Assembly: GCF_021021555.1 (NCBI RefSeq)
Contig: NZ_JAINWA010000001.1
Location: forward strand, 1,178,001-1,242,000
Length of the DNA stretch: 64,000 bases
Direction: 5' to 3'
From: Teretinema zuelzerae
GTDB taxonomy: Bacteria; Spirochaetota; Spirochaetia; Treponematales; Treponemataceae
The notes beneath the pieces were generated by a model. That model did no database searches. It was not told where the DNA came from and worked only from the letters and a program-made list of their open reading frames with translations. Positions 1 through 64,000 of this stretch are shown piece by piece (the stretch's first letter is position 1; the number at the start of each line of letters is the position of its first letter). The position numbers and the translations under genes were made by a program.

Positions 1-75
1 TCTCCGCTTCCCCCCAAGCGCCTCCTTGCCGCTCATCAGCGCGTTTCGGCGCTCATCCCATCAATGAAAGAATTT

Positions 76-2574
76 TTACGGAAAGCGGGGACGGTCCAGC
101 CATTCGGCTAATTCGCGGTCAAGATCGCTCCGCAACAGTTCGCAGGCGCGTTCGCGGTTGTAGTCGCCCGCATTCCACGAATCTCTGACGAGGCGCAGGC
201 ATCCCGCGATCATCGGGTCCGGAGACAGCACCCGGTCGCCGTCAAGCACGGACGAGTCGCTCACGACAATGTCTCCCCAGCCGATCCGGACGGGATTCAC
301 CAGGGACGGCATCCAGCGCAAAAAATCAGGATAAAACGTGACTCCGGCCGAGTCCAGCGCGAGGGCGTCGTACCGGGTAAAAAAGCCCTTTCGGGACGGG
401 GGATCGGCGTACACCAGAATCAAGGAATCGCCGCGGACATGGCCGAGTTCCTCCAGGCGCCGGACGGCGTCTAGGCGGCCCTTCCTCGCCTTCCGGTCGA
501 GAGCTCCGGCGCCGTACCAGAGCCAGCTTTCGCCTCCGAGCGTTTCATCGGTTTCAAGAGCGCGCTCCTCTGCGGCGTCGAGCCTGCGCGATACGAAGGC
601 GGCGAGAAGAGCGTTCCTCTGTCCCCGATCAAGTTCCGTTAATAGAGCCTTGTTCACCGCGGCTCCGCTTCCGATTATGTCTTCCAGGAGCTCGCGCTCT
701 TCATTTTCAGAAAGAGATAATTCCCTTCGGATCGACCAAAAGAAAGCCGCGAGCTGGCCCGCGGTCTCCTCTCCCTGAATCAGGGAAAGAGCTCTGTCCC
801 CGTCGCTTCTAAACACGCGGTCATAGGCGGGAAGGCCGCCTTCGAGCAGGGATGCGAGGATTCCCGCTTCCTGAGCGAACAAAACGGAAACTGCCGAGTC
901 TTCAGGAAGCGCGGAAAAAACAGTCCCGTTTTCAGGCGCTTCGAAAAGAGCCGCGTCTGTCCAGGGACCCAAACCGGTAAGATCCGCGATGCGCGAGGCG
1001 CTGTTCAGCATAGACCTGCGCGAAAGTTCGTAGCGCCGGCCTCTTCGGCCCGAGCGAAGCTCCTCCAGAGCGATTTCATAATCCGTTCGGTACGCATCCC
1101 ACTGCGAACGAGATTCCAGGCGGGACGCGCGCTCCGCTTCGCCTGAAGATTCAGCGGTTTCTAATGAAAACGAAGCGGTTTCTAATGAAAACGAAGCGGT
1201 TTCGAGAGAAAACGAAGCGGTTTCTAATGAAAACGCGAGGTAGAGGGAAGAACCGTCGGGAGCGGATGCGGCGGGAGCGGAATTGCCGCGGTCGGCATTT
1301 GGAGAGAGAGATTCAACGCAGAGAATTTCGTCCACGCCGCGAAGAACCGAAAACACTGAGTCGAAGCGCGCGTCGGCGAAGCCGAAGCAGGAGAGGCGCC
1401 GGGGATCGAGCGGATCATGATACCGGAATACCAGATTGGTCCCGGCGTTCCGTGAGGCGAAGGCGCGCCACAGCGCATCAGGCTCTGTAGCGGCGAAGGA
1501 TTTCGCGGCGGCGGGGCGCGGCGCCGGAGATGAACCTGCGAGCGGTTTTCCCGCGGGGGTGAGCCGGAATAAGCGGGGATTGCCGGGGTCGAACACGGAG
1601 ACGGAGAACTCGCTGTCGTCGCGGAGAGCAGAGGCCGGCCGCGCGGCGACAGGGATACGCGGCTCCGCTGCGGCGGAACGGGCGGTGATCGGACTACGCA
1701 GCTCCGGTTCGGCTGGCCGCGCGGCAACGGAAATACGCGGCTCCGGTTCGGCGGAACGGGCGGCGATCGGACTACGCGGCTCCGGTGCGGCCGGACTCGC
1801 GGCAACGGAAATACGCGGCTCCGGTTCGGCGGAACGGGCGGCTATAGGAGCTGGCGCATTGCGACGAGCAGGGATTCGTTCGGCGGTGCGGACGGCGACG
1901 GGAAGAAATCCGGCGGAAACGCTGCGGGCGACGGGGCCCGGCAAGTTCGCCGAATCGATCAGGCTGTCGGGGGAATTCCCGTAGACGGCCGCGATCCGTT
2001 CGGAGGCGAGTCTCCGGCATTCGGCGCCGAAGAACGGATCGGAAACCGCGATGTCGTAGGCGCGTTCGCGGAAGGCCTGATGAAAGGGCACGAGTACGGA
2101 ATTCCAGTCAGGCGCGAAATCTTCCGCCGCACGCCAAGCGCGGGTTTCGCTGCCCGCCGCCGGCGAGGGAGCGGTTCCGCCGCCCCCGTATGAAAAGGAA
2201 CCGGCGTATGCGATGGAAAACGAGCGGGACGGCTCTTCATCGACGACCGTTCCCATTTCAAGGAAACCTTCGACGGTATAGGGACAGAGCTCCATATATC
2301 GACCTTCAGGCCCTTCGATCGACAGCAGAAAATCGATGTCCATTCGAGCAAGCGAGAGGCGGGCTTCGGCTGTGCGGCTTTGGGCGTAGAGGAATGTCGG
2401 CCAGGTTTTGACGATGAAATTCCTGACGAAGGGGATGCCGGAGGCGATCGACGATGCGAAGCCGGGGCTGAGAGAGTTGCACAGAACGGCAAGCAGGAAG
2501 GCGAAGAGAGCGATCGCGAGGGAAAACGAAGCGCACAGGGCGGCGAGTTTGCATTTTCGGGAGAGCGGCTTCAT
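76..2574 (-). CDS. Hypothetical membrane-anchored protein with two internal repeat arrays
   Basis: Predicted 832-residue protein of unknown function; I recognise no domain. The ATG at 2574 is preferred over the longer reading because it overlaps the upstream gene's stop by four bases (ATGA), a pattern seen at other operon junctions here. Residues about 10-33 form one hydrophobic segment, a signal anchor or uncleaved signal peptide. The middle carries about 2.7 copies of a 26-residue Pro/Glu/Arg/Ala unit (AEPEPR-type), and further on four copies of a 7-residue SLETASF-type unit. The C-terminal third is charged and looks globular. It forms a two-gene unit with 2571..3524. The repeats suggest a flexible extended linker, probably outside the cytoplasm. 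Existence is fairly secure; function unknown. Confidence 0.7.
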   Translation of the reverse strand: MKPLSRKCKLAALCASFSLAIALFAFLLAVLCNSLSPGFASSIASGIPFVRNFIVKTWPTFLYAQSRTAEARLSLARMDIDFLLSIEGPEGRYMELCPYTVEGFLEMGTVVDEEPSRSFSIAYAGSFSYGGGGTAPSPAAGSETRAWRAAEDFAPDWNSVLVPFHQAFRERAYDIAVSDPFFGAECRRLASERIAAVYGNSPDSLIDSANLPGPVARSVSAGFLPVAVRTAERIPARRNAPAPIAARSAEPEPRISVAASPAAPEPRSPIAARSAEPEPRISVAARPAEPELRSPITARSAAAEPRIPVAARPASALRDDSEFSVSVFDPGNPRLFRLTPAGKPLAGSSPAPRPAAAKSFAATEPDALWRAFASRNAGTNLVFRYHDPLDPRRLSCFGFADARFDSVFSVLRGVDEILCVESLSPNADRGNSAPAASAPDGSSLYLAFSLETASFSLETASFSLETASFSLETAESSGEAERASRLESRSQWDAYRTDYEIALEELRSGRRGRRYELSRRSMLNSASRIADLTGLGPWTDAALFEAPENGTVFSALPEDSAVSVLFAQEAGILASLLEGGLPAYDRVFRSDGDRALSLIQGEETAGQLAAFFWSIRRELSLSENEERELLEDIIGSGAAVNKALLTELDRGQRNALLAAFVSRRLDAAEERALETDETLGGESWLWYGAGALDRKARKGRLDAVRRLEELGHVRGDSLILVYADPPSRKGFFTRYDALALDSAGVTFYPDFLRWMPSLVNPVRIGWGDIVVSDSSVLDGDRVLSPDPMIAGCLRLVRDSWNAGDYNRERACELLRSDLDRELAEWLDRPRFP
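1154..1237. repeat. 21-bp tandem repeat, four copies
   Basis: Four head-to-tail 21-bp units lie inside the gene at 76..2574. Copies 1 and 2 are identical; copies 3 and 4 differ at a few bases. In the gene's frame they encode a seven-residue SLETASF-type unit. Length variation between strains would keep the frame. Confidence 0.9.
1637..1846. repeat. 78-bp degenerate tandem repeat, about 2.7 copies
   Basis: Similar blocks start at 1637, 1715 and 1793, a 78-bp period. They encode a 26-residue Pro/Ala/Glu/Arg-rich unit within the protein at 76..2574. The period is a multiple of three, so copy changes are in frame. Confidence 0.8.
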
Positions 2575-3524
2575 CGAGGGCCTCCCTCGAGAAAAAGGAC
2601 ATCGTTCCAACCGAGAGAGCGCCCGATTTCGCGGATCCTCCGCTCGGCAAGGGCGGCGTATCGCTCGCGCGCGTCGGCTTCCCATCTCTCGGAAACGGAA
2701 GCGGCAGATTCTCGCCCGGGCGCTCCCAGAATTTCCAGTGCAATAAGCGGACGCGCGGCAGAGGATAGCAGGATCGGAGAGTCGAGTTCTTCTCCTGCTG
2801 AAGAGAGGGCGGCCATGAAGGCGCCGGTCGCGAGAAATCCGGCGCGAGCGCTTATCGCCCCGCCGGCGGCTCCTCCGGCTGCGGCTCCCGCCAGCGCTCC
2901 GAGCGTACGAGACGCGGACGGAAGGCGGAGCACGCGCGGAAGCGGAGAGGCAAGAGCTCCGAGAGCAGAGCCCGCGGCGCCTCCGAGCCCGGCTCCGGCC
3001 GCCGCGCCGAGCGTTGCGGTTCCCACGGCGACGGCTTTGGAAGCCTGTTCAATATCTTGCGCCGAGTAGCCCCGGGGTTCGATTTTTTCGATGAGGGTGA
3101 TGTCGGCGGGATCGAGAGAAACCTGAACCGACGCGGGAAAGGCGGTGTCCGCGCTCCGCCAGTCGGTCCGCAAAACGAGAACGCGGTTGAGCCAGTCGGT
3201 CCGCCGTTCGTCGATCGCCGCCCGCCGCAAATCGCAGACGACTGACGCCTCTCCCCTCGCGTGATAGACGGCGGCCCGGAAAAAACGGGGGTCGGCTCCG
3301 GCGGGAGAAGCCTGAACGAGATAGCGGGAAAAGCGCACGGTCTCGAGGACGAGGGCCGACTCGGGACGGGCAAGAAATCGCTCGGCCCCGGAAAGCGTCA
3401 TTCGGTTGACGGCGTAGCGGACGCCGATAGCCAAGAGGAGGGCCGCCGAGAGGGCCGCGAGGACGGCGAGTGCGAAGGCCGGCGGATTCGCGCGGAAGGA
3501 CTGCGCGATGTTCGACTTTTTCAT
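2571..3524 (-). CDS. Hypothetical membrane protein with glycine-zipper region
   Basis: A 317-residue protein of unknown function. Residues about 16-38 are one transmembrane segment. Residues about 163-240 are strikingly Gly/Ala-rich with GxxxG-like spacing, like glycine-zipper segments that pack in or onto membranes. The region between has mixed charge. It is the first gene of a unit with 76..2574, and their stop and start overlap by four bases. No convincing Shine-Dalgarno precedes the ATG; a weak -10-like GATACT lies 8 bases upstream. No family recognised. Confidence 0.7.
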   Translation of the reverse strand: MKKSNIAQSFRANPPAFALAVLAALSAALLLAIGVRYAVNRMTLSGAERFLARPESALVLETVRFSRYLVQASPAGADPRFFRAAVYHARGEASVVCDLRRAAIDERRTDWLNRVLVLRTDWRSADTAFPASVQVSLDPADITLIEKIEPRGYSAQDIEQASKAVAVGTATLGAAAGAGLGGAAGSALGALASPLPRVLRLPSASRTLGALAGAAAGGAAGGAISARAGFLATGAFMAALSSAGEELDSPILLSSAARPLIALEILGAPGRESAASVSERWEADARERYAALAERRIREIGRSLGWNDVLFLEGGPR

Positions 3525-3585
3525 GCTGGTATAGTATCACGGGGTCCGGGATGCGGAAAATAAAAATCAGTTCTGCCGGGGCGTA

Positions 3586-3615
3586 TTGCCCACGAGGGCC
3601 CATCCGGTATATAGT
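3586..3615 (+). promoter_or_regulatory. Promoter of tRNA-Arg
   Basis: A -35-like TTGCCC at 3586-3591 and a -10 TATAGT at 3610-3615 are separated by 18 bases. A transcript would start near 3622, just before the mature tRNA 5' end at 3628. Confidence 0.6.
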
Positions 3616-3627
3616 TGCCGTATTATT

Positions 3628-3701
3628 GATCCATTAGCTCAGTTGGATAGAGCGGTTGCCTCCTAAGCAACAGGTCGGACGTTCGATTCGTCTATGGATC
3701 A
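3628..3701 (+). tRNA. tRNA-Arg (anticodon CCT)
   Basis: A full cloverleaf can be drawn. The acceptor stem GATCCAT pairs with ATGGATC. The D arm contains AGCTCAGTTGGATAG. The anticodon stem GTTGC/GCAAC encloses the loop CTCCTAA, giving anticodon CCT, which reads AGG (Arg). A 5-base variable region and a T arm with loop TTCGATT follow. The 3' CCA is not encoded; the discriminator is A at 3701. Confidence 0.95.
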
Positions 3702-3711
3702 AAGCACAGAA

Positions 3712-3773
3712 AAAAAGGCGCCGAGCCGGCGCGAACGAATGCGTTCAAGCCGGGCCCGGCGCCTTTATTTTAA
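3712..3773. terminator. Bidirectional intrinsic terminator
   Basis: GGCGCCG and CGGCGCC arms form a long hairpin flanked by an A run on the left and a T-rich run on the right. It can end the tRNA transcript on the plus strand and the DUF4097-like gene on the minus strand. Confidence 0.75.
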
Positions 3774-3785
3774 AGCCGGTCGGCG

Positions 3786-4700
3786 TTAAAAATCGATTCT
3801 GATGGAACCGAGGCCGGTTTTCAAATTCACCGTTGCGGGAGCAGAAGAATCTCCGGCAGTCCCGTTCCCGGCGCCGTTCCAGGATTTTCCGTCGATGCTC
3901 ACGGAACCGAGTCCGCGCTCGAACCTGATGAAGTAGCGGTCCGCGCCGCCTGAAAGCTTCATCCCGACGGAACCCATGCCGGTAGAGACCGAGCTGCGGT
4001 CGCCCAAGCTGCCTTCGAACTGAAGGCGCCCGGCGCCGGTTTCGATGCGGGCGGAGTCGAAGGACGCGGCGGTCAACACGACGGAGCCGGCGGCTGTTTC
4101 GAGAGCCGCGCTGCCGGCGGTAATATTTCTGCCGGCAACTGAACCCGCTCCATTTTCCAGGGAGAAGCGGAGCGTCTCCAAGTCCGAGAGTTCCACGTTG
4201 CCGGCTCCGAGTTCCAGATGAACATCCTGCAAGCGTATCTCAGGACCCAGAGTGATTTCCAGTTTCGGCATCCTGAACCCCTGCCTCGAGGAGAATCGGC
4301 CCTTCCAGTCCCGCTCTTCGAAAGAAAAGGAGTCGTCGTCGGAGTCGGTCCTGATGCCGTCCGAGGGAAAGTCCAGAGCACGCCAAGCGCTCGAGTCTCC
4401 TGAACGGATGACCAAACTGCCGGCGGCGAGCGAGACGTCGATTTTCTCAAGACCTGAAGGAAGAACGCCCTCGATGATTTCCACCCGGCTTATGTCCGCC
4501 TCTTCGGCGTCGTCGGCGCTCCCCCAGGATCTCTCCCAGCCGCGCTCGAAGCTGAACCCGTCGCCCGAGCGGTCGAAACGCCAGTGCATGAAGCCGGGCC
4601 ATCGGCCGCCCATCGATAATCCGACAGCGACGAGAACGGCGCCGACAACCAGAAGAACAAAGCCTTTTCCGAGCCCGTCCAGGGGCGAATTACCTCTCAT
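3786..4700 (-). CDS. DUF4097-like (adhesin-like beta-repeat) membrane protein
   Basis: A 304-residue protein. Residues about 12-30 form one transmembrane segment. The rest is a repetitive beta pattern of short strands with recurring G-S-V and E-x-G-A-G turns, as in the DUF4097 domains of many bacterial membrane-stress modules. I start at the ATG at 4700 because a strong GGAGGAA Shine-Dalgarno lies just upstream; the longer reading starts inside the preceding gene. The start overlaps the upstream DUF1700-like gene by 11 bases, so translation is probably coupled. Function in other bacteria is poorly known. Family match is by pattern, not alignment. Confidence 0.75.
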   Translation of the reverse strand: MRGNSPLDGLGKGFVLLVVGAVLVAVGLSMGGRWPGFMHWRFDRSGDGFSFERGWERSWGSADDAEEADISRVEIIEGVLPSGLEKIDVSLAAGSLVIRSGDSSAWRALDFPSDGIRTDSDDDSFSFEERDWKGRFSSRQGFRMPKLEITLGPEIRLQDVHLELGAGNVELSDLETLRFSLENGAGSVAGRNITAGSAALETAAGSVVLTAASFDSARIETGAGRLQFEGSLGDRSSVSTGMGSVGMKLSGGADRYFIRFERGLGSVSIDGKSWNGAGNGTAGDSSAPATVNLKTGLGSIRIDF

Positions 4701-5304
4701 ATCTTCCTCCGCTGCCGATCGCCCAGGCAAGAAAACCGGTCAACAACGCGATCGCCGCTCCGATTATCGAAAACAGGATTTTCCCGATTCCCCACAACAG
4801 AAAAGCGGCTCCGAACACGATGATGGCTGTTGCCGGAGACGTAATAATTGCAGCGAAGCCGCCGATGAAGGCCGCAGCTCCCCCGATTATCAAACCGATA
4901 GCGGCGATTCCGACGGCGGCCAGGGCCGCGAATCCGCCGAACGCGAGACCCAGCAGGCCGAGCAGGGCTGGAAGGGCGATCGGAGCGGCCAGCACCGCCA
5001 GAACGACGGCCCAGAACGCGCCGAGTCCCCATCGGGAAGAAGAGCCGGGTCCGCGGTAATGCCCGCCGGCGCCGCAACCGGAGCTTGAACAGGATCTGCC
5101 CGCCTCCATCTTGCGCTCCCAATCGTCGAGTATGCGGGAGGCTACGCTTTCCGGCGTTCCAAGACCCCGCATGGTCTCTTCGTCCGCTGAAGGACCTGAC
5201 CGGTCGAATACTCCGGCATAATACCGCAGCACCGATTCGCGCTCGCAATGCGGCAAACGGGAAAGGCGATCCCGCAATTCATGTAAATACTCAGTTCTCG
5301 TCAC
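4690..5304 (-). CDS. DUF1700/HAAS-domain membrane protein
   Basis: About 204 residues. The N-terminal 65 residues are a helical cytoplasmic segment (T-E-Y-L-H-E-L-R-D-R-L) typical of the HAAS/DUF1700 family, followed by several hydrophobic Gly/Ala-rich helices. I choose the GTG at 5304 because AGGGAG lies 7-8 bases upstream and the family motif begins immediately after; the ATG at 5373 would add 23 low-complexity residues. Such proteins often sit beside a PadR-type regulator and a DUF4097 protein. The DUF4097 partner is here; no PadR gene is seen. Confidence 0.7.
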   Translation of the reverse strand: MTRTEYLHELRDRLSRLPHCERESVLRYYAGVFDRSGPSADEETMRGLGTPESVASRILDDWERKMEAGRSCSSSGCGAGGHYRGPGSSSRWGLGAFWAVVLAVLAAPIALPALLGLLGLAFGGFAALAAVGIAAIGLIIGGAAAFIGGFAAIITSPATAIIVFGAAFLLWGIGKILFSIIGAAIALLTGFLAWAIGSGGRYER

Positions 5305-5388
5305 TGTTCGACTCCCTGCCCCCGGCCCGCCCTCCGCCGAAGCGGAAGTCGAACAAAAGAGCTTTGTATACATATAACACGTGAACGC

Positions 5389-8300
5389 TCAGAACGCGCT
5401 ACCGTTCTTTTTTCCGTGCGCGAATTTCACGGCCATAATCGCCGCAAGCTTTCCGAAAGCCCCGGAAACCGCGAATCTCAGCCGGTTGAAATGCCGGCCG
5501 CCCCGGGGATCGTACAAGATGCCGTACATCGCGGGAATGACCGTTACGGCGGTAACCGTGGAAAATACGAGGCCGAATACGATGGTGCTCGCCATGGGGC
5601 TCCACACCGCCGAATATCCGCCGATTCCGATCGCGGTGGGCAGCAGGCCGGCTATGGTGGTGAGAGAGGTGAGCAGAATGGGCCTGAGGCGGAGCGAAGC
5701 GGCGTCGATTACGGCCTCCCTCACCGGCATTCCCTTCGCTCGGTCGATATTGATGAAATCGATCAGCACAATCGTGTCGTTCACCGATATTCCCGCGAGG
5801 GCGACCGCCGCGTAGAGAACCGTCGTCGAGAACGGCGTCCCTGAAACCGCGAGGAAGAGGAACACTCCGGCGAAGGCCATCGGGATCGAAAGCAGAATGA
5901 TGAAGGGCTGGGTATAGGACTTGAATTGGGCTCCCAGAATGGCGTAAATCAGGAAGACGCCGAGCAGGAATACCCGGAGTATCTGAAGGAGAAGGTCCGC
6001 GAATTCGGAGAATTCTCCGCCGGTCACGAGTTCGACTCCCGGATTCTCGGGCGCGAATTCCTGGCGGAACCATCGCTCGATTTCCTGATTGATCGAGGGA
6101 ACGCCCTTCTTGTCCCGGGCTTCTGCGGAGACGCTCACTTCCCGCTTGCCGTCGACCCGCTTGATGCTCGCGAGGCCTTCCGCGAGCTCGATCGTGCACA
6201 CCGCGGAAAAGGGGATGAGCTTGCCCGAAGGAGTCGGCATGCGAAGCTCCTGCAAACTGGCAATCGAGGCGGATGCGTCCGCTCCGTCGTAGCGCACGAT
6301 AACGTCGATTTCTTCGTTGTTAACGAAGATTGAACCGGCGGGAATGCCGTCGCGCACGCCGCGGATAAAGCCGCCGACTGCGGAAACGCTGAGTCCGTAC
6401 GCGGCCGCCCGTTCTTCGTTGATCTTGATTCTGAGTTCGGGAGTTCCCGATTCAAGGGTGTCTTCTATATTGAAGAGTTCGGGATAGGAGGCGAGCTTCT
6501 CCTGAATCCCCGCGCTGGCCCTCTCGAGCGCGGCGTAGTCGTCGCCCCGCAGGCGGAAGCCCACCGGAGAGCTCGTCGGAGGGCCCGACTGGGCTTTGCG
6601 GAAGAGCACGTTCTCGGTTCCGGGAATGTCCTGAGTCAGTTTTTTCGCGTCGTCGAGGACGGCGGTTATGGAACGCTTCCGTCCGTCTTTGAGCTCTTCG
6701 AGGTCAACCAGAATTTCGGCGGCGTTTCCGGAAGCCGCTCCGATCGTAGAGACGATGTTCGTCACCTCGCCGTTCCCGACAAGGGGGAGCAGGCGGTTCT
6801 CGTATTCCCGCACGATCCGGGAGGTTTCCGCGCGATTCGCCCCGTTCGGCATTTCTATTTCAATATAGAACAGAGAAAAGTCCTCGGCGGAGAAAAGGTC
6901 GACGCGGACGAAGGCGAGGGTGGAGAATATGAGCAGGGCCACGGCGAAAAAGCCGCCGACGGTCGCGCCCCTGCGGTCGTACAACACCGAAACGATGCGG
7001 GCGAAAGCGGGCTTTATCCGCGAAAACACATCGTCTTTCAAAGCCCTGCCCTTCCCCGGCCAGTGAACCAGATGGGATGGTATGAAAATGATGGACTCTA
7101 TTGTTGAAACGCCGAGCGCCACGGTCACGACAAGGGGAATTACGCGAAGGAATTTGCCGATCGTTCCCGGAAGTATCATCAGGGGAATGAAGGCCGCCAT
7201 GGTCGTCAGCGCGGAGGCGACGATCGGCCACATGACTTCCTCGGCGCCCTGAATGGCTGCCGTTCTTGAATCCAGTCCGTCCTGCCGAAGGCGCAGGGCG
7301 TTTTCCGTCAAAACGATCGCGTGGTCGACTATCATGCCGAGCACCAGAACCAAACCGAAAAGGGTGTTCGAGTTCAGGGTTTCGCCGAGCAGCTCCAGAA
7401 TCACGAAGGTGATGGCGAAGGTGACGGGTATGCCGAGGGCCGTCATCAGCGCGTTTCGGAGCCCGACGAAGAAAAAAAGGATCGCGACGAGCAGGAAGAG
7501 GCCCTGCACGGCGTTTGTGACCAGCACGGAAATCGAGTCCCTGATCTGCACGGTCGAGTCGTTGAGCGTCATTACGGTTACGCCCTCGGGAAGCACGATG
7601 GAACCGTCGGTTAAAAGCGTTTCAATGCCGCCGGTGATGCCGATGGCGTTTCCCCGGGGAACCTTCGTCACTTCAAGGAGGATCGCGTTTTTTCCGTTAA
7701 AGCGAACTTCCCCGGAATCGGCTTCGAATACGTCGCGCACCGCCGCCAGTTCCCCGACATGCAGTATGGCCCCGTTCTGCCCGCTCCGCCTGACGATGAC
7801 GCGGTCGAAGTCCGAAACGCCGCGCAGATCGCCCACGGTTCTGAGGAGGTACTCGCGCGTGCCGGTTTCAAGGCTTCCTCCGGGAACGGACACGTTCTTT
7901 TGCTGAACGGCGCGGACCACGTCCGAAAGCGCGACTCCCAGGGTTTCAAGCTTGTCCCTGTCCGCGTCTATCACGATCTTGCGGTCGTAGCGGCCGACAG
8001 CATCCACAGAGGATACGTCCGGAATCTCGAGAATCCTGTCCCTCAGAAGCGGCACTGCGCCGTCCAGGGTTTCGTAGGAAACATCGCCGGTAAGGGCGAG
8101 CTGTATCACCGGCAAAAAATCGTTGGAAGAAAAGTCGCTGATGGACGCCTGCAGCGTTCCGTCCGGCAGGGACACGCGCGAAAACCTCGTGCTCACGTCC
8201 TGAAAAAGGCGCTCGAATTTGTTCTGGTTTATGCCGTCGTCGAACTCAACCCGCACGACGGAAAGGCCTTCTCCGGTTACGCTGGATATCCGCTTGAGGC

Positions 8301-8526
8301 TGTCCAACCCCTGCATTTCCTGTTCTATCTTGCGGGTTACAGACCGCTCGATATCGTCGGCGGAGGCGCCGGGATAGGGGACGGCGATATTAACCCAATA
8401 AAAAGGAACTTCCGAGAACTGCTCCTGCGGGAGGCGCACCAGACTGATAAGCCCGAGAGAGATAAGGGTTACCAGCAGAATATTGAGAAGCACATGATTG
8501 TCTACCGAAAATTTGGGGAGGCTCAT
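5389..8526 (-). CDS. RND-family efflux permease
   Basis: A 1045-residue inner-membrane pump subunit of the usual RND length, with two repeats of TM bundle plus large periplasmic loops. TM4 has V-D-H-A-I-V-L-T-E-N: the first proton-relay Asp of AcrB (D407) is kept, but the second (D408) is His. The second half has V-N-D-T-I-V-L-I-D-F in place of the AcrB Lys940 region. This favours a branch distinct from classical HAE-1 drug pumps; substrate unknown. The adaptor gene lies 12 bases upstream in the same operon. No TolC-type channel gene is in the window. Confidence 0.92.
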   Translation of the reverse strand: MSLPKFSVDNHVLLNILLVTLISLGLISLVRLPQEQFSEVPFYWVNIAVPYPGASADDIERSVTRKIEQEMQGLDSLKRISSVTGEGLSVVRVEFDDGINQNKFERLFQDVSTRFSRVSLPDGTLQASISDFSSNDFLPVIQLALTGDVSYETLDGAVPLLRDRILEIPDVSSVDAVGRYDRKIVIDADRDKLETLGVALSDVVRAVQQKNVSVPGGSLETGTREYLLRTVGDLRGVSDFDRVIVRRSGQNGAILHVGELAAVRDVFEADSGEVRFNGKNAILLEVTKVPRGNAIGITGGIETLLTDGSIVLPEGVTVMTLNDSTVQIRDSISVLVTNAVQGLFLLVAILFFFVGLRNALMTALGIPVTFAITFVILELLGETLNSNTLFGLVLVLGMIVDHAIVLTENALRLRQDGLDSRTAAIQGAEEVMWPIVASALTTMAAFIPLMILPGTIGKFLRVIPLVVTVALGVSTIESIIFIPSHLVHWPGKGRALKDDVFSRIKPAFARIVSVLYDRRGATVGGFFAVALLIFSTLAFVRVDLFSAEDFSLFYIEIEMPNGANRAETSRIVREYENRLLPLVGNGEVTNIVSTIGAASGNAAEILVDLEELKDGRKRSITAVLDDAKKLTQDIPGTENVLFRKAQSGPPTSSPVGFRLRGDDYAALERASAGIQEKLASYPELFNIEDTLESGTPELRIKINEERAAAYGLSVSAVGGFIRGVRDGIPAGSIFVNNEEIDVIVRYDGADASASIASLQELRMPTPSGKLIPFSAVCTIELAEGLASIKRVDGKREVSVSAEARDKKGVPSINQEIERWFRQEFAPENPGVELVTGGEFSEFADLLLQILRVFLLGVFLIYAILGAQFKSYTQPFIILLSIPMAFAGVFLFLAVSGTPFSTTVLYAAVALAGISVNDTIVLIDFINIDRAKGMPVREAVIDAASLRLRPILLTSLTTIAGLLPTAIGIGGYSAVWSPMASTIVFGLVFSTVTAVTVIPAMYGILYDPRGGRHFNRLRFAVSGAFGKLAAIMAVKFAHGKKNGSAF

Positions 8527-8538
8527 TATGTTCCCCCC

Positions 8539-9639
8539 TTATTCCCGCGTTCCGCTATCGCCGCGGTTCGTCGAAGAAACAGAAACGCCGTCCCGAAGCC
8601 GCGTCAAAGCGCTGATGATGAGGGTCTCTCCCGGCTCGAGGCCGGAAAGCACTTCGGCGCGCACGCCGGAGGTTCTGCCGAGAACCACTTCCCGCACGCG
8701 GGCCTTTCCGCCCTCGTCCACGAACACCGCATGCCGGTCGTTCCTGCGAAGCACGGAGGAAAGCGGAACCACAACGGTTTGCTTTCCCTCGGCGATGGCT
8801 ATTTCGACCGCGGCCGACATGCCGGACTTCACCCGGCTGCCCCACTTGTTATCGAAGCTGACGACCACCGGAAAGCTGCCGGTGCTGGGGTCGGCGCCCT
8901 CGCCTACCGCCGTCACGCGGGCGGAAATCTCTTCCTCGCCCAGGGCGGAAGGCACATAGACTGCGGCTTCCGCGCCGACCTGCACCAGGCCTATTTCGCG
9001 CTCGCCGAGCGACACCTGCACCCTGAACGCCGAATTGTCCACGATGCGGGCCACCCGCGCGAAGGCGGATATGATGTTTCCAACAGTCGCGGCGTCTTCC
9101 CGGGAGGAAACTACTCCGGAAATAGGAGCCCGCAGAGTGGTGTCGTTCCAGGCCTTGAGCGCCGTTTCATACTGAGCTCGGGCCGCGCTCATGGAACTGC
9201 GCGCCCGGGTGAGCTGGGCCGTCGAGGCTCCGCCGCTTTCGGCGAGGCGCTCGGTGCCCCTCAGCTCGATTTCCGCGGTCTCGAGCTGATCCTTCGCCCG
9301 CTGAAGATTAAGAGAGGCGATGCTGTCGTCCACTTTTAAAAGGGCTTGCCCCTTTTGCACGGAATCGCCGAGGGTGAAATCCAGGGACCTGATGATGCCC
9401 TGAGTCTCCGAAACCACGACGGCTTCGTTTATGCCGGACACCACCCCGGAGGCGGAGACTGAATCGACGAGCACGTCCTCAGTCGCCGTGAGCGCTTCCA
9501 CCGAAACCGTTTCAGAGGCGGGAGGAGCGGCCCATGCCGTCGCCCCGGACACCGCGTCGGGCTTTGAAATAACGAAATAAACAACCGCGGCAAGCAGGAT
9601 CGCCCCTGCGCCGATCGCGTACAAAGTAGTTTTCTTCAT
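8539..9639 (-). CDS. RND efflux periplasmic adaptor (HlyD/AcrA-type)
   Basis: A 366-residue membrane-fusion protein. Residues about 5-24 are an N-terminal membrane anchor or signal segment. A lipoyl-like half (G-D-S-V-Q-K-G-Q-A-L-L-K-V-D) is followed by a coiled-coil hairpin of about 70 residues, a second lipoyl half (L-R-A-P-I-S-G-V-V) and beta-barrel/membrane-proximal domains. It would bridge the permease to an outer-membrane channel. The ATG follows a GAGG/GGA-type ribosome site. First gene of the pump operon, divergent from copA. Confidence 0.92.
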   Translation of the reverse strand: MKKTTLYAIGAGAILLAAVVYFVISKPDAVSGATAWAAPPASETVSVEALTATEDVLVDSVSASGVVSGINEAVVVSETQGIIRSLDFTLGDSVQKGQALLKVDDSIASLNLQRAKDQLETAEIELRGTERLAESGGASTAQLTRARSSMSAARAQYETALKAWNDTTLRAPISGVVSSREDAATVGNIISAFARVARIVDNSAFRVQVSLGEREIGLVQVGAEAAVYVPSALGEEEISARVTAVGEGADPSTGSFPVVVSFDNKWGSRVKSGMSAAVEIAIAEGKQTVVVPLSSVLRRNDRHAVFVDEGGKARVREVVLGRTSGVRAEVLSGLEPGETLIISALTRLRDGVSVSSTNRGDSGTRE

Positions 9640-9712
9640 CTTTTTTCCATCCTCGTTCTAGTCAATATACTTCGCAATAATTCAGACTGCCAGCGAAAAA
9701 TCGGGCCGGCGC

Positions 9713-9741
9713 TTGACTGTTCGCGCAAGTGAGGTTAGATT
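9713..9741 (+). promoter_or_regulatory. Promoter of the copper operon
   Basis: A -35 TTGACT at 9713-9718 and a -10 TAGATT at 9736-9741 are 17 bases apart. The expected start site falls at the CsoR-type operator. Confidence 0.65.
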
Positions 9742-9749
9742 AACAATAG

Positions 9750-9766
9750 ACACCCCCCGGGGGTGT
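9750..9766. promoter_or_regulatory. CsoR-type copper operator
   Basis: A 17-base palindrome of C and G runs flanked by ACA/TGT sits just after the -10 box of copA. CsoR repressors bind such C-run/G-run palindromes, and a csoR gene ends this operon. Cu(I) would release the repressor and induce the operon. Confidence 0.75.
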
Positions 9767-9802
9767 GGTGAGACGGATAGTACGCATACAGGAGTCAATT
9801 TG

Positions 9803-12103
9803 ATGAAGACCCTTCAGTTCGATATAACCGGAATGTCGTGTTCCGCATGTTCAGCCCATGTCGAAAAGGATGTCGGCGCTCTCGCCGGCGTGCAAAAGGC
9901 GGAAGTACAACTCCTGACCAACGGACTCACGGTGACCTTCGACGAAAAAACCCTCGCGCCAGAACAGATCATCGCTGCGGTAAAAGAAGGAGGATACGGA
10001 GCTTCGCTCAAGACCGACGGGGCGCAGGACCAACGGACAGCGTCCGCACCGGGAAGCGGGCAGGAGCCCGGCAGGAAACGATCCGCCGGCGAAACCTCGA
10101 TGACGGGCCGTCTGGCCGTTTCATTCGTTTTTTCAATACCCCTCGTCTACATCGCGATGGGGCATATGCTCGCCTGGCCGCTGCCTGCCTTCCTCCACGG
10201 AAAAAACAACGCCTTTATTTTCGCCTTCACCCAGTTTCTCCTGGTGCTGCCGGTTCTTGCCGCGAACCGGGTCTACTTTGCGAAGGGCTTTTCCGCTCTC
10301 TGGAGGCGGGCGCCGAATATGGATTCGCTCATCGCGATAGGCTCCGCGGCGGCGACGTTCTGGGGGGTGTGGATCATTTACGCGATGGCCGTGGCGCTCA
10401 GCCGGGGACAGCCTGAACAGGCGGACGAGCTTGCGATGCACCTGTATTTCGAATCGGCCGCGATGATCCTTTCGCTGATCACCCTGGGCAAATTTCTGGA
10501 AGAGCGGGCGAAAAAAAGAACGACGGACGCTATCAGCCGTCTCGTCAATCTCCGGCCCGATACCGCGACCGTTCGGAGAAACGGCAGAGATGAATCAATT
10601 CCGGTTTCCGGGATTGCGATAGGAGATCTCGTCGTGATACGGCCCGGCCAGTACATCCCGGTTGACGGCATCATCGTGGAGGGGGGAACCACCGTGGACG
10701 CCTCGGCCCTCACCGGCGAAAGCCTGCCTGCCCAGAAAGCCGTCGGCGACCGGGTGTGGAGCGCGTCGGTGAACCTCACCGGATACTGCGTTTTCAAGGC
10801 TGAGCGGGTCGGAGACGACACGACGCTCGCCCGGATTATCCGCCTGGTCGAGGAGGCCGCGTCCTCCAAAGCGCCCATCTCGAAGCTCGCGGACAGAATC
10901 AGCCTCTGGTTCGTGCCCGCCGTCATCGGGATTGCGGTTGTTTCGTTCATCGTGTGGCTCATTCTCGGCTATCCGGTTTCGTTCGCCCTTCCCGTAGCGA
11001 TCGCCGTTCTCGTCATATCCTGCCCCTGCGCCCTCGGTCTCGCGACGCCCACCGCCATCATGGTCGGCACGGGAGTCGGCGCGCGGAACGGCATACTGGT
11101 AAAAAGCGCAGAAGCCCTGGAAATCGCGCACCGGGTAGACACCGTCGTGCTCGATAAAACGGGTACCATTACGGCGGGAAAGCCCCGCGTCACGGATATT
11201 ATTTCCGTCTCCGACCTCGATCACAACGAACTGTTGTCCCTGGCGGCGGCGATAGAGAACCCCTCGGAGCATCCCCTTGCCTGGGCCATCCTCAAGGAAG
11301 CCGAGCAATCGGGCATCAAACCGGCAAAAACAGACTTTTTCCAGGCTCATCCCGGAAAGGGAGTGGAGGCGATCGTCAACGGCAAGCGGTATTTCGCCGG
11401 CGGCCCCCAGCTGCTCGCTGAAAACGGCATACCGGTCGACCCGCTTCTCCCGGAAGTCGCCCGCCTCTCATCCGACGGCAAAACGCCCTTCTGCTTCGGC
11501 GGAGAGGGCCGCCCCCTGGGAGTCGTCGCGGTGGCAGACGTGATCAAGCAGGGAAGCCGCGAAGCGGTAGCCGCTCTGGAGGCAGCGGGAATCGAGGTCA
11601 TCATGCTGACCGGAGACAACCGCAGAACCGCGGAGGGAATCCGAAAGCAGGTCGGCATAAAGCGCGTGTATTCTGAGCTTCTTCCCGACGGAAAGGCGGC
11701 CGTCATCCGCGAGCTGAAACAGGAAGGACGGATAGTCGCCATGGTGGGCGACGGAATAAACGACGCACCCTCGCTCGTGGCGGCGGATGTCGGAATCGCG
11801 ATCGGGGCGGGAACGGACATCGCCATCGACTCTGCCGACATCGTGCTGGTGAACAGCGACCTCCGGGACGCGGTAACGGCTCTAAAACTGGGAAAATCGG
11901 TGATCAGGAACATCAGGGAAAACCTGTTCTGGGCGCTGATTTACAATACCCTCGGAATTCCGGTCGCGGCCGGCGTGTTCTACGGATTTTTCGGCTGGAC
12001 GCTCAATCCCATGATCGCGGCCGCCGCGATGAGCTTCAGCTCGGTTTCGGTCGTGCTGAACGCCCTCAGACTCAATTTTTTCAGAAAGGAGACGGCAAAA
12101 TGA
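9803..12103 (+). CDS. copA: Cu(I)-exporting P1B-type ATPase CopA
   Basis: A 766-residue heavy-metal P-type ATPase exporting Cu(I). One N-terminal HMA domain has MSCSAC (Cys13, Cys16). Eight TM helices are expected. The ion motif S-C-P-C-A-L-G in TM6 is typical of Cu/Ag transporters. The phosphorylation loop D-K-T-G-T, the S-E-H-P motif and G-D-G-I-N-D-A-P are intact. I place the start at 9803, behind GGAG, rather than the upstream in-frame ATG that would lie in the promoter/operator. It overlaps copZ by four bases. Confidence 0.96.
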   Translation: MKTLQFDITGMSCSACSAHVEKDVGALAGVQKAEVQLLTNGLTVTFDEKTLAPEQIIAAVKEGGYGASLKTDGAQDQRTASAPGSGQEPGRKRSAGETSMTGRLAVSFVFSIPLVYIAMGHMLAWPLPAFLHGKNNAFIFAFTQFLLVLPVLAANRVYFAKGFSALWRRAPNMDSLIAIGSAAATFWGVWIIYAMAVALSRGQPEQADELAMHLYFESAAMILSLITLGKFLEERAKKRTTDAISRLVNLRPDTATVRRNGRDESIPVSGIAIGDLVVIRPGQYIPVDGIIVEGGTTVDASALTGESLPAQKAVGDRVWSASVNLTGYCVFKAERVGDDTTLARIIRLVEEAASSKAPISKLADRISLWFVPAVIGIAVVSFIVWLILGYPVSFALPVAIAVLVISCPCALGLATPTAIMVGTGVGARNGILVKSAEALEIAHRVDTVVLDKTGTITAGKPRVTDIISVSDLDHNELLSLAAAIENPSEHPLAWAILKEAEQSGIKPAKTDFFQAHPGKGVEAIVNGKRYFAGGPQLLAENGIPVDPLLPEVARLSSDGKTPFCFGGEGRPLGVVAVADVIKQGSREAVAALEAAGIEVIMLTGDNRRTAEGIRKQVGIKRVYSELLPDGKAAVIRELKQEGRIVAMVGDGINDAPSLVAADVGIAIGAGTDIAIDSADIVLVNSDLRDAVTALKLGKSVIRNIRENLFWALIYNTLGIPVAAGVFYGFFGWTLNPMIAAAAMSFSSVSVVLNALRLNFFRKETAK

Positions 12104-12300
12104 CAGTTACGCTCAAAATACAGGGAATGTCCTGCGGACATTGCTCAGCCCGCGTGGAAAAAGCGCTGAACTCTCTTCCCGGCGTTTCGGCCCGGGTGAA
12201 CCTCGCCGAAGCGTACGCTACCGTTGAGGCGCCGGAAGGCTTTCCCCTCGAACAGCTCACTCAGGCCGTTGAAAAAGCCGGATACGCGGTGATCAAATGA
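12100..12300 (+). CDS. copZ: Copper chaperone CopZ (HMA domain)
   Basis: A 66-residue single HMA domain with the metal-binding motif M-S-C-G-H-C (Cys12, Cys15). It would carry Cu(I) to the HMA domain of CopA. Start and stop overlap copA and csoR by four bases each, giving a tightly coupled copA-copZ-csoR operon. Confidence 0.93.
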   Translation: MTVTLKIQGMSCGHCSARVEKALNSLPGVSARVNLAEAYATVEAPEGFPLEQLTQAVEKAGYAVIK

Positions 12301-12569
12301 TGGCGGACGCGGAAAAGGTATCGCGTCTTCTCAAGACAGCCCGGGGCCAGATCGACGGCATACTCAGGATGATCGAAGAAGACCGGTACTGCATGGACAT
12401 CTCGAACCAGATACAGGCGACCTCGTCCATCCTGAAAAAAACGCAGCTGGAAGTTATGAAAGCCCACATGCACAGCTGCGTCCGCGAGTCCTTCGAAACC
12501 GGTTCGCCGGAAGACAGAAACAAAAAGATAGAAGAAGTGCTCCACCTCCTCGAAAAAGCCGCTCCCTGA
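12297..12569 (+). CDS. csoR: CsoR-family copper-sensing repressor
   Basis: A 90-residue all-helical repressor of the CsoR/RcnR family. The Cu(I) ligand set is complete: Cys32, His57 and Cys61, with the C-x24-H-x3-C spacing of true CsoR. It should repress its own operon through the palindrome at 9750..9766. A second ATG directly follows the first, so the start may be 12297 or 12300. Confidence 0.93.
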   Translation: MMADAEKVSRLLKTARGQIDGILRMIEEDRYCMDISNQIQATSSILKKTQLEVMKAHMHSCVRESFETGSPEDRNKKIEEVLHLLEKAAP

Positions 12570-12611
12570 CCCTTGCTCGCGGGGAGAACACCCGCCGGCA
12601 CAGCGCGCAGG

Positions 12612-12664
12612 CGGCGTGCCGCTCGCGGGCGGCGTTGCTCCCATTTATCCGGCGTGCCGCTCGC
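12612..12664. repeat. 15-bp direct repeat in the intergenic spacer
   Basis: The 15-mer CGGCGTGCCGCTCGC occurs at 12612-12626 and again at 12650-12664. The 12570-12706 spacer is otherwise GC-rich with no ORF or clear terminator. Role unknown. Confidence 0.6.
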
Positions 12665-12706
12665 CGAGGCCTGGCAAGAATTAACTTAAGGAAAACGCTG
12701 TTCAGC

Positions 12707-12736
12707 TCGACAAATGAAAGTAAGCGGGGTTATAAT
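12707..12736 (+). promoter_or_regulatory. Promoter of the GGDEF-PilZ gene
   Basis: A -35 TCGACA at 12707-12712 and a perfect -10 TATAAT at 12731-12736 are 18 bases apart. Transcription should start near 12743, which excludes the in-frame ATGs at 12714 and 12735 and fixes the start at 12765. Confidence 0.75.
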
Positions 12737-12764
12737 GGCCCAAAAGTTATCCGGAAGGTCAAGC

Positions 12765-13904
12765 ATGAAACAAGTGAAAAGCGGCGCGCCGGCTTCGGTT
12801 CCATCGGCGCGCGGAAACGAACCCGGCGGGAAGGATTTCCCCCGAATTCCCGAAGGCTCTTCATGCGCTCGGTTTCTCGAACAATTCATACACCTCGATT
12901 TTTCTGAAGACGAAGCCGGGCGCCACTGGGAGGGAATCCTCGACAACGCGCAGAGCCTGGAAACGAGCCTTGGAAGGCCGGTCGGCATTCATACAGCGAT
13001 AGTCGATTACTTCACCGATAAAACCCAGCTTCTCAACTCGCCCCTCATCGTGGAAATCAACGTGTTTCGCCAGACCGAACGCCTCGCCATGGTCGATCCG
13101 CTGACCGGTCTGTTAAACCGCCGGTATATGGACGTGATACTCCGCAAGGAGCTGACCCGGTGCGAACGCTACGGAAAAGAGTTTTCCATAGCCCTCCTCG
13201 ATATCGATAATTTCAAGACCATCAACGACACCAAAGGCCACCAGTTCGGCGACGAGGTGCTCCGCAACCTGGCGGATCTCATTCGGGATTCGGTTCGGGA
13301 AGAAGATATGGTCTGCCGATACGGCGGAGAGGAGTTTCTGATAATCCTTCCGGAAACCGATTCCGAAGGAGCGGTCATTCTGGCGAACCGAATCCGGAAC
13401 GCCCTGAAGGCGGACGTCTTTTTCCAGCTCCACGCAATCACGTTCTCGGCAGGCACGGCCTCATGGCCGCTGTCCGCGCAAACGCTTGAGAATCTCATAC
13501 TCGCGGCGGATACGTCGCTCTATCAGGCAAAATTTTCCGGCAAGGACAGAATCGTCAGCGCGGGGGCGGAGCGGCGGAAATTCGGCCGGTATCAGGTTTC
13601 CTGGGACGTTAAACTCTATCCGGAAAACGGTCCCGACCCGCTTGAGGGAATCGTGGCGCACAATGTTTCGCTGGGGGGAATCCAGTTCGAGTGCCCGGTG
13701 CGGCTTCCGGTCGATGCGGAGATACAGCTCGTGCTTACCAATCCCGACGAAGACAATCGCGAAGTTCCCGCAACCGGAGTGATCACCTGGGTAAAGAAGA
13801 AAAGAGGAAGCTACCGATACGGCATCCGCTTCACCAGCATACCGTCGGCCCTGCATGAAAGCTTTCATTTTCAGCTCGCGGACGCCGCTCAGAAAGTAAT
13901 GTAG
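12765..13904 (+). CDS. Diguanylate cyclase with C-terminal PilZ domain
   Basis: A 379-residue protein that probably makes cyclic di-GMP and also senses it. Residues 1-110 are an unassigned helical region. The GGDEF domain follows, with active-site R-Y-G-G-E-E-F and an I-site R-E-E-D exactly five residues before it, so product inhibition is expected. The C-terminal PilZ domain has R-K-F-G-R and N-V-S-L-G-G, the c-di-GMP-binding signatures. No membrane segment is seen, so it is cytoplasmic. GGAAGG precedes the ATG, and the promoter position rules out longer readings. Synthase and receptor in one chain suggest local feedback. Confidence 0.93.
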   Translation: MKQVKSGAPASVPSARGNEPGGKDFPRIPEGSSCARFLEQFIHLDFSEDEAGRHWEGILDNAQSLETSLGRPVGIHTAIVDYFTDKTQLLNSPLIVEINVFRQTERLAMVDPLTGLLNRRYMDVILRKELTRCERYGKEFSIALLDIDNFKTINDTKGHQFGDEVLRNLADLIRDSVREEDMVCRYGGEEFLIILPETDSEGAVILANRIRNALKADVFFQLHAITFSAGTASWPLSAQTLENLILAADTSLYQAKFSGKDRIVSAGAERRKFGRYQVSWDVKLYPENGPDPLEGIVAHNVSLGGIQFECPVRLPVDAEIQLVLTNPDEDNREVPATGVITWVKKKRGSYRYGIRFTSIPSALHESFHFQLADAAQKVM

Positions 13905-13942
13905 CCGAGGGAGCGCCGGGGCGGCGGCAGCCAAGAGCGATT

Positions 13943-14470
13943 CTATTCTTCGCCTTCCTCCATCAGAAGCGCGATCAATTCGTCCTTTCTGGCCTTAATC
14001 AACGACAAATCGGAATCATGGAGCGTTTCGCGCATGGCTTTTACGCCGGCGCTCGCCTGTTCGATATACGCCTGCATTTCCGGCATGTCCTTGTATTCAT
14101 CCATCTGGGTAGCCATCATTTCTTCCATATAAATGACGGAAGCCCCGTAGGAAATCACAATGAACTTTTCAAACCCGTTGTCTCCGAAGCCGTTCTTCTT
14201 GAAAACGCCCTGAATTTCGGCCGGTATCGAAAGGCCGCGGACATAGGCTATCATCGCTCCCGGATCGGCGGCGGTTTCATCTTCCATATCGAAAAAATCG
14301 TCGTACTTGTCTCCGAGGGCGTCCATATCAGTCTGGATCGAATCGTAATTCGAAATGAAGGCGGATACGTCTTTCGCGGAAAGAACCTTTTTCGGCGCTT
14401 CCTGCGCCCAGACCAGGGATGCCGATGCCGCGAACAGCAGGGCTGCGATGATCAAACTTCGTTTTTTCAT
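13943..14470 (-). CDS. Hypothetical secreted protein
   Basis: A 175-residue protein with a clear signal peptide (residues 1-22, cleavage near A-W-A-Q). The mature part is helical and acidic with no cysteine and no recognised domain. AAGGAG precedes the ATG. It stands alone, convergent with the GGDEF-PilZ gene. Probably periplasmic; function unknown. Confidence 0.8.
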   Translation of the reverse strand: MKKRSLIIAALLFAASASLVWAQEAPKKVLSAKDVSAFISNYDSIQTDMDALGDKYDDFFDMEDETAADPGAMIAYVRGLSIPAEIQGVFKKNGFGDNGFEKFIVISYGASVIYMEEMMATQMDEYKDMPEMQAYIEQASAGVKAMRETLHDSDLSLIKARKDELIALLMEEGEE

Positions 14471-14551
14471 GAGATTGCTCCTTAATTCTTTCGAGTGCCT
14501 GCAAGGCCCTGGATGAATGCCGTTATCGAAACGGCCGCTGCCGGAGGCAAC

Positions 14552-14586
14552 AAAAAGCCCCGGCCTATGACGCCGGGGCTTGAGGT
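14552..14586 (-). terminator. Intrinsic terminator of glgX-glgP
   Basis: On the minus strand, AGCCCCGGC and GCCGGGGCT arms with a 7-base loop are followed by a T run. It lies just past the glgP stop. Confidence 0.85.
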
Positions 14587-14604
14587 TTCGACAGGCGCGA
14601 GACC

Positions 14605-17055
14605 TTATTGTATCACAATCTTCTTGAGTTTCCAGATATCCCGCACGTAATCCTCGATTGTGCGGTCGGAACTGAATTTTCCGCCGCGCGCCACGTTGAG
14701 AAGGGCCTTTTTCGCCCAGCCGAGGCGGTCGGCATAGGCGGCGGAAATTTTCTCCTGCGCTTCGACATAGGACTGGAAGTCCGCGAGAACGTAGTACACG
14801 TCGGGGCGCTGGCCTTCGACTCCGTACACCAGCGAATCGTAGAGCTCCCGGAAGAGCGCGTCGCCGGCGGAGCCGTAGGTTCCGTCTATGAGCTGGGTCA
14901 GCACGGCCTGCAGAGCCGGATGAGAGGAAAGAATTTCCTGGGGGTTGTAGGAGTGTTCCGCCTCGATCTTCTGAATCTGCTCGGTGGTAAGGCCGAAGAT
15001 AAAGGCGTTTTCGGCTCCGGCTTCCTCGACGATTTCGATGTTCGCTCCGTCCAGGGTTCCGACGGTAAGGGCTCCGTTGAGCATGAACTTCATGTTTCCG
15101 GTGCCGGACGCTTCCTTTCCCGCGGTGGAAATCTGCTCCGACACGTCGGATGCGGGGAAGAGCTTTTCAGCGAGTGAGACGCGGTAGTTTTCAACGAAGA
15201 CGACGCGGAGGCGGCCTTTAACCCGGTGATCGTTGTTGATCCGGTCGCCGACGGTGTTTATCAGCTTGATGATGCTCTTCGCCCTGCGGTAGCCGGACGC
15301 GGCCTTCGCGCCGAAAATGAAGGTGCGGGGAACAAAGTCGACCGAGGGATTCTCGAGAATCCGGTTATAGAGGTGCATCACGTGGAGGATATTCAACAGC
15401 TGCCGCTTGTACTCGTGAAGGCGTTTGATCTGGACGTCGAAGATCGAGTCCGGATCGATGAAGATGTTCTGGGTTTCCTTCAAATATTTTGCGAGGCGGA
15501 TCTTGTTGCGGTACTTGATCTGCATGAACTCTTCGAGCGCGGCCTTGTCGTCCGCGAACTTCTCGAGCTTCTTCAGCTTAGAAAGGTCTTTCTCCCATCC
15601 ATGGCCGATTTTGGCGGTAATGAAGGAAGCGAGCTCCGGGTTCGCGGAAAGAAGCCAGCGCCGCTGAGTGACGCCGTTCGTCTTGTTGTTGAACTTCTGA
15701 GGATAGAGACCATACCAATCGGAGAGCTCGGTGCTCTTGAGAAGCTCGGTATGGAGGGCGGCTACTCCGTTTACGGAGAAGCAGCCGACGATGGCGAGCC
15801 AGGCCATGCGGATCATGCCTTCGCCGATGATGGACATATCGTTCTGTCTCTTCCAGTCTCCGGGGAATTTTTCCCTGAGTTCGATCAGGAAGCGGCGGTT
15901 GATTTCCTCCACGATCTGATACACGCGGGGAACGAGGCCCTGGAAAATCTCGATGGGCCATTTTTCGAGCGCTTCGGCGAGGATGGTGTGGTTCGTATAG
16001 GCGAAGGTCCTGGAAACGACGTCCCAGGCAGCCTCCCAGCCCATGCCTTCCTCGTCGATGAGCAAGCGCATCAGTTCCGGAATGGCGACGACCGGATGGG
16101 TGTCGTTGAGCTGGATGACGTTGAACTGCGGGAATTTGGCGAAGTCGCTTCCGTGGTCCCGCTTGAATTTGGCCAGAAGGTCCTGAAGGCTCGCGGACGA
16201 GAAGAAGTACTGCTGCTTGAGGCGCAGGGCTTTTCCGGAAGGACCGGAATCGTTCGGATACAGTACGCGGGAGATGTTTTCTGCGTTATTCTGGCGCTCG
16301 ACCGCGCGGTGGTAATGCATGTCGTTGAAGAGCTGCAGGTCGAAGCCGTTGTCGGAGCTCGCCTCCCACAGGCGCAGGCGGTTGACGGTGCGCGTATCAT
16401 AGCCGACTATCGGAATGTCGTAGGGGGTCGCGGTGATTTCTTCGGCCCCGATCAGCTTGAAATGCACATGGCCGTTCGAGGCCTTCTCCATGACCGGAGT
16501 GCCGCCGAAGCGCACCTTGACCGCAAGGTCGGAACGCTTTACTTCCCACGGATCGCGGTGCTTCAGCCAGTTGTCGGGATACTCGACCTGGAAGCCGTTT
16601 TCGATATGCTGCTCGAACATTCCGTACTGGTATCTGATTCCGTAGCCGTGGCCGGGATATTCGAGAGTCGCGAGAGAGTCCAGGAAGCAGGCAGCGAGGC
16701 GTCCGAGGCCGCCGTTTCCGAGTCCGGCGTCGGGTTCTTCCTCTTCGATTGAGGTATATTCAAAATCCAGTTCGTCCAGAACTTCCTTCACCGCGTTCAT
16801 GATGCCGAAGTTGATCAGATTGTTGCTCAGCGCCCGGCCCATGAGAAATTCCGCGGAAAGATAATACATCTGGCGGGTATCGGCGTCTTCGTAGGTTGAG
16901 CGGGTGGCGATCCAGTTCGTCTGGATATGGTCCATCACCGCAGAGGAAACGGCGTCGTAGATATCGTGTTTGTTGGCTTCTTCAAGTTTCTTTCCATAAT
17001 GACGTTTAAGACGGGATCGAATCGATTCCTTAAACAGCTCTTTATCGAATTCCAT
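14605..17055 (-). CDS. glgP: Glycogen/maltodextrin phosphorylase
   Basis: An 816-residue GT35 phosphorylase of usual length that releases glucose-1-phosphate from alpha-1,4-glucan. The pyridoxal-phosphate site E-A-S-G-T-G-N-M-K is intact near residue 655. N-terminal family blocks such as D-A-G-L-G-N-G-G-L-G-R-L and Y-G-I-R-Y are present. A Shine-Dalgarno AAGGAGA is upstream, though the spacing to the ATG is rather long. It follows glgX by 43 bases on the same strand, forming a glycogen-degradation operon. Confidence 0.96.
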   Translation of the reverse strand: MEFDKELFKESIRSRLKRHYGKKLEEANKHDIYDAVSSAVMDHIQTNWIATRSTYEDADTRQMYYLSAEFLMGRALSNNLINFGIMNAVKEVLDELDFEYTSIEEEEPDAGLGNGGLGRLAACFLDSLATLEYPGHGYGIRYQYGMFEQHIENGFQVEYPDNWLKHRDPWEVKRSDLAVKVRFGGTPVMEKASNGHVHFKLIGAEEITATPYDIPIVGYDTRTVNRLRLWEASSDNGFDLQLFNDMHYHRAVERQNNAENISRVLYPNDSGPSGKALRLKQQYFFSSASLQDLLAKFKRDHGSDFAKFPQFNVIQLNDTHPVVAIPELMRLLIDEEGMGWEAAWDVVSRTFAYTNHTILAEALEKWPIEIFQGLVPRVYQIVEEINRRFLIELREKFPGDWKRQNDMSIIGEGMIRMAWLAIVGCFSVNGVAALHTELLKSTELSDWYGLYPQKFNNKTNGVTQRRWLLSANPELASFITAKIGHGWEKDLSKLKKLEKFADDKAALEEFMQIKYRNKIRLAKYLKETQNIFIDPDSIFDVQIKRLHEYKRQLLNILHVMHLYNRILENPSVDFVPRTFIFGAKAASGYRRAKSIIKLINTVGDRINNDHRVKGRLRVVFVENYRVSLAEKLFPASDVSEQISTAGKEASGTGNMKFMLNGALTVGTLDGANIEIVEEAGAENAFIFGLTTEQIQKIEAEHSYNPQEILSSHPALQAVLTQLIDGTYGSAGDALFRELYDSLVYGVEGQRPDVYYVLADFQSYVEAQEKISAAYADRLGWAKKALLNVARGGKFSSDRTIEDYVRDIWKLKKIVIQ

Positions 17056-17098
17056 ATGAATAGTGTCTCCTTTAGGTAAACCGGTTTATAAGAAAATA

Positions 17099-19249
17099 TT
17101 ACACGTTTCTTGAGATGAGCACAACAGCGCTTCGTGAAAGAATGACATATTTTTGCTGATTTTGCAGCATTTCCTCCATTCCGGTCTCCAAAATATCCAA
17201 AGGAGAGTCGTAGGAGGTGTCGATCACCCTGAACCACTTTTTCCCTTCGAGGGGAGGAGCGATCGTAGCGGTTATGTCGCGCTGAGAGGCGTTGTACATG
17301 ATGTAAAAGTCGTTATCGTCGCAGTCGGTGAGTATCGTAGCGCGGCTGCCGATGAGCTGGTAGGCGATGAAGTGGTCGAGAGCCGACCAGTCGGGGCTGC
17401 GGCCGTCCGGCCCGAACCAGACGATGTCCGGCATGACGTGGGCCGCCGTTTCCGAGCCGGTGAAAAACTCGGGGCGCAGAAAGGCCGGATGGCGGCAGCG
17501 GAAGGCGATTATCTCCCGGGTGAACCGCTGAACATCGGCGTGCTTATCCGCGAACGCATAGTTCATCCAGGAGATTTCGCCGTCCTGGCAGTATGCGTTG
17601 TTGTTTCCCTGCTGGGTTCGTCGTATCTCGTCGCCCATCAGGAGCATGGGAGTTCCCAAAGAGAGCATCATGGAACAGAGCATATTCTTGATCTGCCGGT
17701 TCCTGATCGCTTCGATCTTGGGGTTGACCGCCGGTCCTTCGAAGCCGTAGTTATAGCTGATGTTATGGTCCCCGCCGTCGCGGTTCGACTCGCCGTTTTC
17801 GTCGTTATGCTTGCCGTTGTAGGAGACCAGATCGTTCAGGGTAAAGCCGTCGTGGCTCGTGATGAAATTGATCGAATGGAAGGGTTTGCGGCCGTCGCGG
17901 AGATACAGGTCCGAGGAACCCGTGATCCGGGTGGCGAAGTGCTTGACCTGGCCGGAATCTCCCCGCCAAAAAGCCCTCACGTCGTCCCTGAAGCGGTCGT
18001 TCCATTCCGCCCAGCGCCCGCCGGGAAACCAGCCGACCTGATAGGCTCCGCCGGCGTCCCAGGCTTCCGCGATGATCTTCGTATGGCGCAGCACGGGATC
18101 CTCTGCGATGCGTTCGAGCATCGGAGGGTTTTCCATCATCCTTCCCCGCTGATCCCGTCCGAGAATAGAGCCGAGATCGAAGCGGAAGCCGTCCACGTGC
18201 ATTTCCGTCACCCAGTAGCGCAGTGAATCCAGAAGGAGGGTTCGCACGACCGGGTGGTTGCAGTTGAAGGTGTTCCCGCAGCCGGAATAATTGCGGTAGA
18301 AGCGCTTGTTGTCTTCCAGCATGTAATAAATCGAATTATCGAAGCCTCTGAAGCTGATGGTCGGGCCCCGCTCGTTTCCTTCCGCGGTGTGGTTGAACAC
18401 GATATCGAGGATCACCTCGATTTTCGCCTTGTGAAGCTCCCGGACCATCTCCTTGAACTCGCGGACGGGCCCCGAACCGTTTTGGTCGGCTGCGTAGGTC
18501 GCCTTCGGAGCGAAGAACCCCACCGTGCTGTAGCCCCAGTAATTGCGCAGCCGTTCGCCCGTTCTCGGATTGAGCCGATCGTTCTCGTGCTCGTCGAATT
18601 CGTGGATGGGAAGAAGCTCGAGGCTCGTAATGCCGAGGCGCTTCAGGTACGGAATCATTTCGATGATGCCGCGGTAGGTGCCCGGATGCTCCGCGCCGGA
18701 TGATCGATGCACGCTCAAACCCTTGACGTGAGCCTCGTAGAGAACGCTCAGGCGAAGCGGATAGTTGAGAGGGCGGTCTCCCTGCCAGTCGAAGGCATCG
18801 TCGTCCACCACGATGCATTTAGGAAAGTGTTCGGCGGTGTAGGTGGTGGAGAACGCGAGGTCGGGATCGAGGGACGCGGTTCTCTTGCGGTGAATCTCCT
18901 GGCCGAGGAAGATGGACTCAGCCGTCATGGCCTTCGCGTACGGATCGAGCAGATATTTATTGACGTTGAACCGCAGGCCTTCGCTGGGGCGGAAGGGTCC
19001 GTCGACGCGGTAGAGATACAGGGCTTCGGGGCCGAGCCCCTCGACGAAGACGTGCCAGATGTCGCCGGTCCTGTTCAACCGGGGATCAAAGCGGTAGGAC
19101 TCGAAGGGCGACGCGTCTTTCGGATTTTCGAAGAACTCGAGAAATACGCCGGCTCCGTTTCTGGTGAAAACGCTGAAGTTGACCCCGCCGTTTTGAACGG
19201 AGGCTCCGAGGGGAAGTGGTTTACCCGGCAAAAATCTCAGTTGTTGCAT
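17099..19249 (-). CDS. glgX: Glycogen debranching enzyme GlgX (isoamylase-type GH13)
   Basis: A 716-residue enzyme hydrolysing alpha-1,6 branches of limit dextrin. An N-terminal CBM48-like domain (about 1-150) is followed by a GH13 barrel with D-I-V-F-N-H, D-G-F-R-F-D (nucleophile Asp), a catalytic Glu in A-E-A-W-D, and S-H-D-G-F. Length fits GlgX. No Shine-Dalgarno precedes the ATG, and a TATACT box lies 11 bases upstream, so the mRNA may have almost no leader. First gene of the glgX-glgP operon; divergent from 19310..20638. Confidence 0.93.
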   Translation of the reverse strand: MQQLRFLPGKPLPLGASVQNGGVNFSVFTRNGAGVFLEFFENPKDASPFESYRFDPRLNRTGDIWHVFVEGLGPEALYLYRVDGPFRPSEGLRFNVNKYLLDPYAKAMTAESIFLGQEIHRKRTASLDPDLAFSTTYTAEHFPKCIVVDDDAFDWQGDRPLNYPLRLSVLYEAHVKGLSVHRSSGAEHPGTYRGIIEMIPYLKRLGITSLELLPIHEFDEHENDRLNPRTGERLRNYWGYSTVGFFAPKATYAADQNGSGPVREFKEMVRELHKAKIEVILDIVFNHTAEGNERGPTISFRGFDNSIYYMLEDNKRFYRNYSGCGNTFNCNHPVVRTLLLDSLRYWVTEMHVDGFRFDLGSILGRDQRGRMMENPPMLERIAEDPVLRHTKIIAEAWDAGGAYQVGWFPGGRWAEWNDRFRDDVRAFWRGDSGQVKHFATRITGSSDLYLRDGRKPFHSINFITSHDGFTLNDLVSYNGKHNDENGESNRDGGDHNISYNYGFEGPAVNPKIEAIRNRQIKNMLCSMMLSLGTPMLLMGDEIRRTQQGNNNAYCQDGEISWMNYAFADKHADVQRFTREIIAFRCRHPAFLRPEFFTGSETAAHVMPDIVWFGPDGRSPDWSALDHFIAYQLIGSRATILTDCDDNDFYIMYNASQRDITATIAPPLEGKKWFRVIDTSYDSPLDILETGMEEMLQNQQKYVILSRSAVVLISRNV

Positions 19250-19266
19250 AGCCGAAAATCAGTATA
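19247..19266 (-). promoter_or_regulatory. Near-leaderless -10 element of glgX
   Basis: On the minus strand a TATACT box (19261-19266) lies 11 bases before the glgX ATG. The intervening bases contain no Shine-Dalgarno, and no good -35 was found. The predicted leader is about 2-5 bases. Confidence 0.5.
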
Positions 19267-19287
19267 GTGCGGTGAATAATATTATGC

Positions 19288-19293
19288 TAGAAT
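19288..19293 (+). promoter_or_regulatory. Extended -10 element of the ATPase/cNMP gene
   Basis: TAGAAT preceded by TGC fits an extended -10. It lies 16 bases before the ATG at 19310, with GGAG in between. No good -35 was found. Confidence 0.45.
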
Positions 19294-19309
19294 AAAATAC
19301 GGAGATTAT

Positions 19310-20638
19310 ATGAAAAGTGTGCCCATAGTCTGCAAAACAGCTTCATCGATCCAGGCCTTCCGTACAGCCTGCGAAAAGTTCGGAGGAGAGTTCATCCCGG
19401 TCCGCCTGGATAAGAGGGATCAGATAATTTCCTATTTCAATTATGAACTCCCGGAAATTAAAATCATAGACTTCGGAGATCCGGACCTCGACGCCGAAAG
19501 CCTGATGGAAGTTATTCATTCCGATCCGTGGCTGCTGTTCGGCGGAATCATCGCGATCGCCCACGACCAGAAGCAGAAAACGGCGATCGAAAAAAAGAAG
19601 GATCCGAACATTCTGCTCGTGCTGACCCGTCCAAATTTCGAAGATAACGCCGAGCGCATCCTGCGAATTCTGACCCAGAACCAGCAGTTCCTCTTCAACC
19701 GCGGAATGCAGCAGCAGATGAATACGAACGAGACAGGCTCCTTCACCTGCGACAATGATCCGACGGATATTCTGTTCTACTGCAACCTTATCACCGGTTA
19801 TCTGTACAGCACTAACCGGATAAACGACGAGGGCAGGTCCGCCGTGCAGGGCGCCCTCATGGAGCTCCTGCTGAACGCGGTCGAGCACGGAAACTGCAAA
19901 ATATCCTACGATGAAAAAACCGCCTGGCTCACCGAGGGAAAAAACATGCTCGACCTTATCAAGGCGAAAAGCATGCACCCGGACGCCATCACAAAAAAAG
20001 TATACATCTCCTACGAAATATCGAACATGCGGACGCGCATCTCCGTGCGCGACGACGGAGAAGGCTTCGACTGGAGAAAGCGGCTCTCGGGAGAGATGAC
20101 CGCCGGACTTCACGGCATGGGCATAAAGCTCGCCGAATCGTTCGTCTCCGGAATTTCGTACAACGCTATCGGCAACGAAGCGTCTTTCGAGATAGCGAAC
20201 CAGCGGAACGAAATCAACCTGATGCCCGCGATCTGGCAGGAGCAGCAGGTGCTCACCTTCGGCGACAAGCAGATCGTGTGCCGGGAAAACGAACCCTCGA
20301 ACGACCTCTACTTCATCCGCTCCGGCAAGTACGCCGTCTATTATCAGCGCAAGCTCGTTTCAGTGCTGACCCCCAACGATATGTTCATCGGGGAGATGGC
20401 CTTTCTGCTGAACGACCGGCGCTCCGCGACTATTATCTCCATCGGAACGGGAACCCTGGTGAAAATACCCAAAATGGAATTCATCTCCCTGATACGCGCG
20501 CATCCGCACTACGGCATCTTCCTTTCCCGCCTTCTCGCGCAGCGCCTCGCGCGTCAGTCCAACCAGACCGTCATGATCCGCGAAGAATTCAACAAGGTGA
20601 AAACGGAGCTGGACAAGATGCGGGCGCCGGGAATGTAG
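19310..20638 (+). CDS. Histidine-kinase-like ATPase with C-terminal cyclic-nucleotide-binding domain
   Basis: A 442-residue three-part signalling protein. Residues 1-130 look receiver-like but lack an obvious phospho-acceptor Asp pattern. Residues about 150-305 are an RsbW/anti-sigma-type HATPase: N-box E-L-L-L-N-A-V-E-H-G, G-boxes D-D-G-E-G-F and G-L-H-G-M-G. Residues about 315-430 are a cNMP/Crp-like sensor fold (G-E-M-A-F-L-L-N-D-R-R-S-A). No phosphorylatable His box or DNA-binding helix is seen. It may be a switch protein controlling a partner by binding or phosphorylation. GGAG lies 5 bases before the ATG. The AddB-like gene starts 7 bases after its stop. Confidence 0.85.
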   Translation: MKSVPIVCKTASSIQAFRTACEKFGGEFIPVRLDKRDQIISYFNYELPEIKIIDFGDPDLDAESLMEVIHSDPWLLFGGIIAIAHDQKQKTAIEKKKDPNILLVLTRPNFEDNAERILRILTQNQQFLFNRGMQQQMNTNETGSFTCDNDPTDILFYCNLITGYLYSTNRINDEGRSAVQGALMELLLNAVEHGNCKISYDEKTAWLTEGKNMLDLIKAKSMHPDAITKKVYISYEISNMRTRISVRDDGEGFDWRKRLSGEMTAGLHGMGIKLAESFVSGISYNAIGNEASFEIANQRNEINLMPAIWQEQQVLTFGDKQIVCRENEPSNDLYFIRSGKYAVYYQRKLVSVLTPNDMFIGEMAFLLNDRRSATIISIGTGTLVKIPKMEFISLIRAHPHYGIFLSRLLAQRLARQSNQTVMIREEFNKVKTELDKMRAPGM

Positions 20639-20645
20639 GCGCGCG

Positions 20646-21416
20646 ATGGATAACACGGCCGATCCCGTCAGACCCCTCATCAGGGAGCAGTGGCGCAATC
20701 CCGCGTCCGTATTCGTGTTCCCCTCGGACATCGCGGCCTCCCTCTGGCTCGGCGAAGCCCTTGAAATAACCGGAGCCTCGACCCTCGCCGCCGAACGATT
20801 CATCGCCTGGGACCGTTTCAAGGAAGAGGCTGTTCGCGCGGAAGTCGAAGGGAAAAGCCCCGTGTCGGCCGTCGTGAGGAAGCTCTGGGCGCGCGCGCTC
20901 GCCGAAGCGAACGCCGAGGCCGCGGAGAAAACGGGAACGCCCCTGCTCGCATCACTCATTCCCGCCGAATACTCGAGCGAGGGAAATCTCTTCGCCTCAT
21001 GGATAGCCCGCATCCTCCCTCAGCTCGGCTTATGGGAAATCAAGCATGCGCGCGCTCTGGAGCGCGGCCGGTCAGGAAGGATTCCTCTCGGGTCGGACCC
21101 GAGCAGCGACGGAGAAAACAGGGATCTTTCATTCGTCAAACACAGATACGAGGCCTTTCTCGAAAGGGAGAAGCTCTTCGAGCCTTCCTGGCAGAGGCCG
21201 CCCCTGAAGGACGGAGGAAAGCGCTACTTCATTTTTTTTCCGGAAGCCGTGGAAGACTTCGGCGAGTACGCGCCTCTTTTCTCGGCGTCGCCCTTTATCA
21301 CGCTCGTAAGCCAGCCGAAAAACGAGACTCCGCGAACGATTCGCTTTTTCGAAAACACGAGGGAAGAAATCCGCGACGCGGCCCTTTCAATAGAAGCCCT
21401 CCTCATCGGGGATTGA
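20646..21416 (+). CDS. AddB-like nuclease, N-terminal part (frameshifted gene)
   Basis: The first 256 residues of an AddB/RexB-like helicase-nuclease subunit, cut off by a TGA at 21414. The protein resumes at once in the -1 frame at 21410, reading G-L-T-P-E-K-I-A-V. A single base missing from the G run at 21408-21411 would explain the break. The intact gene would span 20646-23452 and encode about 935 residues. It is followed by the AddA-like partner. Either a real recent mutation or a homopolymer sequencing error; the remainder looks under selection. Possible recoding is discussed under rejected items. Confidence 0.75.
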   Translation: MDNTADPVRPLIREQWRNPASVFVFPSDIAASLWLGEALEITGASTLAAERFIAWDRFKEEAVRAEVEGKSPVSAVVRKLWARALAEANAEAAEKTGTPLLASLIPAEYSSEGNLFASWIARILPQLGLWEIKHARALERGRSGRIPLGSDPSSDGENRDLSFVKHRYEAFLEREKLFEPSWQRPPLKDGGKRYFIFFPEAVEDFGEYAPLFSASPFITLVSQPKNETPRTIRFFENTREEIRDAALSIEALLIGD

Positions 21417-23452
21417 CCCCGGAAAAAATCGCCGTAAGCGTTCCGGATCTGGAAACGGCGAGCCCCTATCTCCGCAGGGAATTCGAACTTAGAGACATTC
21501 CCTTCGAACTGAGAACCGGCGAGCCTCTCGGCTCCCGCCCGGCGGGAAGAATCTTCCGGCTGATCAACGAATGCGTATCCTCGGGATTTTCCTTTTCCGC
21601 GATGAAGGCGCTGCTTTTAAACCGCGCGATTCCGTGGAAGCACGGAGGAATGCGCGAACGGCTCGTCGAATTCGGCATCCGCAACCACTGCGTTGCTTCG
21701 TGGTCGGAAAACGGCGAAACGCTGGACATCTGGGCGGAAGCATTCAAGACCCCGAACAAGGCCGACCCCGGAGACTGGCTGCTCCGGGACTGGTACCGCC
21801 TCCTCCGAAACCGCGCGACGTCTCTTTGCTCGGCAAAGGATTTTCCGGAAATCCGCAGGCAGTGGTTCGCCTTCAGGCGAGACCTGTTGAATATCGAGGA
21901 GATGAGCCCTGCCGACAACGACGTGCTCGCCCGATGCATCGAAGAACTGTCCTCTCTTGAGCGGCTGGGAGCTCTCTACCCCGAACTCGCTCCCCGCGAC
22001 GCCTTTTCCTTTTTCGCGAACCTGCTCGAAGAAGTTCAGTACGTGAGCCAGCGATCTCCCGGGGGAGTGAGCGTATTTCCCTGGCGCGTAGCCGCGGGAA
22101 CTCCCTTCGAGCGGCACTTCATACTGGACGCGAGCCAGGACAACGCCACCGTACTCTATCGCCAGCTGCCCTTCCTCCGCGAAGACAAGAGGCTTGATCT
22201 CTTTCTCATGGACACCGACGCTTCCGCTTCCTTTTTCGAGATATACCGGGGACAGGGAACGGCTGTTTTCAGTTTCGCCGAGCGAAGCTTTACCGGCTAT
22301 CGAACGGTTCACGGGCATTTCGCCAACGGAGCCGCGCTCGCGGACGAATCCGCGCGGGCGGACGATCCCTACGAGGCGGAACGCCTGTTTCGAGCGGGGG
22401 CAAGCGCTCCGCGAAGGCTCTATCCGATCCAGAAAAAGAGCATAGCGGAATGGAACAGGGTGAGCCGCAACCGCGGTTTCTCGTTTTTAAAAGAAGCGTT
22501 CGAAAACCAATCGGAAGCGGTATCCGGCCTTATCGATGAGAAAAAGACGACGGACGGCCGCGTGAGAGTCAGCCAGAGCGACCTCTCCGAATACGGGCTT
22601 TGCCGAACAAAATGGTTTTTAAACCGGCTCGCCGGAATCGAGGTAAGCGATTCCGACGCCGAGCTGATGAACGACAGGAACCTGGGCCTCGTGTACCACA
22701 GCGTTCTCAAGGATCTCTACGAAAAAATCCGCACGGAAGACGGAGTCTTCGTCGGCGAGCGGAGGAACGAATATCTTTCCTGGGCCGAGAACATCGCGCA
22801 AACGGCGGCCTCGGGCCACGCCGAATTCAACGGACCGTTAGCCCAGCCCATCATCGATTCCCTGATCAGGCGCATCCTCGAAGGAATCGCGAAAATACTC
22901 GACAAGGACGCCGAATTCCTGGACGGCTTCGTTCCGGAATTTCTGGAGGAACGGCTGACGCTCGAACAAAAAGGCGCCCTCCTCAACGGAGTCATCGACC
23001 GTATTTCGCGAGATCCCGCGGACAACGCCCTCGTCATCATCGATTATAAAAGCGGCAAGGCGGTATCGGGAAAACGCTACATTCCGGACGAAGAAAACAG
23101 GATCGGCGATTTTCAGATTCCGATGTACATCAGGCTCGCGGAACAGTCTCCGGAAAGCCCCTACCTGGGGCAACGCGTGGAATACGCCTGGTTCGCGAGC
23201 ATCAGGGACGGGGCCTTCAAGCCCATCGTCCAGGGAGAAGGAATTTCCATGGGCCGGCTGCGTCCCGTTTCCGACCGCGACGGCTTCGAACCGACTATGG
23301 AAGCCTTCGACCGCATGGTGGATTTTTTCGAGGATGGAATCAGGCGGAGGGACTTCACCCGGCCGGAAGATCTATCCTGGGCCGTCTGCCAAAGCTGCGA
23401 CTACCGCAGAGTCTGCCGCGCCGTATATTCGGTCGCGCCGGGACTTGACTGA
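21410..23452 (+). CDS. AddB-like nuclease, C-terminal part with PD-(D/E)XK and Fe-S cysteines
   Basis: Continuation of 20646..21416 after a -1 frameshift; the open frame extends back to 20999 but upstream codons are shadow sequence. It holds an inactive-helicase-like middle and a C-terminal PD-(D/E)XK nuclease: His in G-L-V-Y-H-S, then the core V-I-I-D-Y-K-S-G. Cysteines at L-C-R-T-K and C-Q-S-C-D-Y-R-R-V-C match the four-Cys iron-sulfur staple of AddB. With the AddA-like protein it would process double-strand DNA ends for recombination. A TTG at 21413 could start an independent product, but no Shine-Dalgarno is evident. Confidence 0.78.
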   Translation, partial: GLTPEKIAVSVPDLETASPYLRREFELRDIPFELRTGEPLGSRPAGRIFRLINECVSSGFSFSAMKALLLNRAIPWKHGGMRERLVEFGIRNHCVASWSENGETLDIWAEAFKTPNKADPGDWLLRDWYRLLRNRATSLCSAKDFPEIRRQWFAFRRDLLNIEEMSPADNDVLARCIEELSSLERLGALYPELAPRDAFSFFANLLEEVQYVSQRSPGGVSVFPWRVAAGTPFERHFILDASQDNATVLYRQLPFLREDKRLDLFLMDTDASASFFEIYRGQGTAVFSFAERSFTGYRTVHGHFANGAALADESARADDPYEAERLFRAGASAPRRLYPIQKKSIAEWNRVSRNRGFSFLKEAFENQSEAVSGLIDEKKTTDGRVRVSQSDLSEYGLCRTKWFLNRLAGIEVSDSDAELMNDRNLGLVYHSVLKDLYEKIRTEDGVFVGERRNEYLSWAENIAQTAASGHAEFNGPLAQPIIDSLIRRILEGIAKILDKDAEFLDGFVPEFLEERLTLEQKGALLNGVIDRISRDPADNALVIIDYKSGKAVSGKRYIPDEENRIGDFQIPMYIRLAEQSPESPYLGQRVEYAWFASIRDGAFKPIVQGEGISMGRLRPVSDRDGFEPTMEAFDRMVDFFEDGIRRRDFTRPEDLSWAVCQSCDYRRVCRAVYSVAPGLD

Positions 23453-23496
23453 GAACTGCACGCGAGAGACAGCGTAGCGCAACAACCGGGGGATTC

Positions 23497-26400
23497 ATGA
23501 AAAGCTGCACGGAATATATCGACGAACTGGCGCCTTCGCAGCGGGAGGCGGCGCGCATCGGAAAAAACGCCGTCATCGCGGCGGGAGCGGGCTCGGGAAA
23601 AACGAGGGTGCTCGCCGCGCGCTATCTCCATCTCGTCGTCGAACGGAAAATCCCTCCCAAGGAAATTCTCGCGCTCACCTTCACGAAAAAGGCCGCGTCC
23701 GAAATGTACGGCCGCATCTATAACACGCTTCAGAACGCCTCCGATCCGGAAGCGCAGGAGGCGGTCGCGAATTTTCACGAAGCGAGAATCACCACAATCG
23801 ATTCCTTCTGCAACTCGATCGCCCGCGATGCCTGCAGGCGGTACGGCATATCTCCCGATTTCACGATAGACGCGGCCCAGACGAGCGCTCTCGCCCGGGA
23901 GCTCGCCCTGCCCTTTTATCTCGAACGCAGAAAGTCGCCCGCGATCCGCCACCTGCTGCGCGCCAACACCCAGCAGACGATAGCAGACGAACTGTTCGCC
24001 AAAACGATGATCGAACACTCGCCGGTATCCTCGCCCATCGATTTCGCCGCCCTGTTCGAGGCGCAGTCGCGCGAGATAAGCCGCGAGTTCGCCCGCGCCT
24101 GCGGAGAAATCGCGCGTACCGTCGACGCCCTCGAAGGGCTCGAGGGCGGAACGGGAAACCCCTGGTCCGAAATGAAAGAACTGATTCCCTGCGCTCCGGC
24201 GATCCCCGAAGAAAACGACCGGGACGGAATCCGGGAGCTTGCGGCTTTTCTTATTAAGCTGACGAAAATCCCCTTCCGCGCGGGAAAGAACGAAGCGGTG
24301 ATGGAAGCGAAAGAGCTGATCCAGGAGATAAAGAAAAAAACGCTTCCCGATTATCTCGCCCTCGCGAATTTCCTGTTGAACAAGGAGGTCATCCGGGAAA
24401 CCGGCTCTCTGCTCGCGGAATTCCAGGAGCTCTTCCACCGCGAAAAGCGGAAACGATCGCTCATGACTTTCGCTGACGTATCCCGGCTCGCGGTAGACGC
24501 GCTCAGGGACGATCACGACCTGCGGAAGGCGGTTAAGGAATCGATCAGTTCGATCATGATCGACGAATTCCAGGACGACAACGAACTCCAGAGGAATCTG
24601 CTCTTTTTAATCGCCGAAAAACCGGACCGCTGCGCGGACGGAATTCCCGAACCTCAGGACCTCAAGCCCGAAGGCCTCTTTTTCGTCGGAGACGAAAAGC
24701 AATCGATATACCGGTTCCGAGGCGCGGACGTTTCGGTGTTCAGGGCTCTCGCCCGCGACTTCGCCGGAGAAGACACTCCCGCGCTGGGAACGAACTATCG
24801 CACTGAAGCGGCCCTCATCGACACCTTCAACCGGATTTTTCCGTCGGTATTCCTCAATCCCGCATTCTATACTGAACAGGCGTTTCCGCTCTACGAAGCC
24901 GAATTCTCTCCGATCATCGCTCACCGCGATACGGCAGGGCTTTCTCCGCGGATGGAAGCCCTCCTCGTCCGAAAGGACGTCTTCCCTGAAAACGATCCGC
25001 GTTGTCTTTCGCCCCACGAAACCGAAGCGGCGGAAGTCGCCTCCAGAATCCAGGAACTCGTCTCCCTCGGAACCCCGGTACGGGCGGAAGACGGGATCCG
25101 GCCCTGCGCATGGGACGACATCGCGATACTCTTCCGCTCCACGACGAGGCAGTATCTCTACGAGCGGGAGCTCCGCTCGCGCGGCATCCCCTATCAGGCG
25201 GAAAGCCTCCGCGGCCTTTTCGGCGACGCGCCGGTAAACGATCTCTACGCCTTTCTCCGCCTTGCCGTCTACCCCGCAGACGACGAAGCCTACGCGGTGG
25301 TTCTTCGCGGACCGCTCGCCGGCATTTCAGACCTCGCCGTCGCCGAGGCGCTTATGGCAAGGCGCGGCGGGCAGCAGGACGCGGCAGGGAAAACCTTTCC
25401 GGCGGAACTTGCATCCCGGGTGTCCGATAACGACGCCGCCGGCCTTTCCCGATTAAGGGAGATATTCGAGTGGCTCAGGGAGAACGCGGACCGGAAGCCT
25501 GCGGCGGAGCTCGTCAGCCATCTGTGGTACGACCGGGGCTACCGCCAGGTCATCCTCGAAGACCCCGCCCTTCATCATTATCTCGAACTCTACGATTATT
25601 TCTTCGAACTCGCGCGGACTGCGGACGCCAAAGGAGAAACGCTCGCGGTCTTCCTCGACCGGGTCGCGCAGATGATGGCGAACGAAATTCAGGTGACGGA
25701 TCTCGACATCCCGGTCGAACGCCACGGCGGCGTAAGGCTCATGACGGTGCATAAAAGCAAGGGCCTGGAATTCCCGATCGTATTCCTCGTCGACTGCGGA
25801 AACCAGGGCCGGGAAGCAGGTAATTCCGACGCCGTATATTGGTCTGACGCCGAGGGAGCGTCGATCAATTCGGGAGCTCCCGAGGATCTCCCGCAGGCGG
25901 GCTCGAACTGGTTCTACCTCAAGGCTAAGGAAGAGGAACGGCTGAGAACCGAAGCCGAAATACGCCGTCTCCTCTATGTCGCCATGACCCGCGCGGAAAC
26001 CCTCCTTTTTGCGTCCGGAGTGCTGTCCATCGGCGAGGAGGAGGAAGCCGCCGAACCGGAAGAAGACAGCGCGCACGGCACTACCGTCGCCGGCGCAGAA
26101 GCGAGGGAAGCGCTTCCGGAAGCCGCCCTCATTGAGCTTGTCGCCGCCTACTTCGATAAAAAGGAAACGACGGCCCAGAAAAAAGGCGAAAAGCGGAGAA
26201 GCCGAACCTTTTTCGACTTCCTCCTCAAAGCCTGGCTTGCAGGCCCGGTGGAAGGAGCGAAACTCGCGGACATCCCCCCGAGAATGCGCGAAGCGAGAAA
26301 GGCCGCGGATCGCGCACAACGGACGCTGCTATTCAAACCCGAAGAAATCCCCGAATCGGCGTATCAGAAGGGACCGCGCGAGCGCTTCGCCGCGACGGCC

Positions 26401-26958
26401 CTGCACGGCTTGCGCCACGAAAACGCGATAGCCGCGAATCCCGACGGCGAACAGACGACGCCGCAGCAATCGGAACCGCCGGCCGATCCCATCGATGCCC
26501 TCCTCGATGAAAACGGAGTTACGGCAGCGGAGTTCGGAACCTGGGCGCACCGGGCGATAGAAGCGCGCTTCCTCGGCTTGCAGGCCTTCCTGCCGGAGGC
26601 GCTCGCCCCGGCCCTCGAATCGATGGCGGCGCGTTTCCTGGAATCGCCGCTCGGAGCCGAGGCCGCCGCGGCGCAATGGCGGGAGAGCGAATACGCCTTC
26701 ATCACCCGCTGGGAGCTCGACGACGGAAGCGGCGGCGGAAAACGGAGCGTCTCCGTCTCCGGACAGATGGACCTCGTGTTCGACAGGGGCGACGCGGTCG
26801 TGGTTGTAGACTACAAAACAGACCGGATCGAAGACCCCGCTCTTCATGCCGAACAGCTGGCCGTCTACCGGAAGGCGGCTGCCGACCTTCGCGGAAAAAA
26901 GGCCGAAACCTGGCTCTTCTACCTCCGCAGCGGAAACGCCGTCCTCGTGGAAGGCTGA
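23497..26958 (+). CDS. AddA-like UvrD-family helicase/exonuclease
   Basis: An 1153-residue ATP-dependent DNA helicase with C-terminal nuclease, close to AddA in length. Walker A is A-G-A-G-S-G-K-T (about 28-35). Motif II M-I-D-E-F-Q-D, motif III G-D-E-K-Q-S-I-Y-R-F-R-G, motif V T-V-H-K-S-K-G-L-E-F and motif VI L-Y-V-A-M-T-R-A are all present. The nuclease core near residue 1105 is V-V-V-D-Y-K-T-D-R with an upstream G-T-W-A-H-R-A. Partner is the frameshifted AddB-like gene 44 bases upstream. A GGGGGA-type site precedes the ATG. Confidence 0.9.
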   Translation: MKSCTEYIDELAPSQREAARIGKNAVIAAGAGSGKTRVLAARYLHLVVERKIPPKEILALTFTKKAASEMYGRIYNTLQNASDPEAQEAVANFHEARITTIDSFCNSIARDACRRYGISPDFTIDAAQTSALARELALPFYLERRKSPAIRHLLRANTQQTIADELFAKTMIEHSPVSSPIDFAALFEAQSREISREFARACGEIARTVDALEGLEGGTGNPWSEMKELIPCAPAIPEENDRDGIRELAAFLIKLTKIPFRAGKNEAVMEAKELIQEIKKKTLPDYLALANFLLNKEVIRETGSLLAEFQELFHREKRKRSLMTFADVSRLAVDALRDDHDLRKAVKESISSIMIDEFQDDNELQRNLLFLIAEKPDRCADGIPEPQDLKPEGLFFVGDEKQSIYRFRGADVSVFRALARDFAGEDTPALGTNYRTEAALIDTFNRIFPSVFLNPAFYTEQAFPLYEAEFSPIIAHRDTAGLSPRMEALLVRKDVFPENDPRCLSPHETEAAEVASRIQELVSLGTPVRAEDGIRPCAWDDIAILFRSTTRQYLYERELRSRGIPYQAESLRGLFGDAPVNDLYAFLRLAVYPADDEAYAVVLRGPLAGISDLAVAEALMARRGGQQDAAGKTFPAELASRVSDNDAAGLSRLREIFEWLRENADRKPAAELVSHLWYDRGYRQVILEDPALHHYLELYDYFFELARTADAKGETLAVFLDRVAQMMANEIQVTDLDIPVERHGGVRLMTVHKSKGLEFPIVFLVDCGNQGREAGNSDAVYWSDAEGASINSGAPEDLPQAGSNWFYLKAKEEERLRTEAEIRRLLYVAMTRAETLLFASGVLSIGEEEEAAEPEEDSAHGTTVAGAEAREALPEAALIELVAAYFDKKETTAQKKGEKRRSRTFFDFLLKAWLAGPVEGAKLADIPPRMREARKAADRAQRTLLFKPEEIPESAYQKGPRERFAATALHGLRHENAIAANPDGEQTTPQQSEPPADPIDALLDENGVTAAEFGTWAHRAIEARFLGLQAFLPEALAPALESMAARFLESPLGAEAAAAQWRESEYAFITRWELDDGSGGGKRSVSVSGQMDLVFDRGDAVVVVDYKTDRIEDPALHAEQLAVYRKAAADLRGKKAETWLFYLRSGNAVLVEG

Positions 26959-26960
26959 AC

Positions 26961-27000
26961 CAGTACCGAAGTACCGGCGGCTCCGGTACCCGTGTACTGA
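26961..27000. repeat. Inverted repeat upstream of sugar ABC operon
   Basis: CAGTAC / GTACTG outer arms and GTACCGG / CCGGTAC inner arms form a nested dyad ending about 80 bases before the ABC ATPase start. There is no T run, so a regulator operator is more likely than a terminator. A third GGTACC copy lies at 27004-27009. Confidence 0.5.
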
Positions 27001-27078
27001 AACGGTACCGAATCAACATTGCGCGTTTGTTGAACTTTCTGCGCTCATGCTAGGGTAGTCTCATAGGGAGGCTGCCGA

Positions 27079-28566
27079 ATGAGCGAAGCTCTGCTGAGGG
27101 CGACACATATTTCAAAATCATTTTCCATGGTACAGGCTCTTTCAGACGTGAACTTCGACCTGCAGAAGGGAGAGGTGCACGCCCTCCTCGGCGAAAACGG
27201 AGCGGGAAAATCCACGCTGATGAAGATTTTCTCCGGGGTGTACATCAAGGACGAGGGAGAGCTGTTCATAAAGGGACAGCAGACGGAGCTGCATACGCCG
27301 GCCCAGGCTCAAGCCCTGGGAATCGGAATCATTCATCAGGAATTGAATCTGTGCCGGCATTTAACCGTCGCGGAAAATATTTTCCTCGGACGCGAACAGA
27401 CGGCTCTGGGCGTTACGAAAACGAAGGAACAGAACAGACGGGCGCAGGAACTACTGGACAGGCTCAACGTAGACCTCGATCCGCGCGCTCTTGTCCGCGA
27501 ACTTCCGGTCTCGAAACAGCAGATGGTCGAAATCTGCAAGACGCTTTCGATGAACGCAGACATCATCATCATGGACGAACCGACTTCCGCGCTAACCGAC
27601 AAGGAAATCGACGATCTGTTCAGGATCATCCACGAACTCAAAAAACAGGGAAAGGGAATCGTTTATATATCGCACCGGCTGGAAGAGCTTTCCCGCATAA
27701 CGGACCGAATAACCATCCTACGCGACGGAAAGTTCATTTCGACCCATCAGTTCGGCGACGTTACTCTTCCGGAAATAATCGCGAAAATGGTCGGAAGAAA
27801 CCTGAAGGAAAAATTTCCCAGAATCGAAAGCATTCCTGGCAAAACGGTGCTCGAAGTAAAGAACCTTAACGCCGGCAAAAGCGTCAGGAACGTGTCGTTC
27901 GAAGTAAGACAGGGGGAGATTCTCGGACTTGCAGGCTTGATGGGAGCGGGAAGGACGGAAACGATCCGCGCGCTGTTCGGGGCCGACAAAAAAGACAGCG
28001 GAACCATCGAGCTGGAAGGAAGAGTAACCGACATCCGTCAGCCTTCCGACGCGATCAGAGCTGGAATATTCGCGGTACCGGAAGACAGGAAGCACGACGG
28101 CCTTTGCGTGAAGCTTTCCGTTCTGGACAATCTCACCATTCCGAATCTCGACATGGTCTCGGTCGGCGGCGTTCTGAACCGTAAGAAGGCCGCGGCTCTC
28201 GCGAACCGGATGGTGCAGAACCTGAAAATCAAAACCCCGCACCTGAACCAATACGTCAGGAATCTTTCGGGCGGAAATCAGCAAAAGATCGTCGTGGGAA
28301 AATGGCTGCTCCGCGACGCCAAGATCGTGATGTTCGACGAACCGACGAGGGGAATCGACGTCGCCGCGAAGGTTGAAATCTATAACATCATGAACGAACT
28401 GAAAAAACAGGGCGTCGGAGTCCTGTTCGTATCATCGGAACTGCCCGAGATTCTCGGCATGTCGGACCGGGTGCTCGTGTTCTGCAACGGAAAGATAACA
28501 GCGAATCTCGTTACCGCGCAGACCAACCAGGAAGAAATACTGCATTACGCCACGCGTTTCGAATAA
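27079..28566 (+). CDS. Sugar ABC transporter ATPase (RbsA/MglA type, two ABC domains)
   Basis: A 495-residue fused double ATPase for a CUT2-type monosaccharide importer. The first domain has Walker A G-E-N-G-A-G-K-S-T and Walker B I-I-M-D-E-P-T. The second has the degenerate loop G-L-M-G-A-G-R-T-E, the signature L-S-G-G-N-Q-Q-K and Walker B V-M-F-D-E-P-T-R-G, as usual for RbsA/MglA. GGGAGG precedes the ATG. First gene of an ATPase-permease-binding protein operon. Confidence 0.95.
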   Translation: MSEALLRATHISKSFSMVQALSDVNFDLQKGEVHALLGENGAGKSTLMKIFSGVYIKDEGELFIKGQQTELHTPAQAQALGIGIIHQELNLCRHLTVAENIFLGREQTALGVTKTKEQNRRAQELLDRLNVDLDPRALVRELPVSKQQMVEICKTLSMNADIIIMDEPTSALTDKEIDDLFRIIHELKKQGKGIVYISHRLEELSRITDRITILRDGKFISTHQFGDVTLPEIIAKMVGRNLKEKFPRIESIPGKTVLEVKNLNAGKSVRNVSFEVRQGEILGLAGLMGAGRTETIRALFGADKKDSGTIELEGRVTDIRQPSDAIRAGIFAVPEDRKHDGLCVKLSVLDNLTIPNLDMVSVGGVLNRKKAAALANRMVQNLKIKTPHLNQYVRNLSGGNQQKIVVGKWLLRDAKIVMFDEPTRGIDVAAKVEIYNIMNELKKQGVGVLFVSSELPEILGMSDRVLVFCNGKITANLVTAQTNQEEILHYATRFE

Positions 28567-28583
28567 AGGAGAGTTAGACGAAT

Positions 28584-29552
28584 ATGGCAGCAATCGCGCT
28601 CGGACGCCCCGGAGTCCTCAAAAATCTGTCCAGGGAAACGAAACAGCTTTTTTCGACCTTTTCGGGGCTTTTTGCCCTCGTTATCATTTTCTCGATACTG
28701 AGTCCGTACTTTCTGACGGTGAACAATCTTCTCACCGTGGCGACCCAGACCGCGATCATCGCCATCATCGCGATCGGTCAGACCTACGTCATGATCACCA
28801 CCGGAATCGATCTTTCGATCGGCTCCAACATCGCGCTTTCGGGAATGGTCGCGGGCCTCGCCATGACGAACGGGATTCCCGTGTGGGCGAGCATGCTGCT
28901 CGGACTCGCCTCGGGCTGTCTGGTCGGTGCGATCAACGGCGTCATGATCGCCTGGGGCAGGATCCCGCCGTTCATCGCGACGCTCGGCACCATGACGGCG
29001 ATCCGCGGAGTATCGCTTACCCTTACCCAGGGCATTCCCGTTTCCAGCCTGCCGAAATCCTTCACGGTCATCGGCACCGGAAATATCGCCGGCCTTCCGA
29101 TACCGGTCGTCCTGATGGTTCTGTTGACAGTGGTTTTCGGCTTCGTCCTCGCCCGGACCCGGCTGGGCCGTCATGTGTACGCGACCGGCAGCAATATTGA
29201 CGCAGCGCGCTTATCGGGAGTCGACACGAAGGCGGTTCTGGTCAAAGTCTATGTTATTTCCGGATTCCTCGCGGCCTTCGCGGGACTGATCATGGCGGCC
29301 AGGATCATCTCAGCCCAGCCTGCGGCGGGCGACGGCTACGAACTGGACGCGGTCGCCTCGTCTGTAATCGGGGGAACCAGCACTCTCGGAGGCGAAGGAA
29401 TGATCGCGGGAACCTTTATCGGAGCGTTCATCATCGGAATCTTGAGAAACGGGCTCAACCTCGTGGGTGTATCCCCGTTCATACAGAAGATCATCATCGG
29501 AGTGGTCATCGTCGGCTCGGTCTTCGCGGATAGAATCAAGCGGAAGGACTAA
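28584..29552 (+). CDS. Sugar ABC transporter permease (RbsC type)
   Basis: A 322-residue permease with about ten hydrophobic segments and the CUT2 signature G-I-D-L-S-I-G-S near residue 74. It lies 17 bases after the ATPase, with GGAGAG before the ATG. It would form the membrane channel with the double ATPase. Confidence 0.94.
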   Translation: MAAIALGRPGVLKNLSRETKQLFSTFSGLFALVIIFSILSPYFLTVNNLLTVATQTAIIAIIAIGQTYVMITTGIDLSIGSNIALSGMVAGLAMTNGIPVWASMLLGLASGCLVGAINGVMIAWGRIPPFIATLGTMTAIRGVSLTLTQGIPVSSLPKSFTVIGTGNIAGLPIPVVLMVLLTVVFGFVLARTRLGRHVYATGSNIDAARLSGVDTKAVLVKVYVISGFLAAFAGLIMAARIISAQPAAGDGYELDAVASSVIGGTSTLGGEGMIAGTFIGAFIIGILRNGLNLVGVSPFIQKIIIGVVIVGSVFADRIKRKD

Positions 29553-29618
29553 GTCATCATAATCGTGCGCAACCGGATCGATCCGGTTACTATAGAGATC
29601 CCAAGAAGGAGGGAAGTC

Positions 29619-30566
29619 ATGAAAAGAGCAATCTGTGCAATGCTGTGCGTAGCCATGGCATTCAGCTCCGCGGTATTCGCCGCGGGGAACAAGGAAGCCG
29701 CAGGAAGCGGAAAAATCAAGATCACCCTGATCACGATGGATTCCATCGACGAGCACTGGCTCAAGGTCAAGGCGGGAGCGGAAGCGAAGGCGGCCGAGAT
29801 GGGCAACGTAGAACTCACGTTCAACGCGCCTCCTGGAAAGGTCGACGCGAACGTACAGCTCCAGATGGTCGAGGATGCCATCACAAAGCGCGCCGACGTC
29901 ATCATGCTCGCGCCTCTCAACAAGGACGCGCTGTCGCCCGGAGTCGAGAAGGCGAAGGCGGCCGGAATCAAGGTGATCATGGTCGATTCGGGAGTGAGCA
30001 CACCCAAGTACGACGCGTTCTTCGCCACCGATAACGGAGCCGCGGCCCGCACCGCTGCCGACACCCTCGCAGCCCTTCTGGGCGGAAAGGGAAAGATCGC
30101 CATCATCAACGCACAGGCCGGAGCCGGAACCACGATGACCCGCGAGAACGAGTTCAAAGCCCAGATCAAGGCAAAATATCCCGGCATCGAAATCGTCGGC
30201 GTGCAGTATTCGGACGGAGACAAGACCAAGGCAATGAACCAGGCGCTGGACTTCATGACCGCGAATCCCGCGCTCGCAGGCTTCTACGGCTGCAACGAAG
30301 GCTCCACGGTCGGACTCGCCCAGGCAGTAGTGCAGAGCGGAAAAGCGGAAAAAGTGAAGGTAGTCGGATTCGATTTCTCGAACGACACCAAGGCTCTCAT
30401 CCAGCAGAAGGCGATCCAAGCTACGATGGTTCAGAATCCCTATCAAATGGGGTACCTCGGAGTCGACGCGGGAGTCCGCGCCCTCAAGGGCGAAGATTTC
30501 GGCGGAAAGACGATCGACACCGGCGTAACGGTGGCGACCCTGGAAAACCTCTCTTCGATCAAGTAA
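29619..30566 (+). CDS. Periplasmic sugar-binding protein (RbsB-like)
   Basis: A 315-residue periplasmic-binding protein of the Peripla_BP_4 fold with signal peptide residues 1-21 (A-V-F-A-A). Family elements include D-V-I-M-L-A-P-L-N, V-I-M-V-D-S-G and V-K-V-V-G-F-D. The strong AGGAGGG fixes the start at 29619; the in-frame ATG at 29565 has none. Ribose or a related monosaccharide is likely, but the ligand cannot be read from sequence. Last gene of the operon, followed by a terminator. Confidence 0.93.
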   Translation: MKRAICAMLCVAMAFSSAVFAAGNKEAAGSGKIKITLITMDSIDEHWLKVKAGAEAKAAEMGNVELTFNAPPGKVDANVQLQMVEDAITKRADVIMLAPLNKDALSPGVEKAKAAGIKVIMVDSGVSTPKYDAFFATDNGAAARTAADTLAALLGGKGKIAIINAQAGAGTTMTRENEFKAQIKAKYPGIEIVGVQYSDGDKTKAMNQALDFMTANPALAGFYGCNEGSTVGLAQAVVQSGKAEKVKVVGFDFSNDTKALIQQKAIQATMVQNPYQMGYLGVDAGVRALKGEDFGGKTIDTGVTVATLENLSSIK

Positions 30567-30578
30567 AAAACATTCAGC

Positions 30579-30622
30579 AAAGCCCGATGCGCCGGCCTCC
30601 TCCCGAGCGCTTCGGGCTTTTT
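30579..30622 (+). terminator. Intrinsic terminator of the sugar ABC operon
   Basis: AAGCCCGA and TCGGGCTT arms, with further GCG/CGC pairing, are followed by a T run. Located 13 bases past the binding-protein stop. Confidence 0.8.
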
Positions 30623-30672
30623 CCGCCCGTCAACGGCCGGTGAAAACGATTCCAGAAAATGCCGGGAACGGA

Positions 30673-30692
30673 TATACTATCGATCACGGAGG
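30673..30692 (+). promoter_or_regulatory. Candidate -10 element and Shine-Dalgarno of the sensor kinase operon
   Basis: A TATACT -10-like box lies at 30673-30678 and a GGAGG Shine-Dalgarno at 30688-30692. No convincing -35 was found. The Shine-Dalgarno is followed after 6 bases by an ATT codon in the kinase frame. Confidence 0.5.
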
Positions 30693-30698
30693 AAGCTT

Positions 30699-31964
30699 AT
30701 TTCAATCCGCCAGCGCGCCCGAGAAATCCTGCAGCCGTCACACGCAACCCTTGTTCCGGCCCTCGCGGCGGCGACCCTCATCGGAGCCATCGAAGCCTGC
30801 CGCGCCTGCCCTCCGGATTTGCGCATCCACTGGATCGCGGACGCCCGCTTTTCTCTTGCCGTTGCATTCGCTTCCATTGTCGCGATCGGCGTCAAGCTCT
30901 GCGGCCGCGGCGCGTATTCCCGCAAAATCTCGACGTTCATTCTCTGCCTCCGTTTTCCGGGAACCGTCGTTCTCGCGTTTCCCTTTCCCGACCATCCCCT
31001 GCTGCTCTTCCTCTTTCTGAGCATCAACGGCGCAGAAGCGGTCATTTACACCAACAGCAGGCTCAAGGCAGCCTGTTGGGCCCTATCGCCTGCGGCCCTC
31101 CTCTTCGCTCTTCCCCGCCGCGGCTGGGGAATCCAGACTCCGGACATGTCTCTTCCCGTCGCCGCCGCTGCCGCCTTCGGGGCTCTGTGCGTTATCCAGG
31201 CGGTTTACGCGCTTCAGTTCTATTCCCGGGAAAACCGGCGAATCGAAGAAGAACTATTCCGGCGCCAACGGTTGATCGATCAGGTCTACCATCTCAACAC
31301 CCGGTTCCAGGATTACGCCCTTGACGCGGGCCTTCGCTCCGCGGAAAACGAGCGCAGGCGCATCACCCGCGACATCCATGATATAATGGGCTATACGCTG
31401 GTGAATCTCCGCGTAATGCTGGAGGTCGCCCTTGATCTCGCTCCTGAAGGAAGCGAACGGCTGCGCGCATTGCTTTCGGACGCCATTACGCACACCCGCG
31501 AAGGGCTGCAATCCGCCCGCGCGGACCTCCGAAATCTCAGAAGCATCGACCAGGGAGAAGAATCCTGGATGACCCGCCTTTACCGGATAGCGAGAACTTT
31601 CTCTTCTGCGACGGAAACCGACGTATCCGTCGACTGGGGGAATGTCACCCGGACGAACTGCCCCCGGTTGAAGACCGCTGTATTCCAGTTCGTCCAGGAA
31701 GCGCTCACAAACGCCTATAAGCACGGAAACGCGCGATCGATCTCGATCGGCCTCAGGATAACCGGCGAGGCTCCTGCAGACAGCCTTTCAGTGCGGGTCG
31801 TGGACGACGGCGCCGGGGCGGCGGACGTCACGCCGGGGCTCGGCTTCTCCGGCATCGCCGAGCGCATTCAGCTCCTCGATGGTACGACCGGCTACAGAAG
31901 CCTCGACGGAGGATTCGAAGTATGGATTTCGATTCCCATGCTCTCGCTGAGGAAGGATATATGA
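30699..31964 (+). CDS. Sensor histidine kinase (HisKA_3/NarX-DesK type), apparent ATT start
   Basis: About 421 residues. The N-terminal half has several hydrophobic helices. Then a HisKA_3 box R-D-I-H-D-I-M-G (phospho-accepting His), an N-box Q-E-A-L-T-N-A-Y-K-H-G and G-boxes D-D-G-A-G and G-L-G-F-S-G-I complete the ATPase. The first standard start in frame is a TTG at 30819 with no Shine-Dalgarno. Upstream codons 30699-30818 have strongly coding codon use and encode another TM helix. A GGAGG sits six bases before ATT at 30699, so I start there. Stop overlaps the regulator by four bases. Partner of 31961..32650. Confidence 0.8.
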   Translation: MSIRQRAREILQPSHATLVPALAAATLIGAIEACRACPPDLRIHWIADARFSLAVAFASIVAIGVKLCGRGAYSRKISTFILCLRFPGTVVLAFPFPDHPLLLFLFLSINGAEAVIYTNSRLKAACWALSPAALLFALPRRGWGIQTPDMSLPVAAAAAFGALCVIQAVYALQFYSRENRRIEEELFRRQRLIDQVYHLNTRFQDYALDAGLRSAENERRRITRDIHDIMGYTLVNLRVMLEVALDLAPEGSERLRALLSDAITHTREGLQSARADLRNLRSIDQGEESWMTRLYRIARTFSSATETDVSVDWGNVTRTNCPRLKTAVFQFVQEALTNAYKHGNARSISIGLRITGEAPADSLSVRVVDDGAGAADVTPGLGFSGIAERIQLLDGTTGYRSLDGGFEVWISIPMLSLRKDI

Positions 31965-32650
31965 GCGAACGGAAAATACGGGTTTTAATCGCGGACGACC
32001 AGAAACTGTTCGCAGAAAATCTGAAAACGGTCATTGAAACCAGGGCGGATGATCTGTGCGTGGTGGGAATCGCGCAGGACGGAGAGGAAGCGGTCCGCCT
32101 TGCGAAGGAACTCTGGCCCGACGTCGTTCTCATGGATGTGTGCATGCCCCGCCTGGACGGCGTCAAGGCCATCCGGGAGCTTAAGCGGGACCTCCCTAAA
32201 ATCAAGATCCTCGTCCTGACCACATTCGGAGACGACGACTACGTCCTGGAGGCCTTAAAGTTCGGAGCGACCGGATACCTGCTGAAGGACATCTCGATGC
32301 CCGAGCTCATCCAGACCATACGCGGAGTCGGCGCGGGAAACATCATGATATCGCCCGAAGTCGCCATAACGCTGCTCAGAAACATCGAGGTCCAGCGGGA
32401 AGAACAGTCCGCCCCCCGGCAGACGGAAAAAGTCCCCGAATGGATAGACAGCCTCGTCAGACGCGAGCGCCAGGTGCTGAAGCTCATCGGCGCCGGCTGC
32501 AACAATTACGACATAGGCTCCCGCCTAGGGCTGAGCGAACAGACAGTCAAAAACTATGTCAGCTCGATCTATGATAAAACAGGAATTCACGACCGCATAC
32601 AAATCATGAGGACGGCCGAAACGCTCGCCCGTTTTCTGGAGGACGCATGA
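31961..32650 (+). CDS. NarL/FixJ-family response regulator
   Basis: A 229-residue regulator. The receiver has acidic pocket D-D, phospho-acceptor Asp in L-M-D-V-C-M-P and Lys in Y-L-L-K-D. The C-terminal LuxR-type HTH has R-E-R-Q-V-L-K-L-I-G and L-S-E-Q-T-V-K-N-Y-V. The ATG at 31961 overlaps the kinase stop (ATGA); the earlier in-frame ATG at 31922 lies inside the kinase. It overlaps the next gene, a sugar-binding protein, by four bases, so the transporter is probably both its target and its co-transcribed neighbour. Confidence 0.94.
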   Translation: MSERKIRVLIADDQKLFAENLKTVIETRADDLCVVGIAQDGEEAVRLAKELWPDVVLMDVCMPRLDGVKAIRELKRDLPKIKILVLTTFGDDDYVLEALKFGATGYLLKDISMPELIQTIRGVGAGNIMISPEVAITLLRNIEVQREEQSAPRQTEKVPEWIDSLVRRERQVLKLIGAGCNNYDIGSRLGLSEQTVKNYVSSIYDKTGIHDRIQIMRTAETLARFLEDA

Positions 32651-34005
32651 AAAGACTCCGCACAGCCGCCCTGATCGCCGCCGCCGTATTATTCTCCGCG
32701 TCCTGCGCCCGAGCCGAAAAAATGTCTGTCGAGGCGGAAAAACCTTCGGCCGAGCTCTTTTCTATTCGCGACCGCATACCCATAAACGTCGTATACTTCG
32801 ACAACGAGAACGAAGACAATACCCGCTGGCTCGGCCTCGCCGTTTCGGATTTCGAAAAATCGCATCCGACCGTCAAGGTCATACTCAATCCAGTATACGG
32901 AACCGAAACCGACTACGCGAATAAAATCTCGCTCTCGCTGAAAAGCGACGCATCCATCGACGTTGTCCTGTTCGACGGAGCGCTGCTGAACGCCTTCATC
33001 GGTTCCGGATATCTCGTCGGCTTCATGGCCGACACCTGGAACGAATGGATCTCGAAATTCCCCGGCAAGACCAAGGCGACCGTCGGGCACAACGGCCTCG
33101 ACTGGGCGATGCCGATTTCGCTCGAAGTCCCCGGCCTCTTTTATAACGCGAAGCTCTTCAAGAAAGCCGGCATCCCGACCCCCTGGGAACCGGATACATG
33201 GGCCGATGTGGAAAAGGCCGCCCGCATTTTATCGAAGCACGCCGAATACCCCCTCTGGCTGCCGGCCTCCTCCGCCCAGCCGGAAACGACGACTCTGCAG
33301 ACATTCGGAACCCTGCTCTCCGGAACCTGGGACTGGATGTACGAAGACGGAAAATGGGTTACCTCATCGCCCGGAATGCTCGAAACATTTTCTTTCCTGA
33401 ACCGCCTCTACCACGCCGAGCCGGTCATGGAAGAACTCCCCCGTTCGGTCATGCTGAGCCGCCATTCCGACGAAACGATAGCCCGCAAACTCAACGCCCA
33501 GGAAATCGGGATTCTTCTCGCCTCGTGCAGGCTCGGCCCCGCGATCGCCCGAACGACAAGCGACTACCGGACGAACATTCTTGTGTCCCCGGTGCCGAGA
33601 AAAAACGGCGGTCCGACCTCGGTCACCGGCAGCTGGATGCTCGGCATATCGAATATGTCCTCGAATAAATTCATCAGCTTCGAGTTTCTGAAATCCGCGC
33701 TCTCGCCCCGGGCGCAAACTCTATCCTGCACCCTCCGCGGAGACATCCCGGTTCGAAGGGACGTCGAAGCCTCGGAGTCCTGGAGGGAGAACAACTGGTA
33801 CGCCGGCAAAATGTCGGACTATCTCTATTTTTCCCGCTTCCGCCCCGAAGGACCCGAATACCCGCAAGTATCCCGGCTGATCGGAATAGCCGTGGAGTCT
33901 GCGGTAACGGGCACAAAGAGTCCGGAATCGATCGTCTCTGAATTCGCGGCAGGCATGGAGAAAATAATCCCTGAACACAACCGCCTTAAAAAGGCCGTCG
34001 AATGA
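32647..34005 (+). CDS. Extracellular solute-binding lipoprotein (family 1, sugar)
   Basis: A 452-residue binding protein of the maltose/multiple-sugar family. The signal peptide ends in S-A-S-C at residue 20, a loose lipobox as spirochaetes tolerate. Family features include P-I-S-L-E-V-P-G-L-F-Y-N and G-S-W-M-L-G-I. It overlaps the response regulator and the first permease by four bases each. Substrate unknown, probably an oligosaccharide. Confidence 0.88.
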   Translation: MKRLRTAALIAAAVLFSASCARAEKMSVEAEKPSAELFSIRDRIPINVVYFDNENEDNTRWLGLAVSDFEKSHPTVKVILNPVYGTETDYANKISLSLKSDASIDVVLFDGALLNAFIGSGYLVGFMADTWNEWISKFPGKTKATVGHNGLDWAMPISLEVPGLFYNAKLFKKAGIPTPWEPDTWADVEKAARILSKHAEYPLWLPASSAQPETTTLQTFGTLLSGTWDWMYEDGKWVTSSPGMLETFSFLNRLYHAEPVMEELPRSVMLSRHSDETIARKLNAQEIGILLASCRLGPAIARTTSDYRTNILVSPVPRKNGGPTSVTGSWMLGISNMSSNKFISFEFLKSALSPRAQTLSCTLRGDIPVRRDVEASESWRENNWYAGKMSDYLYFSRFRPEGPEYPQVSRLIGIAVESAVTGTKSPESIVSEFAAGMEKIIPEHNRLKKAVE

Positions 34006-34883
34006 AACGCCGCGGAAAAGCTCTCCTTTCGTTTCTATTGATGGGTCCATCCCTCCTGCTGCTCGCTTTCTTCTTCCTTTTCCCGACTCTCGGCTCGGTT
34101 CTCATTTCTCTTACCGATAGAAAACTCGTCGGACAGAATGCTGCCGAAATTTCCTTTGTCGGTCTGAACAATTACCTCCATCTATTTGCCGACTCCAACC
34201 TTCCCCGGGTTCTAGCGAACACGTCAATCCTGATTCTCTCCGCGGTCGCAATTCAACAGGCGCTCGGATACTTCATCTCGCGGCTGCTTAAAGACAAGGC
34301 TCCGCGCTTCCGGAGAATCGTGCACGGAAGCCTCTACGCGGGGCTTCTCATGCCGGAGGCCGCGACAGCCTTCATTTTCTTTCTTCTTTTTTCCTTCAAC
34401 GGCGAATTAAATCGGCTGATCGCGGCCGCAGGAGGCATTCCCCGGGTATGGCTTGCCGATCGTCCCTTGCTCATCGTCTGCATCGCCCTGATATGGAGCG
34501 GCACTGCATACTCGGTCATCACCTTCGAGAACGCCCTTGATTCGCTGAACGAATCCGTCTCGGACTCGGCGCGTTGCGACGGAGCCGGATTGATCAGGCT
34601 TCACTTCGGAATACTGATTCCCGCAATCCGGCGAACGATACTGGCGAACACGACCATCCTCGCCCTTAACGGGCTCGGAGCGTTCGGCCTTATTTTCATG
34701 CTCACCGGCGGGGGGCCGCTGTACCGGTCTACAACCCTTTCCGTTCTCGTCTTCCGCAACGCCGTTTCGGGTTCGGATGTAGGCTACGGTCTTGCGCTTT
34801 CGTTTCTGCTCTTTCTCATCAGTCTGTCGCTCGGCTCCCTCCAGGCAGCCCTGCTCCGGTCGTCTTCGGAGAACGAATCATGA
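34002..34883 (+). CDS. Sugar ABC permease (MalF/UgpA type)
   Basis: A 293-residue permease with about six TM helices. The EAA-loop equivalent is D-S-A-R-C-D-G-A-G-L-I near residue 188. Four-base overlaps join it to both neighbours. It would pair with the MalG-type permease next to it. Confidence 0.9.
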   Translation: MKRRGKALLSFLLMGPSLLLLAFFFLFPTLGSVLISLTDRKLVGQNAAEISFVGLNNYLHLFADSNLPRVLANTSILILSAVAIQQALGYFISRLLKDKAPRFRRIVHGSLYAGLLMPEAATAFIFFLLFSFNGELNRLIAAAGGIPRVWLADRPLLIVCIALIWSGTAYSVITFENALDSLNESVSDSARCDGAGLIRLHFGILIPAIRRTILANTTILALNGLGAFGLIFMLTGGGPLYRSTTLSVLVFRNAVSGSDVGYGLALSFLLFLISLSLGSLQAALLRSSSENES

Positions 34884-35698
34884 CTGCAAGACAAAAAGCC
34901 TTCATGAGAAAACTCAAGAAAAGCGCTGAATATACGCTGCTCGCCGCGATCGCGTTCGCATTCATTCTTCCCGTTGCGCTCCTGCTCTTCCGCGCCTTCG
35001 GTCTGACGGGAGCGGAGGAGCGAGGGGCCTTCTTTCTCGACGTCCTGCAAAAGCCCCGGAACAGAAAAGCCTTCGCCATCGGACTATTCATCAGCTTCTG
35101 GGCCGCCGCAGTCTCCTCGGCCGCATCAGCCTCGGCGGGAATGTCCCTGTTCCTTGGAAAACCGCGTCAATCGGACCGCTTTCTATCGGCGATAATGCGG
35201 GTCTGCGGATTGCCCTACTGCACGCTTGCCATTCCGCTCTACTTTCTGCTCTTCCATTTCCGTCTCCTTGATTCGCTGTTCATAACGGTACTCTTTCTCG
35301 CGGCGGCTCATATTCCCGAAACAATCAGAGTATATGCACAGTTCATCCTGGCGCTTCCCAAAGAACAGATCGAACAATCCAGGATGGACGGAGCCGGCTT
35401 CGGCGTATTCTTTGTACGAATCTTGCTGCCTCAAATGATTCCAGTCCTCACAGGCACTTTCATCACAACATTCATTAACTCCTGGGGCAATTTCATCGTA
35501 CCCTTTATTCTGCTAAGCTCTTCGGGAAAGCTCCCGGCGGCCCTCGCTTTTTTTCAGTCGTTTTCAGCAGGCGATCCGGCCCTTACCGGCTATCTTTCAG
35601 CATACGCGGTCCTCTACTGGTTGCCGGCGATTGCGCTCTATCTTGTTCTGCGGTTGGGCATGAGCCGGCTGTTCGTGGTTCAGAGGCTGCGCAATTAA
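34880..35698 (+). CDS. Sugar ABC permease (MalG/UgpE type)
   Basis: A 272-residue permease with six TM helices and the EAA loop E-Q-S-R-M-D-G-A-G-F near residue 170. Last gene of the kinase-regulator-transporter operon. No ATPase gene follows, so a shared MsmK/UgpC-type ATPase encoded elsewhere is presumably used. Confidence 0.9.
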   Translation: MTARQKAFMRKLKKSAEYTLLAAIAFAFILPVALLLFRAFGLTGAEERGAFFLDVLQKPRNRKAFAIGLFISFWAAAVSSAASASAGMSLFLGKPRQSDRFLSAIMRVCGLPYCTLAIPLYFLLFHFRLLDSLFITVLFLAAAHIPETIRVYAQFILALPKEQIEQSRMDGAGFGVFFVRILLPQMIPVLTGTFITTFINSWGNFIVPFILLSSSGKLPAALAFFQSFSAGDPALTGYLSAYAVLYWLPAIALYLVLRLGMSRLFVVQRLRN

Positions 35699-35803
35699 CA
35701 GACGGGCGCGCTCCCGCAAATTCAAGTTTCGCCGTTTTTCTACCGATATACTGAAAACAGACCCGCGATGTTTTGTTTTTGTGGAAATCCGGCTGTAACG
35801 TGA

Positions 35804-35809
35804 TACAAT
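35804..35809 (+). promoter_or_regulatory. Extended -10 element upstream of the amidohydrolase gene
   Basis: TACAAT preceded by TGA fits an extended -10 box; no good -35 is visible. It lies 36 bases before the ATG at 35846. Confidence 0.5.
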
Positions 35810-35845
35810 TTAGGTAATTTAACCGATCGTATGGAAGGAAGCATA

Positions 35846-36748
35846 ATGAGGGACATGCAGCACTATATTTCGCGGCCGAAGGTTGATGCCCATAATCATC
35901 TCAACCTCGGCATGCGCTACACCACATACATGGCATGGTCCGGCTTTGAAATTCCGAATTTCCCCCGTCAGATGGACGGGCTCGACGATATGCACGACAT
36001 CATTTCCCGCTACACCCGCCCCCGCACGAAAACCGCAGAAGACGTAATAAGCCTCGTAGACATGTCGATCCGCGACGCGATCGCAGACGGAGTGGCTGTA
36101 CTGGAAGGTTCGATCGATATCGGCTTCATGGTGCATTTTAAAGAGAATATCGATAAATTTCTGCGCATGGTGAACAACTTCGTTTCAACCTACGGATCCC
36201 AAATAGAGTTCAGGCCGGAACTGGGAATGGGGAAAACATTCGACAAGAAAAAAATCGCGCGCTGGGCTCCCGCCCTCATGGAAAGCCGCGTATTTAAAAG
36301 CATCGACCTCTACGGCCCTGAAATAGAAGACGGAATCGAAGACTTCGTCGATATTTTCAAGCTGGCGGAAAAACTCGATATAAAGAAAAAAGCGCACGTC
36401 GGCGAATTTTCGGACGCGCGTTCGGTGCGCAGATTCGTCGAGTTCTTCGATCTCCACGAAGTCCAGCACGGAATAGGAGCGGCCGCCGACGACTCCGTGC
36501 TGCGATTCCTCGCAGATCGAAAAGTGCGTTGCAATGTCTGTCCGCAGAGCAACGTGATTCTCGGAGCCGTTCCTTCACTGAAAGAGCATCCGATCAAGAA
36601 AATGATAGACGCAGGCGTCCCGATCACCGTCGGAACGGACGACCTTCTATTTTTCGATCAGACGGTTTCCCAGCAGCTATTCCATCTCGTCGACGAAAAC
36701 GTTATTACCGAAGCCGACGCCGATGCGATCCTTTCCGCCGGACTCTGA
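35846..36748 (+). CDS. Adenosine deaminase-family amidohydrolase
   Basis: A 300-residue metal-dependent deaminase-like enzyme, somewhat shorter than typical ADA (about 330-350). Metal and active-site motifs in order: D-A-H-N-H-L-N, A-H-V-G-E-F, Q-H-G-I-G and G-T-D-D. It may deaminate adenosine or another purine; the substrate pocket cannot be read with confidence. GGAAGGAAG precedes the ATG at 35846, which I prefer to the ATG at 35831. It converges on mnmG with only three bases between stop codons and no terminator. Confidence 0.85.
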   Translation: MRDMQHYISRPKVDAHNHLNLGMRYTTYMAWSGFEIPNFPRQMDGLDDMHDIISRYTRPRTKTAEDVISLVDMSIRDAIADGVAVLEGSIDIGFMVHFKENIDKFLRMVNNFVSTYGSQIEFRPELGMGKTFDKKKIARWAPALMESRVFKSIDLYGPEIEDGIEDFVDIFKLAEKLDIKKKAHVGEFSDARSVRRFVEFFDLHEVQHGIGAAADDSVLRFLADRKVRCNVCPQSNVILGAVPSLKEHPIKKMIDAGVPITVGTDDLLFFDQTVSQQLFHLVDENVITEADADAILSAGL

Positions 36749-36751
36749 TTT

Positions 36752-38614
36752 TTATCTCAAATGAACCATCAACAGCATCACGTCTGAAGCCCTGATTCCA
36801 GAAATTCTCGACGCCTGTCCGAGAGTCGCCGGGCGCACGTCCTTCAGCTTATTCATCGACTCCTTCGACAGCCCCGAAACCCCTGAATAATCGAAATCCG
36901 ACGGTATCTTCGTATCGTCCATTTTTTTCAATTTGTCGATGCGCCGGTCCTGCGCGTCGATGTAGTGCTCGTATCTGATTTCCAGCTCGGCTGCTGTCCT
37001 GACTGCCGGCGGAAAGCTCTTGAACGAGGCTTCAAGCGAAAGAATGTCTTCGACGGGAACAAGGGGGTCGCGCAGCGCTTCAGCGCAAGTTTTGCCGATG
37101 TGCTTCGCCAACGACGGCGTCGCGCTTCCCTCTGCCGTAGTGATGCGCCGGGCATCCCATTGAGCGGTCAGCCCGTCCCTCAGCTCCAGCTTTTTCCTCA
37201 GCCTGTCGAGAGCCTCGGGTCTTCTGAGGCCGATCTCCCAGGATTTCGCCGTCAACCGCTCGTCCGCCGTGTCGTGGCGAAGCTTTAACCGGTATTCGGC
37301 CCGCGCGGTGAACATCCGGTAGGGCTCCTTCGTTCCGAGCGTTACCAGATCGTCGATCATAACCCCGATGTACGCCTCGGACCGTGAAAGCACGAAATGC
37401 TGCCGCTCCGATTCTCCGGCGGCGACCGCCCGGGAAGACAGGGCCGCGTTTATGCCCGCGATAATGCCCTGCCCGCCGGCTTCTTCGTAGCCGGAAGTGC
37501 CGTTGATCTGCCCGGCCGTGAACAAACCGGGAAGTCGCCGGGTTTCAAGATCGGGCGAAAGCTGCATGGGATCCATATAGTCGTATTCGACCGCGTAGGA
37601 CGGGCGGGTAACCACCGCGTCCGCCAGGCCGGGTATCGTGCGCATGAAGCTGTCCTGGACTTCCTCCGGAAGCGACGATGAAAGTCCGTTGATATAGAGT
37701 TCTTCCGTCTCAAGGCCTTCCGGCTCCAGAAACAGCTGATGGCGTTCGCGTTCGGCAAAGCGCACAACCTTGTCTTCGATCGAGGGGCAGTACCTCGGAC
37801 CGACGCCCTGAATTTTCCCCGAATACAGGGGAGAACGGTGGATGTTTTCCTGAATGATGCGATGAGTGTCCGCCGACGTATAGGTAAGCCAGCAGGGAAC
37901 CATCGGCCGGTCAACCTGATCGGAGGAAAAGGAGAACGGCATAGGCTCCGGGTCCCCGTCCTGCCGCTCGAGGAGCGAATAATCCACGGTGGAGCTGAGA
38001 ATGCGCGGAGGAGTGCCTGTTTTGAGCCTGCCCACGGCGAATCCCATCCGCCTCAGCGCGGATCCGAGGCCCTGCGCAGCTATTTCGCCGAGCCGTCCGT
38101 GGGGAGCCTCGTATTCCCCGATGAATATCTTCCCTTCCATAAAGGTTCCGGTCGTAAGCACGACCGCCCGCGCTCCGATGTCCCGCCCGCGCGACGTGCG
38201 GACGCCTCTGACGCGCGAATCGGCGATAAGGTCGATTACGGTGTCCTGATACACATGCAGGTTAGGCTCCAGCTCGAGAGCCTGCTTGGCGAGAAGCGAA
38301 TAGCGGAATTTATCGGCTTGAACGCGGGGAGCCTGGACAGCCGGGCCTCTGCTCCGGTTCAACAGCCGGTATTGAATCATGGTCGCGTCCGCGAGAAGGC
38401 CCATTTCGCCGCCGAGGGCGTCGATCTCGCGCACTATATTGCCTTTGGAAATCCCTCCGATCGAGGGGTTGCAGGACAGTCTTCCGATGGAATCCAGCGT
38501 TTGCGTAATAAGCATGGTCTTCTGCCCCATGCGCGCAGCCGCGAGCGCCGCCTCTATGCCGGCATGACCGCCGCCGACGACGATCACATCATAATCAGTA
38601 TATCGAAAACCCAT
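36752..38614 (-). CDS. mnmG: tRNA uridine-5-carboxymethylaminomethyl modification enzyme MnmG
   Basis: About 620 residues, the normal MnmG/GidA length. With MnmE it installs the cmnm5 group on wobble U34 of several tRNAs. The FAD-binding Rossmann motif G-G-G-H-A-G-I-E-A-A is at the N-terminus; A-G-Q-I-N-G-T-S-G-Y-E-E-A and the C-terminal helical domain are intact. I start at 38614, since the longer reading adds residues encoded by the promoter region. No Shine-Dalgarno is present and a TATACT box lies seven bases upstream, so the mRNA is probably leaderless. Confidence 0.96.
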   Translation of the reverse strand: MGFRYTDYDVIVVGGGHAGIEAALAAARMGQKTMLITQTLDSIGRLSCNPSIGGISKGNIVREIDALGGEMGLLADATMIQYRLLNRSRGPAVQAPRVQADKFRYSLLAKQALELEPNLHVYQDTVIDLIADSRVRGVRTSRGRDIGARAVVLTTGTFMEGKIFIGEYEAPHGRLGEIAAQGLGSALRRMGFAVGRLKTGTPPRILSSTVDYSLLERQDGDPEPMPFSFSSDQVDRPMVPCWLTYTSADTHRIIQENIHRSPLYSGKIQGVGPRYCPSIEDKVVRFAERERHQLFLEPEGLETEELYINGLSSSLPEEVQDSFMRTIPGLADAVVTRPSYAVEYDYMDPMQLSPDLETRRLPGLFTAGQINGTSGYEEAGGQGIIAGINAALSSRAVAAGESERQHFVLSRSEAYIGVMIDDLVTLGTKEPYRMFTARAEYRLKLRHDTADERLTAKSWEIGLRRPEALDRLRKKLELRDGLTAQWDARRITTAEGSATPSLAKHIGKTCAEALRDPLVPVEDILSLEASFKSFPPAVRTAAELEIRYEHYIDAQDRRIDKLKKMDDTKIPSDFDYSGVSGLSKESMNKLKDVRPATLGQASRISGIRASDVMLLMVHLR

Positions 38615-38621
38615 AGGCGGC

Positions 38622-38651
38622 AGTATAGCGACCTGCGGGGACGGCTGTCCA
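38622..38651 (-). promoter_or_regulatory. Leaderless promoter of mnmG
   Basis: On the minus strand, TGGACA (38646-38651), an 18-base spacer and TATACT (38622-38627) end seven bases before the mnmG ATG. Transcription would start at about the A of the ATG. Confidence 0.7.
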
Positions 38652-38663
38652 GCTATAGGGATT

Positions 38664-39347
38664 TTAGTCCATCCTGACGACGCGGTCGGCAAGGACGAGG
38701 GCTTCCTCTTCGTCGTGGGTCACATAGATCGCCGTATACCCGAGCTCAAGCTGGCGTTCGCGCAATTCCGAGCGAAGGCGGCCGCGGAGGTTCGCGTCCA
38801 GGGCGGAAAGGGGCTCGTCGAAGAGAACGACCCGCGGACCGGGAGCCAGCGTGCGCGCGAGGGCGATCCGCTGTTTTTCGCCTCCGGAAAGGGACTCGAT
38901 TCTGCGCCGGCCGAACCCCTGCAAACCGAAGCGCTCAAGCCACTGCGCGGCTGCCTCGCGGCTTTCCCTGCGGGACATCCCCTCCGAAATTAAACCGTAT
39001 CCGATGTTGTCGTCCACGCGAAGATGCGAAAAAAGCGCATGCTCCTGAAACACCATGCCCACCGAGCGTTTCCCCGGAGGAACCGCCGCGATATCCCTGC
39101 CGTCCATCAGCAGCGTCCCCGAGTCGGGAGACAGAAAGCCCGCTATCATGCGCAGCACGGAGGATTTCCCGCAGCCGGACGGCCCGAGCAGGGCTATCGA
39201 CTCTCCCGCTTTCAGCGCAAAGGAAACAGACACCCGTTTCATCGGCCACTGCTTTGCCAGCCCGACCGCCTCCAAAGACGCCCCTGACGGAGCCTTCGGC
39301 AGAGCTCCGCGCGATTCGCCGGTATTATTTTCGATCATAGAATTCAC
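38664..39347 (-). CDS. thiQ: Thiamine ABC transporter ATPase
   Basis: A 227-residue ABC ATPase. Walker A is G-P-S-G-C-G-K-S-S, signature L-S-G-G-E-K-Q-R, Walker B V-V-L-F-D-E-P and switch His in V-T-H-D-E-E-E-A. Placed in the thiBPQ operon by four-base overlap with the permease and by the TPP riboswitch upstream. On sequence alone FbpC- or PotA-like ATPases are similar. Confidence 0.88.
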   Translation of the reverse strand: MNSMIENNTGESRGALPKAPSGASLEAVGLAKQWPMKRVSVSFALKAGESIALLGPSGCGKSSVLRMIAGFLSPDSGTLLMDGRDIAAVPPGKRSVGMVFQEHALFSHLRVDDNIGYGLISEGMSRRESREAAAQWLERFGLQGFGRRRIESLSGGEKQRIALARTLAPGPRVVLFDEPLSALDANLRGRLRSELRERQLELGYTAIYVTHDEEEALVLADRVVRMD

Positions 39348-41020
39348 TCCTCGCCCGGGGACTCGAATCCCTCGCTATCCTGCAAGAAAAACACGAAGCC
39401 GCTGAGAAGCGCCAACAACACAGCGCAGGCGCAGGCTTCCGCGAACCGATACGAACCGACGAGCCGGTACAGCATCAGCGGCAGATTTTCAAACTTCGGA
39501 ATGCTCAGCACCAGCGGCAGCGTCGCGTCTCCCGCGCTGATGGCGAATACGAGGGCGGCTCCTGAAAGAATGCCCTTCGCCGCGAGCGGCAGCGTTACCC
39601 GCGCATGCGCCTCCAGAGGGCTTTTCGAAAGAAGCAGGGCGGCGTCCATTACCGAAGGAGGAATACGGTCGATCGCTGCCCGGATCTGAGTCCACGCGAA
39701 CGGCCAGGCCAGAGCCGAACCGGCGCATACCAGCATCCACACGCTGCCCCGGGGAACCAGCAGCCTCCAGCCGAAGCCCAGCATCACCGAGGACACCGCG
39801 AGGGGCGCCAGCGGAAGCATCGAAAGCAGCCTTCGCGGCGAGACGCGCTCCCATACGGCGAAAAAGGTCCCGGCGGCCGCGGAAACAAGTGCAACAGCCG
39901 CCGCCGTCCCGATCGTGGCGAACAGGGAAGGCGCGAAAGCGGGCCGGAAAAGCAGAGTCTTCCAGGCGGCAAGGCTCGCCGCGGACCGTCCCGTATACTG
40001 CCCTCCGGGAAAAAAGGAAAAAGAGCGGGCAACGACAAGCAGCAGGGGGCCGAGGAAGAATACGGCGATCGCAGCCAAAAAGACAACCGCGAGAGTCTTT
40101 TCCGTACGGGAGGCGAACCCGGTTCTCTTCGCCGGATTCCGGAATCCTGAAGCCCCTTCGGACAGTTTTTTCTGGATAGCCTGATAGGCGAACACGATGC
40201 CGAGGGCGCTGACCGTCTCGACGACGGCGATCCAGCCGGCCGCGCGATAGTCGAATCCGGCCCGTATCGCCAGGTACAGCTCTACCTCGAGCGTGGTGCC
40301 GCCGACCCCTCCGAACAGAAGCACGATGACGAAGCTGAAAAAACAATAGAGAAACACCAGCACGGACGAGGAGAGAACCGCTCCCGCCAAATGCGGAAAG
40401 GTCACCGTCCTGAATATCCTGAACGGACTCGCGCCCAAAAGCGCGGCGGCCTCCTCTTCCGAGGCGGGCAGGCGCTCCCAGACCCGCGAAACGGTGCGGA
40501 GCACGACCGGGAAATTATAGAGCCCGTGTGCAAGCACCACCCCGGAAAGAGAATATAGAAAAGTGACAGGCGGCTCTTCCAACCGGAAAATCCGCATCAA
40601 CGCCGTATTCAAATATCCCTGCCGGCCGTAAAAAAGAACGAAGGCCAGAGCGATGATGATCGGAGGAATGCACAAGGGGATTCCGGAAAGGGAGAGCAGC
40701 AGTCTGCGTCCGGGAAATTCTCTGCGTGCCGTCAGAAACGCGGCGGGAACGCCGAGGGCCATCGCAGTCAGCGAGGAAAGCAGGGCCTGAAGCAGCGTGA
40801 AGCCGAGGGCTGAGAACAGCCGGGAGAAGCCGACTCCCGGCGCGCCTCCCGCCGGAGAATCGCTTCCCGACGCGGCTAAGAGCGCCGCGCCGGCAGGAAT
40901 AAAAAACGATAAAAGCGCGGCTAGCAGGGCGGCGGCTCCGGCTCCGGCCGTCAGCAGGAGGATCATGCCGCCGGGGGCCGGCCGGCGGAGCGCACACCCC
41001 CGCATCGGGTTCAGTTTCAT
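39344..41020 (-). CDS. thiP: Thiamine ABC transporter permease (two fused domains)
   Basis: A 558-residue permease with about 12 TM helices and two permease domains. The EAA loops are E-E-E-A-A-A-L-L-G-A-S near residue 195 and M-D-A-A-L-L-L-S-K-S near residue 460. This duplicated layout is typical of ThiP/FbpB. It overlaps thiB and thiQ by four bases each. Confidence 0.9.
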   Translation of the reverse strand: MKLNPMRGCALRRPAPGGMILLLTAGAGAAALLAALLSFFIPAGAALLAASGSDSPAGGAPGVGFSRLFSALGFTLLQALLSSLTAMALGVPAAFLTARREFPGRRLLLSLSGIPLCIPPIIIALAFVLFYGRQGYLNTALMRIFRLEEPPVTFLYSLSGVVLAHGLYNFPVVLRTVSRVWERLPASEEEAAALLGASPFRIFRTVTFPHLAGAVLSSSVLVFLYCFFSFVIVLLFGGVGGTTLEVELYLAIRAGFDYRAAGWIAVVETVSALGIVFAYQAIQKKLSEGASGFRNPAKRTGFASRTEKTLAVVFLAAIAVFFLGPLLLVVARSFSFFPGGQYTGRSAASLAAWKTLLFRPAFAPSLFATIGTAAAVALVSAAAGTFFAVWERVSPRRLLSMLPLAPLAVSSVMLGFGWRLLVPRGSVWMLVCAGSALAWPFAWTQIRAAIDRIPPSVMDAALLLSKSPLEAHARVTLPLAAKGILSGAALVFAISAGDATLPLVLSIPKFENLPLMLYRLVGSYRFAEACACAVLLALLSGFVFFLQDSEGFESPGEE

Positions 41021-42042
41021 CTACCCAGAATCGATACGGCCTGATTGACCGCCTTGCCGACCGCGTCGACCGGCGCCGCAACGGTTTTCTCCGCGCGGGG
41101 AGCCAAGCGATAGGAAGCAGGCAGCTCGACGCTCGCGGAAACCGGGTACATCCACTGGGTAAGGGGCAGCACAGCCTGCGCCTCGTCGGTGAGCATGAAA
41201 TCGATAAAGGCCTTTCCGCCCTCGGAATTCGCGGCTCTCTTTACCAGCCCGAGCCCTTCGATCTGCATCGCGTGTCCCTCGGGAAACACCAGGGCCTGAT
41301 ACCGTTCGGTCTGCTCGTATTCAAGGTGATAAGCGGGGCTCGTGGTATAGCTGATCACGAGAGGAGCTTCGCCTGAGGTGAACAGTCCGTAGCCGGTGTC
41401 CCAGCCGGGAGCGAGCGTCAAAACGTTGTCCTTCAGGCGGCTCCAGTAATCAGTCCACCGGTCGCCGTAGGCACCCATCGTCCAGGCAAGAAACCCGATT
41501 CCGGGGGTGCTGGTCCGCGGATCCATCAGAATGATTTTCCCCTTGTACTCGGGAGAACACAGGTCTTCAAGGTTTTCCGGGCGCCGCACCGAAGAAGCAG
41601 TATCGAAAATAAAGGCGAAATAGCCCCAGTCGTACGGCGTCAACAGCCAGTCGCCGGAGAGCAGCAGAGAGCTGTCGACAGCGTCGGAACCGGCAGGCTT
41701 GTACGCCGTTAAAACGCCGGCGGAACGCGCCGCGGGAAGAAGGTTGTTGTCGATCCCGACCAGCACATCGGCTCCCGGGCTCTTGCGTTCCATGACCGCG
41801 CGCGAAAGCACCTGGGCCGCGTCGCCGCAGGACACGAATTCGACGGTCATTCCGGTTTTTTCCGCGAACAGCCTGGCAAGCTCGGGAGCGGGCCCCCAAT
41901 CAGCGGTGAACGAATCGTAGGCGTACACCGTGACCGTCTTTGAGACGTCGGCGTCGCTCTTTCCTCCCGCGGACAAAACCGCGGGAACCATCAATGAGAA
42001 AAATACTGAACATGCGCAGAATGAAAAAAGACGGGTCTTCAT
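41017..42042 (-). CDS. thiB: Thiamine-binding periplasmic protein
   Basis: A 341-residue binding protein with signal peptide residues 1-24. Family motifs include V-Y-A-Y-D-S-F, P-Y-D-W-G-Y-F-A and D-P-R-T-S-T-P-G-I-G-F. The start at 42042 is set by the GGAGGGAG just upstream, which is also the 3' end of the TPP aptamer; the longer reading would cover the riboswitch. First gene of thiBPQ. Confidence 0.92.
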   Translation of the reverse strand: MKTRLFSFCACSVFFSLMVPAVLSAGGKSDADVSKTVTVYAYDSFTADWGPAPELARLFAEKTGMTVEFVSCGDAAQVLSRAVMERKSPGADVLVGIDNNLLPAARSAGVLTAYKPAGSDAVDSSLLLSGDWLLTPYDWGYFAFIFDTASSVRRPENLEDLCSPEYKGKIILMDPRTSTPGIGFLAWTMGAYGDRWTDYWSRLKDNVLTLAPGWDTGYGLFTSGEAPLVISYTTSPAYHLEYEQTERYQALVFPEGHAMQIEGLGLVKRAANSEGGKAFIDFMLTDEAQAVLPLTQWMYPVSASVELPASYRLAPRAEKTVAAPVDAVGKAVNQAVSILGR

Positions 42043-42178
42043 CACTCTCCCTCCGCCGGCATTACCCGGATCAGGTTGCCGGATCCGTACGGATCCGGGC
42101 GGGTTCAAGGCGAACCCGCTGGGGTATAATCTCAGTCATGTCGAACCCGCGCTTGCGGATTCCATAACACCCCCGGTC
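42043..42178 (-). promoter_or_regulatory. TPP riboswitch (THI element)
   Basis: Conserved THI blocks read in order on the minus strand: GGGGGTGT (P2), CTGAGA at 42130-42135, TACCCC, ACCTGATC at 42069-42076, TAATGCC at 42058-42064 and GGCGGAGGGA. The last block supplies the thiB Shine-Dalgarno, so TPP binding should hide it and block translation. Two extra hairpins (42079-42098 and 42099-42119) sit between P2 and ACCTGATC. Confidence 0.93.
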
Positions 42179-42227
42179 GGGCATACACTAGCGAAGGTTC
42201 GGGAAAAAGGCAATAGCCGGGGGCGAA

Positions 42228-42256
42228 ATGACAGAGAGCCGATTTTCACGTATACT
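42228..42256 (+). promoter_or_regulatory. Promoter of the PfkB-family kinase
   Basis: ATGACA (42228-42233), a 17-base spacer and TATACT (42251-42256). Transcription would start near 42263, making a leader of about 20 bases that holds the GGGGGA ribosome site. Confidence 0.75.
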
Positions 42257-42282
42257 CGGGATTGAATCAGGGGGAACGCAAG

Positions 42283-43224
42283 ATGCGCACAGTGCTCAGC
42301 ATCGGATCGGCTTCGGTCGACATAAAGGCTTTCAGCTATCAGGAAGACGTACAAAACGCGTACCGCGAAGGAACGATCGATCTGGTGCCGGGAGGAGTAG
42401 CCCGGGGGATGGCGATAAACCTGCGCCAGCTCGGCTTCACGACCGCGATCTGCTCGGTCGTGGGCCAGGACATATTCGGCGAATACATACGAAAAAATCT
42501 GGAGACGGCGCAGGTCCGCACGGAGCTCCTGCGCACAAGCCCCAACGGAACCACAGCGCTTTTTTCCGTCATGGGAGCCCAGGGAGCGTCCTCGTCGTGC
42601 ATATATTCGAACGCCATCCTTTCTCAAATCGCGGTGGACGCCGATTTTCTGCAGAAGGTCGAAGAACTAAAAATAGACACCTTCGTCATCGACTCGAATC
42701 TGTCGATTGAAACTCTCGAAGCCCTCTACGCCCTGAAAGCGGCGGGCAAAACATTCGGCAAGCATCCGCTCTTCGTCTTCCAGAACGCGACCTCTCCGGA
42801 CATCGCGCGGAAAACCCTCCCCTGGGCGCCGCTGATAGACCTCTTCGGCGCGAACGAATTCGAAGCCGCCGCCATTCTGGAAGAAGCGCCGGGATCCCTG
42901 CTTCCGACCGAAGAAACAGCCTCGCGCTTCCGCGCTCTCGGATACCGCTCCTTCATAATCACCTTCGGCGACCGGGGAGTCCTCGTCGGGATCGGAGATA
43001 AAACCTGGATCGAAAAACCCTATATCCCGTCGAGCGTCGTGGACACCGTCGGCGCGGGAGACGCCTTCGCCTCGGGCTTTCTGTACGGCCACCTCAGGGG
43101 AAAATCGGAAAAGGCATGCATCAGATACGGCCTGGCCTGCGCCCGCGAAACCATCGCGACCAGGGAAACCGTCTGCGGGATCCTCACCGCCGAATTCCTG
43201 GAAAATTACGACCACCCATCCTGA
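42283..43224 (+). CDS. PfkB-family carbohydrate kinase
   Basis: A 313-residue ribokinase-fold sugar kinase. N-terminal substrate region P-G-G-V-A-R-G-M-A-I-N-L and the C-terminal ATP/anion-hole signature D-T-V-G-A-G-D-A-F (catalytic Asp) are intact. Pseudouridine kinase or another sugar/nucleoside kinase is possible; specificity cannot be set from sequence. GGGGGA lies just before the ATG at 42283, and the promoter position excludes the upstream TTG reading at 42262. Confidence 0.88.
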   Translation: MRTVLSIGSASVDIKAFSYQEDVQNAYREGTIDLVPGGVARGMAINLRQLGFTTAICSVVGQDIFGEYIRKNLETAQVRTELLRTSPNGTTALFSVMGAQGASSSCIYSNAILSQIAVDADFLQKVEELKIDTFVIDSNLSIETLEALYALKAAGKTFGKHPLFVFQNATSPDIARKTLPWAPLIDLFGANEFEAAAILEEAPGSLLPTEETASRFRALGYRSFIITFGDRGVLVGIGDKTWIEKPYIPSSVVDTVGAGDAFASGFLYGHLRGKSEKACIRYGLACARETIATRETVCGILTAEFLENYDHPS

Positions 43225-43280
43225 AAGCATACGTTCTCCATGCGCTGGGCATCGGGAAGTTAGCGTTTCCGCGGACACGC

Positions 43281-43321
43281 GAAAAAAAAAGGCTGTCCCG
43301 CGGCATTCTGCAGGACAGCCT
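43281..43321 (-). terminator. Intrinsic terminator downstream of rny
   Basis: On the minus strand GGCTGTCC and GGACAGCC arms are followed by a run of nine T. It lies about 140 bases past the rny stop, leaving a long structured 3' region. Confidence 0.85.
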
Positions 43322-43456
43322 ATCATGTTTTGAATCTATTTCGCGTTGCCCTTTCGCGCAACGCGGATCTGCATCAGACCGCCAAACCTGAGCATTCCCT
43401 ACCGGGCCTAAACCAGGCGAGGAACTGATCTTTGATCAGTTCCTCGAGAAGAATGC
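43322..43456 (-). other. Structured 3' region of rny, possible small RNA
   Basis: No ORF is evident. Reading the minus strand, three hairpins precede the terminator: a perfect 12-bp stem with three-base loop (43424-43450 region), GCGGTCTG...CAGATCCGC (43363-43382 region), and CGCGTTGC...GCAACGCG (43342-43366 region). This could be a 3'-UTR-derived small RNA or a stability element for the rny message. No known RNA family was recognised. Confidence 0.45.
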
Positions 43457-43459
43457 GCG

Positions 43460-44986
43460 CTATCGCGCGTATTCTACAATTCTGGTTTCCCGTATGAGAG
43501 TTACCCGGATGCGTCCGGGATAGCGCAGATCGTTTTCGATCTTCTTGGCTATATTGCGTCCCAATTCCTTTACATCGGCGTCGGGAATCTTCTCGTTGTT
43601 CACGAGAACCCGGAGTTCGCGGCCGGCCTGAATGGCGTACGCTTTCTCTACTCCGGTGAATCCTTCGGCGATCGACTCCAGGTTTTCAAGCCGCTTCACG
43701 TAATTGTCTATGGTCTCGCGGCGCGCTCCCGGCCTTGCGGCTGAAATTGCGTCGGCGATCTGCACAAGAACAGACTCGATGCACGACGGCTCTACGTCGT
43801 TGTGGTGAGAACCGATCGCGTTGATGACGCGCGCGTCCTCGTTCATCTTCCGCGCCATCTCCATACCGACTTCGGCATGGTTCTGGTCGGAATCGTTCTC
43901 CGCGCCCTTTCCGATATCGTGCAGCAGCGCGGATCTCTTGGCGAGTTCGCGGTTCGCGCCGATTTCGGCGGCGAGCATTCCGGCTATCATCGCGACTTCC
44001 TTCGAGTGGTACAGGACGTTCTGTCCGTAGCTCGTGCGGAAGTACAAGCGGCCGAGAGCCCGTACGCCTTCCTGGCTCATGTTGTGTATGCCCAGATCGA
44101 AGAGGACTTTCTCCCCTTCTTCGTAAATCTTTTGCGAAATCTCTCTGGTAACCTTCTGCACGATCTCTTCGATGCGCGCGGGATGGATTCGTCCGTCGAG
44201 AATGAGCCGTTCGAGCGAAACCTTCGCGATTTCCTTTCTCACGGGATCGAAGCAGGAAATGACCACTGCCTCGGGAGTATCGTCGATAATGACGTCGACT
44301 CCGGTCAGCGTCTCGAGCGTGCGGATGTTCCGCCCCTCGCGTCCGATGATCCGTCCCTTCATTTCGTCGCTGGGAAGGCTTACCGTCGCTACGGTGATGT
44401 CGCTCGTAGTCTCGGTCGCGATGCGCTGTATCGTAGACACAAGCACGTCGCGGGCCTTTTTCTCCGAGGAAAGCTGCGCTTCCTGCTCGATCTTGTTGAG
44501 CAGAAGCTGCGCGTCGTGCTTCGCCTCGTTCTCAAGATCCTTGATAATAAGGGCTTTCGCCTCTTCTGATGTAAGTCCGGAGATTCGTTCAAGCTCCAGA
44601 CGATACCGTTCTTCTTCTCCGTCGATGAACTTTTCCCGCTCCGCAAGATGTTTTTCCTGCTCGGCGATTTTTTCATCCTGCTTGTCCATCGTTTCAGTGC
44701 GTTTGTCTAACGCTTCTTCCTTCAGGGTAAGCCTGCGCTCATAGCGCTGCAGCTCGCTCCTGCGTTCACGATTTTCCCGCTCCTGCTGGTTTCTTTCCCG
44801 AATAAGCTGTTCTTTTGCTTCTAGAAGAATTTCCTTCTTTTGCGCTTCTGCTTCTTTAATTGCGTCCTGTTTTACACGTTCCGCTCTTTGTTCAGATGCA
44901 GATAGTTGAAATCTGGCGTACAGCCAGCGAATAGTCCATCCAAGAAATAAACCGGCAGCAGGCAGGACAACATACAATACATTCAT
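43460..44986 (-). CDS. rny: Ribonuclease Y
   Basis: A 508-residue membrane-anchored endoribonuclease that starts mRNA decay. Residues 1-24 form the TM anchor, about 25-190 a long charged coiled coil, then a KH domain (I-I-G-R-E-G-R-N-I-R) and an HD domain (L-L-H-D-I-G-K-G, metal-binding His-Asp). Start at 44986 follows GGAG at good spacing; the ATG at 45019 has no ribosome site. It has its own promoter and a structured 3' region. Confidence 0.96.
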   Translation of the reverse strand: MNVLYVVLPAAGLFLGWTIRWLYARFQLSASEQRAERVKQDAIKEAEAQKKEILLEAKEQLIRERNQQERENRERRSELQRYERRLTLKEEALDKRTETMDKQDEKIAEQEKHLAEREKFIDGEEERYRLELERISGLTSEEAKALIIKDLENEAKHDAQLLLNKIEQEAQLSSEKKARDVLVSTIQRIATETTSDITVATVSLPSDEMKGRIIGREGRNIRTLETLTGVDVIIDDTPEAVVISCFDPVRKEIAKVSLERLILDGRIHPARIEEIVQKVTREISQKIYEEGEKVLFDLGIHNMSQEGVRALGRLYFRTSYGQNVLYHSKEVAMIAGMLAAEIGANRELAKRSALLHDIGKGAENDSDQNHAEVGMEMARKMNEDARVINAIGSHHNDVEPSCIESVLVQIADAISAARPGARRETIDNYVKRLENLESIAEGFTGVEKAYAIQAGRELRVLVNNEKIPDADVKELGRNIAKKIENDLRYPGRIRVTLIRETRIVEYAR

Positions 44987-45024
44987 GCGTATGCTCCTCT
45001 CCATTTTATAAGCTGTCAAACTAG

Positions 45025-45054
45025 ATGATACAGGGGACAGCCCCTCGATGTCAA
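45025..45054 (-). promoter_or_regulatory. Promoter of rny with dyad in the spacer
   Basis: On the minus strand TTGACA (45049-45054), an 18-base spacer and TATCAT (45025-45030). The spacer holds an inverted repeat, AGGGG-ACAG-CCCCT on the plus strand (45032-45045), well placed for a repressor or for promoter-distorting activators. Confidence 0.7.
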
Positions 45055-45101
45055 GAAAAAGTTTACTATAGAAGGAATTAGAGAATTCTGGCGCCGGTTG
45101 T

Positions 45102-45830
45102 TTACATCCTGAACTGCTCGCCGAGATATACCGATCGGGCGATTTCAGACGACAAAATGTAGTCCTTAGGCCCCTCTTCGACTATTTCACCCTTGTTTAT
45201 TATGCATGCCCTGTCGGTGATTTCCAGCGTATCGCGGACGTTGTGGTCGGTTATCAGAATCCCGATCCCCTGGCCGGCAAGCCTCCGGATTATCTCCTTG
45301 ATGTCGTGTACGGCGATCGGATCGATTCCCGCGAAGGGCTCGTCGAGCAGCAGAAACTTCGGCTCGATGGCAAGGGAGCGCGCTATTTCGGTGCGCCGCC
45401 GCTCGCCGCCGGAAAGAGTGTAGGCCTGCTGCTTGCGGTTCCCCCCGATGCCGAACTCGTCGATCAGGGAGTCGAGCCGGTATTTTTTCTCGTCCTTGGT
45501 AAGGTCACGCCTGGTCTCCAGTATGGCCCAGATGTTCTCCTCTACCGTCAATTTTCTGAATACGGAGGCTTCCTGGGGCAAATACGAAAGACCGGCCCGC
45601 GCGCGCTTGTACATCGGAAGAGAGGTGATCCTCAAATCGTTCAGGTAAATATGGCCGCTGTCCGGCCGGTAAAAGCCGACGACCATATAAAAGGAGGTGG
45701 TCTTTCCCGCGCCGTTCGGCCCGAGCAGACCCATGATCTCCCCCGAGTTCATCGAAAAGGAGACGTCGCGGACGGCATGCTTTTTCCTGAAAAACTTGTT
45801 GAGCCCTTCAACCCGCAATATGTCACTCAT
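45102..45830 (-). CDS. lptB: LPS export ABC transporter ATPase LptB
   Basis: A 242-residue ABC ATPase of LptB length. Walker [11 protein letters not shown]-loop L-P-Q-E, signature L-S-G-G-E-R-R-R and Walker [13 protein letters not shown] are characteristic. It powers extraction of LPS-like lipid from the inner membrane. Start at 45830 follows GGAG; the in-frame upstream extension is Arg-rich shadow sequence of lptA. It overlaps lptA by eight bases. Confidence 0.95.
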
Positions 45831-46662
45831 CGGAAAGCTCCTTTGCCCCGGACCCGTCGTCCGCTTTCGCCGGCTCGGCGGCCTGCCCGGCGTTCGCCTC
45901 CGGTTTTGCATCCGGCTTCGCCTCCGCCGCGTTTCCAGGCATCTCCGCGTCGGTCGGCGTCGCGTTTTCAGGCGGCTCCGCTCCGGGCGGCAGGGCGGAA
46001 TCTGCTTTTGCGGCGGGCGTCTTCTTTTCCTTTTCCTTCGCGGTGTCTTTGAGGACGCCCCCGACAGATCCGTCAAGGGAGATGTATTCGGTATCAAGGT
46101 TTACCGTAATCCGGTCCGCGCGGAATTCGTCCCCGTCCCGGAGAACGACCGGCCTTCCCGTCAATTCAAGGAGAGAGGTCGTTCTGCGGTACAGGGCGAA
46201 GCCGGATGTGCAATCGATGTTCTTCCGCACCAGGCGGACATCGGACTGAAGCAGCGCGACCTCGGTATCCTGATTATACGAAATGACGGTAGCGGAAGCT
46301 TCCACGTCGTTGCGCGTATCGAAGAGCTTCGCGTCTCCCTGAAAAGTGGCGACTTCAAGCTCCCGGTCGTACATCAGGGTTTGCGCGGAAAACGAGAATT
46401 CCTTCTCGGTGTCTTTTCCGTTCACGGTTCCGGTCGCCTTTACAAAGCGGTAATCCTTGCCGGAAAGCTCGATCCGGTCGCCGGAGATCGTCAAGGTGCC
46501 GACGGTTACCGTCGCGGAGCCTTCCAGCACGGTCGATTCTGTTTTTTTTCCGGTATTGCCGCTCATGGTTTTGGCGGAAAAGCTGATGGTTTTTTCCGCG
46601 GTCGCCGCGTATGCGCAGAGCAATAAGAGAGAAAGGGCAACTGAAATAGAACATTTTTTCAT
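45823..46662 (-). CDS. lptA: LptA/OstA-family periplasmic LPS-transport protein
   Basis: A 279-residue protein with signal peptide residues 1-22. The OstA-type beta-jellyroll repeats (for example G-S-A-T-V-T-V-G and F-Q-G-D-A-K-L-F-D) form the bridge across the periplasm. The last 75 residues are an unusual Ala/Pro/Glu/Lys-rich tail absent from E. coli LptA. The start overlaps lptC by four bases. Part of lptC-lptA-lptB. Confidence 0.87.
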
Positions 46663-47342
46663 AGGAAATCCGTTTCGGAGCCTGAATCCGCTTCTATCGG
46701 GTCCGCGTCAGCCGGCAGGGCGGCCGGCCCTTCGGCGTCTGACGCCGCAGGTTCCTGTTCTTCGCCGCCGAATATATCAGCTCCGTCGGCGGAAGAACCG
46801 GTCACCAGCAATCCGTCCACCCCGCCGGAAAACGAATACATGCGGCCCAGCGTGTTCGCCGCGAAGCCTGTTCCGCGCACGGTCGAACCGTCCTGTTTTT
46901 CCACTTCCACAAGGCCGTCGGTCAATCCGAGCAGGAGGTGCTCGTTCCTCATCCACTTGAGGCCGGAAGAGCGCAGGAAGATTCCGTCTTTTACGACATG
47001 GAACACCGACTCGCCGGCAAGCGAATACACGCTGTTCCGGTCGTCGACTATCAAATAGCCGGCGCTGCCCTCCGCGGCGACCGTCCGCTCTCCGCCCGAG
47101 TCGTACTGGACGAAGGAAATGCCCTCGCCCGCCCACATTCGGTCCGAGTCGTACATTTCAAGCGTTTTCGCGCTGAGTACGATCGAAAGTTCTGCGTTTT
47201 CATAGCGATATGCCGATACTTGATCCAGCACTATGTCCGGAAAACGTTCTGAAGCGTCCGCGGCGTCCGAATAATTAAAGCTGCACCCGCACAAGAAACC
47301 GGCTAAGAGGATATAGGCTGAATGGACGCGAAGCCTGGGCAT
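46659..47342 (-). CDS. lptC: LptC-like LPS-transport protein, predicted lipoprotein
   Basis: A 227-residue protein. Its signal peptide ends in G-F-L-C-G-C, a lipobox-like site, rather than the uncleaved anchor of E. coli LptC. The mature part has LptC/OstA-like beta repeats (E-M-Y-D-S-D-R-M-W-A-G-E-G). The C-terminus is Ala/Glu/Asp-rich. Start at 47342 is fixed by the promoter: a TATAGT box ends six bases before the ATG, so the message is probably leaderless. First gene of the lpt operon. Confidence 0.82.
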   Translation of the reverse strand: MPRLRVHSAYILLAGFLCGCSFNYSDAADASERFPDIVLDQVSAYRYENAELSIVLSAKTLEMYDSDRMWAGEGISFVQYDSGGERTVAAEGSAGYLIVDDRNSVYSLAGESVFHVVKDGIFLRSSGLKWMRNEHLLLGLTDGLVEVEKQDGSTVRGTGFAANTLGRMYSFSGGVDGLLVTGSSADGADIFGGEEQEPAASDAEGPAALPADADPIEADSGSETDFL

Positions 47343-47348
47343 GATCCC

Positions 47349-47377
47349 ACTATATAGACAATGTCCGCTTTCGTCAA
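47349..47377 (-). promoter_or_regulatory. Leaderless promoter of lptC
   Basis: On the minus strand TTGACG (47372-47377), a 17-base spacer and TATAGT (47349-47354). Only six bases separate the -10 from the ATG, and there is no Shine-Dalgarno. Confidence 0.75.
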
Positions 47378-47392
47378 AACCATTCGCGCTCA

Positions 47393-47421
47393 TTGACAGG
47401 GACCCCCTGAGGTTTTAGACT
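47393..47421 (+). promoter_or_regulatory. Promoter of cheR-cheB
   Basis: TTGACA (47393-47398), a 17-base spacer and TAGACT (47416-47421). Leader of about 30 bases with CAGGAG before the cheR ATG. Confidence 0.75.
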
Positions 47422-47457
47422 TTTACGAGATACGATCGAAGATACACAGGAGTTTTT

Positions 47458-48273
47458 ATGGCCGATTTTCTCAGCGATGCCGATTTTGATCAGTATCGAA
47501 AACTTATATACGACGAAAGCGGAATCACCTTCTCCGCCACGAACCGGGCCATCCTGGAAAGCCGATTAAAAGAACGCCTCAGAGAAAAAACGATGTCTCA
47601 TGTAAGCGAGTATTACGCGCTCATCATGAAAGACAAGGAAGAGATGAAGTTGATGCTCGACTCTGTCACCACCAACCTCACCCGATTTTTCAGAAACCAG
47701 CCCCATTTCGACGCGCTGGAGAATTTCATCATACCTGAAGTCATAAAACTGAAAAAGGCGAAAAACGAAACGAAGATCAGGGTATGGAGCGCGGGCTGCT
47801 CGACCGGAGAGGAACCCTATACGCTCGCGATGATATTGAAAGATAAACTCCCGGCGCCCTTCACCGCGGAAATCGTCGCCTCGGACCTGTCGCTCAAATC
47901 GCTCTTGGTGGGAAAGACCGGTTTTTATCCCGAACCCCGCATCGTCGGAATCCCCGACCAGTATCTGTCCCGCTTTTTCGAAAAAAAGAACAACGGATAC
48001 CAGGCAAAGCCGGACATCATGAACATGATCCGCTTCGACTATCATAATCTGAAGAACGATTCCGGACAGAGAAACATCGATATTTTGTTCTGCAGAAACG
48101 TTTTGATCTATTTCGACGAGCCGGCGCAAAAAGCGGTAATCGACCGTTTCTGGGACGCGATGTCCCCGAAGTCCTACCTTTTCATCGGCCACTCGGAGTC
48201 CTTGTTCGGCATGAAAACCCGATTCGAATTCCTTAAAACCGAATGGGCCTGCCTCTACCAAAAAAACACCTGA
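47458..48273 (+). CDS. cheR: Chemotaxis protein methyltransferase CheR
   Basis: A 271-residue enzyme that transfers methyl groups from SAM to chemoreceptor glutamates. N-terminal helical domain (1-70), then the SAM site S-A-G-C-S-T-G-E-E-P-Y-T-L-A and the block I-L-F-C-R-N-V-L-I-Y-F. Length is normal. CheB, the reverse enzyme, follows 12 bases later. No receptor or cheA/cheW genes are in the window. Confidence 0.95.
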   Translation: MADFLSDADFDQYRKLIYDESGITFSATNRAILESRLKERLREKTMSHVSEYYALIMKDKEEMKLMLDSVTTNLTRFFRNQPHFDALENFIIPEVIKLKKAKNETKIRVWSAGCSTGEEPYTLAMILKDKLPAPFTAEIVASDLSLKSLLVGKTGFYPEPRIVGIPDQYLSRFFEKKNNGYQAKPDIMNMIRFDYHNLKNDSGQRNIDILFCRNVLIYFDEPAQKAVIDRFWDAMSPKSYLFIGHSESLFGMKTRFEFLKTEWACLYQKNT

Positions 48274-48285
48274 CAGGAAGAATAA

Positions 48286-49500
48286 ATGGAAGCCATATCC
48301 GTATTGATTGTAGACGATTCAGCCCTCATGCGGAGCTTGATAGGCAAGATCGTAGATTCAGCCCCGAACCTCCAGATCGCCGACAAAGCGATGAACGGAC
48401 GCTTCGCCCTGCAGAAAATCGCCAAGGCGAAGCCGGACATCATCGTGCTGGACATAGAAATGCCGGAAATGAACGGCATTGAATTTCTCAAGGAACGTAA
48501 AAAAATCGGACTCGATATTCCGGTGATCATCCTCTCGAGCATCGCGAAAGAAGGCGCCAAGGTCACCATGGAATGCCTTGAGCTCGGCGCAAGCGATTTC
48601 GTCACCAAGCCCTCGGGTTCGGAATCCGCGGATCTCCACACCGTCGCGGCCCAGCTTGTCGAGATGCTGCAGGGGTACGGCGGACAGTACCAGCTGAAGA
48701 AAATCGCCGGCACGGCGCGCCGGATACCGGAAGAGCTCCTGAAAAGCTACGAATCGCGGCTCATCGACCCGGAAACCGGCCATTATCAGCGCAAAACCGG
48801 CATCGAAAGCCTTCATCCGGGTTCGCCGGACCTGTTCCATCAGGATACTGCGGCCGCCAGGGCCGTTCAAACCGGCAAGCCGGCCGCGGCGAAACCGGTG
48901 CCGGTGCGCAAACCCGGCCCGATCGAAATCATCGCGATAGGCATATCCACCGGCGGACCGAACGCCCTCCGCGAAGTATTCGCCAAAATTGATCCGAACC
49001 TGAAGCAGCCGATAGTCGTCGTCCAGCACATGCCGGCCGGTTTTACGGAGGAATTCGCGAACAGTTTGAACAGGATCTGCCCGCTCGAGGTAAAAGAAGC
49101 CCAGGAAGGCGATCTGGTCAAACCCGGCAGAATTCTGATAGCTCCGGGAGACAAGCATCTGGAAGTGGAAAAACGGCCGCTGGCCTCAATCGCGCACATA
49201 ACCGACGCCCCGCCCCAGAACGGGCACCGTCCTTCGGCCGACGTGCTGTTCGGCTCGATCGCCCGCGAGTATCAAAACAGGGCGCTCGGAATCATCATGA
49301 CGGGAATGGGCCGCGACGGAGCGGCAAAGCTCGCGGAATTATACGCGGAAGGATCGAGAACGCTCGGGCAGGATGAAAAATCCAGCATTGTCTACGGAAT
49401 GCCCCGGGTTGCCTGGGAGCTGGGCGGAGTCATGGAACAGGTAAGCCTTTCCGATATGGCCGAGGCGATCAATAAATACGCCCGGGAATTCGCGCATTAA
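48286..49500 (+). CDS. cheB: Chemotaxis methylesterase/deamidase CheB
   Basis: A 404-residue CheB. Receiver residues 1-125 with D-D-S and phospho-acceptor in V-L-D-I-E-M-P-E-M-N-G. A linker of about 85 residues, longer than in E. coli CheB. Then the esterase domain with catalytic Ser in G-I-S-T-G-G-P, His in V-V-V-Q-H-M-P-A-G-F and Asp in G-M-G-R-D-G-A. It removes receptor methyl groups. Operon with cheR. Confidence 0.95.
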   Translation: MEAISVLIVDDSALMRSLIGKIVDSAPNLQIADKAMNGRFALQKIAKAKPDIIVLDIEMPEMNGIEFLKERKKIGLDIPVIILSSIAKEGAKVTMECLELGASDFVTKPSGSESADLHTVAAQLVEMLQGYGGQYQLKKIAGTARRIPEELLKSYESRLIDPETGHYQRKTGIESLHPGSPDLFHQDTAAARAVQTGKPAAAKPVPVRKPGPIEIIAIGISTGGPNALREVFAKIDPNLKQPIVVVQHMPAGFTEEFANSLNRICPLEVKEAQEGDLVKPGRILIAPGDKHLEVEKRPLASIAHITDAPPQNGHRPSADVLFGSIAREYQNRALGIIMTGMGRDGAAKLAELYAEGSRTLGQDEKSSIVYGMPRVAWELGGVMEQVSLSDMAEAINKYAREFAH

Positions 49501-49509
49501 CAGGGTACG

Positions 49510-49546
49510 GGATGCCCGAGTCGAGTCTATTTCGCTACGGGCATCC
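49510..49546. repeat. Inverted repeat between convergent genes
   Basis: GGATGCCCG (49510-49518) pairs with CGGGCATCC (49538-49546). It lies just past cheB and before the convergent RseC-like gene. There is no T run on either side, so termination is uncertain. Confidence 0.5.
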
Positions 49547-49611
49547 ATCTGCAAGCTCTACTACCTGCCGGAGCCCGGATCGCTCCACGTACATCCTTAA
49601 AAAAAACTCTT

Positions 49612-50103
49612 TTACCGGCCCGATCCCGGGTCTCCCGGTTCTGAATCCTGATAGTTCCCGGTTTTCCCGGGGGCTTCCTCCGCGGAAAGATCCAGAGGAG
49701 AGGCTTCCAAAACAGAAATAATCTCCGGCAGATCGGCCTCTACGCTCTTGCGTATCCGATAGACCAGGATCATCGCGGCGACAAGGGCCGCGAGGGCGAT
49801 TCCGACGGATCCGCCCTCCCCCACTGAGGGAATATAGCGCCGCGCCGCTATAAAAAAGCACGCGGAAACCGCGACCGGCACGCCTACCGCGAATATCGCC
49901 TGATACAGCTGGTTCTTCACCGGCGCGGCGATTTTCACTTCGCTGCCCGGCTTTATCGGAAAATTCCGCGAATTCGCCACGCGGAACAGATTGCCGTTTT
50001 TCTTGCACTCGCTATTAGAACAGCCGATGCACACCTCGATGTCCAGGGGCTGGACCGTCGCAACTGAACCTTCGATAGAAACAACGCGCGCTGACTCTTG
50101 CAT
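49612..50103 (-). CDS. RseC/SoxR-reducing-system family membrane protein
   Basis: A 163-residue protein with cysteines in V-C-I-G-C-x4-C near the N-terminus and two TM helices (about 75-95 and 100-120), the RseC layout. RseC members act with Rnf-type or SoxR-reducing complexes; no rnf genes are in the window. AGGAGG precedes the ATG at 50103, which is chosen over 50166. It follows the YmdB-like gene. Confidence 0.82.
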   Translation of the reverse strand: MQESARVVSIEGSVATVQPLDIEVCIGCSNSECKKNGNLFRVANSRNFPIKPGSEVKIAAPVKNQLYQAIFAVGVPVAVSACFFIAARRYIPSVGEGGSVGIALAALVAAMILVYRIRKSVEADLPEIISVLEASPLDLSAEEAPGKTGNYQDSEPGDPGSGR

Positions 50104-50192
50104 ATTTAGCCTCCTGTCATGCAACGGGCGGAAATCTTCCTCCCGAATAGCCGGGGCGCTGCGCATGCGGCACGCATCGCCCTCGTCTTATA

Positions 50193-51005
50193 TTATACGC
50201 GATCCTGCTGGGGCGGTTCCCCGCAATCATGCGAAAAACTGCGTATAGCAGCGGTTTTTCCGCTATCATCCAGATCGATCACGACTCCCTGAAGAGCCGG
50301 CCGTGTCCACGCGTCCTTGCTCCAGTCCGGCATGCGGGAAAGATACTCGCGTATGTGAACCTCCGGATCCGTGCCGCCAACTGAATCAAGGCTTCCCGTC
50401 CTGCCGGCGTCGGTTATCACCCCGCAGCCGTTCGACAAGATCGAAGGATCGGCCGTCTGAACCCGTCCGTGGGAACCGATCACCGCCGAGACGCGGCCGT
50501 CTGCATGGCGGAAAAACGCCTGCTTTTCCGCTGTCGCGGCCGCGTGAAAATCCACGATGATGTACGGAGTTTCCTGTCTCAGCCGATCGCACAGGGGATG
50601 CAGGGCCGCGAAGGGATTGTCCCCGTGCACGCGGGAAAAACCCGCCTGGCCGAGCATCGAAACGACCGCAACCCGCTCGCGGCCGGCCTGTGCGAAGCGC
50701 CAGCCCCGACCCGGGCTTTGCAGAGGAAAATTCGCCGGCCTCAACACATAGGGAACGGTATCCATTCCTTCTACCAGATCTTTTTTAAAGAAAATACTGT
50801 CTCCGCCGGTGATCACGTCGATGCCCAGCTTGCGCAAATATCCGGCGTGCTGCCGGCCAAGGCCTGCGCCTCCGGTCGTTCCGTCGCCGTTGGCGATCAC
50901 AAGATCGGGTTTTTCTGATTTTTTCAGTTCGGGCAAGCCCTGTTTTACGCACCAGATTCCGGCTTTGCCCACAATTTCAGCGATGTATACGATTCTGATG
51001 CCCAT
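50193..51005 (-). CDS. YmdB-family metallophosphoesterase homologue with degenerate metal site
   Basis: A 270-residue protein collinear with YmdB/TIGR00282 cyclic-nucleotide phosphodiesterases. Family blocks L-R-P-A-N-F-P, Y-I-I-V-D-F-H-A and V-Q-T-A-D are kept. Compared with B. subtilis YmdB recalled from memory, Asp8 is Glu, Glu39 Asp, Asn40 Gly, Asn67 Gly, His68 Asp and His177 Arg; the residues matching His150 and His175 remain. Catalysis is doubtful. GGGGGA precedes the ATG. Probably co-transcribed with the TPR and BFN genes upstream. Confidence 0.85.
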   Translation of the reverse strand: MGIRIVYIAEIVGKAGIWCVKQGLPELKKSEKPDLVIANGDGTTGGAGLGRQHAGYLRKLGIDVITGGDSIFFKKDLVEGMDTVPYVLRPANFPLQSPGRGWRFAQAGRERVAVVSMLGQAGFSRVHGDNPFAALHPLCDRLRQETPYIIVDFHAAATAEKQAFFRHADGRVSAVIGSHGRVQTADPSILSNGCGVITDAGRTGSLDSVGGTDPEVHIREYLSRMPDWSKDAWTRPALQGVVIDLDDSGKTAAIRSFSHDCGEPPQQDRV

Positions 51006-51023
51006 TCTTCCCCCGAGAGAGTC

Positions 51024-51551
51024 TTAGTCCGGTATAAATCCGCGTTGTTCGAGTATCCGGGCGCATGTATTCATATCGTCGGAGCGCCCCAGCTCCTCGT
51101 ACGTATCCCGCAGATTATACAGAGCATCGTCGAAATCGGGAATAAGGGTGACGGCTTTCTCGAACGATTGCGCGGCTTCTTCGAAACGGGACTGGCTGAA
51201 CTGGAGGACGCCGTAATTGTTCCACACCCGGCCGTTTCCCGGTGAAAGCTCAAGAGCGTTTTGATAGCATTCCTCCGCCGCGGAATCCTCTCCGGTTTCG
51301 TGGAGAACTACGCCCAGGGTGTCAAGAGTATCTACGTCCAGGGGATTTTCTTCAGCGGCGTGGAGAAGGGCTTCGCGCGCTTCCGGCAAGCGTCCGATCG
51401 CCCGGCAGCTGAGCGCGAGATTAAACCAGAGCACTGGATTATGGGAATCGGAGAGCAAACCTTTGCGGAGGCTTGCGATTGCTTCCTCATGCAAGCCTTC
51501 CGCCGCCAGCTGGACGGCATTGTCGTTCAGCCAGGCAGATGTTTCTTCCAT
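51024..51551 (-). CDS. TPR-repeat protein
   Basis: A 175-residue cytoplasmic protein of about four tetratricopeptide repeats (pattern A-x-x-x-Y/F...G-x-x-x-x-A-x...P). No signal peptide or other domain, so a protein-binding scaffold. AAGGAG precedes the ATG. It lies 24 bases after the BFN-UVR gene and 18 before the YmdB-like gene. Confidence 0.88.
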   Translation of the reverse strand: MEETSAWLNDNAVQLAAEGLHEEAIASLRKGLLSDSHNPVLWFNLALSCRAIGRLPEAREALLHAAEENPLDVDTLDTLGVVLHETGEDSAAEECYQNALELSPGNGRVWNNYGVLQFSQSRFEEAAQSFEKAVTLIPDFDDALYNLRDTYEELGRSDDMNTCARILEQRGFIPD

Positions 51552-51575
51552 GAGCGCGAACTCCTTATTATTCGG

Positions 51576-52163
51576 TCAGCTTCTTCCGGCCGCGCCGGAC
51601 TCCGCGGCGTCGACAGCCTTCAAGCGGTCGCGCAGATTCGCGGCCCGCTCGTAATCTTCTATATCCAAAGCCTGCTGCAGTTCTTTTTGAAGAAGCTGCC
51701 GCATCGAGTTTTCCTGCAGGGAGGACTCTCCCGTTTCCTGTACGGACGAAATCCGATCCACCGGCACGGCGTTCTTGGCCATCACCTCGTCGTCTACATG
51801 CACGGGACATTCCATTCGGGCCGAAAGGCACAGAATGTCCGACGGACGGGATTCAAGCCTGATTTCCTTGCCGTTTTTGGCAATGACGATTCGGCACAGG
51901 TAGCTTCCGCCCTTGATTCCGTAAATCTCCACTCGTTCTAGTTTTGCGTCCAGAGCCGTAATGGTAGAAATAAGAAGCTCGTGAATCATGGGCCGGGGTG
52001 CGAGGATATGAGTCATTTCAATCAGAATGTTCTGAATATCGGATTCGGAAACATATACGGGCAAGGCCACGCCGGAACCCTCGGATCTGATGAATACCGC
52101 GTTCCCGGAGGATGCCTGGGCTATTGTCCATATCTGAGCTGAAAGAAACCTCACCGTCTTCAT
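51576..52163 (-). CDS. Bifunctional-nuclease (DUF151) domain protein with C-terminal UVR motif
   Basis: A 195-residue protein. Residues about 1-130 are a BFN/DUF151 domain (L-P-V-Y-V-S-E-S-D, then R-P-S-D-I-L-C-L-S-A-R). Residues about 155-185 are a UvrB/UvrC-type helical hairpin (L-Q-Q-A-L-D-I-E-D-Y-E-R-A-A-N-L-R-D). The combination is common, but its role is not established. A TACGAT box ends six bases before the ATG with no Shine-Dalgarno, so the message is probably leaderless. Confidence 0.9.
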   Translation of the reverse strand: MKTVRFLSAQIWTIAQASSGNAVFIRSEGSGVALPVYVSESDIQNILIEMTHILAPRPMIHELLISTITALDAKLERVEIYGIKGGSYLCRIVIAKNGKEIRLESRPSDILCLSARMECPVHVDDEVMAKNAVPVDRISSVQETGESSLQENSMRQLLQKELQQALDIEDYERAANLRDRLKAVDAAESGAAGRS

Positions 52164-52169
52164 ACTTAA

Positions 52170-52198
52170 ATCGTACTACAGGACATCCGAGAAAACAA
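52170..52198 (-). promoter_or_regulatory. Leaderless promoter of the BFN-UVR gene
   Basis: On the minus strand TTGTTT (52193-52198), a 17-base spacer and TACGAT (52170-52175), six bases before the ATG. Confidence 0.55.
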
Positions 52199-52224
52199 TG
52201 AAGCAATGTAAATACTTCTCCCGG

Positions 52225-53268
52225 TCAGACTCCGCCTTCGAGCATGGACTCAAAGAGAACTGCGATAAGGTCGGCGGACTTGTTCCCGGGATAGCGTCCC
52301 CTCAGGGTCAGACAGGTCTGGCTGATGAGCTGGCAGCCGTATGCGCGCGCCGACTCGATCGCGCCGGATTCCTGCAGCACCGATATAACCTCTTCGACCG
52401 CATCGCTTTGGATTCCTTCCTCGCGGGCACGTTTAAACAATGAGGCGATGCGTTCAAGATCGCCCTGGCTGCGTTCAAGATGCATGATGACCGGAAGGCT
52501 CTTCTTTCCTTCCACCACGTCGTCGCCTCGTTTTTTGCCGGGGTTTCCGGTGGTGAGATTCTTCACGTCGTCGAGTATCTGGAAGCCCACTCCGATGCGG
52601 GCGCACAGTTTTCCGTACTCTACCGCGTCTCCTTCTTCAGCTCCCGCCGCCAGCATTCCGATCTCCCCGGCCATTCTCGCAAGCGTGCCGGTTTTGAGCG
52701 TAACCATCGCTTCGTACTCGGCGCGCGCGGGGATCTTGTCCTGGCTGCGGTGCCACGCGATGTCCATGGCCTGGCCCAGATGCAAACGCCTCAATTCGCG
52801 CGAAGCCGAACGGTAGAGGTTCAAACGGAGCGTATCGGAGGAGGGAAATGAATCGATGACCGATTGGGCATGAAAATACAGCCAGGAGGCGGAATTGATG
52901 GCCGTGTCCGAGCCGTACAGGAGATGAACGGCCGGCTTGCCGCGCCGCTCGTCGGAAGCGTCCTCGATGTCGTCGTGGATAAGGCTCGCGGTATGCGAAA
53001 ATTCGACGAGAGGAACGAGGCCGTAGGCCCGGTCTCCGCCGCCGGCAAGCTCGCAGGACAACACCATGAGGAGGGGGCGCCAGCGTTTTCCGCCGCGGAG
53101 CAGCAGGTCGCGGCAGGATTCGGTCAAAGGCGAAAGATGAACCGGACGGACGGCATCCGGAATTCCGGCGAATGAAGAATTAATCCAGTCGTTGTCTGGC
53201 CGTTCAGGCAAGGCTGAAGCGAGAACTTCTTCGATCTTTTCAAGTCTCCGCGTATATTCTATATTCAT
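52225..53268 (-). CDS. Polyprenyl (isoprenyl diphosphate) synthase family protein
   Basis: A 347-residue trans-prenyl transferase making C15-C20 or longer chains. The first Asp-rich motif is L-I-H-D-D-I-E-D. The second is F-Q-I-L-D-D-V-K-N, where the third Asp of DDxxD is Asn. Downstream K-K-R-G-D-D and G-K-K-S-L-P are conserved. Start at 53268, because the longer reading runs through the promoter and rlmE. There is no Shine-Dalgarno; a TACAAT box ends seven bases before the ATG. Confidence 0.9.
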   Translation of the reverse strand: MNIEYTRRLEKIEEVLASALPERPDNDWINSSFAGIPDAVRPVHLSPLTESCRDLLLRGGKRWRPLLMVLSCELAGGGDRAYGLVPLVEFSHTASLIHDDIEDASDERRGKPAVHLLYGSDTAINSASWLYFHAQSVIDSFPSSDTLRLNLYRSASRELRRLHLGQAMDIAWHRSQDKIPARAEYEAMVTLKTGTLARMAGEIGMLAAGAEEGDAVEYGKLCARIGVGFQILDDVKNLTTGNPGKKRGDDVVEGKKSLPVIMHLERSQGDLERIASLFKRAREEGIQSDAVEEVISVLQESGAIESARAYGCQLISQTCLTLRGRYPGNKSADLIAVLFESMLEGGV

Positions 53269-53275
53269 AGCCGAT

Positions 53276-53303
53276 ATTGTATCCGATAACCGTTTTCTTG
53301 CAA
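53276..53303 (-). promoter_or_regulatory. Leaderless promoter of the prenyl synthase
   Basis: On the minus strand TTGCAA (53298-53303), a 16-base spacer and TACAAT (53276-53281), seven bases before the ATG. It overlaps the upstream region of rlmE. Confidence 0.65.
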
Positions 53304-53312
53304 GGGGAACCC

Positions 53313-53912
53313 ATGCCGTCCAACAGCTACAGCAAACCTGATTTTTGGAGCCAAAAAGCCTTTTCAGAAGGATATCCGGCCAGATCTGTGTATAAATTGA
53401 AAGAAATGGACGAAAAGTTCGGTCTTTTGCGCCCGAATACCCGCGTTCTCGATCTCGGAGCGGCGCCCGGAAGCTGGACAACCTTCCTTCTCCGCGCCCT
53501 CGACGGTTCGGGGCACGTCACCGCGATCGATCTTTCTCCGCTCTCGAAGGACGTAAAAGGAGACAACCTCTCTTTTTTTCAGGGAGACCTCTACGCTCCG
53601 GCGATCAGGGCGGAGGCGAAAAAACTGGGCCCCTACAATCTCGTCGTCTGCGACGCGGCTCCCGCAACCACGGGCAACAGGACGGTGGACACCACGCGTT
53701 CAAGCGGACTCGTCGAGCTTGCGATCTTCTACGCCGAACAAATGCTTGAAACCGGCGGAAATTTCGTAGTCAAGGTATTCCAGGGCGGCGGCGAACAGGA
53801 ACACTTGAAAAAACTGCGCACCCTTTTTACATCCGCACGGGGCTTCAAACCGGTCGCCTGCCGTTCGGAAAGCTTTGAAACCTACCTTATAGGCCTTAAT
53901 AAAAAGGGGTAA
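53313..53912 (+). CDS. rlmE: 23S rRNA 2'-O-ribose methyltransferase RlmE (FtsJ)
   Basis: A 199-residue SAM-dependent enzyme methylating U2552 (E. coli numbering) in the 50S A-loop. Motif I D-L-G-A-A-P-G-S-W and the K-D-K-E tetrad (Lys in S-V-Y-K-L, Asp in V-C-D-A-A-P, Lys in V-V-K-V-F, Glu in S-F-E-T-Y) are complete. AAGGGGAA precedes the ATG at 53313, so this start is preferred to 53277. Confidence 0.95.
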   Translation: MPSNSYSKPDFWSQKAFSEGYPARSVYKLKEMDEKFGLLRPNTRVLDLGAAPGSWTTFLLRALDGSGHVTAIDLSPLSKDVKGDNLSFFQGDLYAPAIRAEAKKLGPYNLVVCDAAPATTGNRTVDTTRSSGLVELAIFYAEQMLETGGNFVVKVFQGGGEQEHLKKLRTLFTSARGFKPVACRSESFETYLIGLNKKG

Positions 53913-53938
53913 TACCCGGAGAAAACATGCCGAAAATA

Positions 53939-53967
53939 TACACAGCCGTCCTGCGGGATGATATAGT
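53939..53967 (+). promoter_or_regulatory. Promoter of the LysM/M23 gene, very short leader
   Basis: TACACA (53939-53944), a 17-base spacer and TATAGT (53962-53967). The ATG is nine bases after the -10. A GGAG sits directly after the -10 and would lie upstream of the expected start site, so either a start site closer to the -10 or a near-leaderless message applies. Confidence 0.55.
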
Positions 53968-53976
53968 GGAGACACG

Positions 53977-54963
53977 ATGAGAGTAAGCAGATTCCTCCAA
54001 CCCGCATGCGGGATTGTTCTAATATCGCTGTGCGTTCTTGCAGGTTGCGGAATTGACGCTTCCGGGGAACCGGCGGCGCCTTCCGCGGAAGCAGAGGGCG
54101 GCCGCTCGCGGACGGAAATCGCCCAGGCGGAAGACGCGCCGAATACCGCGGAATTCACCGGCATGGGAGGCTTCGACGGTGGCCTTCCTTCGCAGAGGCC
54201 GGGGCAGGAGGAAGAACCTAAAACCGAACTCCCCGAGCTCTATTATTTTACCCATATAGTTAAACAGGGCGACATGGTCGGGATTATCGCGAAAGAATTC
54301 GGGGTAAGCCAGGACGCCATCATCAGCCTGAACAAACTGAGAAACACCCGGACGCTCCAGATCGGCCAGATACTGAAAATCCCCTCGATCAACGGAATCC
54401 TGTATACGGCGAAGAAGGGCGATACGCCCGAGAAAATAGCAGACCAATACCGCATTTCGCTGGAAAAAGTAGCGCTCGCGAACAACATCGCCGACAACAC
54501 GATCGCTCCGGGAGCCGTACTCTTTCTGCCGGACGCGAAACTTGACTGGGTCACCATACAGGAAATAAACGGAGATCTCTTCAGAAAGCCCCTGCGCGGC
54601 AGATATTACATCTCCTCACGATACGGCTGGAGAAATAATCCCTTCAGCGGCAAGAGGACCTTCCATAACGGCATCGATATGGCGACTTCGCAGGGCACTC
54701 CGATTTACGCCGCGTTGGACGGCCAGGTCATCAGAACAGGATACGACGTCACCTACGGAAACTACGTCATCGTGTCCCACCACTCCGGATACCAGACGAT
54801 GTACGCTCATATGCACACGATACTCACCACCAGGGGAAAGCACGTCACGACGGGAACGAGGATCGGAACCGTCGGCAACACAGGACAGAGCACCGGATCC
54901 CACCTGCATTTTACGGTGTACAAGAACCGGTCCACGATCAATCCTTCGTCCCTCTGGAACTAA
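53977..54963 (+). CDS. LysM-domain M23 metallopeptidase, lipoprotein
   Basis: A 328-residue envelope protein, probably a peptidoglycan endopeptidase or activator. The signal peptide has lipobox L-A-G-C. Two LysM domains (about 88-135 and 140-190) bind glycan. The M23 (LytM) domain has H-N-G-I-D and H-L-H-F with an additional His in H-H-S-G-Y, so the zinc site looks complete. Stands alone, convergent with the anti-sigma gene. Confidence 0.93.
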   Translation: MRVSRFLQPACGIVLISLCVLAGCGIDASGEPAAPSAEAEGGRSRTEIAQAEDAPNTAEFTGMGGFDGGLPSQRPGQEEEPKTELPELYYFTHIVKQGDMVGIIAKEFGVSQDAIISLNKLRNTRTLQIGQILKIPSINGILYTAKKGDTPEKIADQYRISLEKVALANNIADNTIAPGAVLFLPDAKLDWVTIQEINGDLFRKPLRGRYYISSRYGWRNNPFSGKRTFHNGIDMATSQGTPIYAALDGQVIRTGYDVTYGNYVIVSHHSGYQTMYAHMHTILTTRGKHVTTGTRIGTVGNTGQSTGSHLHFTVYKNRSTINPSSLWN

Positions 54964-54987
54964 CCGACGGCAACGCCCCGCCGTACC

Positions 54988-55480
54988 TCAGGTATGGGCG
55001 AAGCCGAACTTTTTCACGAAAAAATCGATATTCGATCCGACGAACACTCCGCACCAACCGGTAACCGCCACCCCGCAAAGGATGGAAAACGGCACGATGA
55101 ACGAAGGGCCGAAGGCCGCGCGCGACCATTCGCCGACGGATGTAAAAGGCAGCACGGAAAAGCCGCCGGCGAGAATAAACCCGGAAACAAGCCAGCGGAA
55201 CATCGAAACATGGCGGTCGACGGGTTCAGGCGCTACCCAGGCGATGCCCGACGAAGAAATGCGGGCAAGAAGCGGCCTGCACGACGGGATCGGCAGACTG
55301 AGGCAATACGTCTGCCTGAGCGGGAGCAAGGGGAGCCGCGAGCACTTTCTCGGCAAGGGTCAGCCGACGCACGCTCGTGCGGCACACCGGACAGAATAAC
55401 AGATGAACAGTCACCGAGAGCGGAACGTGTTCGTATTTATCAAGCGAGAGATATCTATCAAAGGCCTTTTGGCAATTCAT
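54988..55480 (-). pseudogene. Anti-sigma factor gene with a frameshift
   Basis: Starts at 55480 behind GGAG, overlapping the ECF sigma gene by 23 bases. The N-terminal part reads M-N-C-Q-K-A-F with a zinc-finger motif H-L-L-F-C-P-V-C, typical of anti-sigma factors. This frame stops at 55226. The other frame (to 54988) then encodes two TM helices (F-R-W-L-V-S-G-F-I-L-A and I-V-P-F-S-I-L-C). Moving one base forward near 55265-55285 joins them into one protein of about 163 residues. Either a real mutation or a sequencing error. If real, the sigma factor may be freed from control. Confidence 0.65.
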
Positions 55481-56045
55481 GAACGTCTCCTTCATCGAGC
55501 TTCTCGCGCAAAATTTTCTTCGCGCGGAAAACATGGGACTTAATGGTGTTTACCGGCAATCCGGTAACCTCGCTGATGTCAGCGTACGGCATGTCGTAGA
55601 AAAAATAGAGATCCACGCACGCACGAAAGCGCTCGGGGAGGGATTTCACCGCTTCTCTGACCGCCTCCCGGGAACAATCCTTGAGGTGTCGTTCCTCGGG
55701 AGTGTCGGCGGGGTCGGTAATATCGTAATCTTCAGCGAGCGACGCGTATTCCCTGCGCCTGTTCACTGCGTTGATCGCTGTATTGTACGCTATCCGCATC
55801 AGCCAGGTCGAAAACTTCGACTCGCCCCGGAAAGACCCCAAAGAGGTGTAGACCTTGATCAGAACATCCTGCAAAAAGTCTTCAGCGTCGTCTCCGTTTT
55901 TAAAGAAGCCGTAGCCAAGGCTTAATATCCGCCGGCGGTATTTTTCCGCCAACACGGAAAAGGACGAAATATTCCCCGCCAGAACTTCTCGGCATAACAG
56001 AGAATCGTCCTGCGGCGGGAGCGGGGGGAAATCATTCCCGTGCAT
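55458..56045 (-). CDS. ECF RNA polymerase sigma factor
   Basis: A 195-residue sigma-70 family group IV factor. Region 2 has D-A-E-D-F-L-Q-D-V-L and F-S-T-W-L-M-R-I-A-Y-N-T-A; region 4 has L-P-E-R-F-R-A and V-N-T-I-K-S-H-V-F-R-A-K. It overlaps the membrane-protein gene upstream by 14 bases and the anti-sigma gene downstream, so they form one unit. Confidence 0.93.
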   Translation of the reverse strand: MHGNDFPPLPPQDDSLLCREVLAGNISSFSVLAEKYRRRILSLGYGFFKNGDDAEDFLQDVLIKVYTSLGSFRGESKFSTWLMRIAYNTAINAVNRRREYASLAEDYDITDPADTPEERHLKDCSREAVREAVKSLPERFRACVDLYFFYDMPYADISEVTGLPVNTIKSHVFRAKKILREKLDEGDVHELPKGL

Positions 56046-56400
56046 TATCGTGTTTTCTGTCGGATCGGGTTACGAAGTAGAAAGCGATGAGGCTGATCCC
56101 GAGAGCGAAGGGAATAAGCCCTCCAAGCAGGGAATAGCTGATTCCTTCGATTAACAGAAAAAGCAGCGATAGAACAAGGCCGGTTCCGGTAAGCAGGAAT
56201 CCCGCCAAAACGCAAAACAAATATAAGTCGAAAACAGGACGCGTATAGCCGCCCCTTTCAATATGCCGTACAATTTGCCGATGCCGCCATAGCAGATAGA
56301 AAAAAACGACAACGGCGCCCATTACAATGCCCACGATCGGAATCGTCGCGATCAGCACCTGGGCTGCCGGCACCGCGCTCGCAGCGCCTGAAAAATCCAT
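56032..56400 (-). CDS. Small membrane protein of unknown function
   Basis: A 122-residue protein with three hydrophobic segments (about 10-35, 60-80 and 85-110) and a basic C-terminus. GGAGG six bases before the ATG at 56400 sets the start; the longer reading is not supported. Located between the FliL-like gene and the ECF sigma gene. No family recognised. Confidence 0.75.
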   Translation of the reverse strand: MDFSGAASAVPAAQVLIATIPIVGIVMGAVVVFFYLLWRHRQIVRHIERGGYTRPVFDLYLFCVLAGFLLTGTGLVLSLLFLLIEGISYSLLGGLIPFALGISLIAFYFVTRSDRKHDNARE

Positions 56401-56465
56401 ATCATCCTCCTTCCCGAATTCAGACACGAATATCCGCATCCGGGTTGCGCCTTGCACGCGCGCTA

Positions 56466-56978
56466 TTATTGAAAAATTTCGTATTCGCTGAAATACAGCG
56501 ATCCGGCCGAGCCCAGAACGAGATGCGCGTTGATTTCCGCTAACAGCGATTTCTTTACGGCGTTTTCGCCCAGAATCGCCAGCTCCCGCGCTGTACGGGA
56601 CGAGCACCATTCCCGGAAAAGGTCCCGGATTTCCGGGGTCTTACGGGACAGCTCTTCGGCAAAGGGGCGGTCTCCGGCAGGGATGGTCAAATACGGGCGA
56701 ACGACGAGGGTCGCCGGCTTGTCGCCGGAAAGCGGAATGCGCAGAGTCCCGATGCCGGAAAAAAGGCTTTCACCGTCGACGGCGACGCCCTGCGAATCGC
56801 CGCCCCGCCGCTCTTCGATGCCGAGGAGGCTCCGGGGGTTCGCGCGGCCTGAAGCGAAAGCCCAGAGGGTTCCGGCCACGATCGCGGCGAAAATCAGCGT
56901 GCCGACAATCATCAGCGCCGCCGAAACCATGTCCAGCGGAGGAAGCGTCTTTCTTTTTGCGGTTTTTCCCCTACGCAT
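56466..56978 (-). CDS. FliL-like membrane protein
   Basis: A 170-residue protein with one TM helix (about 15-40) and a C-terminal domain resembling FliL: L-V-V-R-P-Y-L-T-I, then R-D-L-F-R-E-W, then K-K-S-L-L-A-E-I-N and Y-F-S-E-Y-E-I at the end. FliL supports the flagellar motor. Here it overlaps hflX by eight bases, with no flagellar genes around, so a non-flagellar role is possible. Start at 56978 is by inference. Confidence 0.7.
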   Translation of the reverse strand: MRRGKTAKRKTLPPLDMVSAALMIVGTLIFAAIVAGTLWAFASGRANPRSLLGIEERRGGDSQGVAVDGESLFSGIGTLRIPLSGDKPATLVVRPYLTIPAGDRPFAEELSRKTPEIRDLFREWCSSRTARELAILGENAVKKSLLAEINAHLVLGSAGSLYFSEYEIFQ

Positions 56979-58242
56979 GGCCCTTCTCGGCAAAAGGAGC
57001 GAGCGCGGCCGAAAGCCGCCCGGAAGACCGGGCATGCATGCGTATGAACTCGTCTCCGTACTCGATCGAAGAAACGCTTCCCTCCCGGTGCGCGAACGCG
57101 ACCAGATCCTGGCGGGCATGGGGCAGCAGATACACGCCCTCGTCCCCGCCTAAAAGGGAATCGATCCGCGATATCAACGACTGAAAGCCTTCGCGCGTTT
57201 TCGCGCTGATGGACACCGCGTCGGGGTAGAGCGCGCGCAAAGTTTGCCGGGACATCTCGTCCAGCCGATCGATCTTGTTTAAAACCGTCAACACCGGACG
57301 ATCGGCGGCCCCGACCTCGGAAAGAACCTCTTTCGTCGTTTTTTCATGAACCGCGATGTCCGGATCGGAAGCATCCAGAACGATGAGCACCGCGTCCGCG
57401 AAAACCGCCTCTTCAAGGGTCGCGTGAAAGGCGTCGACCAGGGTGTGCGGAAGGTTGCGGATAAAACCGACGGTGTCAGTCAGCAGTATGGTGCGGCCGT
57501 TCGGAAGCGAATAGCGCTTCGTCGTCGGGTCGAGCGTCGCGAAGAGCTTGTCCTCGGACAACACCCCGGCGTCGGTCAAGGCGTTCAATAAACTTGATTT
57601 TCCCGCGTTGGTATACCCGACGATCGCGCAGGAAGGAACGGGAACCCGTTCGCGCCGCTTGCGCATGGTGGCGCGGTCCTTCCGCACCGCCTTCAGCTCT
57701 TTTTTAACCAGGGCGATGCGGTTCATCACCCCGCGCCGGTCGAGCTCGAGCTGGGTTTCGCCGGAACCCTTGTTTCCGAAAGCGCCTCCCCGCTGGCGCG
57801 AAAGATACTCGTGGGCGTGCGTGAGGCGCGGCAGCGAATATTCCATGCGCGCAAGCTCCACCTGCAATACCGCCTCGCGGGTAATCGCGCGCGCGGCGAA
57901 AATGCGTATTATCACTTCCTGCCGGTCGAGACAGGTCTTTCCGGTAAGCGAATCCCAGTTCCGCTGTTGCGTCGGGGATATTTCGAAATCGAACACAATT
58001 TCGTCTGCATCGAGTTCCTGAGCCTGTAATGAAATTTCCTCGGCTTTCCCCGAACCCATGCCGAATTTAGCGGACGGTTCATTGCGCCTCAGAACGATGG
58101 TTCCTGCGACAGTCAAACCGGCGGTTTTTACCAGGCTCGACAGCTCCCGCAGCGCGTCGTGATCGGAAAGAGCCTTGTCTTCCGTGCGGCCGACCAGCAG
58201 TGCTCGTCTCGGGCGCGAGCCCTCAGCTTCTAAATCTATCAT
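56971..58242 (-). CDS. hflX: Ribosome-associated GTPase HflX
   Basis: A 423-residue GTPase that rescues stalled ribosomes under stress. N-terminal HflX domain with G-S-G-K-A-E-E and R-G-G-A-F-G-N-K-G-S-G-E-T-Q-L-E; GTPase motifs G-Y-T-N-A-G-K-S-S, D-T-V-G-F and N-K-I-D. A TATAGT box ends seven bases before the ATG at 58242, without a Shine-Dalgarno, favouring that start over 58251. Confidence 0.94.
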   Translation of the reverse strand: MIDLEAEGSRPRRALLVGRTEDKALSDHDALRELSSLVKTAGLTVAGTIVLRRNEPSAKFGMGSGKAEEISLQAQELDADEIVFDFEISPTQQRNWDSLTGKTCLDRQEVIIRIFAARAITREAVLQVELARMEYSLPRLTHAHEYLSRQRGGAFGNKGSGETQLELDRRGVMNRIALVKKELKAVRKDRATMRKRRERVPVPSCAIVGYTNAGKSSLLNALTDAGVLSEDKLFATLDPTTKRYSLPNGRTILLTDTVGFIRNLPHTLVDAFHATLEEAVFADAVLIVLDASDPDIAVHEKTTKEVLSEVGAADRPVLTVLNKIDRLDEMSRQTLRALYPDAVSISAKTREGFQSLISRIDSLLGGDEGVYLLPHARQDLVAFAHREGSVSSIEYGDEFIRMHARSSGRLSAALAPFAEKGHA

Positions 58243-58249
58243 CAGGCAC

Positions 58250-58255
58250 ACTATA
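58250..58255 (-). promoter_or_regulatory. Leaderless -10 element of hflX
   Basis: TATAGT on the minus strand, seven bases before the hflX ATG. The -35 is weak (TATGCA at 17-base spacing). Confidence 0.55.
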
Positions 58256-58316
58256 CCCCATCCCGATTGCCGTGCATAGCAATAAGATATCTCATGATTT
58301 TCTTATTCTTTTCCGA

Positions 58317-58322
58317 TATAGT
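58317..58322 (+). promoter_or_regulatory. -10 element of the acidic-repeat gene
   Basis: TATAGT about 38 bases before the GTG start; no good -35. The leader carries GGAGG. Confidence 0.45.
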
Positions 58323-58360
58323 AATGTACCCCTCGAGGGAACACCCATTACGGAGGATTC

Positions 58361-60841
58361 GTGCGCACTGCACCGAAAATAGCGATCAGCCTGATTTTAT
58401 CCCTACTCCTCTTTACCGGCCTCACTCTGGCGGCTCAGGCAGGGCTCTTTTCTCTTCTTGAAACCCGGTTTTATCAACCGGCGGTTCTTGAAGCCGCGGG
58501 CGCGCAGCTGGATTCTGTAGCGCAGGAGCTTGACGCATGGCACGCCGAAAACCTCGGCAAATTCAGTGAATTCAACTCGGCCGACCCGGTAAAGCGCAGT
58601 CTCCTTCCGAATCAAAGCGAACAGGACATCTTCGACCGGGAAAATCTCGCAGGCTCGCTCATGACTACCGTTCCCGGATTGACGGGAATCAGGATAATCG
58701 ACGCGGGAGAAGCGCTTCCCGAGGGCGAAACGAGAACATCCTGGAAGATTCATTACAGCACCTTCCGCGAAGATATTCTTAAACGGGAAAAGTTCCAGAT
58801 TTCGTACGAAAACTACGGAAAGAAACCCAACGAACCCGATTTCAACCGTCTTTCCATGAACGACGGACAAGAGCCCAGAATCATTACGGATCCCCAAACC
58901 GACCGCTTCCTGTATTGCTATCCCTTTATCGACTCTTACGGAGCATGGCGCGGAACCGCTGTATTCTATATATCCGGCCAGGCCGCGGTTCAACGCCTCG
59001 TCGCCGCCAACCTGCTCAGAATCAGCGAAAACGTTACGCTCATCTCCGACGAAGCAAGCGACGCGGTCGGCATCGTCACGGGCCTCCCCGCGACGGGGAA
59101 ACAAATCATCGTCGGCGCGATCGCAGAAAAATGGGCTCGGAATGACACGGAAGCGGCAAGAATCGTCGCGACAGAAGACTCCGGCTGGGTGCTTTTATCC
59201 CGCTCCTGTTCAAGCTGCGGCTTCGTCGGCAGGCTGGTCGCGGAAGAATTATTCGTTTTCCCGCTATCAGTGCGCATCCTTTTTCTCGCAGTCAGCTTTT
59301 GCACGATCTTTCTGGTACTATTCCTGCTGTTGAATCTGAAACGGGATGAAATGCTGGTCGTCCGCCAGAGAATACGGCGCTTCCAGGCGGGGTTGCTTAA
59401 CGAGATCATAGAAAAGTCCGATGAACTCAAATGGGACGAGATCCGGAAGAATCTTTCCTACAGAAAGCCGGACTTCAACACCGAAATAAAGAAAAGCTTC
59501 GGCAGACGGCTTGCTAAAAAACACGGTTCCGAGATCGATTCCCTGCTGGACAAGAGCTGGGAAGAGATTCTCGCGGCCCTCGGACATCAGGGCCCCCGGC
59601 GCGACAGCCTGGGAAGCACTGAAGAACTGAGGCAGATGCTCGAGCAGGTGCTCCAGAACAACGCGATTAACCTTACGGTGACCGGTACAGCGGCCCCGCC
59701 GGCAAAACGCTCCGCCCCCTTGCCGAAAACCGCTCAAATTCAAAGCGACGATGCGGATCTCGAAGAACTCTCGGACGAGGTCGAAGAACTTTCAGAAGTC
59801 GAAGAACTTTCAGAAGTCGAAGAACTTTCAGAAGTCGAAGAGCTATCAGAAGACGAAGAACTTTCAGAAGTCGAAGAGCTTTCAGAAGTCGAAGAGCTCT
59901 CGGACGACGTCGAAGAACTTTCAGAAGTCGAAGAACTTTCAGACGACGTCGAAGAACTTTCAGAAGCCGAAGAGCTATCAGAAGACGAAGAACTTTCAGA
60001 CGTCGAAGAGCTTTCAGACATCGAAGAACTCTCAGACGTCGAAGAGCTTTCAGACATCGAAGAACTCTCAGACGTCGAAAAGCTTTCAGACATCGAAGAA
60101 CTCTCAGAAGTCGAAGAACTTTCAGAAGTCGAAGAGCTATCAGAAGCCGAAGAGCTTTCAGAAGTCGAAGAGCTTTCAGAAGTCGAAGAGCTTTCAGAAG
60201 TCGAAGAGCTTTCAGAAGCCGAAGAACTTTCAGACGACGTCGAAGAGCCTTCCTGCAAAGCCGAGGAGTCCGCCGCAGAGGATATTGAAACCGTCGCGCC
60301 CGCTGATGCTGACGAAGTTGAATACCTCGACGGAGAATGGGAGCCTGAACTGCTGGAAGTCGCCACCGACGAGGAAATGGCCGACTTCATGGACGACATT
60401 CCGAATGAACCCGACCACATCCTCGTATACAATTTCGACGAACGTCCCGATCTCGATCATGGACCCGTTAAAATTTCTCTCGACCCGGACGATGCTTCTT
60501 CCGATACATATATCGTGTCCGCGCTTGATTTCTCATCTCTCGATGCGGACGCGGAAGAGGATGCGCAACGAGTGGACTACATCGATTCATTTCTTCTTAA
60601 AAGCCCGATAACAACGATTCCGAGCTGCTACGAAAGCCCTGTGTACGAATTTCTGGAAGTGATCGGAGATGCCGAGCCGGACGATATGGAGGAGCTTTCG
60701 CCGGAGTACGATCGCGAGCAGGAAGACGATACAATGACTATCGTAAACGAAGACGGCCTCTTCGTCGTGGCGGAATCGCCGAAGCCTGGAAAAGAAATCG
60801 ATCCGGAATTCCAGGAACTGGTCAATTCCGTTCTTCTATAA
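58361..60841 (+). CDS. Two-TM membrane protein with cytoplasmic acidic repeats
   Basis: An 826-residue protein with GTG start behind GGAGG. TM1 is about residues 7-28. Residues 29-298 form a periplasmic domain with a Cache-like look (sensor type, low confidence). TM2 is about 300-325. A basic cytoplasmic segment follows to 465. Residues 466-631 are 27 tandem six-residue units of the form E-E-L-S-[ED]-[VADI]. The 195-residue C-terminal part is acidic and non-repetitive. No kinase, methyl-accepting or GGDEF domain is seen. The repeat region is highly acidic and probably extended or coiled. Confidence 0.85.
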   Translation: MRTAPKIAISLILSLLLFTGLTLAAQAGLFSLLETRFYQPAVLEAAGAQLDSVAQELDAWHAENLGKFSEFNSADPVKRSLLPNQSEQDIFDRENLAGSLMTTVPGLTGIRIIDAGEALPEGETRTSWKIHYSTFREDILKREKFQISYENYGKKPNEPDFNRLSMNDGQEPRIITDPQTDRFLYCYPFIDSYGAWRGTAVFYISGQAAVQRLVAANLLRISENVTLISDEASDAVGIVTGLPATGKQIIVGAIAEKWARNDTEAARIVATEDSGWVLLSRSCSSCGFVGRLVAEELFVFPLSVRILFLAVSFCTIFLVLFLLLNLKRDEMLVVRQRIRRFQAGLLNEIIEKSDELKWDEIRKNLSYRKPDFNTEIKKSFGRRLAKKHGSEIDSLLDKSWEEILAALGHQGPRRDSLGSTEELRQMLEQVLQNNAINLTVTGTAAPPAKRSAPLPKTAQIQSDDADLEELSDEVEELSEVEELSEVEELSEVEELSEDEELSEVEELSEVEELSDDVEELSEVEELSDDVEELSEAEELSEDEELSDVEELSDIEELSDVEELSDIEELSDVEKLSDIEELSEVEELSEVEELSEAEELSEVEELSEVEELSEVEELSEAEELSDDVEEPSCKAEESAAEDIETVAPADADEVEYLDGEWEPELLEVATDEEMADFMDDIPNEPDHILVYNFDERPDLDHGPVKISLDPDDASSDTYIVSALDFSSLDADAEEDAQRVDYIDSFLLKSPITTIPSCYESPVYEFLEVIGDAEPDDMEELSPEYDREQEDDTMTIVNEDGLFVVAESPKPGKEIDPEFQELVNSVLL
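59756..60253. repeat. 18-bp tandem repeat array, about 27 units
   Basis: Units close to GAAGTCGAAGAACTTTCA repeat head to tail, a few extended by three bases (D-D-V units). All changes keep the frame. Codons vary (GAA/GAG, CTT/CTC/CTA) more than residues do, pointing to selection on the protein. Confidence 0.93.
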
Positions 60842-60845
60842 TCCT

Positions 60846-61253
60846 TCAATCCTTTCGATGTTTCTCGGAGCCTTCCAACAAGGCATTCACGACAGCCTCG
60901 TCGGCTGGGGCGAATAGGTAGTCCGATATTTCGTGCAAGCTCACCCATCGTATATCGTCGTGATCGTGAAGCCGAATGCGGCCGCCGAGAAGAATCGCCT
61001 TTACCGCGATCAAATGCACAACCCTTCCCTGCCCGTAGTCGTATTCGGTTTCGCACAGGATTCCGCCCGTTTCGATATGCATATCCATTTCTTCCCGCAA
61101 TTCGCGGGCGATGCAGCCGCTCGCGCCTTCACCCGGCTCTATCCGGCCGCCGGGAAATTCCCAATACCCGCCGAGCCTGATGTCGGGCTTTCGGCGGGCT
61201 ATGAGGATGCGCCCTTCGCGATTCTCGATCACTGCCGCGGCTACGTTTATCAT
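60846..61253 (-). CDS. NUDIX hydrolase (MutT-like)
   Basis: A 135-residue NUDIX enzyme. The full box G-x5-E-x7-R-E-L-x-E-E is present from G-G-R-I-E-P-G-E to R-E-L-R-E-E. It may hydrolyse oxidised nucleoside triphosphates or a related substrate. Start at 61253: a TATACT box ends six bases upstream and there is no Shine-Dalgarno. Divergent from the thioesterase gene. Confidence 0.92.
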   Translation of the reverse strand: MINVAAAVIENREGRILIARRKPDIRLGGYWEFPGGRIEPGEGASGCIARELREEMDMHIETGGILCETEYDYGQGRVVHLIAVKAILLGGRIRLHDHDDIRWVSLHEISDYLFAPADEAVVNALLEGSEKHRKD

Positions 61254-61259
61254 GACTAA

Positions 61260-61288
61260 AGTATAGGCATTGCCTGAATCGATTGTCA
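61260..61288 (-). promoter_or_regulatory. Leaderless promoter of the NUDIX gene
   Basis: On the minus strand TTGACA ending near 61283-61289, an 18-base spacer and TATACT (61260-61265), six bases before the ATG. Its -35 overlaps that of the divergent thioesterase promoter. Confidence 0.75.
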
Positions 61289-61311
61289 AAAAAACGGCTG
61301 GGGTATATTCT
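61283..61311 (+). promoter_or_regulatory. Leaderless promoter of the thioesterase gene
   Basis: TTGTCA (61283-61288), a 17-base spacer and TATTCT (61306-61311), six bases before the ATG; TATATT at 61304-61309 is an alternative -10. No Shine-Dalgarno. Confidence 0.65.
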
Positions 61312-61317
61312 GTACAG

Positions 61318-61722
61318 ATGAAATACGTCGCAAAAAAAATAGTGCAAAGCTACGAGCTGGATTCCTACAACCATGTAAACAACGCTGTTTTCTTGAATTA
61401 TCTGGAATTGGGACGGATGGAATTCCTGAAGGCGATCGGATTCGACTACCCGGGCCTTTACGAAGCGGGTTTATATTTATACGTCACCCGGGTCGATATC
61501 CGATACCGAGCCTCCGCTCGCCTGTTCGACGAATTATCGATAGAGGTCGAACCGATTAAACTGGGAAAGGTTTCCGGAATTTTCCGGCAGACGATCACGA
61601 ATCAGAGAGGAGAAGTCTGCGCTGAAGCCGAAGTGTCTTGGGGCTGCGTGGACAAGAACGGGAAGCCTTCGAAGTTTCCCGAACGCTTCATGGTAGACGG
61701 CCTTCAACCGGAAACCGACTAA
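61318..61722 (+). CDS. Hotdog-fold acyl-CoA thioesterase (YbgC/4HBT-like)
   Basis: A 134-residue single hotdog domain. The motif D-S-Y-N-H-V-N-N-A-V-F-L-N-Y with its catalytic Asp-like position is typical of YbgC/4HBT enzymes. Acyl-CoA substrate unknown. The start at 61318 is set by the promoter geometry; the ORF open to 61270 would include the promoter. Confidence 0.9.
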   Translation: MKYVAKKIVQSYELDSYNHVNNAVFLNYLELGRMEFLKAIGFDYPGLYEAGLYLYVTRVDIRYRASARLFDELSIEVEPIKLGKVSGIFRQTITNQRGEVCAEAEVSWGCVDKNGKPSKFPERFMVDGLQPETD

Positions 61723-61752
61723 TTTTTTTTAAGAGAGATTAAAGGAGCGACG

Positions 61753-62130
61753 ATGCACATATTCGATAACGCGATGTATTTTCTGGAAATCATTTCCGTG
61801 ATAATCAGCATCATCAGCGTATGCGTGGTAATTTACGGGACTGCTATCGCCTTCGGCCACTTTCTCGTGAATGAACTCAACCGCGCGCGGGGTCTGTACA
61901 CCATACACAAGCTTCGGGTTCTTCGCGCCGATCTGGGCACCTATCTGCTCCTCGGACTCGAACTTTTGATCGCCTCCGACGTGCTCAAGACGATAGTCGA
62001 GCCGGGACTCAACGAGCTGATGATACTCGGCGGCATCGTCATTTTGCGAACCGTGCTTTCCTTCTTTCTCGACAGGGAAATCAGGCTGCTCGAGCAGGAA
62101 GCCCGGCAGTTTCCCAAAATGCCCCACTGA
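61753..62130 (+). CDS. DUF1622 family membrane protein
   Basis: A 125-residue inner-membrane protein with three hydrophobic helices (about 10-35, 62-80, 87-105), ending in charged L-D-R-E-I-R-L. It matches the DUF1622 pattern. Function unknown. AAAGGAG precedes the ATG. Probably co-transcribed with the thioesterase gene 30 bases upstream. Confidence 0.88.
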   Translation: MHIFDNAMYFLEIISVIISIISVCVVIYGTAIAFGHFLVNELNRARGLYTIHKLRVLRADLGTYLLLGLELLIASDVLKTIVEPGLNELMILGGIVILRTVLSFFLDREIRLLEQEARQFPKMPH

Positions 62131-62158
62131 GGCAGAACGCTCTCGACTTCGGCGCTCA

Positions 62159-62950
62159 TCAGGCAAAGCCGAGAGCTGTCGATGCTTCGACCGGCGTAAT
62201 GCCGATATCGAGGGCGAACCGCTCGGCTCGCCGCGCGCCTTCGATCGCCTCTTCCGGCTGGTGGGCGTCGGAATTGCATATGATAACCGCGCCGGCGTCA
62301 GCCGCCATTTCCCAGAACTCCCGCACCGGATAGGGAGACCGCATGCCGTTGTCCCCCTGAATCTGAGGCCGCAGCAGGCCGAGACCGTTCACTTCCATCG
62401 GAATTTTTGCGGCTATCGCGGCGTCGATAATATCGCGGCATGCCGCCTTCACCTCGGACGTCATGCGGGTAAACCCCGCCAAAAACAAATCGGGATGGGC
62501 GAAGCAATCGTAGAGGCCCGTAGACAGGGCCTCCAGGGTCAGCGCGACATAGCGTTTTAACAGAGGCTCGTCGGTAACGTCGGGAATATAATAAAACTCG
62601 CCTCCGTCGGGAACCCAATGAGACCCGTACACCAGATACTCGGCGCCGTACTCCCCTTTCAGCACATCCCGATACCAGGAACCGAAGGCCGGATGCCATT
62701 CGCATTCGAACCCCCAGCGAACGGGGATCGGAGATGCGGCTTTCGCCTTCTCGAGAAGGCCGAGATATTCGGGAACCGATGAAACGGCCATCCGGCTCCC
62801 CGGCCAGACGGAATCGTCGGGATAGGGGCAATGATCGGAAATGCCGAGAAAGGAAGCTCCTCCGGCGACAGCCTCACGGATGTAATCCGCAGGTTCGCCG
62901 GAAGCGTGTTTGCATAATCGCGTATGAGTATGAAAAGATGAATGTACCAC
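62159..62950 (-). CDS. PHP-domain histidinol-phosphatase-like protein, GTG start
   Basis: A 263-residue PHP phosphoesterase. Metal motifs: F-H-T-H-T near the start, I-S-D-H-C, E-C-E-W, C-F-A-H-P-D and N-S-D-A-H. It resembles HisJ-type histidinol-phosphatases, but no his genes are nearby. The GTG at 62950 is chosen because a TATAGT box ends seven bases upstream and the family motif begins at once; the ATG at 62986 lies upstream of the -10. Confidence 0.88.
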   Translation of the reverse strand: MVHSSFHTHTRLCKHASGEPADYIREAVAGGASFLGISDHCPYPDDSVWPGSRMAVSSVPEYLGLLEKAKAASPIPVRWGFECEWHPAFGSWYRDVLKGEYGAEYLVYGSHWVPDGGEFYYIPDVTDEPLLKRYVALTLEALSTGLYDCFAHPDLFLAGFTRMTSEVKAACRDIIDAAIAAKIPMEVNGLGLLRPQIQGDNGMRSPYPVREFWEMAADAGAVIICNSDAHQPEEAIEGARRAERFALDIGITPVEASTALGFA

Positions 62951-62957
62951 GATCCGA

Positions 62958-62986
62958 ACTATATCAACTTCGCACAGGTCGGGCAA
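62958..62986 (-). promoter_or_regulatory. Leaderless promoter of the PHP gene
   Basis: On the minus strand TTGCCC (62981-62986), a 17-base spacer and TATAGT (62958-62963), seven bases before a GTG start. Confidence 0.65.
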
Positions 62987-63008
62987 TCAGCCTCCGGGAA
63001 AACGGCTC

Positions 63009-63038
63009 TTGACATCGGCTTTTCTTTCTGTTTAGATT
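63009..63038 (+). promoter_or_regulatory. Promoter of the SAM-riboswitch/metN transcript
   Basis: TTGACA (63009-63014), an 18-base spacer and TAGATT (63033-63038). Transcription would begin at the 5' end of the aptamer. Confidence 0.75.
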
Positions 63039-63039
63039 G

Positions 63040-63174
63040 CCTCATCTCTTATCAAGAGCGGCAGAGGGACTGGCCCTATGAAGCCCGGCAACCGATTTTC
63101 ACGGTGCCAATTCCAGAAGATGAGAGAGGTAATGATTATTATCAGAAGCCTCCCGTACGGGAGGCTTTTTTTTT
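63040..63174 (+). promoter_or_regulatory. SAM-I (S-box) riboswitch with terminator
   Basis: S-box blocks in order: CTCATCTC (P1), ATCAAGAG, GCAGAGGGACTGGCCC, TGAAGCCCGGCAACC, CGGTGCCAATTCC and GATGAGAG closing P1. A terminator hairpin AAGCCTCCC/GGGAGGCTT with a T run ends at 63174. SAM binding should stop transcription before metN. Confidence 0.95.
63146..63174 (+). terminator. Riboswitch-controlled terminator before metN
   Basis: AAGCCTCCC and GGGAGGCTT arms with a short loop followed by nine T. It is the expression platform of the SAM-I element. Confidence 0.9.
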
Positions 63175-63187
63175 CAGGAGGTCCGGA

Positions 63188-64000
63188 ATGATTCAACTCC
63201 GCAATGTTTCGAGACGGTACGGAGAGCGAACGGCTGTGAACGCAGTCGATCTCGACATTCCCGGAAACACCATATACGGCATAATCGGGAAAAGCGGCGC
63301 GGGAAAGTCCACGCTGATACGGCTCATCAGCCTGCTGGAAAAGCCGGACTCGGGCGAAATCCGTTTCGGCGAAGACAGGGTCGACAATCTGACAGGAGAC
63401 GCCCTCATCGGGCAACGCCGGAAAATCGGCATGATCTTCCAGAATTTCAACCTTTTCGGATCCCGCACAGCCGGCGGAAACATAGCCTATCCCCTGGAAA
63501 TCTCGGGAAAGCCCCGCAAGGAAACAGAACGCCGCGTGCAGGAGCTCCTTGAACTGGTCGGACTGGAAGGCAGGGGGAACGCTCCCGTCAGCACCCTCTC
63601 CGGAGGACAGAAGCAGAGGGTCGCCATCGCCCGAGCCCTCGCGGTCGAACCGGACATTCTGTTCTGCGACGAAGCGACGAGCGCCCTCGATCCCCAGACG
63701 ACGCGGTCGATCCTCGAATTATTAAAGAATCTCCAGAAAAACATGAATCTCAGCATCGTCATGATAACCCATCAGATGGAGGTAGTGAGGGACGCCTGCC
63801 GGTCCGTGGCCGTTCTGGACGAAGGCAAAATCGCGGAAACGGGTCTCGTCGCGGATATTTTCTCGCGTCCGCAAGCGGCCGTTACCCGCGAATTCCTGAC
63901 TCACCTCAACCCGCTGGAAAGCATCGCCGAATCGTCCTGCCCGGATCTGGTGCGCTGGTCGCATGAGGGAGGCGCGTACATCCTCCGGTTCAGAGGCGCC
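63188..64000 (+). CDS. metN: Methionine ABC transporter ATPase MetN (partial, cut by window end)
   Basis: The first 271 residues of an ABC ATPase. Walker A is G-K-S-G-A-G-K-S-T, signature L-S-G-G-Q-K-Q-R and Walker B I-L-F-C-D-E-A-T-S-A-L-D-P, then T-H-Q-M. The last visible residues begin the NIL-type C-terminal extension typical of MetN. AGGAGG precedes the ATG. The SAM riboswitch upstream supports methionine uptake as its role. metI and metQ are expected beyond the window. Confidence 0.93.
   Translation, partial: MIQLRNVSRRYGERTAVNAVDLDIPGNTIYGIIGKSGAGKSTLIRLISLLEKPDSGEIRFGEDRVDNLTGDALIGQRRKIGMIFQNFNLFGSRTAGGNIAYPLEISGKPRKETERRVQELLELVGLEGRGNAPVSTLSGGQKQRVAIARALAVEPDILFCDEATSALDPQTTRSILELLKNLQKNMNLSIVMITHQMEVVRDACRSVAVLDEGKIAETGLVADIFSRPQAAVTREFLTHLNPLESIAESSCPDLVRWSHEGGAYILRFRGA

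Follow-up and report, generated by a model that had tools for sequence, protein, structure and literature searches.

Does the long acidic repeat in a membrane protein of the spirochete Teretinema zuelzerae belong to the design of that protein, or is it an expansion seen in one strain? The gene lies towards the end of the window, that is, the whole stretch of 64,000 nucleotides that was analysed. An earlier note on this DNA had described a two-TM protein with a large periplasmic domain and 27 six-residue repeats on the cytoplasmic side. A hydropathy scan and an AlphaFold2 (AF2) model agree on this topology, with a periplasmic domain of about 270 amino acids. The features are as follows:

58361..60841, + strand: whole gene, 826 amino acids, GTG start, with GGAGG at 58352-58356
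58367..58450, + strand: TM helix 1 (residues 3-30), from hydropathy and the model
58451..59260, + strand: periplasmic double-Cache-like domain (about residues 31-300), from AF2 and structure matches
59264..59344, + strand: TM helix 2 (residues 302-328), from hydropathy and the model
59345..59584, + strand: conserved cytoplasmic helical domain ending ...LLDKSWEEI (about residues 329-408)
59762..60241, + strand: acidic array, 26 units of 6-7 residues E[EK]LS[ED]x, pLDDT about 30-40
to about 60259, + strand: decayed 27th unit (EEP) after the array
60314..60364, + strand: post-array block EVEYLDGEWEPELLEVA, common to genus members
60746..60838, + strand: C-terminal motif NEDGLFVV ... PEFQELVNSVLL (residues 796-826), conserved

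Counted in frame, the array holds 26 clear E[EK]L units, 22 of six residues and 4 of seven, and 27 if the decayed EEP unit is included. The six-residue units are EELSEV (11 copies), EELSEA (3), EELSDV (3), EELSED (2), EELSDI (2) and EKLSDI (1), and the longer ones are EELSDDV (3) and EELSDEV (1). TRF reports one array at 59780-60234, with period 18, 24.9 copies and 86% matches. Within the array stretch of 165 residues, 85 are D or E and 1 is K or R. The pattern EELS[ED] occurs 25 times in the array gene and not once in the remaining window in any of the six frames. The most acidic 100-residue stretch reaches 0.55 in the array gene against 0.30 in the runner-up, among the 40 non-overlapping open frames of at least 200 amino acids in the window. 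The array DNA is also open in another + frame (59751-60611) and on the - strand (59740-60432), and of these three open frames homologues preserve the acidic one.

Other tandem repeats, at 1153-1235 and 1633-1849 (21-bp and 39/78-bp units), lie inside a long ORF at 76-2685 on the - strand of the window. As for a second array in the same genome, the sole other match (L002, E 1.5e-4) is an unrelated low-complexity stretch rich in PVEAA, located at 1501-1845 on the - strand of that locus, inside a 1172-residue open frame.

Synonymous variation between units had been taken as a sign of maintenance by selection. The 22 six-residue units have 11 nucleotide forms and 6 amino acid forms. Compared pairwise within the array, the EELS codons give a pS of 0.36 against a pN of 0.010, and all six codons together give 0.25 and 0.08, with no synonymous differences at codons 5-6; such ratios rest on assumptions that tandem duplication and conversion violate, and the low pN/pS hints at constraint but does not prove it. 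Some constraint on the EELS codons is suggested, in partial support of that claim; the unit itself is not conserved among relatives. An exact 36-bp double unit is present three times in the array gene, a sign of recent in-frame duplication.

We then asked what kind of protein carries the array. In the hydropathy scan, residues 3-30 form one TM segment and the overlapping stretches 292-311 and 304-328 a second; of 85 homologues scored for such segments, 65 have two, 17 have three and 3 have four. The AF2 model of the N-terminal 458 residues, built with 8 relatives, has a mean pLDDT of 74.8. It consists of a long helix, two mixed alpha/beta subdomains and a second TM helix that continues into the cytoplasmic helices (358-379, 382-387 and 389-408). 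Values in the periplasmic domain are mostly 80-95, with dips to about 61. Residues about 27-316 align to dCache ligand-binding domains of chemoreceptors and sensor kinases (VIA-align, Z about 10.8-12.6, rmsd 3.6-5.8 A), and single-domain Foldseek matches reach an E of 8e-5. With two PAS-like Cache subdomains and a long N-terminal helix, set between two TM helices, the model has the fold of a dCache receptor. The stretch LDKSWEEI, which closes the cytoplasmic helical domain, is invariant across a 9-row alignment. In the full-length model, which is of low confidence outside the N-terminal part, the array has a pLDDT of about 30-40 and no secondary structure, and residues 815-825 form a C-terminal helix with a pLDDT of about 60. 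The array is therefore predicted to be disordered. A hexapeptide beta-helix was considered for it and dropped, because the units of relatives have other lengths.

Known dCache receptors (the chemoreceptors Tlp3, PctA and Mlp24, and the sensor kinases KinD and DctB) share the periplasmic double-Cache domain between two TM helices and the long N-terminal helix. Unlike them, the array protein has no Pfam-matched chemoreceptor signalling, HAMP, kinase or GGDEF domain, and its cytoplasmic side is made of a short helical domain, the acidic array and a C-terminal motif. No methyl-accepting chemotaxis (MA) signalling domain and no kinase, GGDEF or EAL output domain was found by Pfam at E<=1, either in the T. 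zuelzerae protein or in 7 homologues. The dCache_1 model (PF02743) gives no match in the T. zuelzerae protein, and among the 7 homologues scanned it matches only L056, with 22 bits against a cut-off of 45. Membership of DUF2270 (PF10028) was rejected: the model scores 21.1 bits, below its cut-off of 25, and aligns to residues 313-387 only. In NCBIfam the array is matched most strongly by the glutamate-rich ChePep of Helicobacter (NF041272), with 19.8 bits against a cut-off of 650, a match that is probably compositional; ChePep is a cytoplasmic chemotaxis protein and is not known as a membrane receptor. PDB sequence searches with the N-terminal profile and with C-terminal profiles returned nothing convincing, and no Pfam or NCBIfam model names a family for the protein.

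The array protein is a member of a dCache-type spirochete family that has no Pfam or NCBIfam name. We define this family by its N-terminal ~410 residues, which comprise the periplasmic double-Cache fold, the two TM helices and the cytoplasmic helical domain. Of the 145 Treponemataceae genomes 108 match the N-terminal query, including all 11 same-genus genomes listed, at 49-57% identity. A profile finds the family in 135/248 genomes of the class Spirochaetia, in 92 of the 186 high-quality ones and in 76/103 genera, nearly always with one copy per matching genome. A draw across the phylum gives matches in 46 of 197 genomes. Three of the 46 come from outside the class, with matches confined to the second TM helix and the cytoplasmic part. 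Two of these three (L134 and L135) share the layout of the family: an acidic array, of EEI/EEL or LEDAED type, and a C-terminal region resembling the GAF-like one. The ORF of L134 has 993 amino acids (1861-4842, + strand, with a long EEI/EEL array) and that of L135 is interrupted by a gap. The gene after the L134 ORF was recognised by eye as presumably an MscS-type channel. The third match (G367, E 4.4e-4) apparently falls inside a PheS-like ORF and was taken as chance.

No paper on the array protein was found among the titles and abstract openings listed from open-licence PubMed Central. In the T. pallidum-like genome G020 the orthologue has no array, and by gene order this copy would be TP0593, a name absent from the open-licence PubMed Central full text searched. 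Treponemal tandem-repeat proteins are on record, among them the T. pallidum acidic repeat protein Arp (TP0433) and TP0470 (PMC9531955); these are different genes. CheWS (PMC10653840) is likewise a different protein.

If the array were a single expansion in one strain, relatives would have none at the same position. Among the homologues read, which are a chosen and not a random part of the matches, mostly high-scoring and with close relatives included, 69 of the 91 readable have a 100-residue stretch at least 40% acidic after the cytoplasmic domain, mostly a tandem array (37/55 in Treponemales, 32/36 in the others). The array is thus not a one-strain expansion. Of ten periods tested on the hydrophobic residues (V, I, L, M, F), 3 gives the strongest signal in 62 of these 69 homologues, and in 54 the signal exceeds all 200 shuffles. 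In the T. zuelzerae protein itself it is only moderately significant, being reached by 8/200 shuffles. Hydrophobic spacings are a multiple of 3 in 1351/1619 cases (83%), although spacings within one array are not independent, since the units are copies.

Two other counts cover smaller samples. In an 84-row count, at least 40% acidity is found in 64 homologues, with period 3 in 57 of the 64 and 49 above all shuffles. With another anchor rule and one masked row, 69/79 are at least 35% acidic and 64/79 are periodic above 50 shuffles. The 79-row count omits L054, L056, L057, L118, L128, L129 and L130 (anchor mismatch) and counts the masked L034; the 84-row count restores those seven with hand-set anchors and omits L034 and the too-short L052. 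The 91-homologue count alone includes L021-L024, L026, L027 and L030, and all counts exclude the duplicates L091 and L092 and the broken L072, where an early stop (genome G063) is either an assembly error or a pseudogene. Another locus, L062 (G002), has a frame change in or after the array, with the same two explanations.

The unit varies in sequence and length between lineages, even inside one genus. Examples are VEELDEVES in L033, EEAEAVEELDEV in L026, a mixture of EELSEV, EELAEV and EELTEV in L044, VEE[VI]GE in L129, EELEELAEEPEELEES in L039 and a unit 21 residues long in L114. What appears to be conserved beyond the exact unit is mostly composition and triplet rhythm.

Length changes between close relatives as well. 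All five pairs whose N-terminal parts are at least 90% identical have linkers of unequal length, with differences of 22-46 residues. The pair L021/L023 is 96.5% identical in the N-terminal part and 93.9% in the C-terminal part, with spans of 233 and 279 residues (a difference of 46), and L129/L130 are 95% identical with linkers of 300 and 263 (37). These differences of 37-46 residues between flanks 94-97% identical bear out the suggestion that the array could change length without loss of frame. The pair L046/L076, which has no array, shows 90.8% N-terminal identity and linkers of 260 and 232 (28), and therefore drift in linker length is not special to arrays. Going by these alignments, the linker is resized while the neighbouring domains stay, with or without an array.

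Some lineages do without a strong array, which is thus dispensable there: 22/91 homologues are below 40% acidic, including the T. pallidum-like copy (0.30). Four of the low-acidity homologues (L045, L046, L076, L078) have no triplet rhythm. In the 84-row count 20 fall below 40%, most of them without period 3, and in 3 no more than 2/200 shuffles reach as high. Contigs end inside or beside the array in L048, L052, L067, L069 and L080, and unknown bases occur there in L034 and L135, so short-read assemblies may under-report arrays.

These observations bear on the view that the array is tolerated replication slippage in a disordered linker, with no function of its own. The fast change of length and unit, the thrice-repeated 36-bp double unit, the orthologues without an array and the drifting linkers of arrayless relatives would all fit it. 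However, arrays recur at the same site in lineages across the class, as well as in two genomes from beyond the class, acidity and triplet rhythm are mostly kept while units differ, and pN/pS is low in the EELS codons. We consider slippage alone an improbable explanation.

The far end of the linker is conserved as well. In Treponemales the tail pattern DGvFxI followed by FKxLVDSVL is found complete in 41/47 proteins and never complete in shuffled tails; 6/47 do not have both patterns. Of 35 non-Treponemales proteins, 21 have a DG-type pattern at a distance of 140-340 residues from the C-terminal end (shuffles give a mean of 0.2 and at most 2), and the other 14 lack it in that region. A profile comparison run without choosing the motif aligns the Treponemales tails to the pre-GAF region of the 35 non-Treponemales proteins (hhalign, probability 95.7, E 1e-8). 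The C-terminus is out of sight in L048, L052, L067, L069, L080 and L100 (contig end), L034 (masked) and L062 (frame change).

After the motif, non-Treponemales members have a weakly GAF-like C-terminal domain that is absent from Treponemales, with GAF_2 matches in 3/35 members and a best E of 0.0089. A tree of 84 N-terminal domains, with groups labelled by taxonomy, has one Treponemales/non-Treponemales change (support 100/99). The domain seems to be present also in L134 and L135, which come from outside the class, and its loss in the Treponemales ancestor is therefore the simpler reading.

A variable disordered linker that ends in a conserved short motif is known from the FtsZ C-terminal linker and from the CheR-tethering pentapeptide of chemoreceptors. 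These proteins are unrelated to the array protein, which differs in having a larger motif and a linker in which acidic residues make up about half, with a triplet rhythm.

In terms of gene neighbourhood, two settings were found. Among the 36 non-Treponemales loci, 32 have rpoA and 30 have rplQ a short distance upstream, in the same orientation as the family gene. RNase Y directly follows the family gene in 18 of the 36, and a TIGR00282 phosphoesterase gene comes after RNase Y in 13. These counts are lower bounds, given the short contigs and flanks; neighbours were clustered by BLAST and their identities come from one locus, L125. As a lead, this setting points to joint expression with the ribosomal alpha operon and possibly to a connection between the family and RNA turnover.

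The non-Treponemales neighbours are also one reason to weigh a reading in which the array is the working part, acting as a nucleic-acid mimic or as a multivalent acidic platform to which basic partners bind. These would be RNA-handling or ribosomal proteins, and the units, many and near-identical with a hydrophobic residue at every third position, would be interchangeable low-affinity sites. Several results speak against it. Unit sequence varies even within a genus, a poor fit with a specific binding motif, and some orthologues have no array. In all 13 Treponemales genomes searched that consist of one or two contigs, RNase Y is at least 53 kb from the family gene, and 3 of the 4 non-Treponemales genomes in the same distance survey do not have the two genes side by side either. 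In T. zuelzerae it is at 43460-45019 on the - strand (TIGR03319, 710 bits), 13 kb from the array gene and on the other strand, a position that could be left over from an old linkage or be due to chance. The platform is rather unlikely on this evidence, and because of the distance in Treponemales RNase Y is kept as a partner only as a lead.

In Treponemales HflX is nearby in 25/50 loci, divergent from and adjoining the family gene in 24 of those 25; at a greater distance, an ECF sigma factor and a FliL-like gene that scores below curated cut-offs are also recurrent. The window has all three at 55458-58251 on the - strand, divergent from the array gene, with the FliL-like protein below the Pfam cut-off; as far as HflX is concerned, many Treponemales have the same arrangement.

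The recurrent FliL-like gene in this upstream cluster is one point in favour of a part in motility or the cytoskeleton, where the protein would serve as an anchor in the membrane and cooperate either with the periplasmic flagella or with CfpA, the protein of the cytoplasmic filament. Co-distribution offers others. FliG is matched in 205/248 class genomes and in 135/135 that bear the family, and the family occurs in 0/43 genomes without a FliG match. The 678-residue protein that we take to be CfpA is matched in 101/135 family-bearing genomes and in 13/113 others. However, both counts are confounded by descent, the FliG-less genomes being mostly from few families, and 70 FliG-bearing genomes have no member, many of them from one family of about 1 Mb genomes (f22). 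The 34 family-bearing genomes without a CfpA match, and the 13 with CfpA and without the family, weaken CfpA as a partner. A specific role in motility or the cytoskeleton therefore seems improbable.

Apart from these counts, the match to the presumed CfpA in one complete Treponemales genome (G350, C1:2249888-2251657, 53% identity) contains an internal TAA, and a number of other Treponemataceae genomes have no match.

We favour, at a little under even chances, a dCache receptor or scaffold that holds its output on a disordered polyanionic tether of drifting length. This builds on the architecture and its conservation, on linker turnover between conserved flanks and on the predicted disorder. 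The periplasmic dCache domain would sense a ligand, and signal or anchoring would pass through the second TM helix to the conserved helical cytoplasmic domain. The polyanionic tether would keep the C-terminal motif off the acidic membrane and within reach of a cytosolic partner, which the motif may dock. In the case of non-Treponemales the tether would also hold the weakly GAF-like domain. In most lineages selection would retain the acidic and disordered character and the placing of a hydrophobic residue at roughly each third position, while unit sequence and copy number drift through in-frame duplication and deletion.

Charge and triplet rhythm are usually kept while units differ, so the repeat looks like a maintained flexible tether. 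Among the roles the earlier note had listed for the array, spacer or scaffold is the most likely, with the charged spacer supported as a reading; nothing was found in favour of a cation or polymerase sink.

A bolder version, which we regard as a long shot, is a spirochete-wide receptor of the envelope that couples periplasmic sensing to the RNA machinery whose genes lie next to it (RpoA, L17, RNase Y and the TIGR00282 phosphoesterase). The acidic array would then be a polymer that resembles RNA or acts as a spacer, and might form a polyproline-II-like rod bearing a single hydrophobic stripe. If true, selection would keep only charge and triplet rhythm in that polymer while its units are rewritten between lineages.

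Lastly, the interest of the locus is at the level of the family. The array leads to a receptor-like family that is unnamed in Pfam and NCBIfam, near-always single-copy and present in 92/186 high-quality genomes of the class, a conserved protein whose tether is rewritten with charge and rhythm kept in most lineages. Its rewritten repeats between conserved flanks form a natural series in which it can be tested which properties of a tether selection keeps, whether charge, length, periodicity or sequence.
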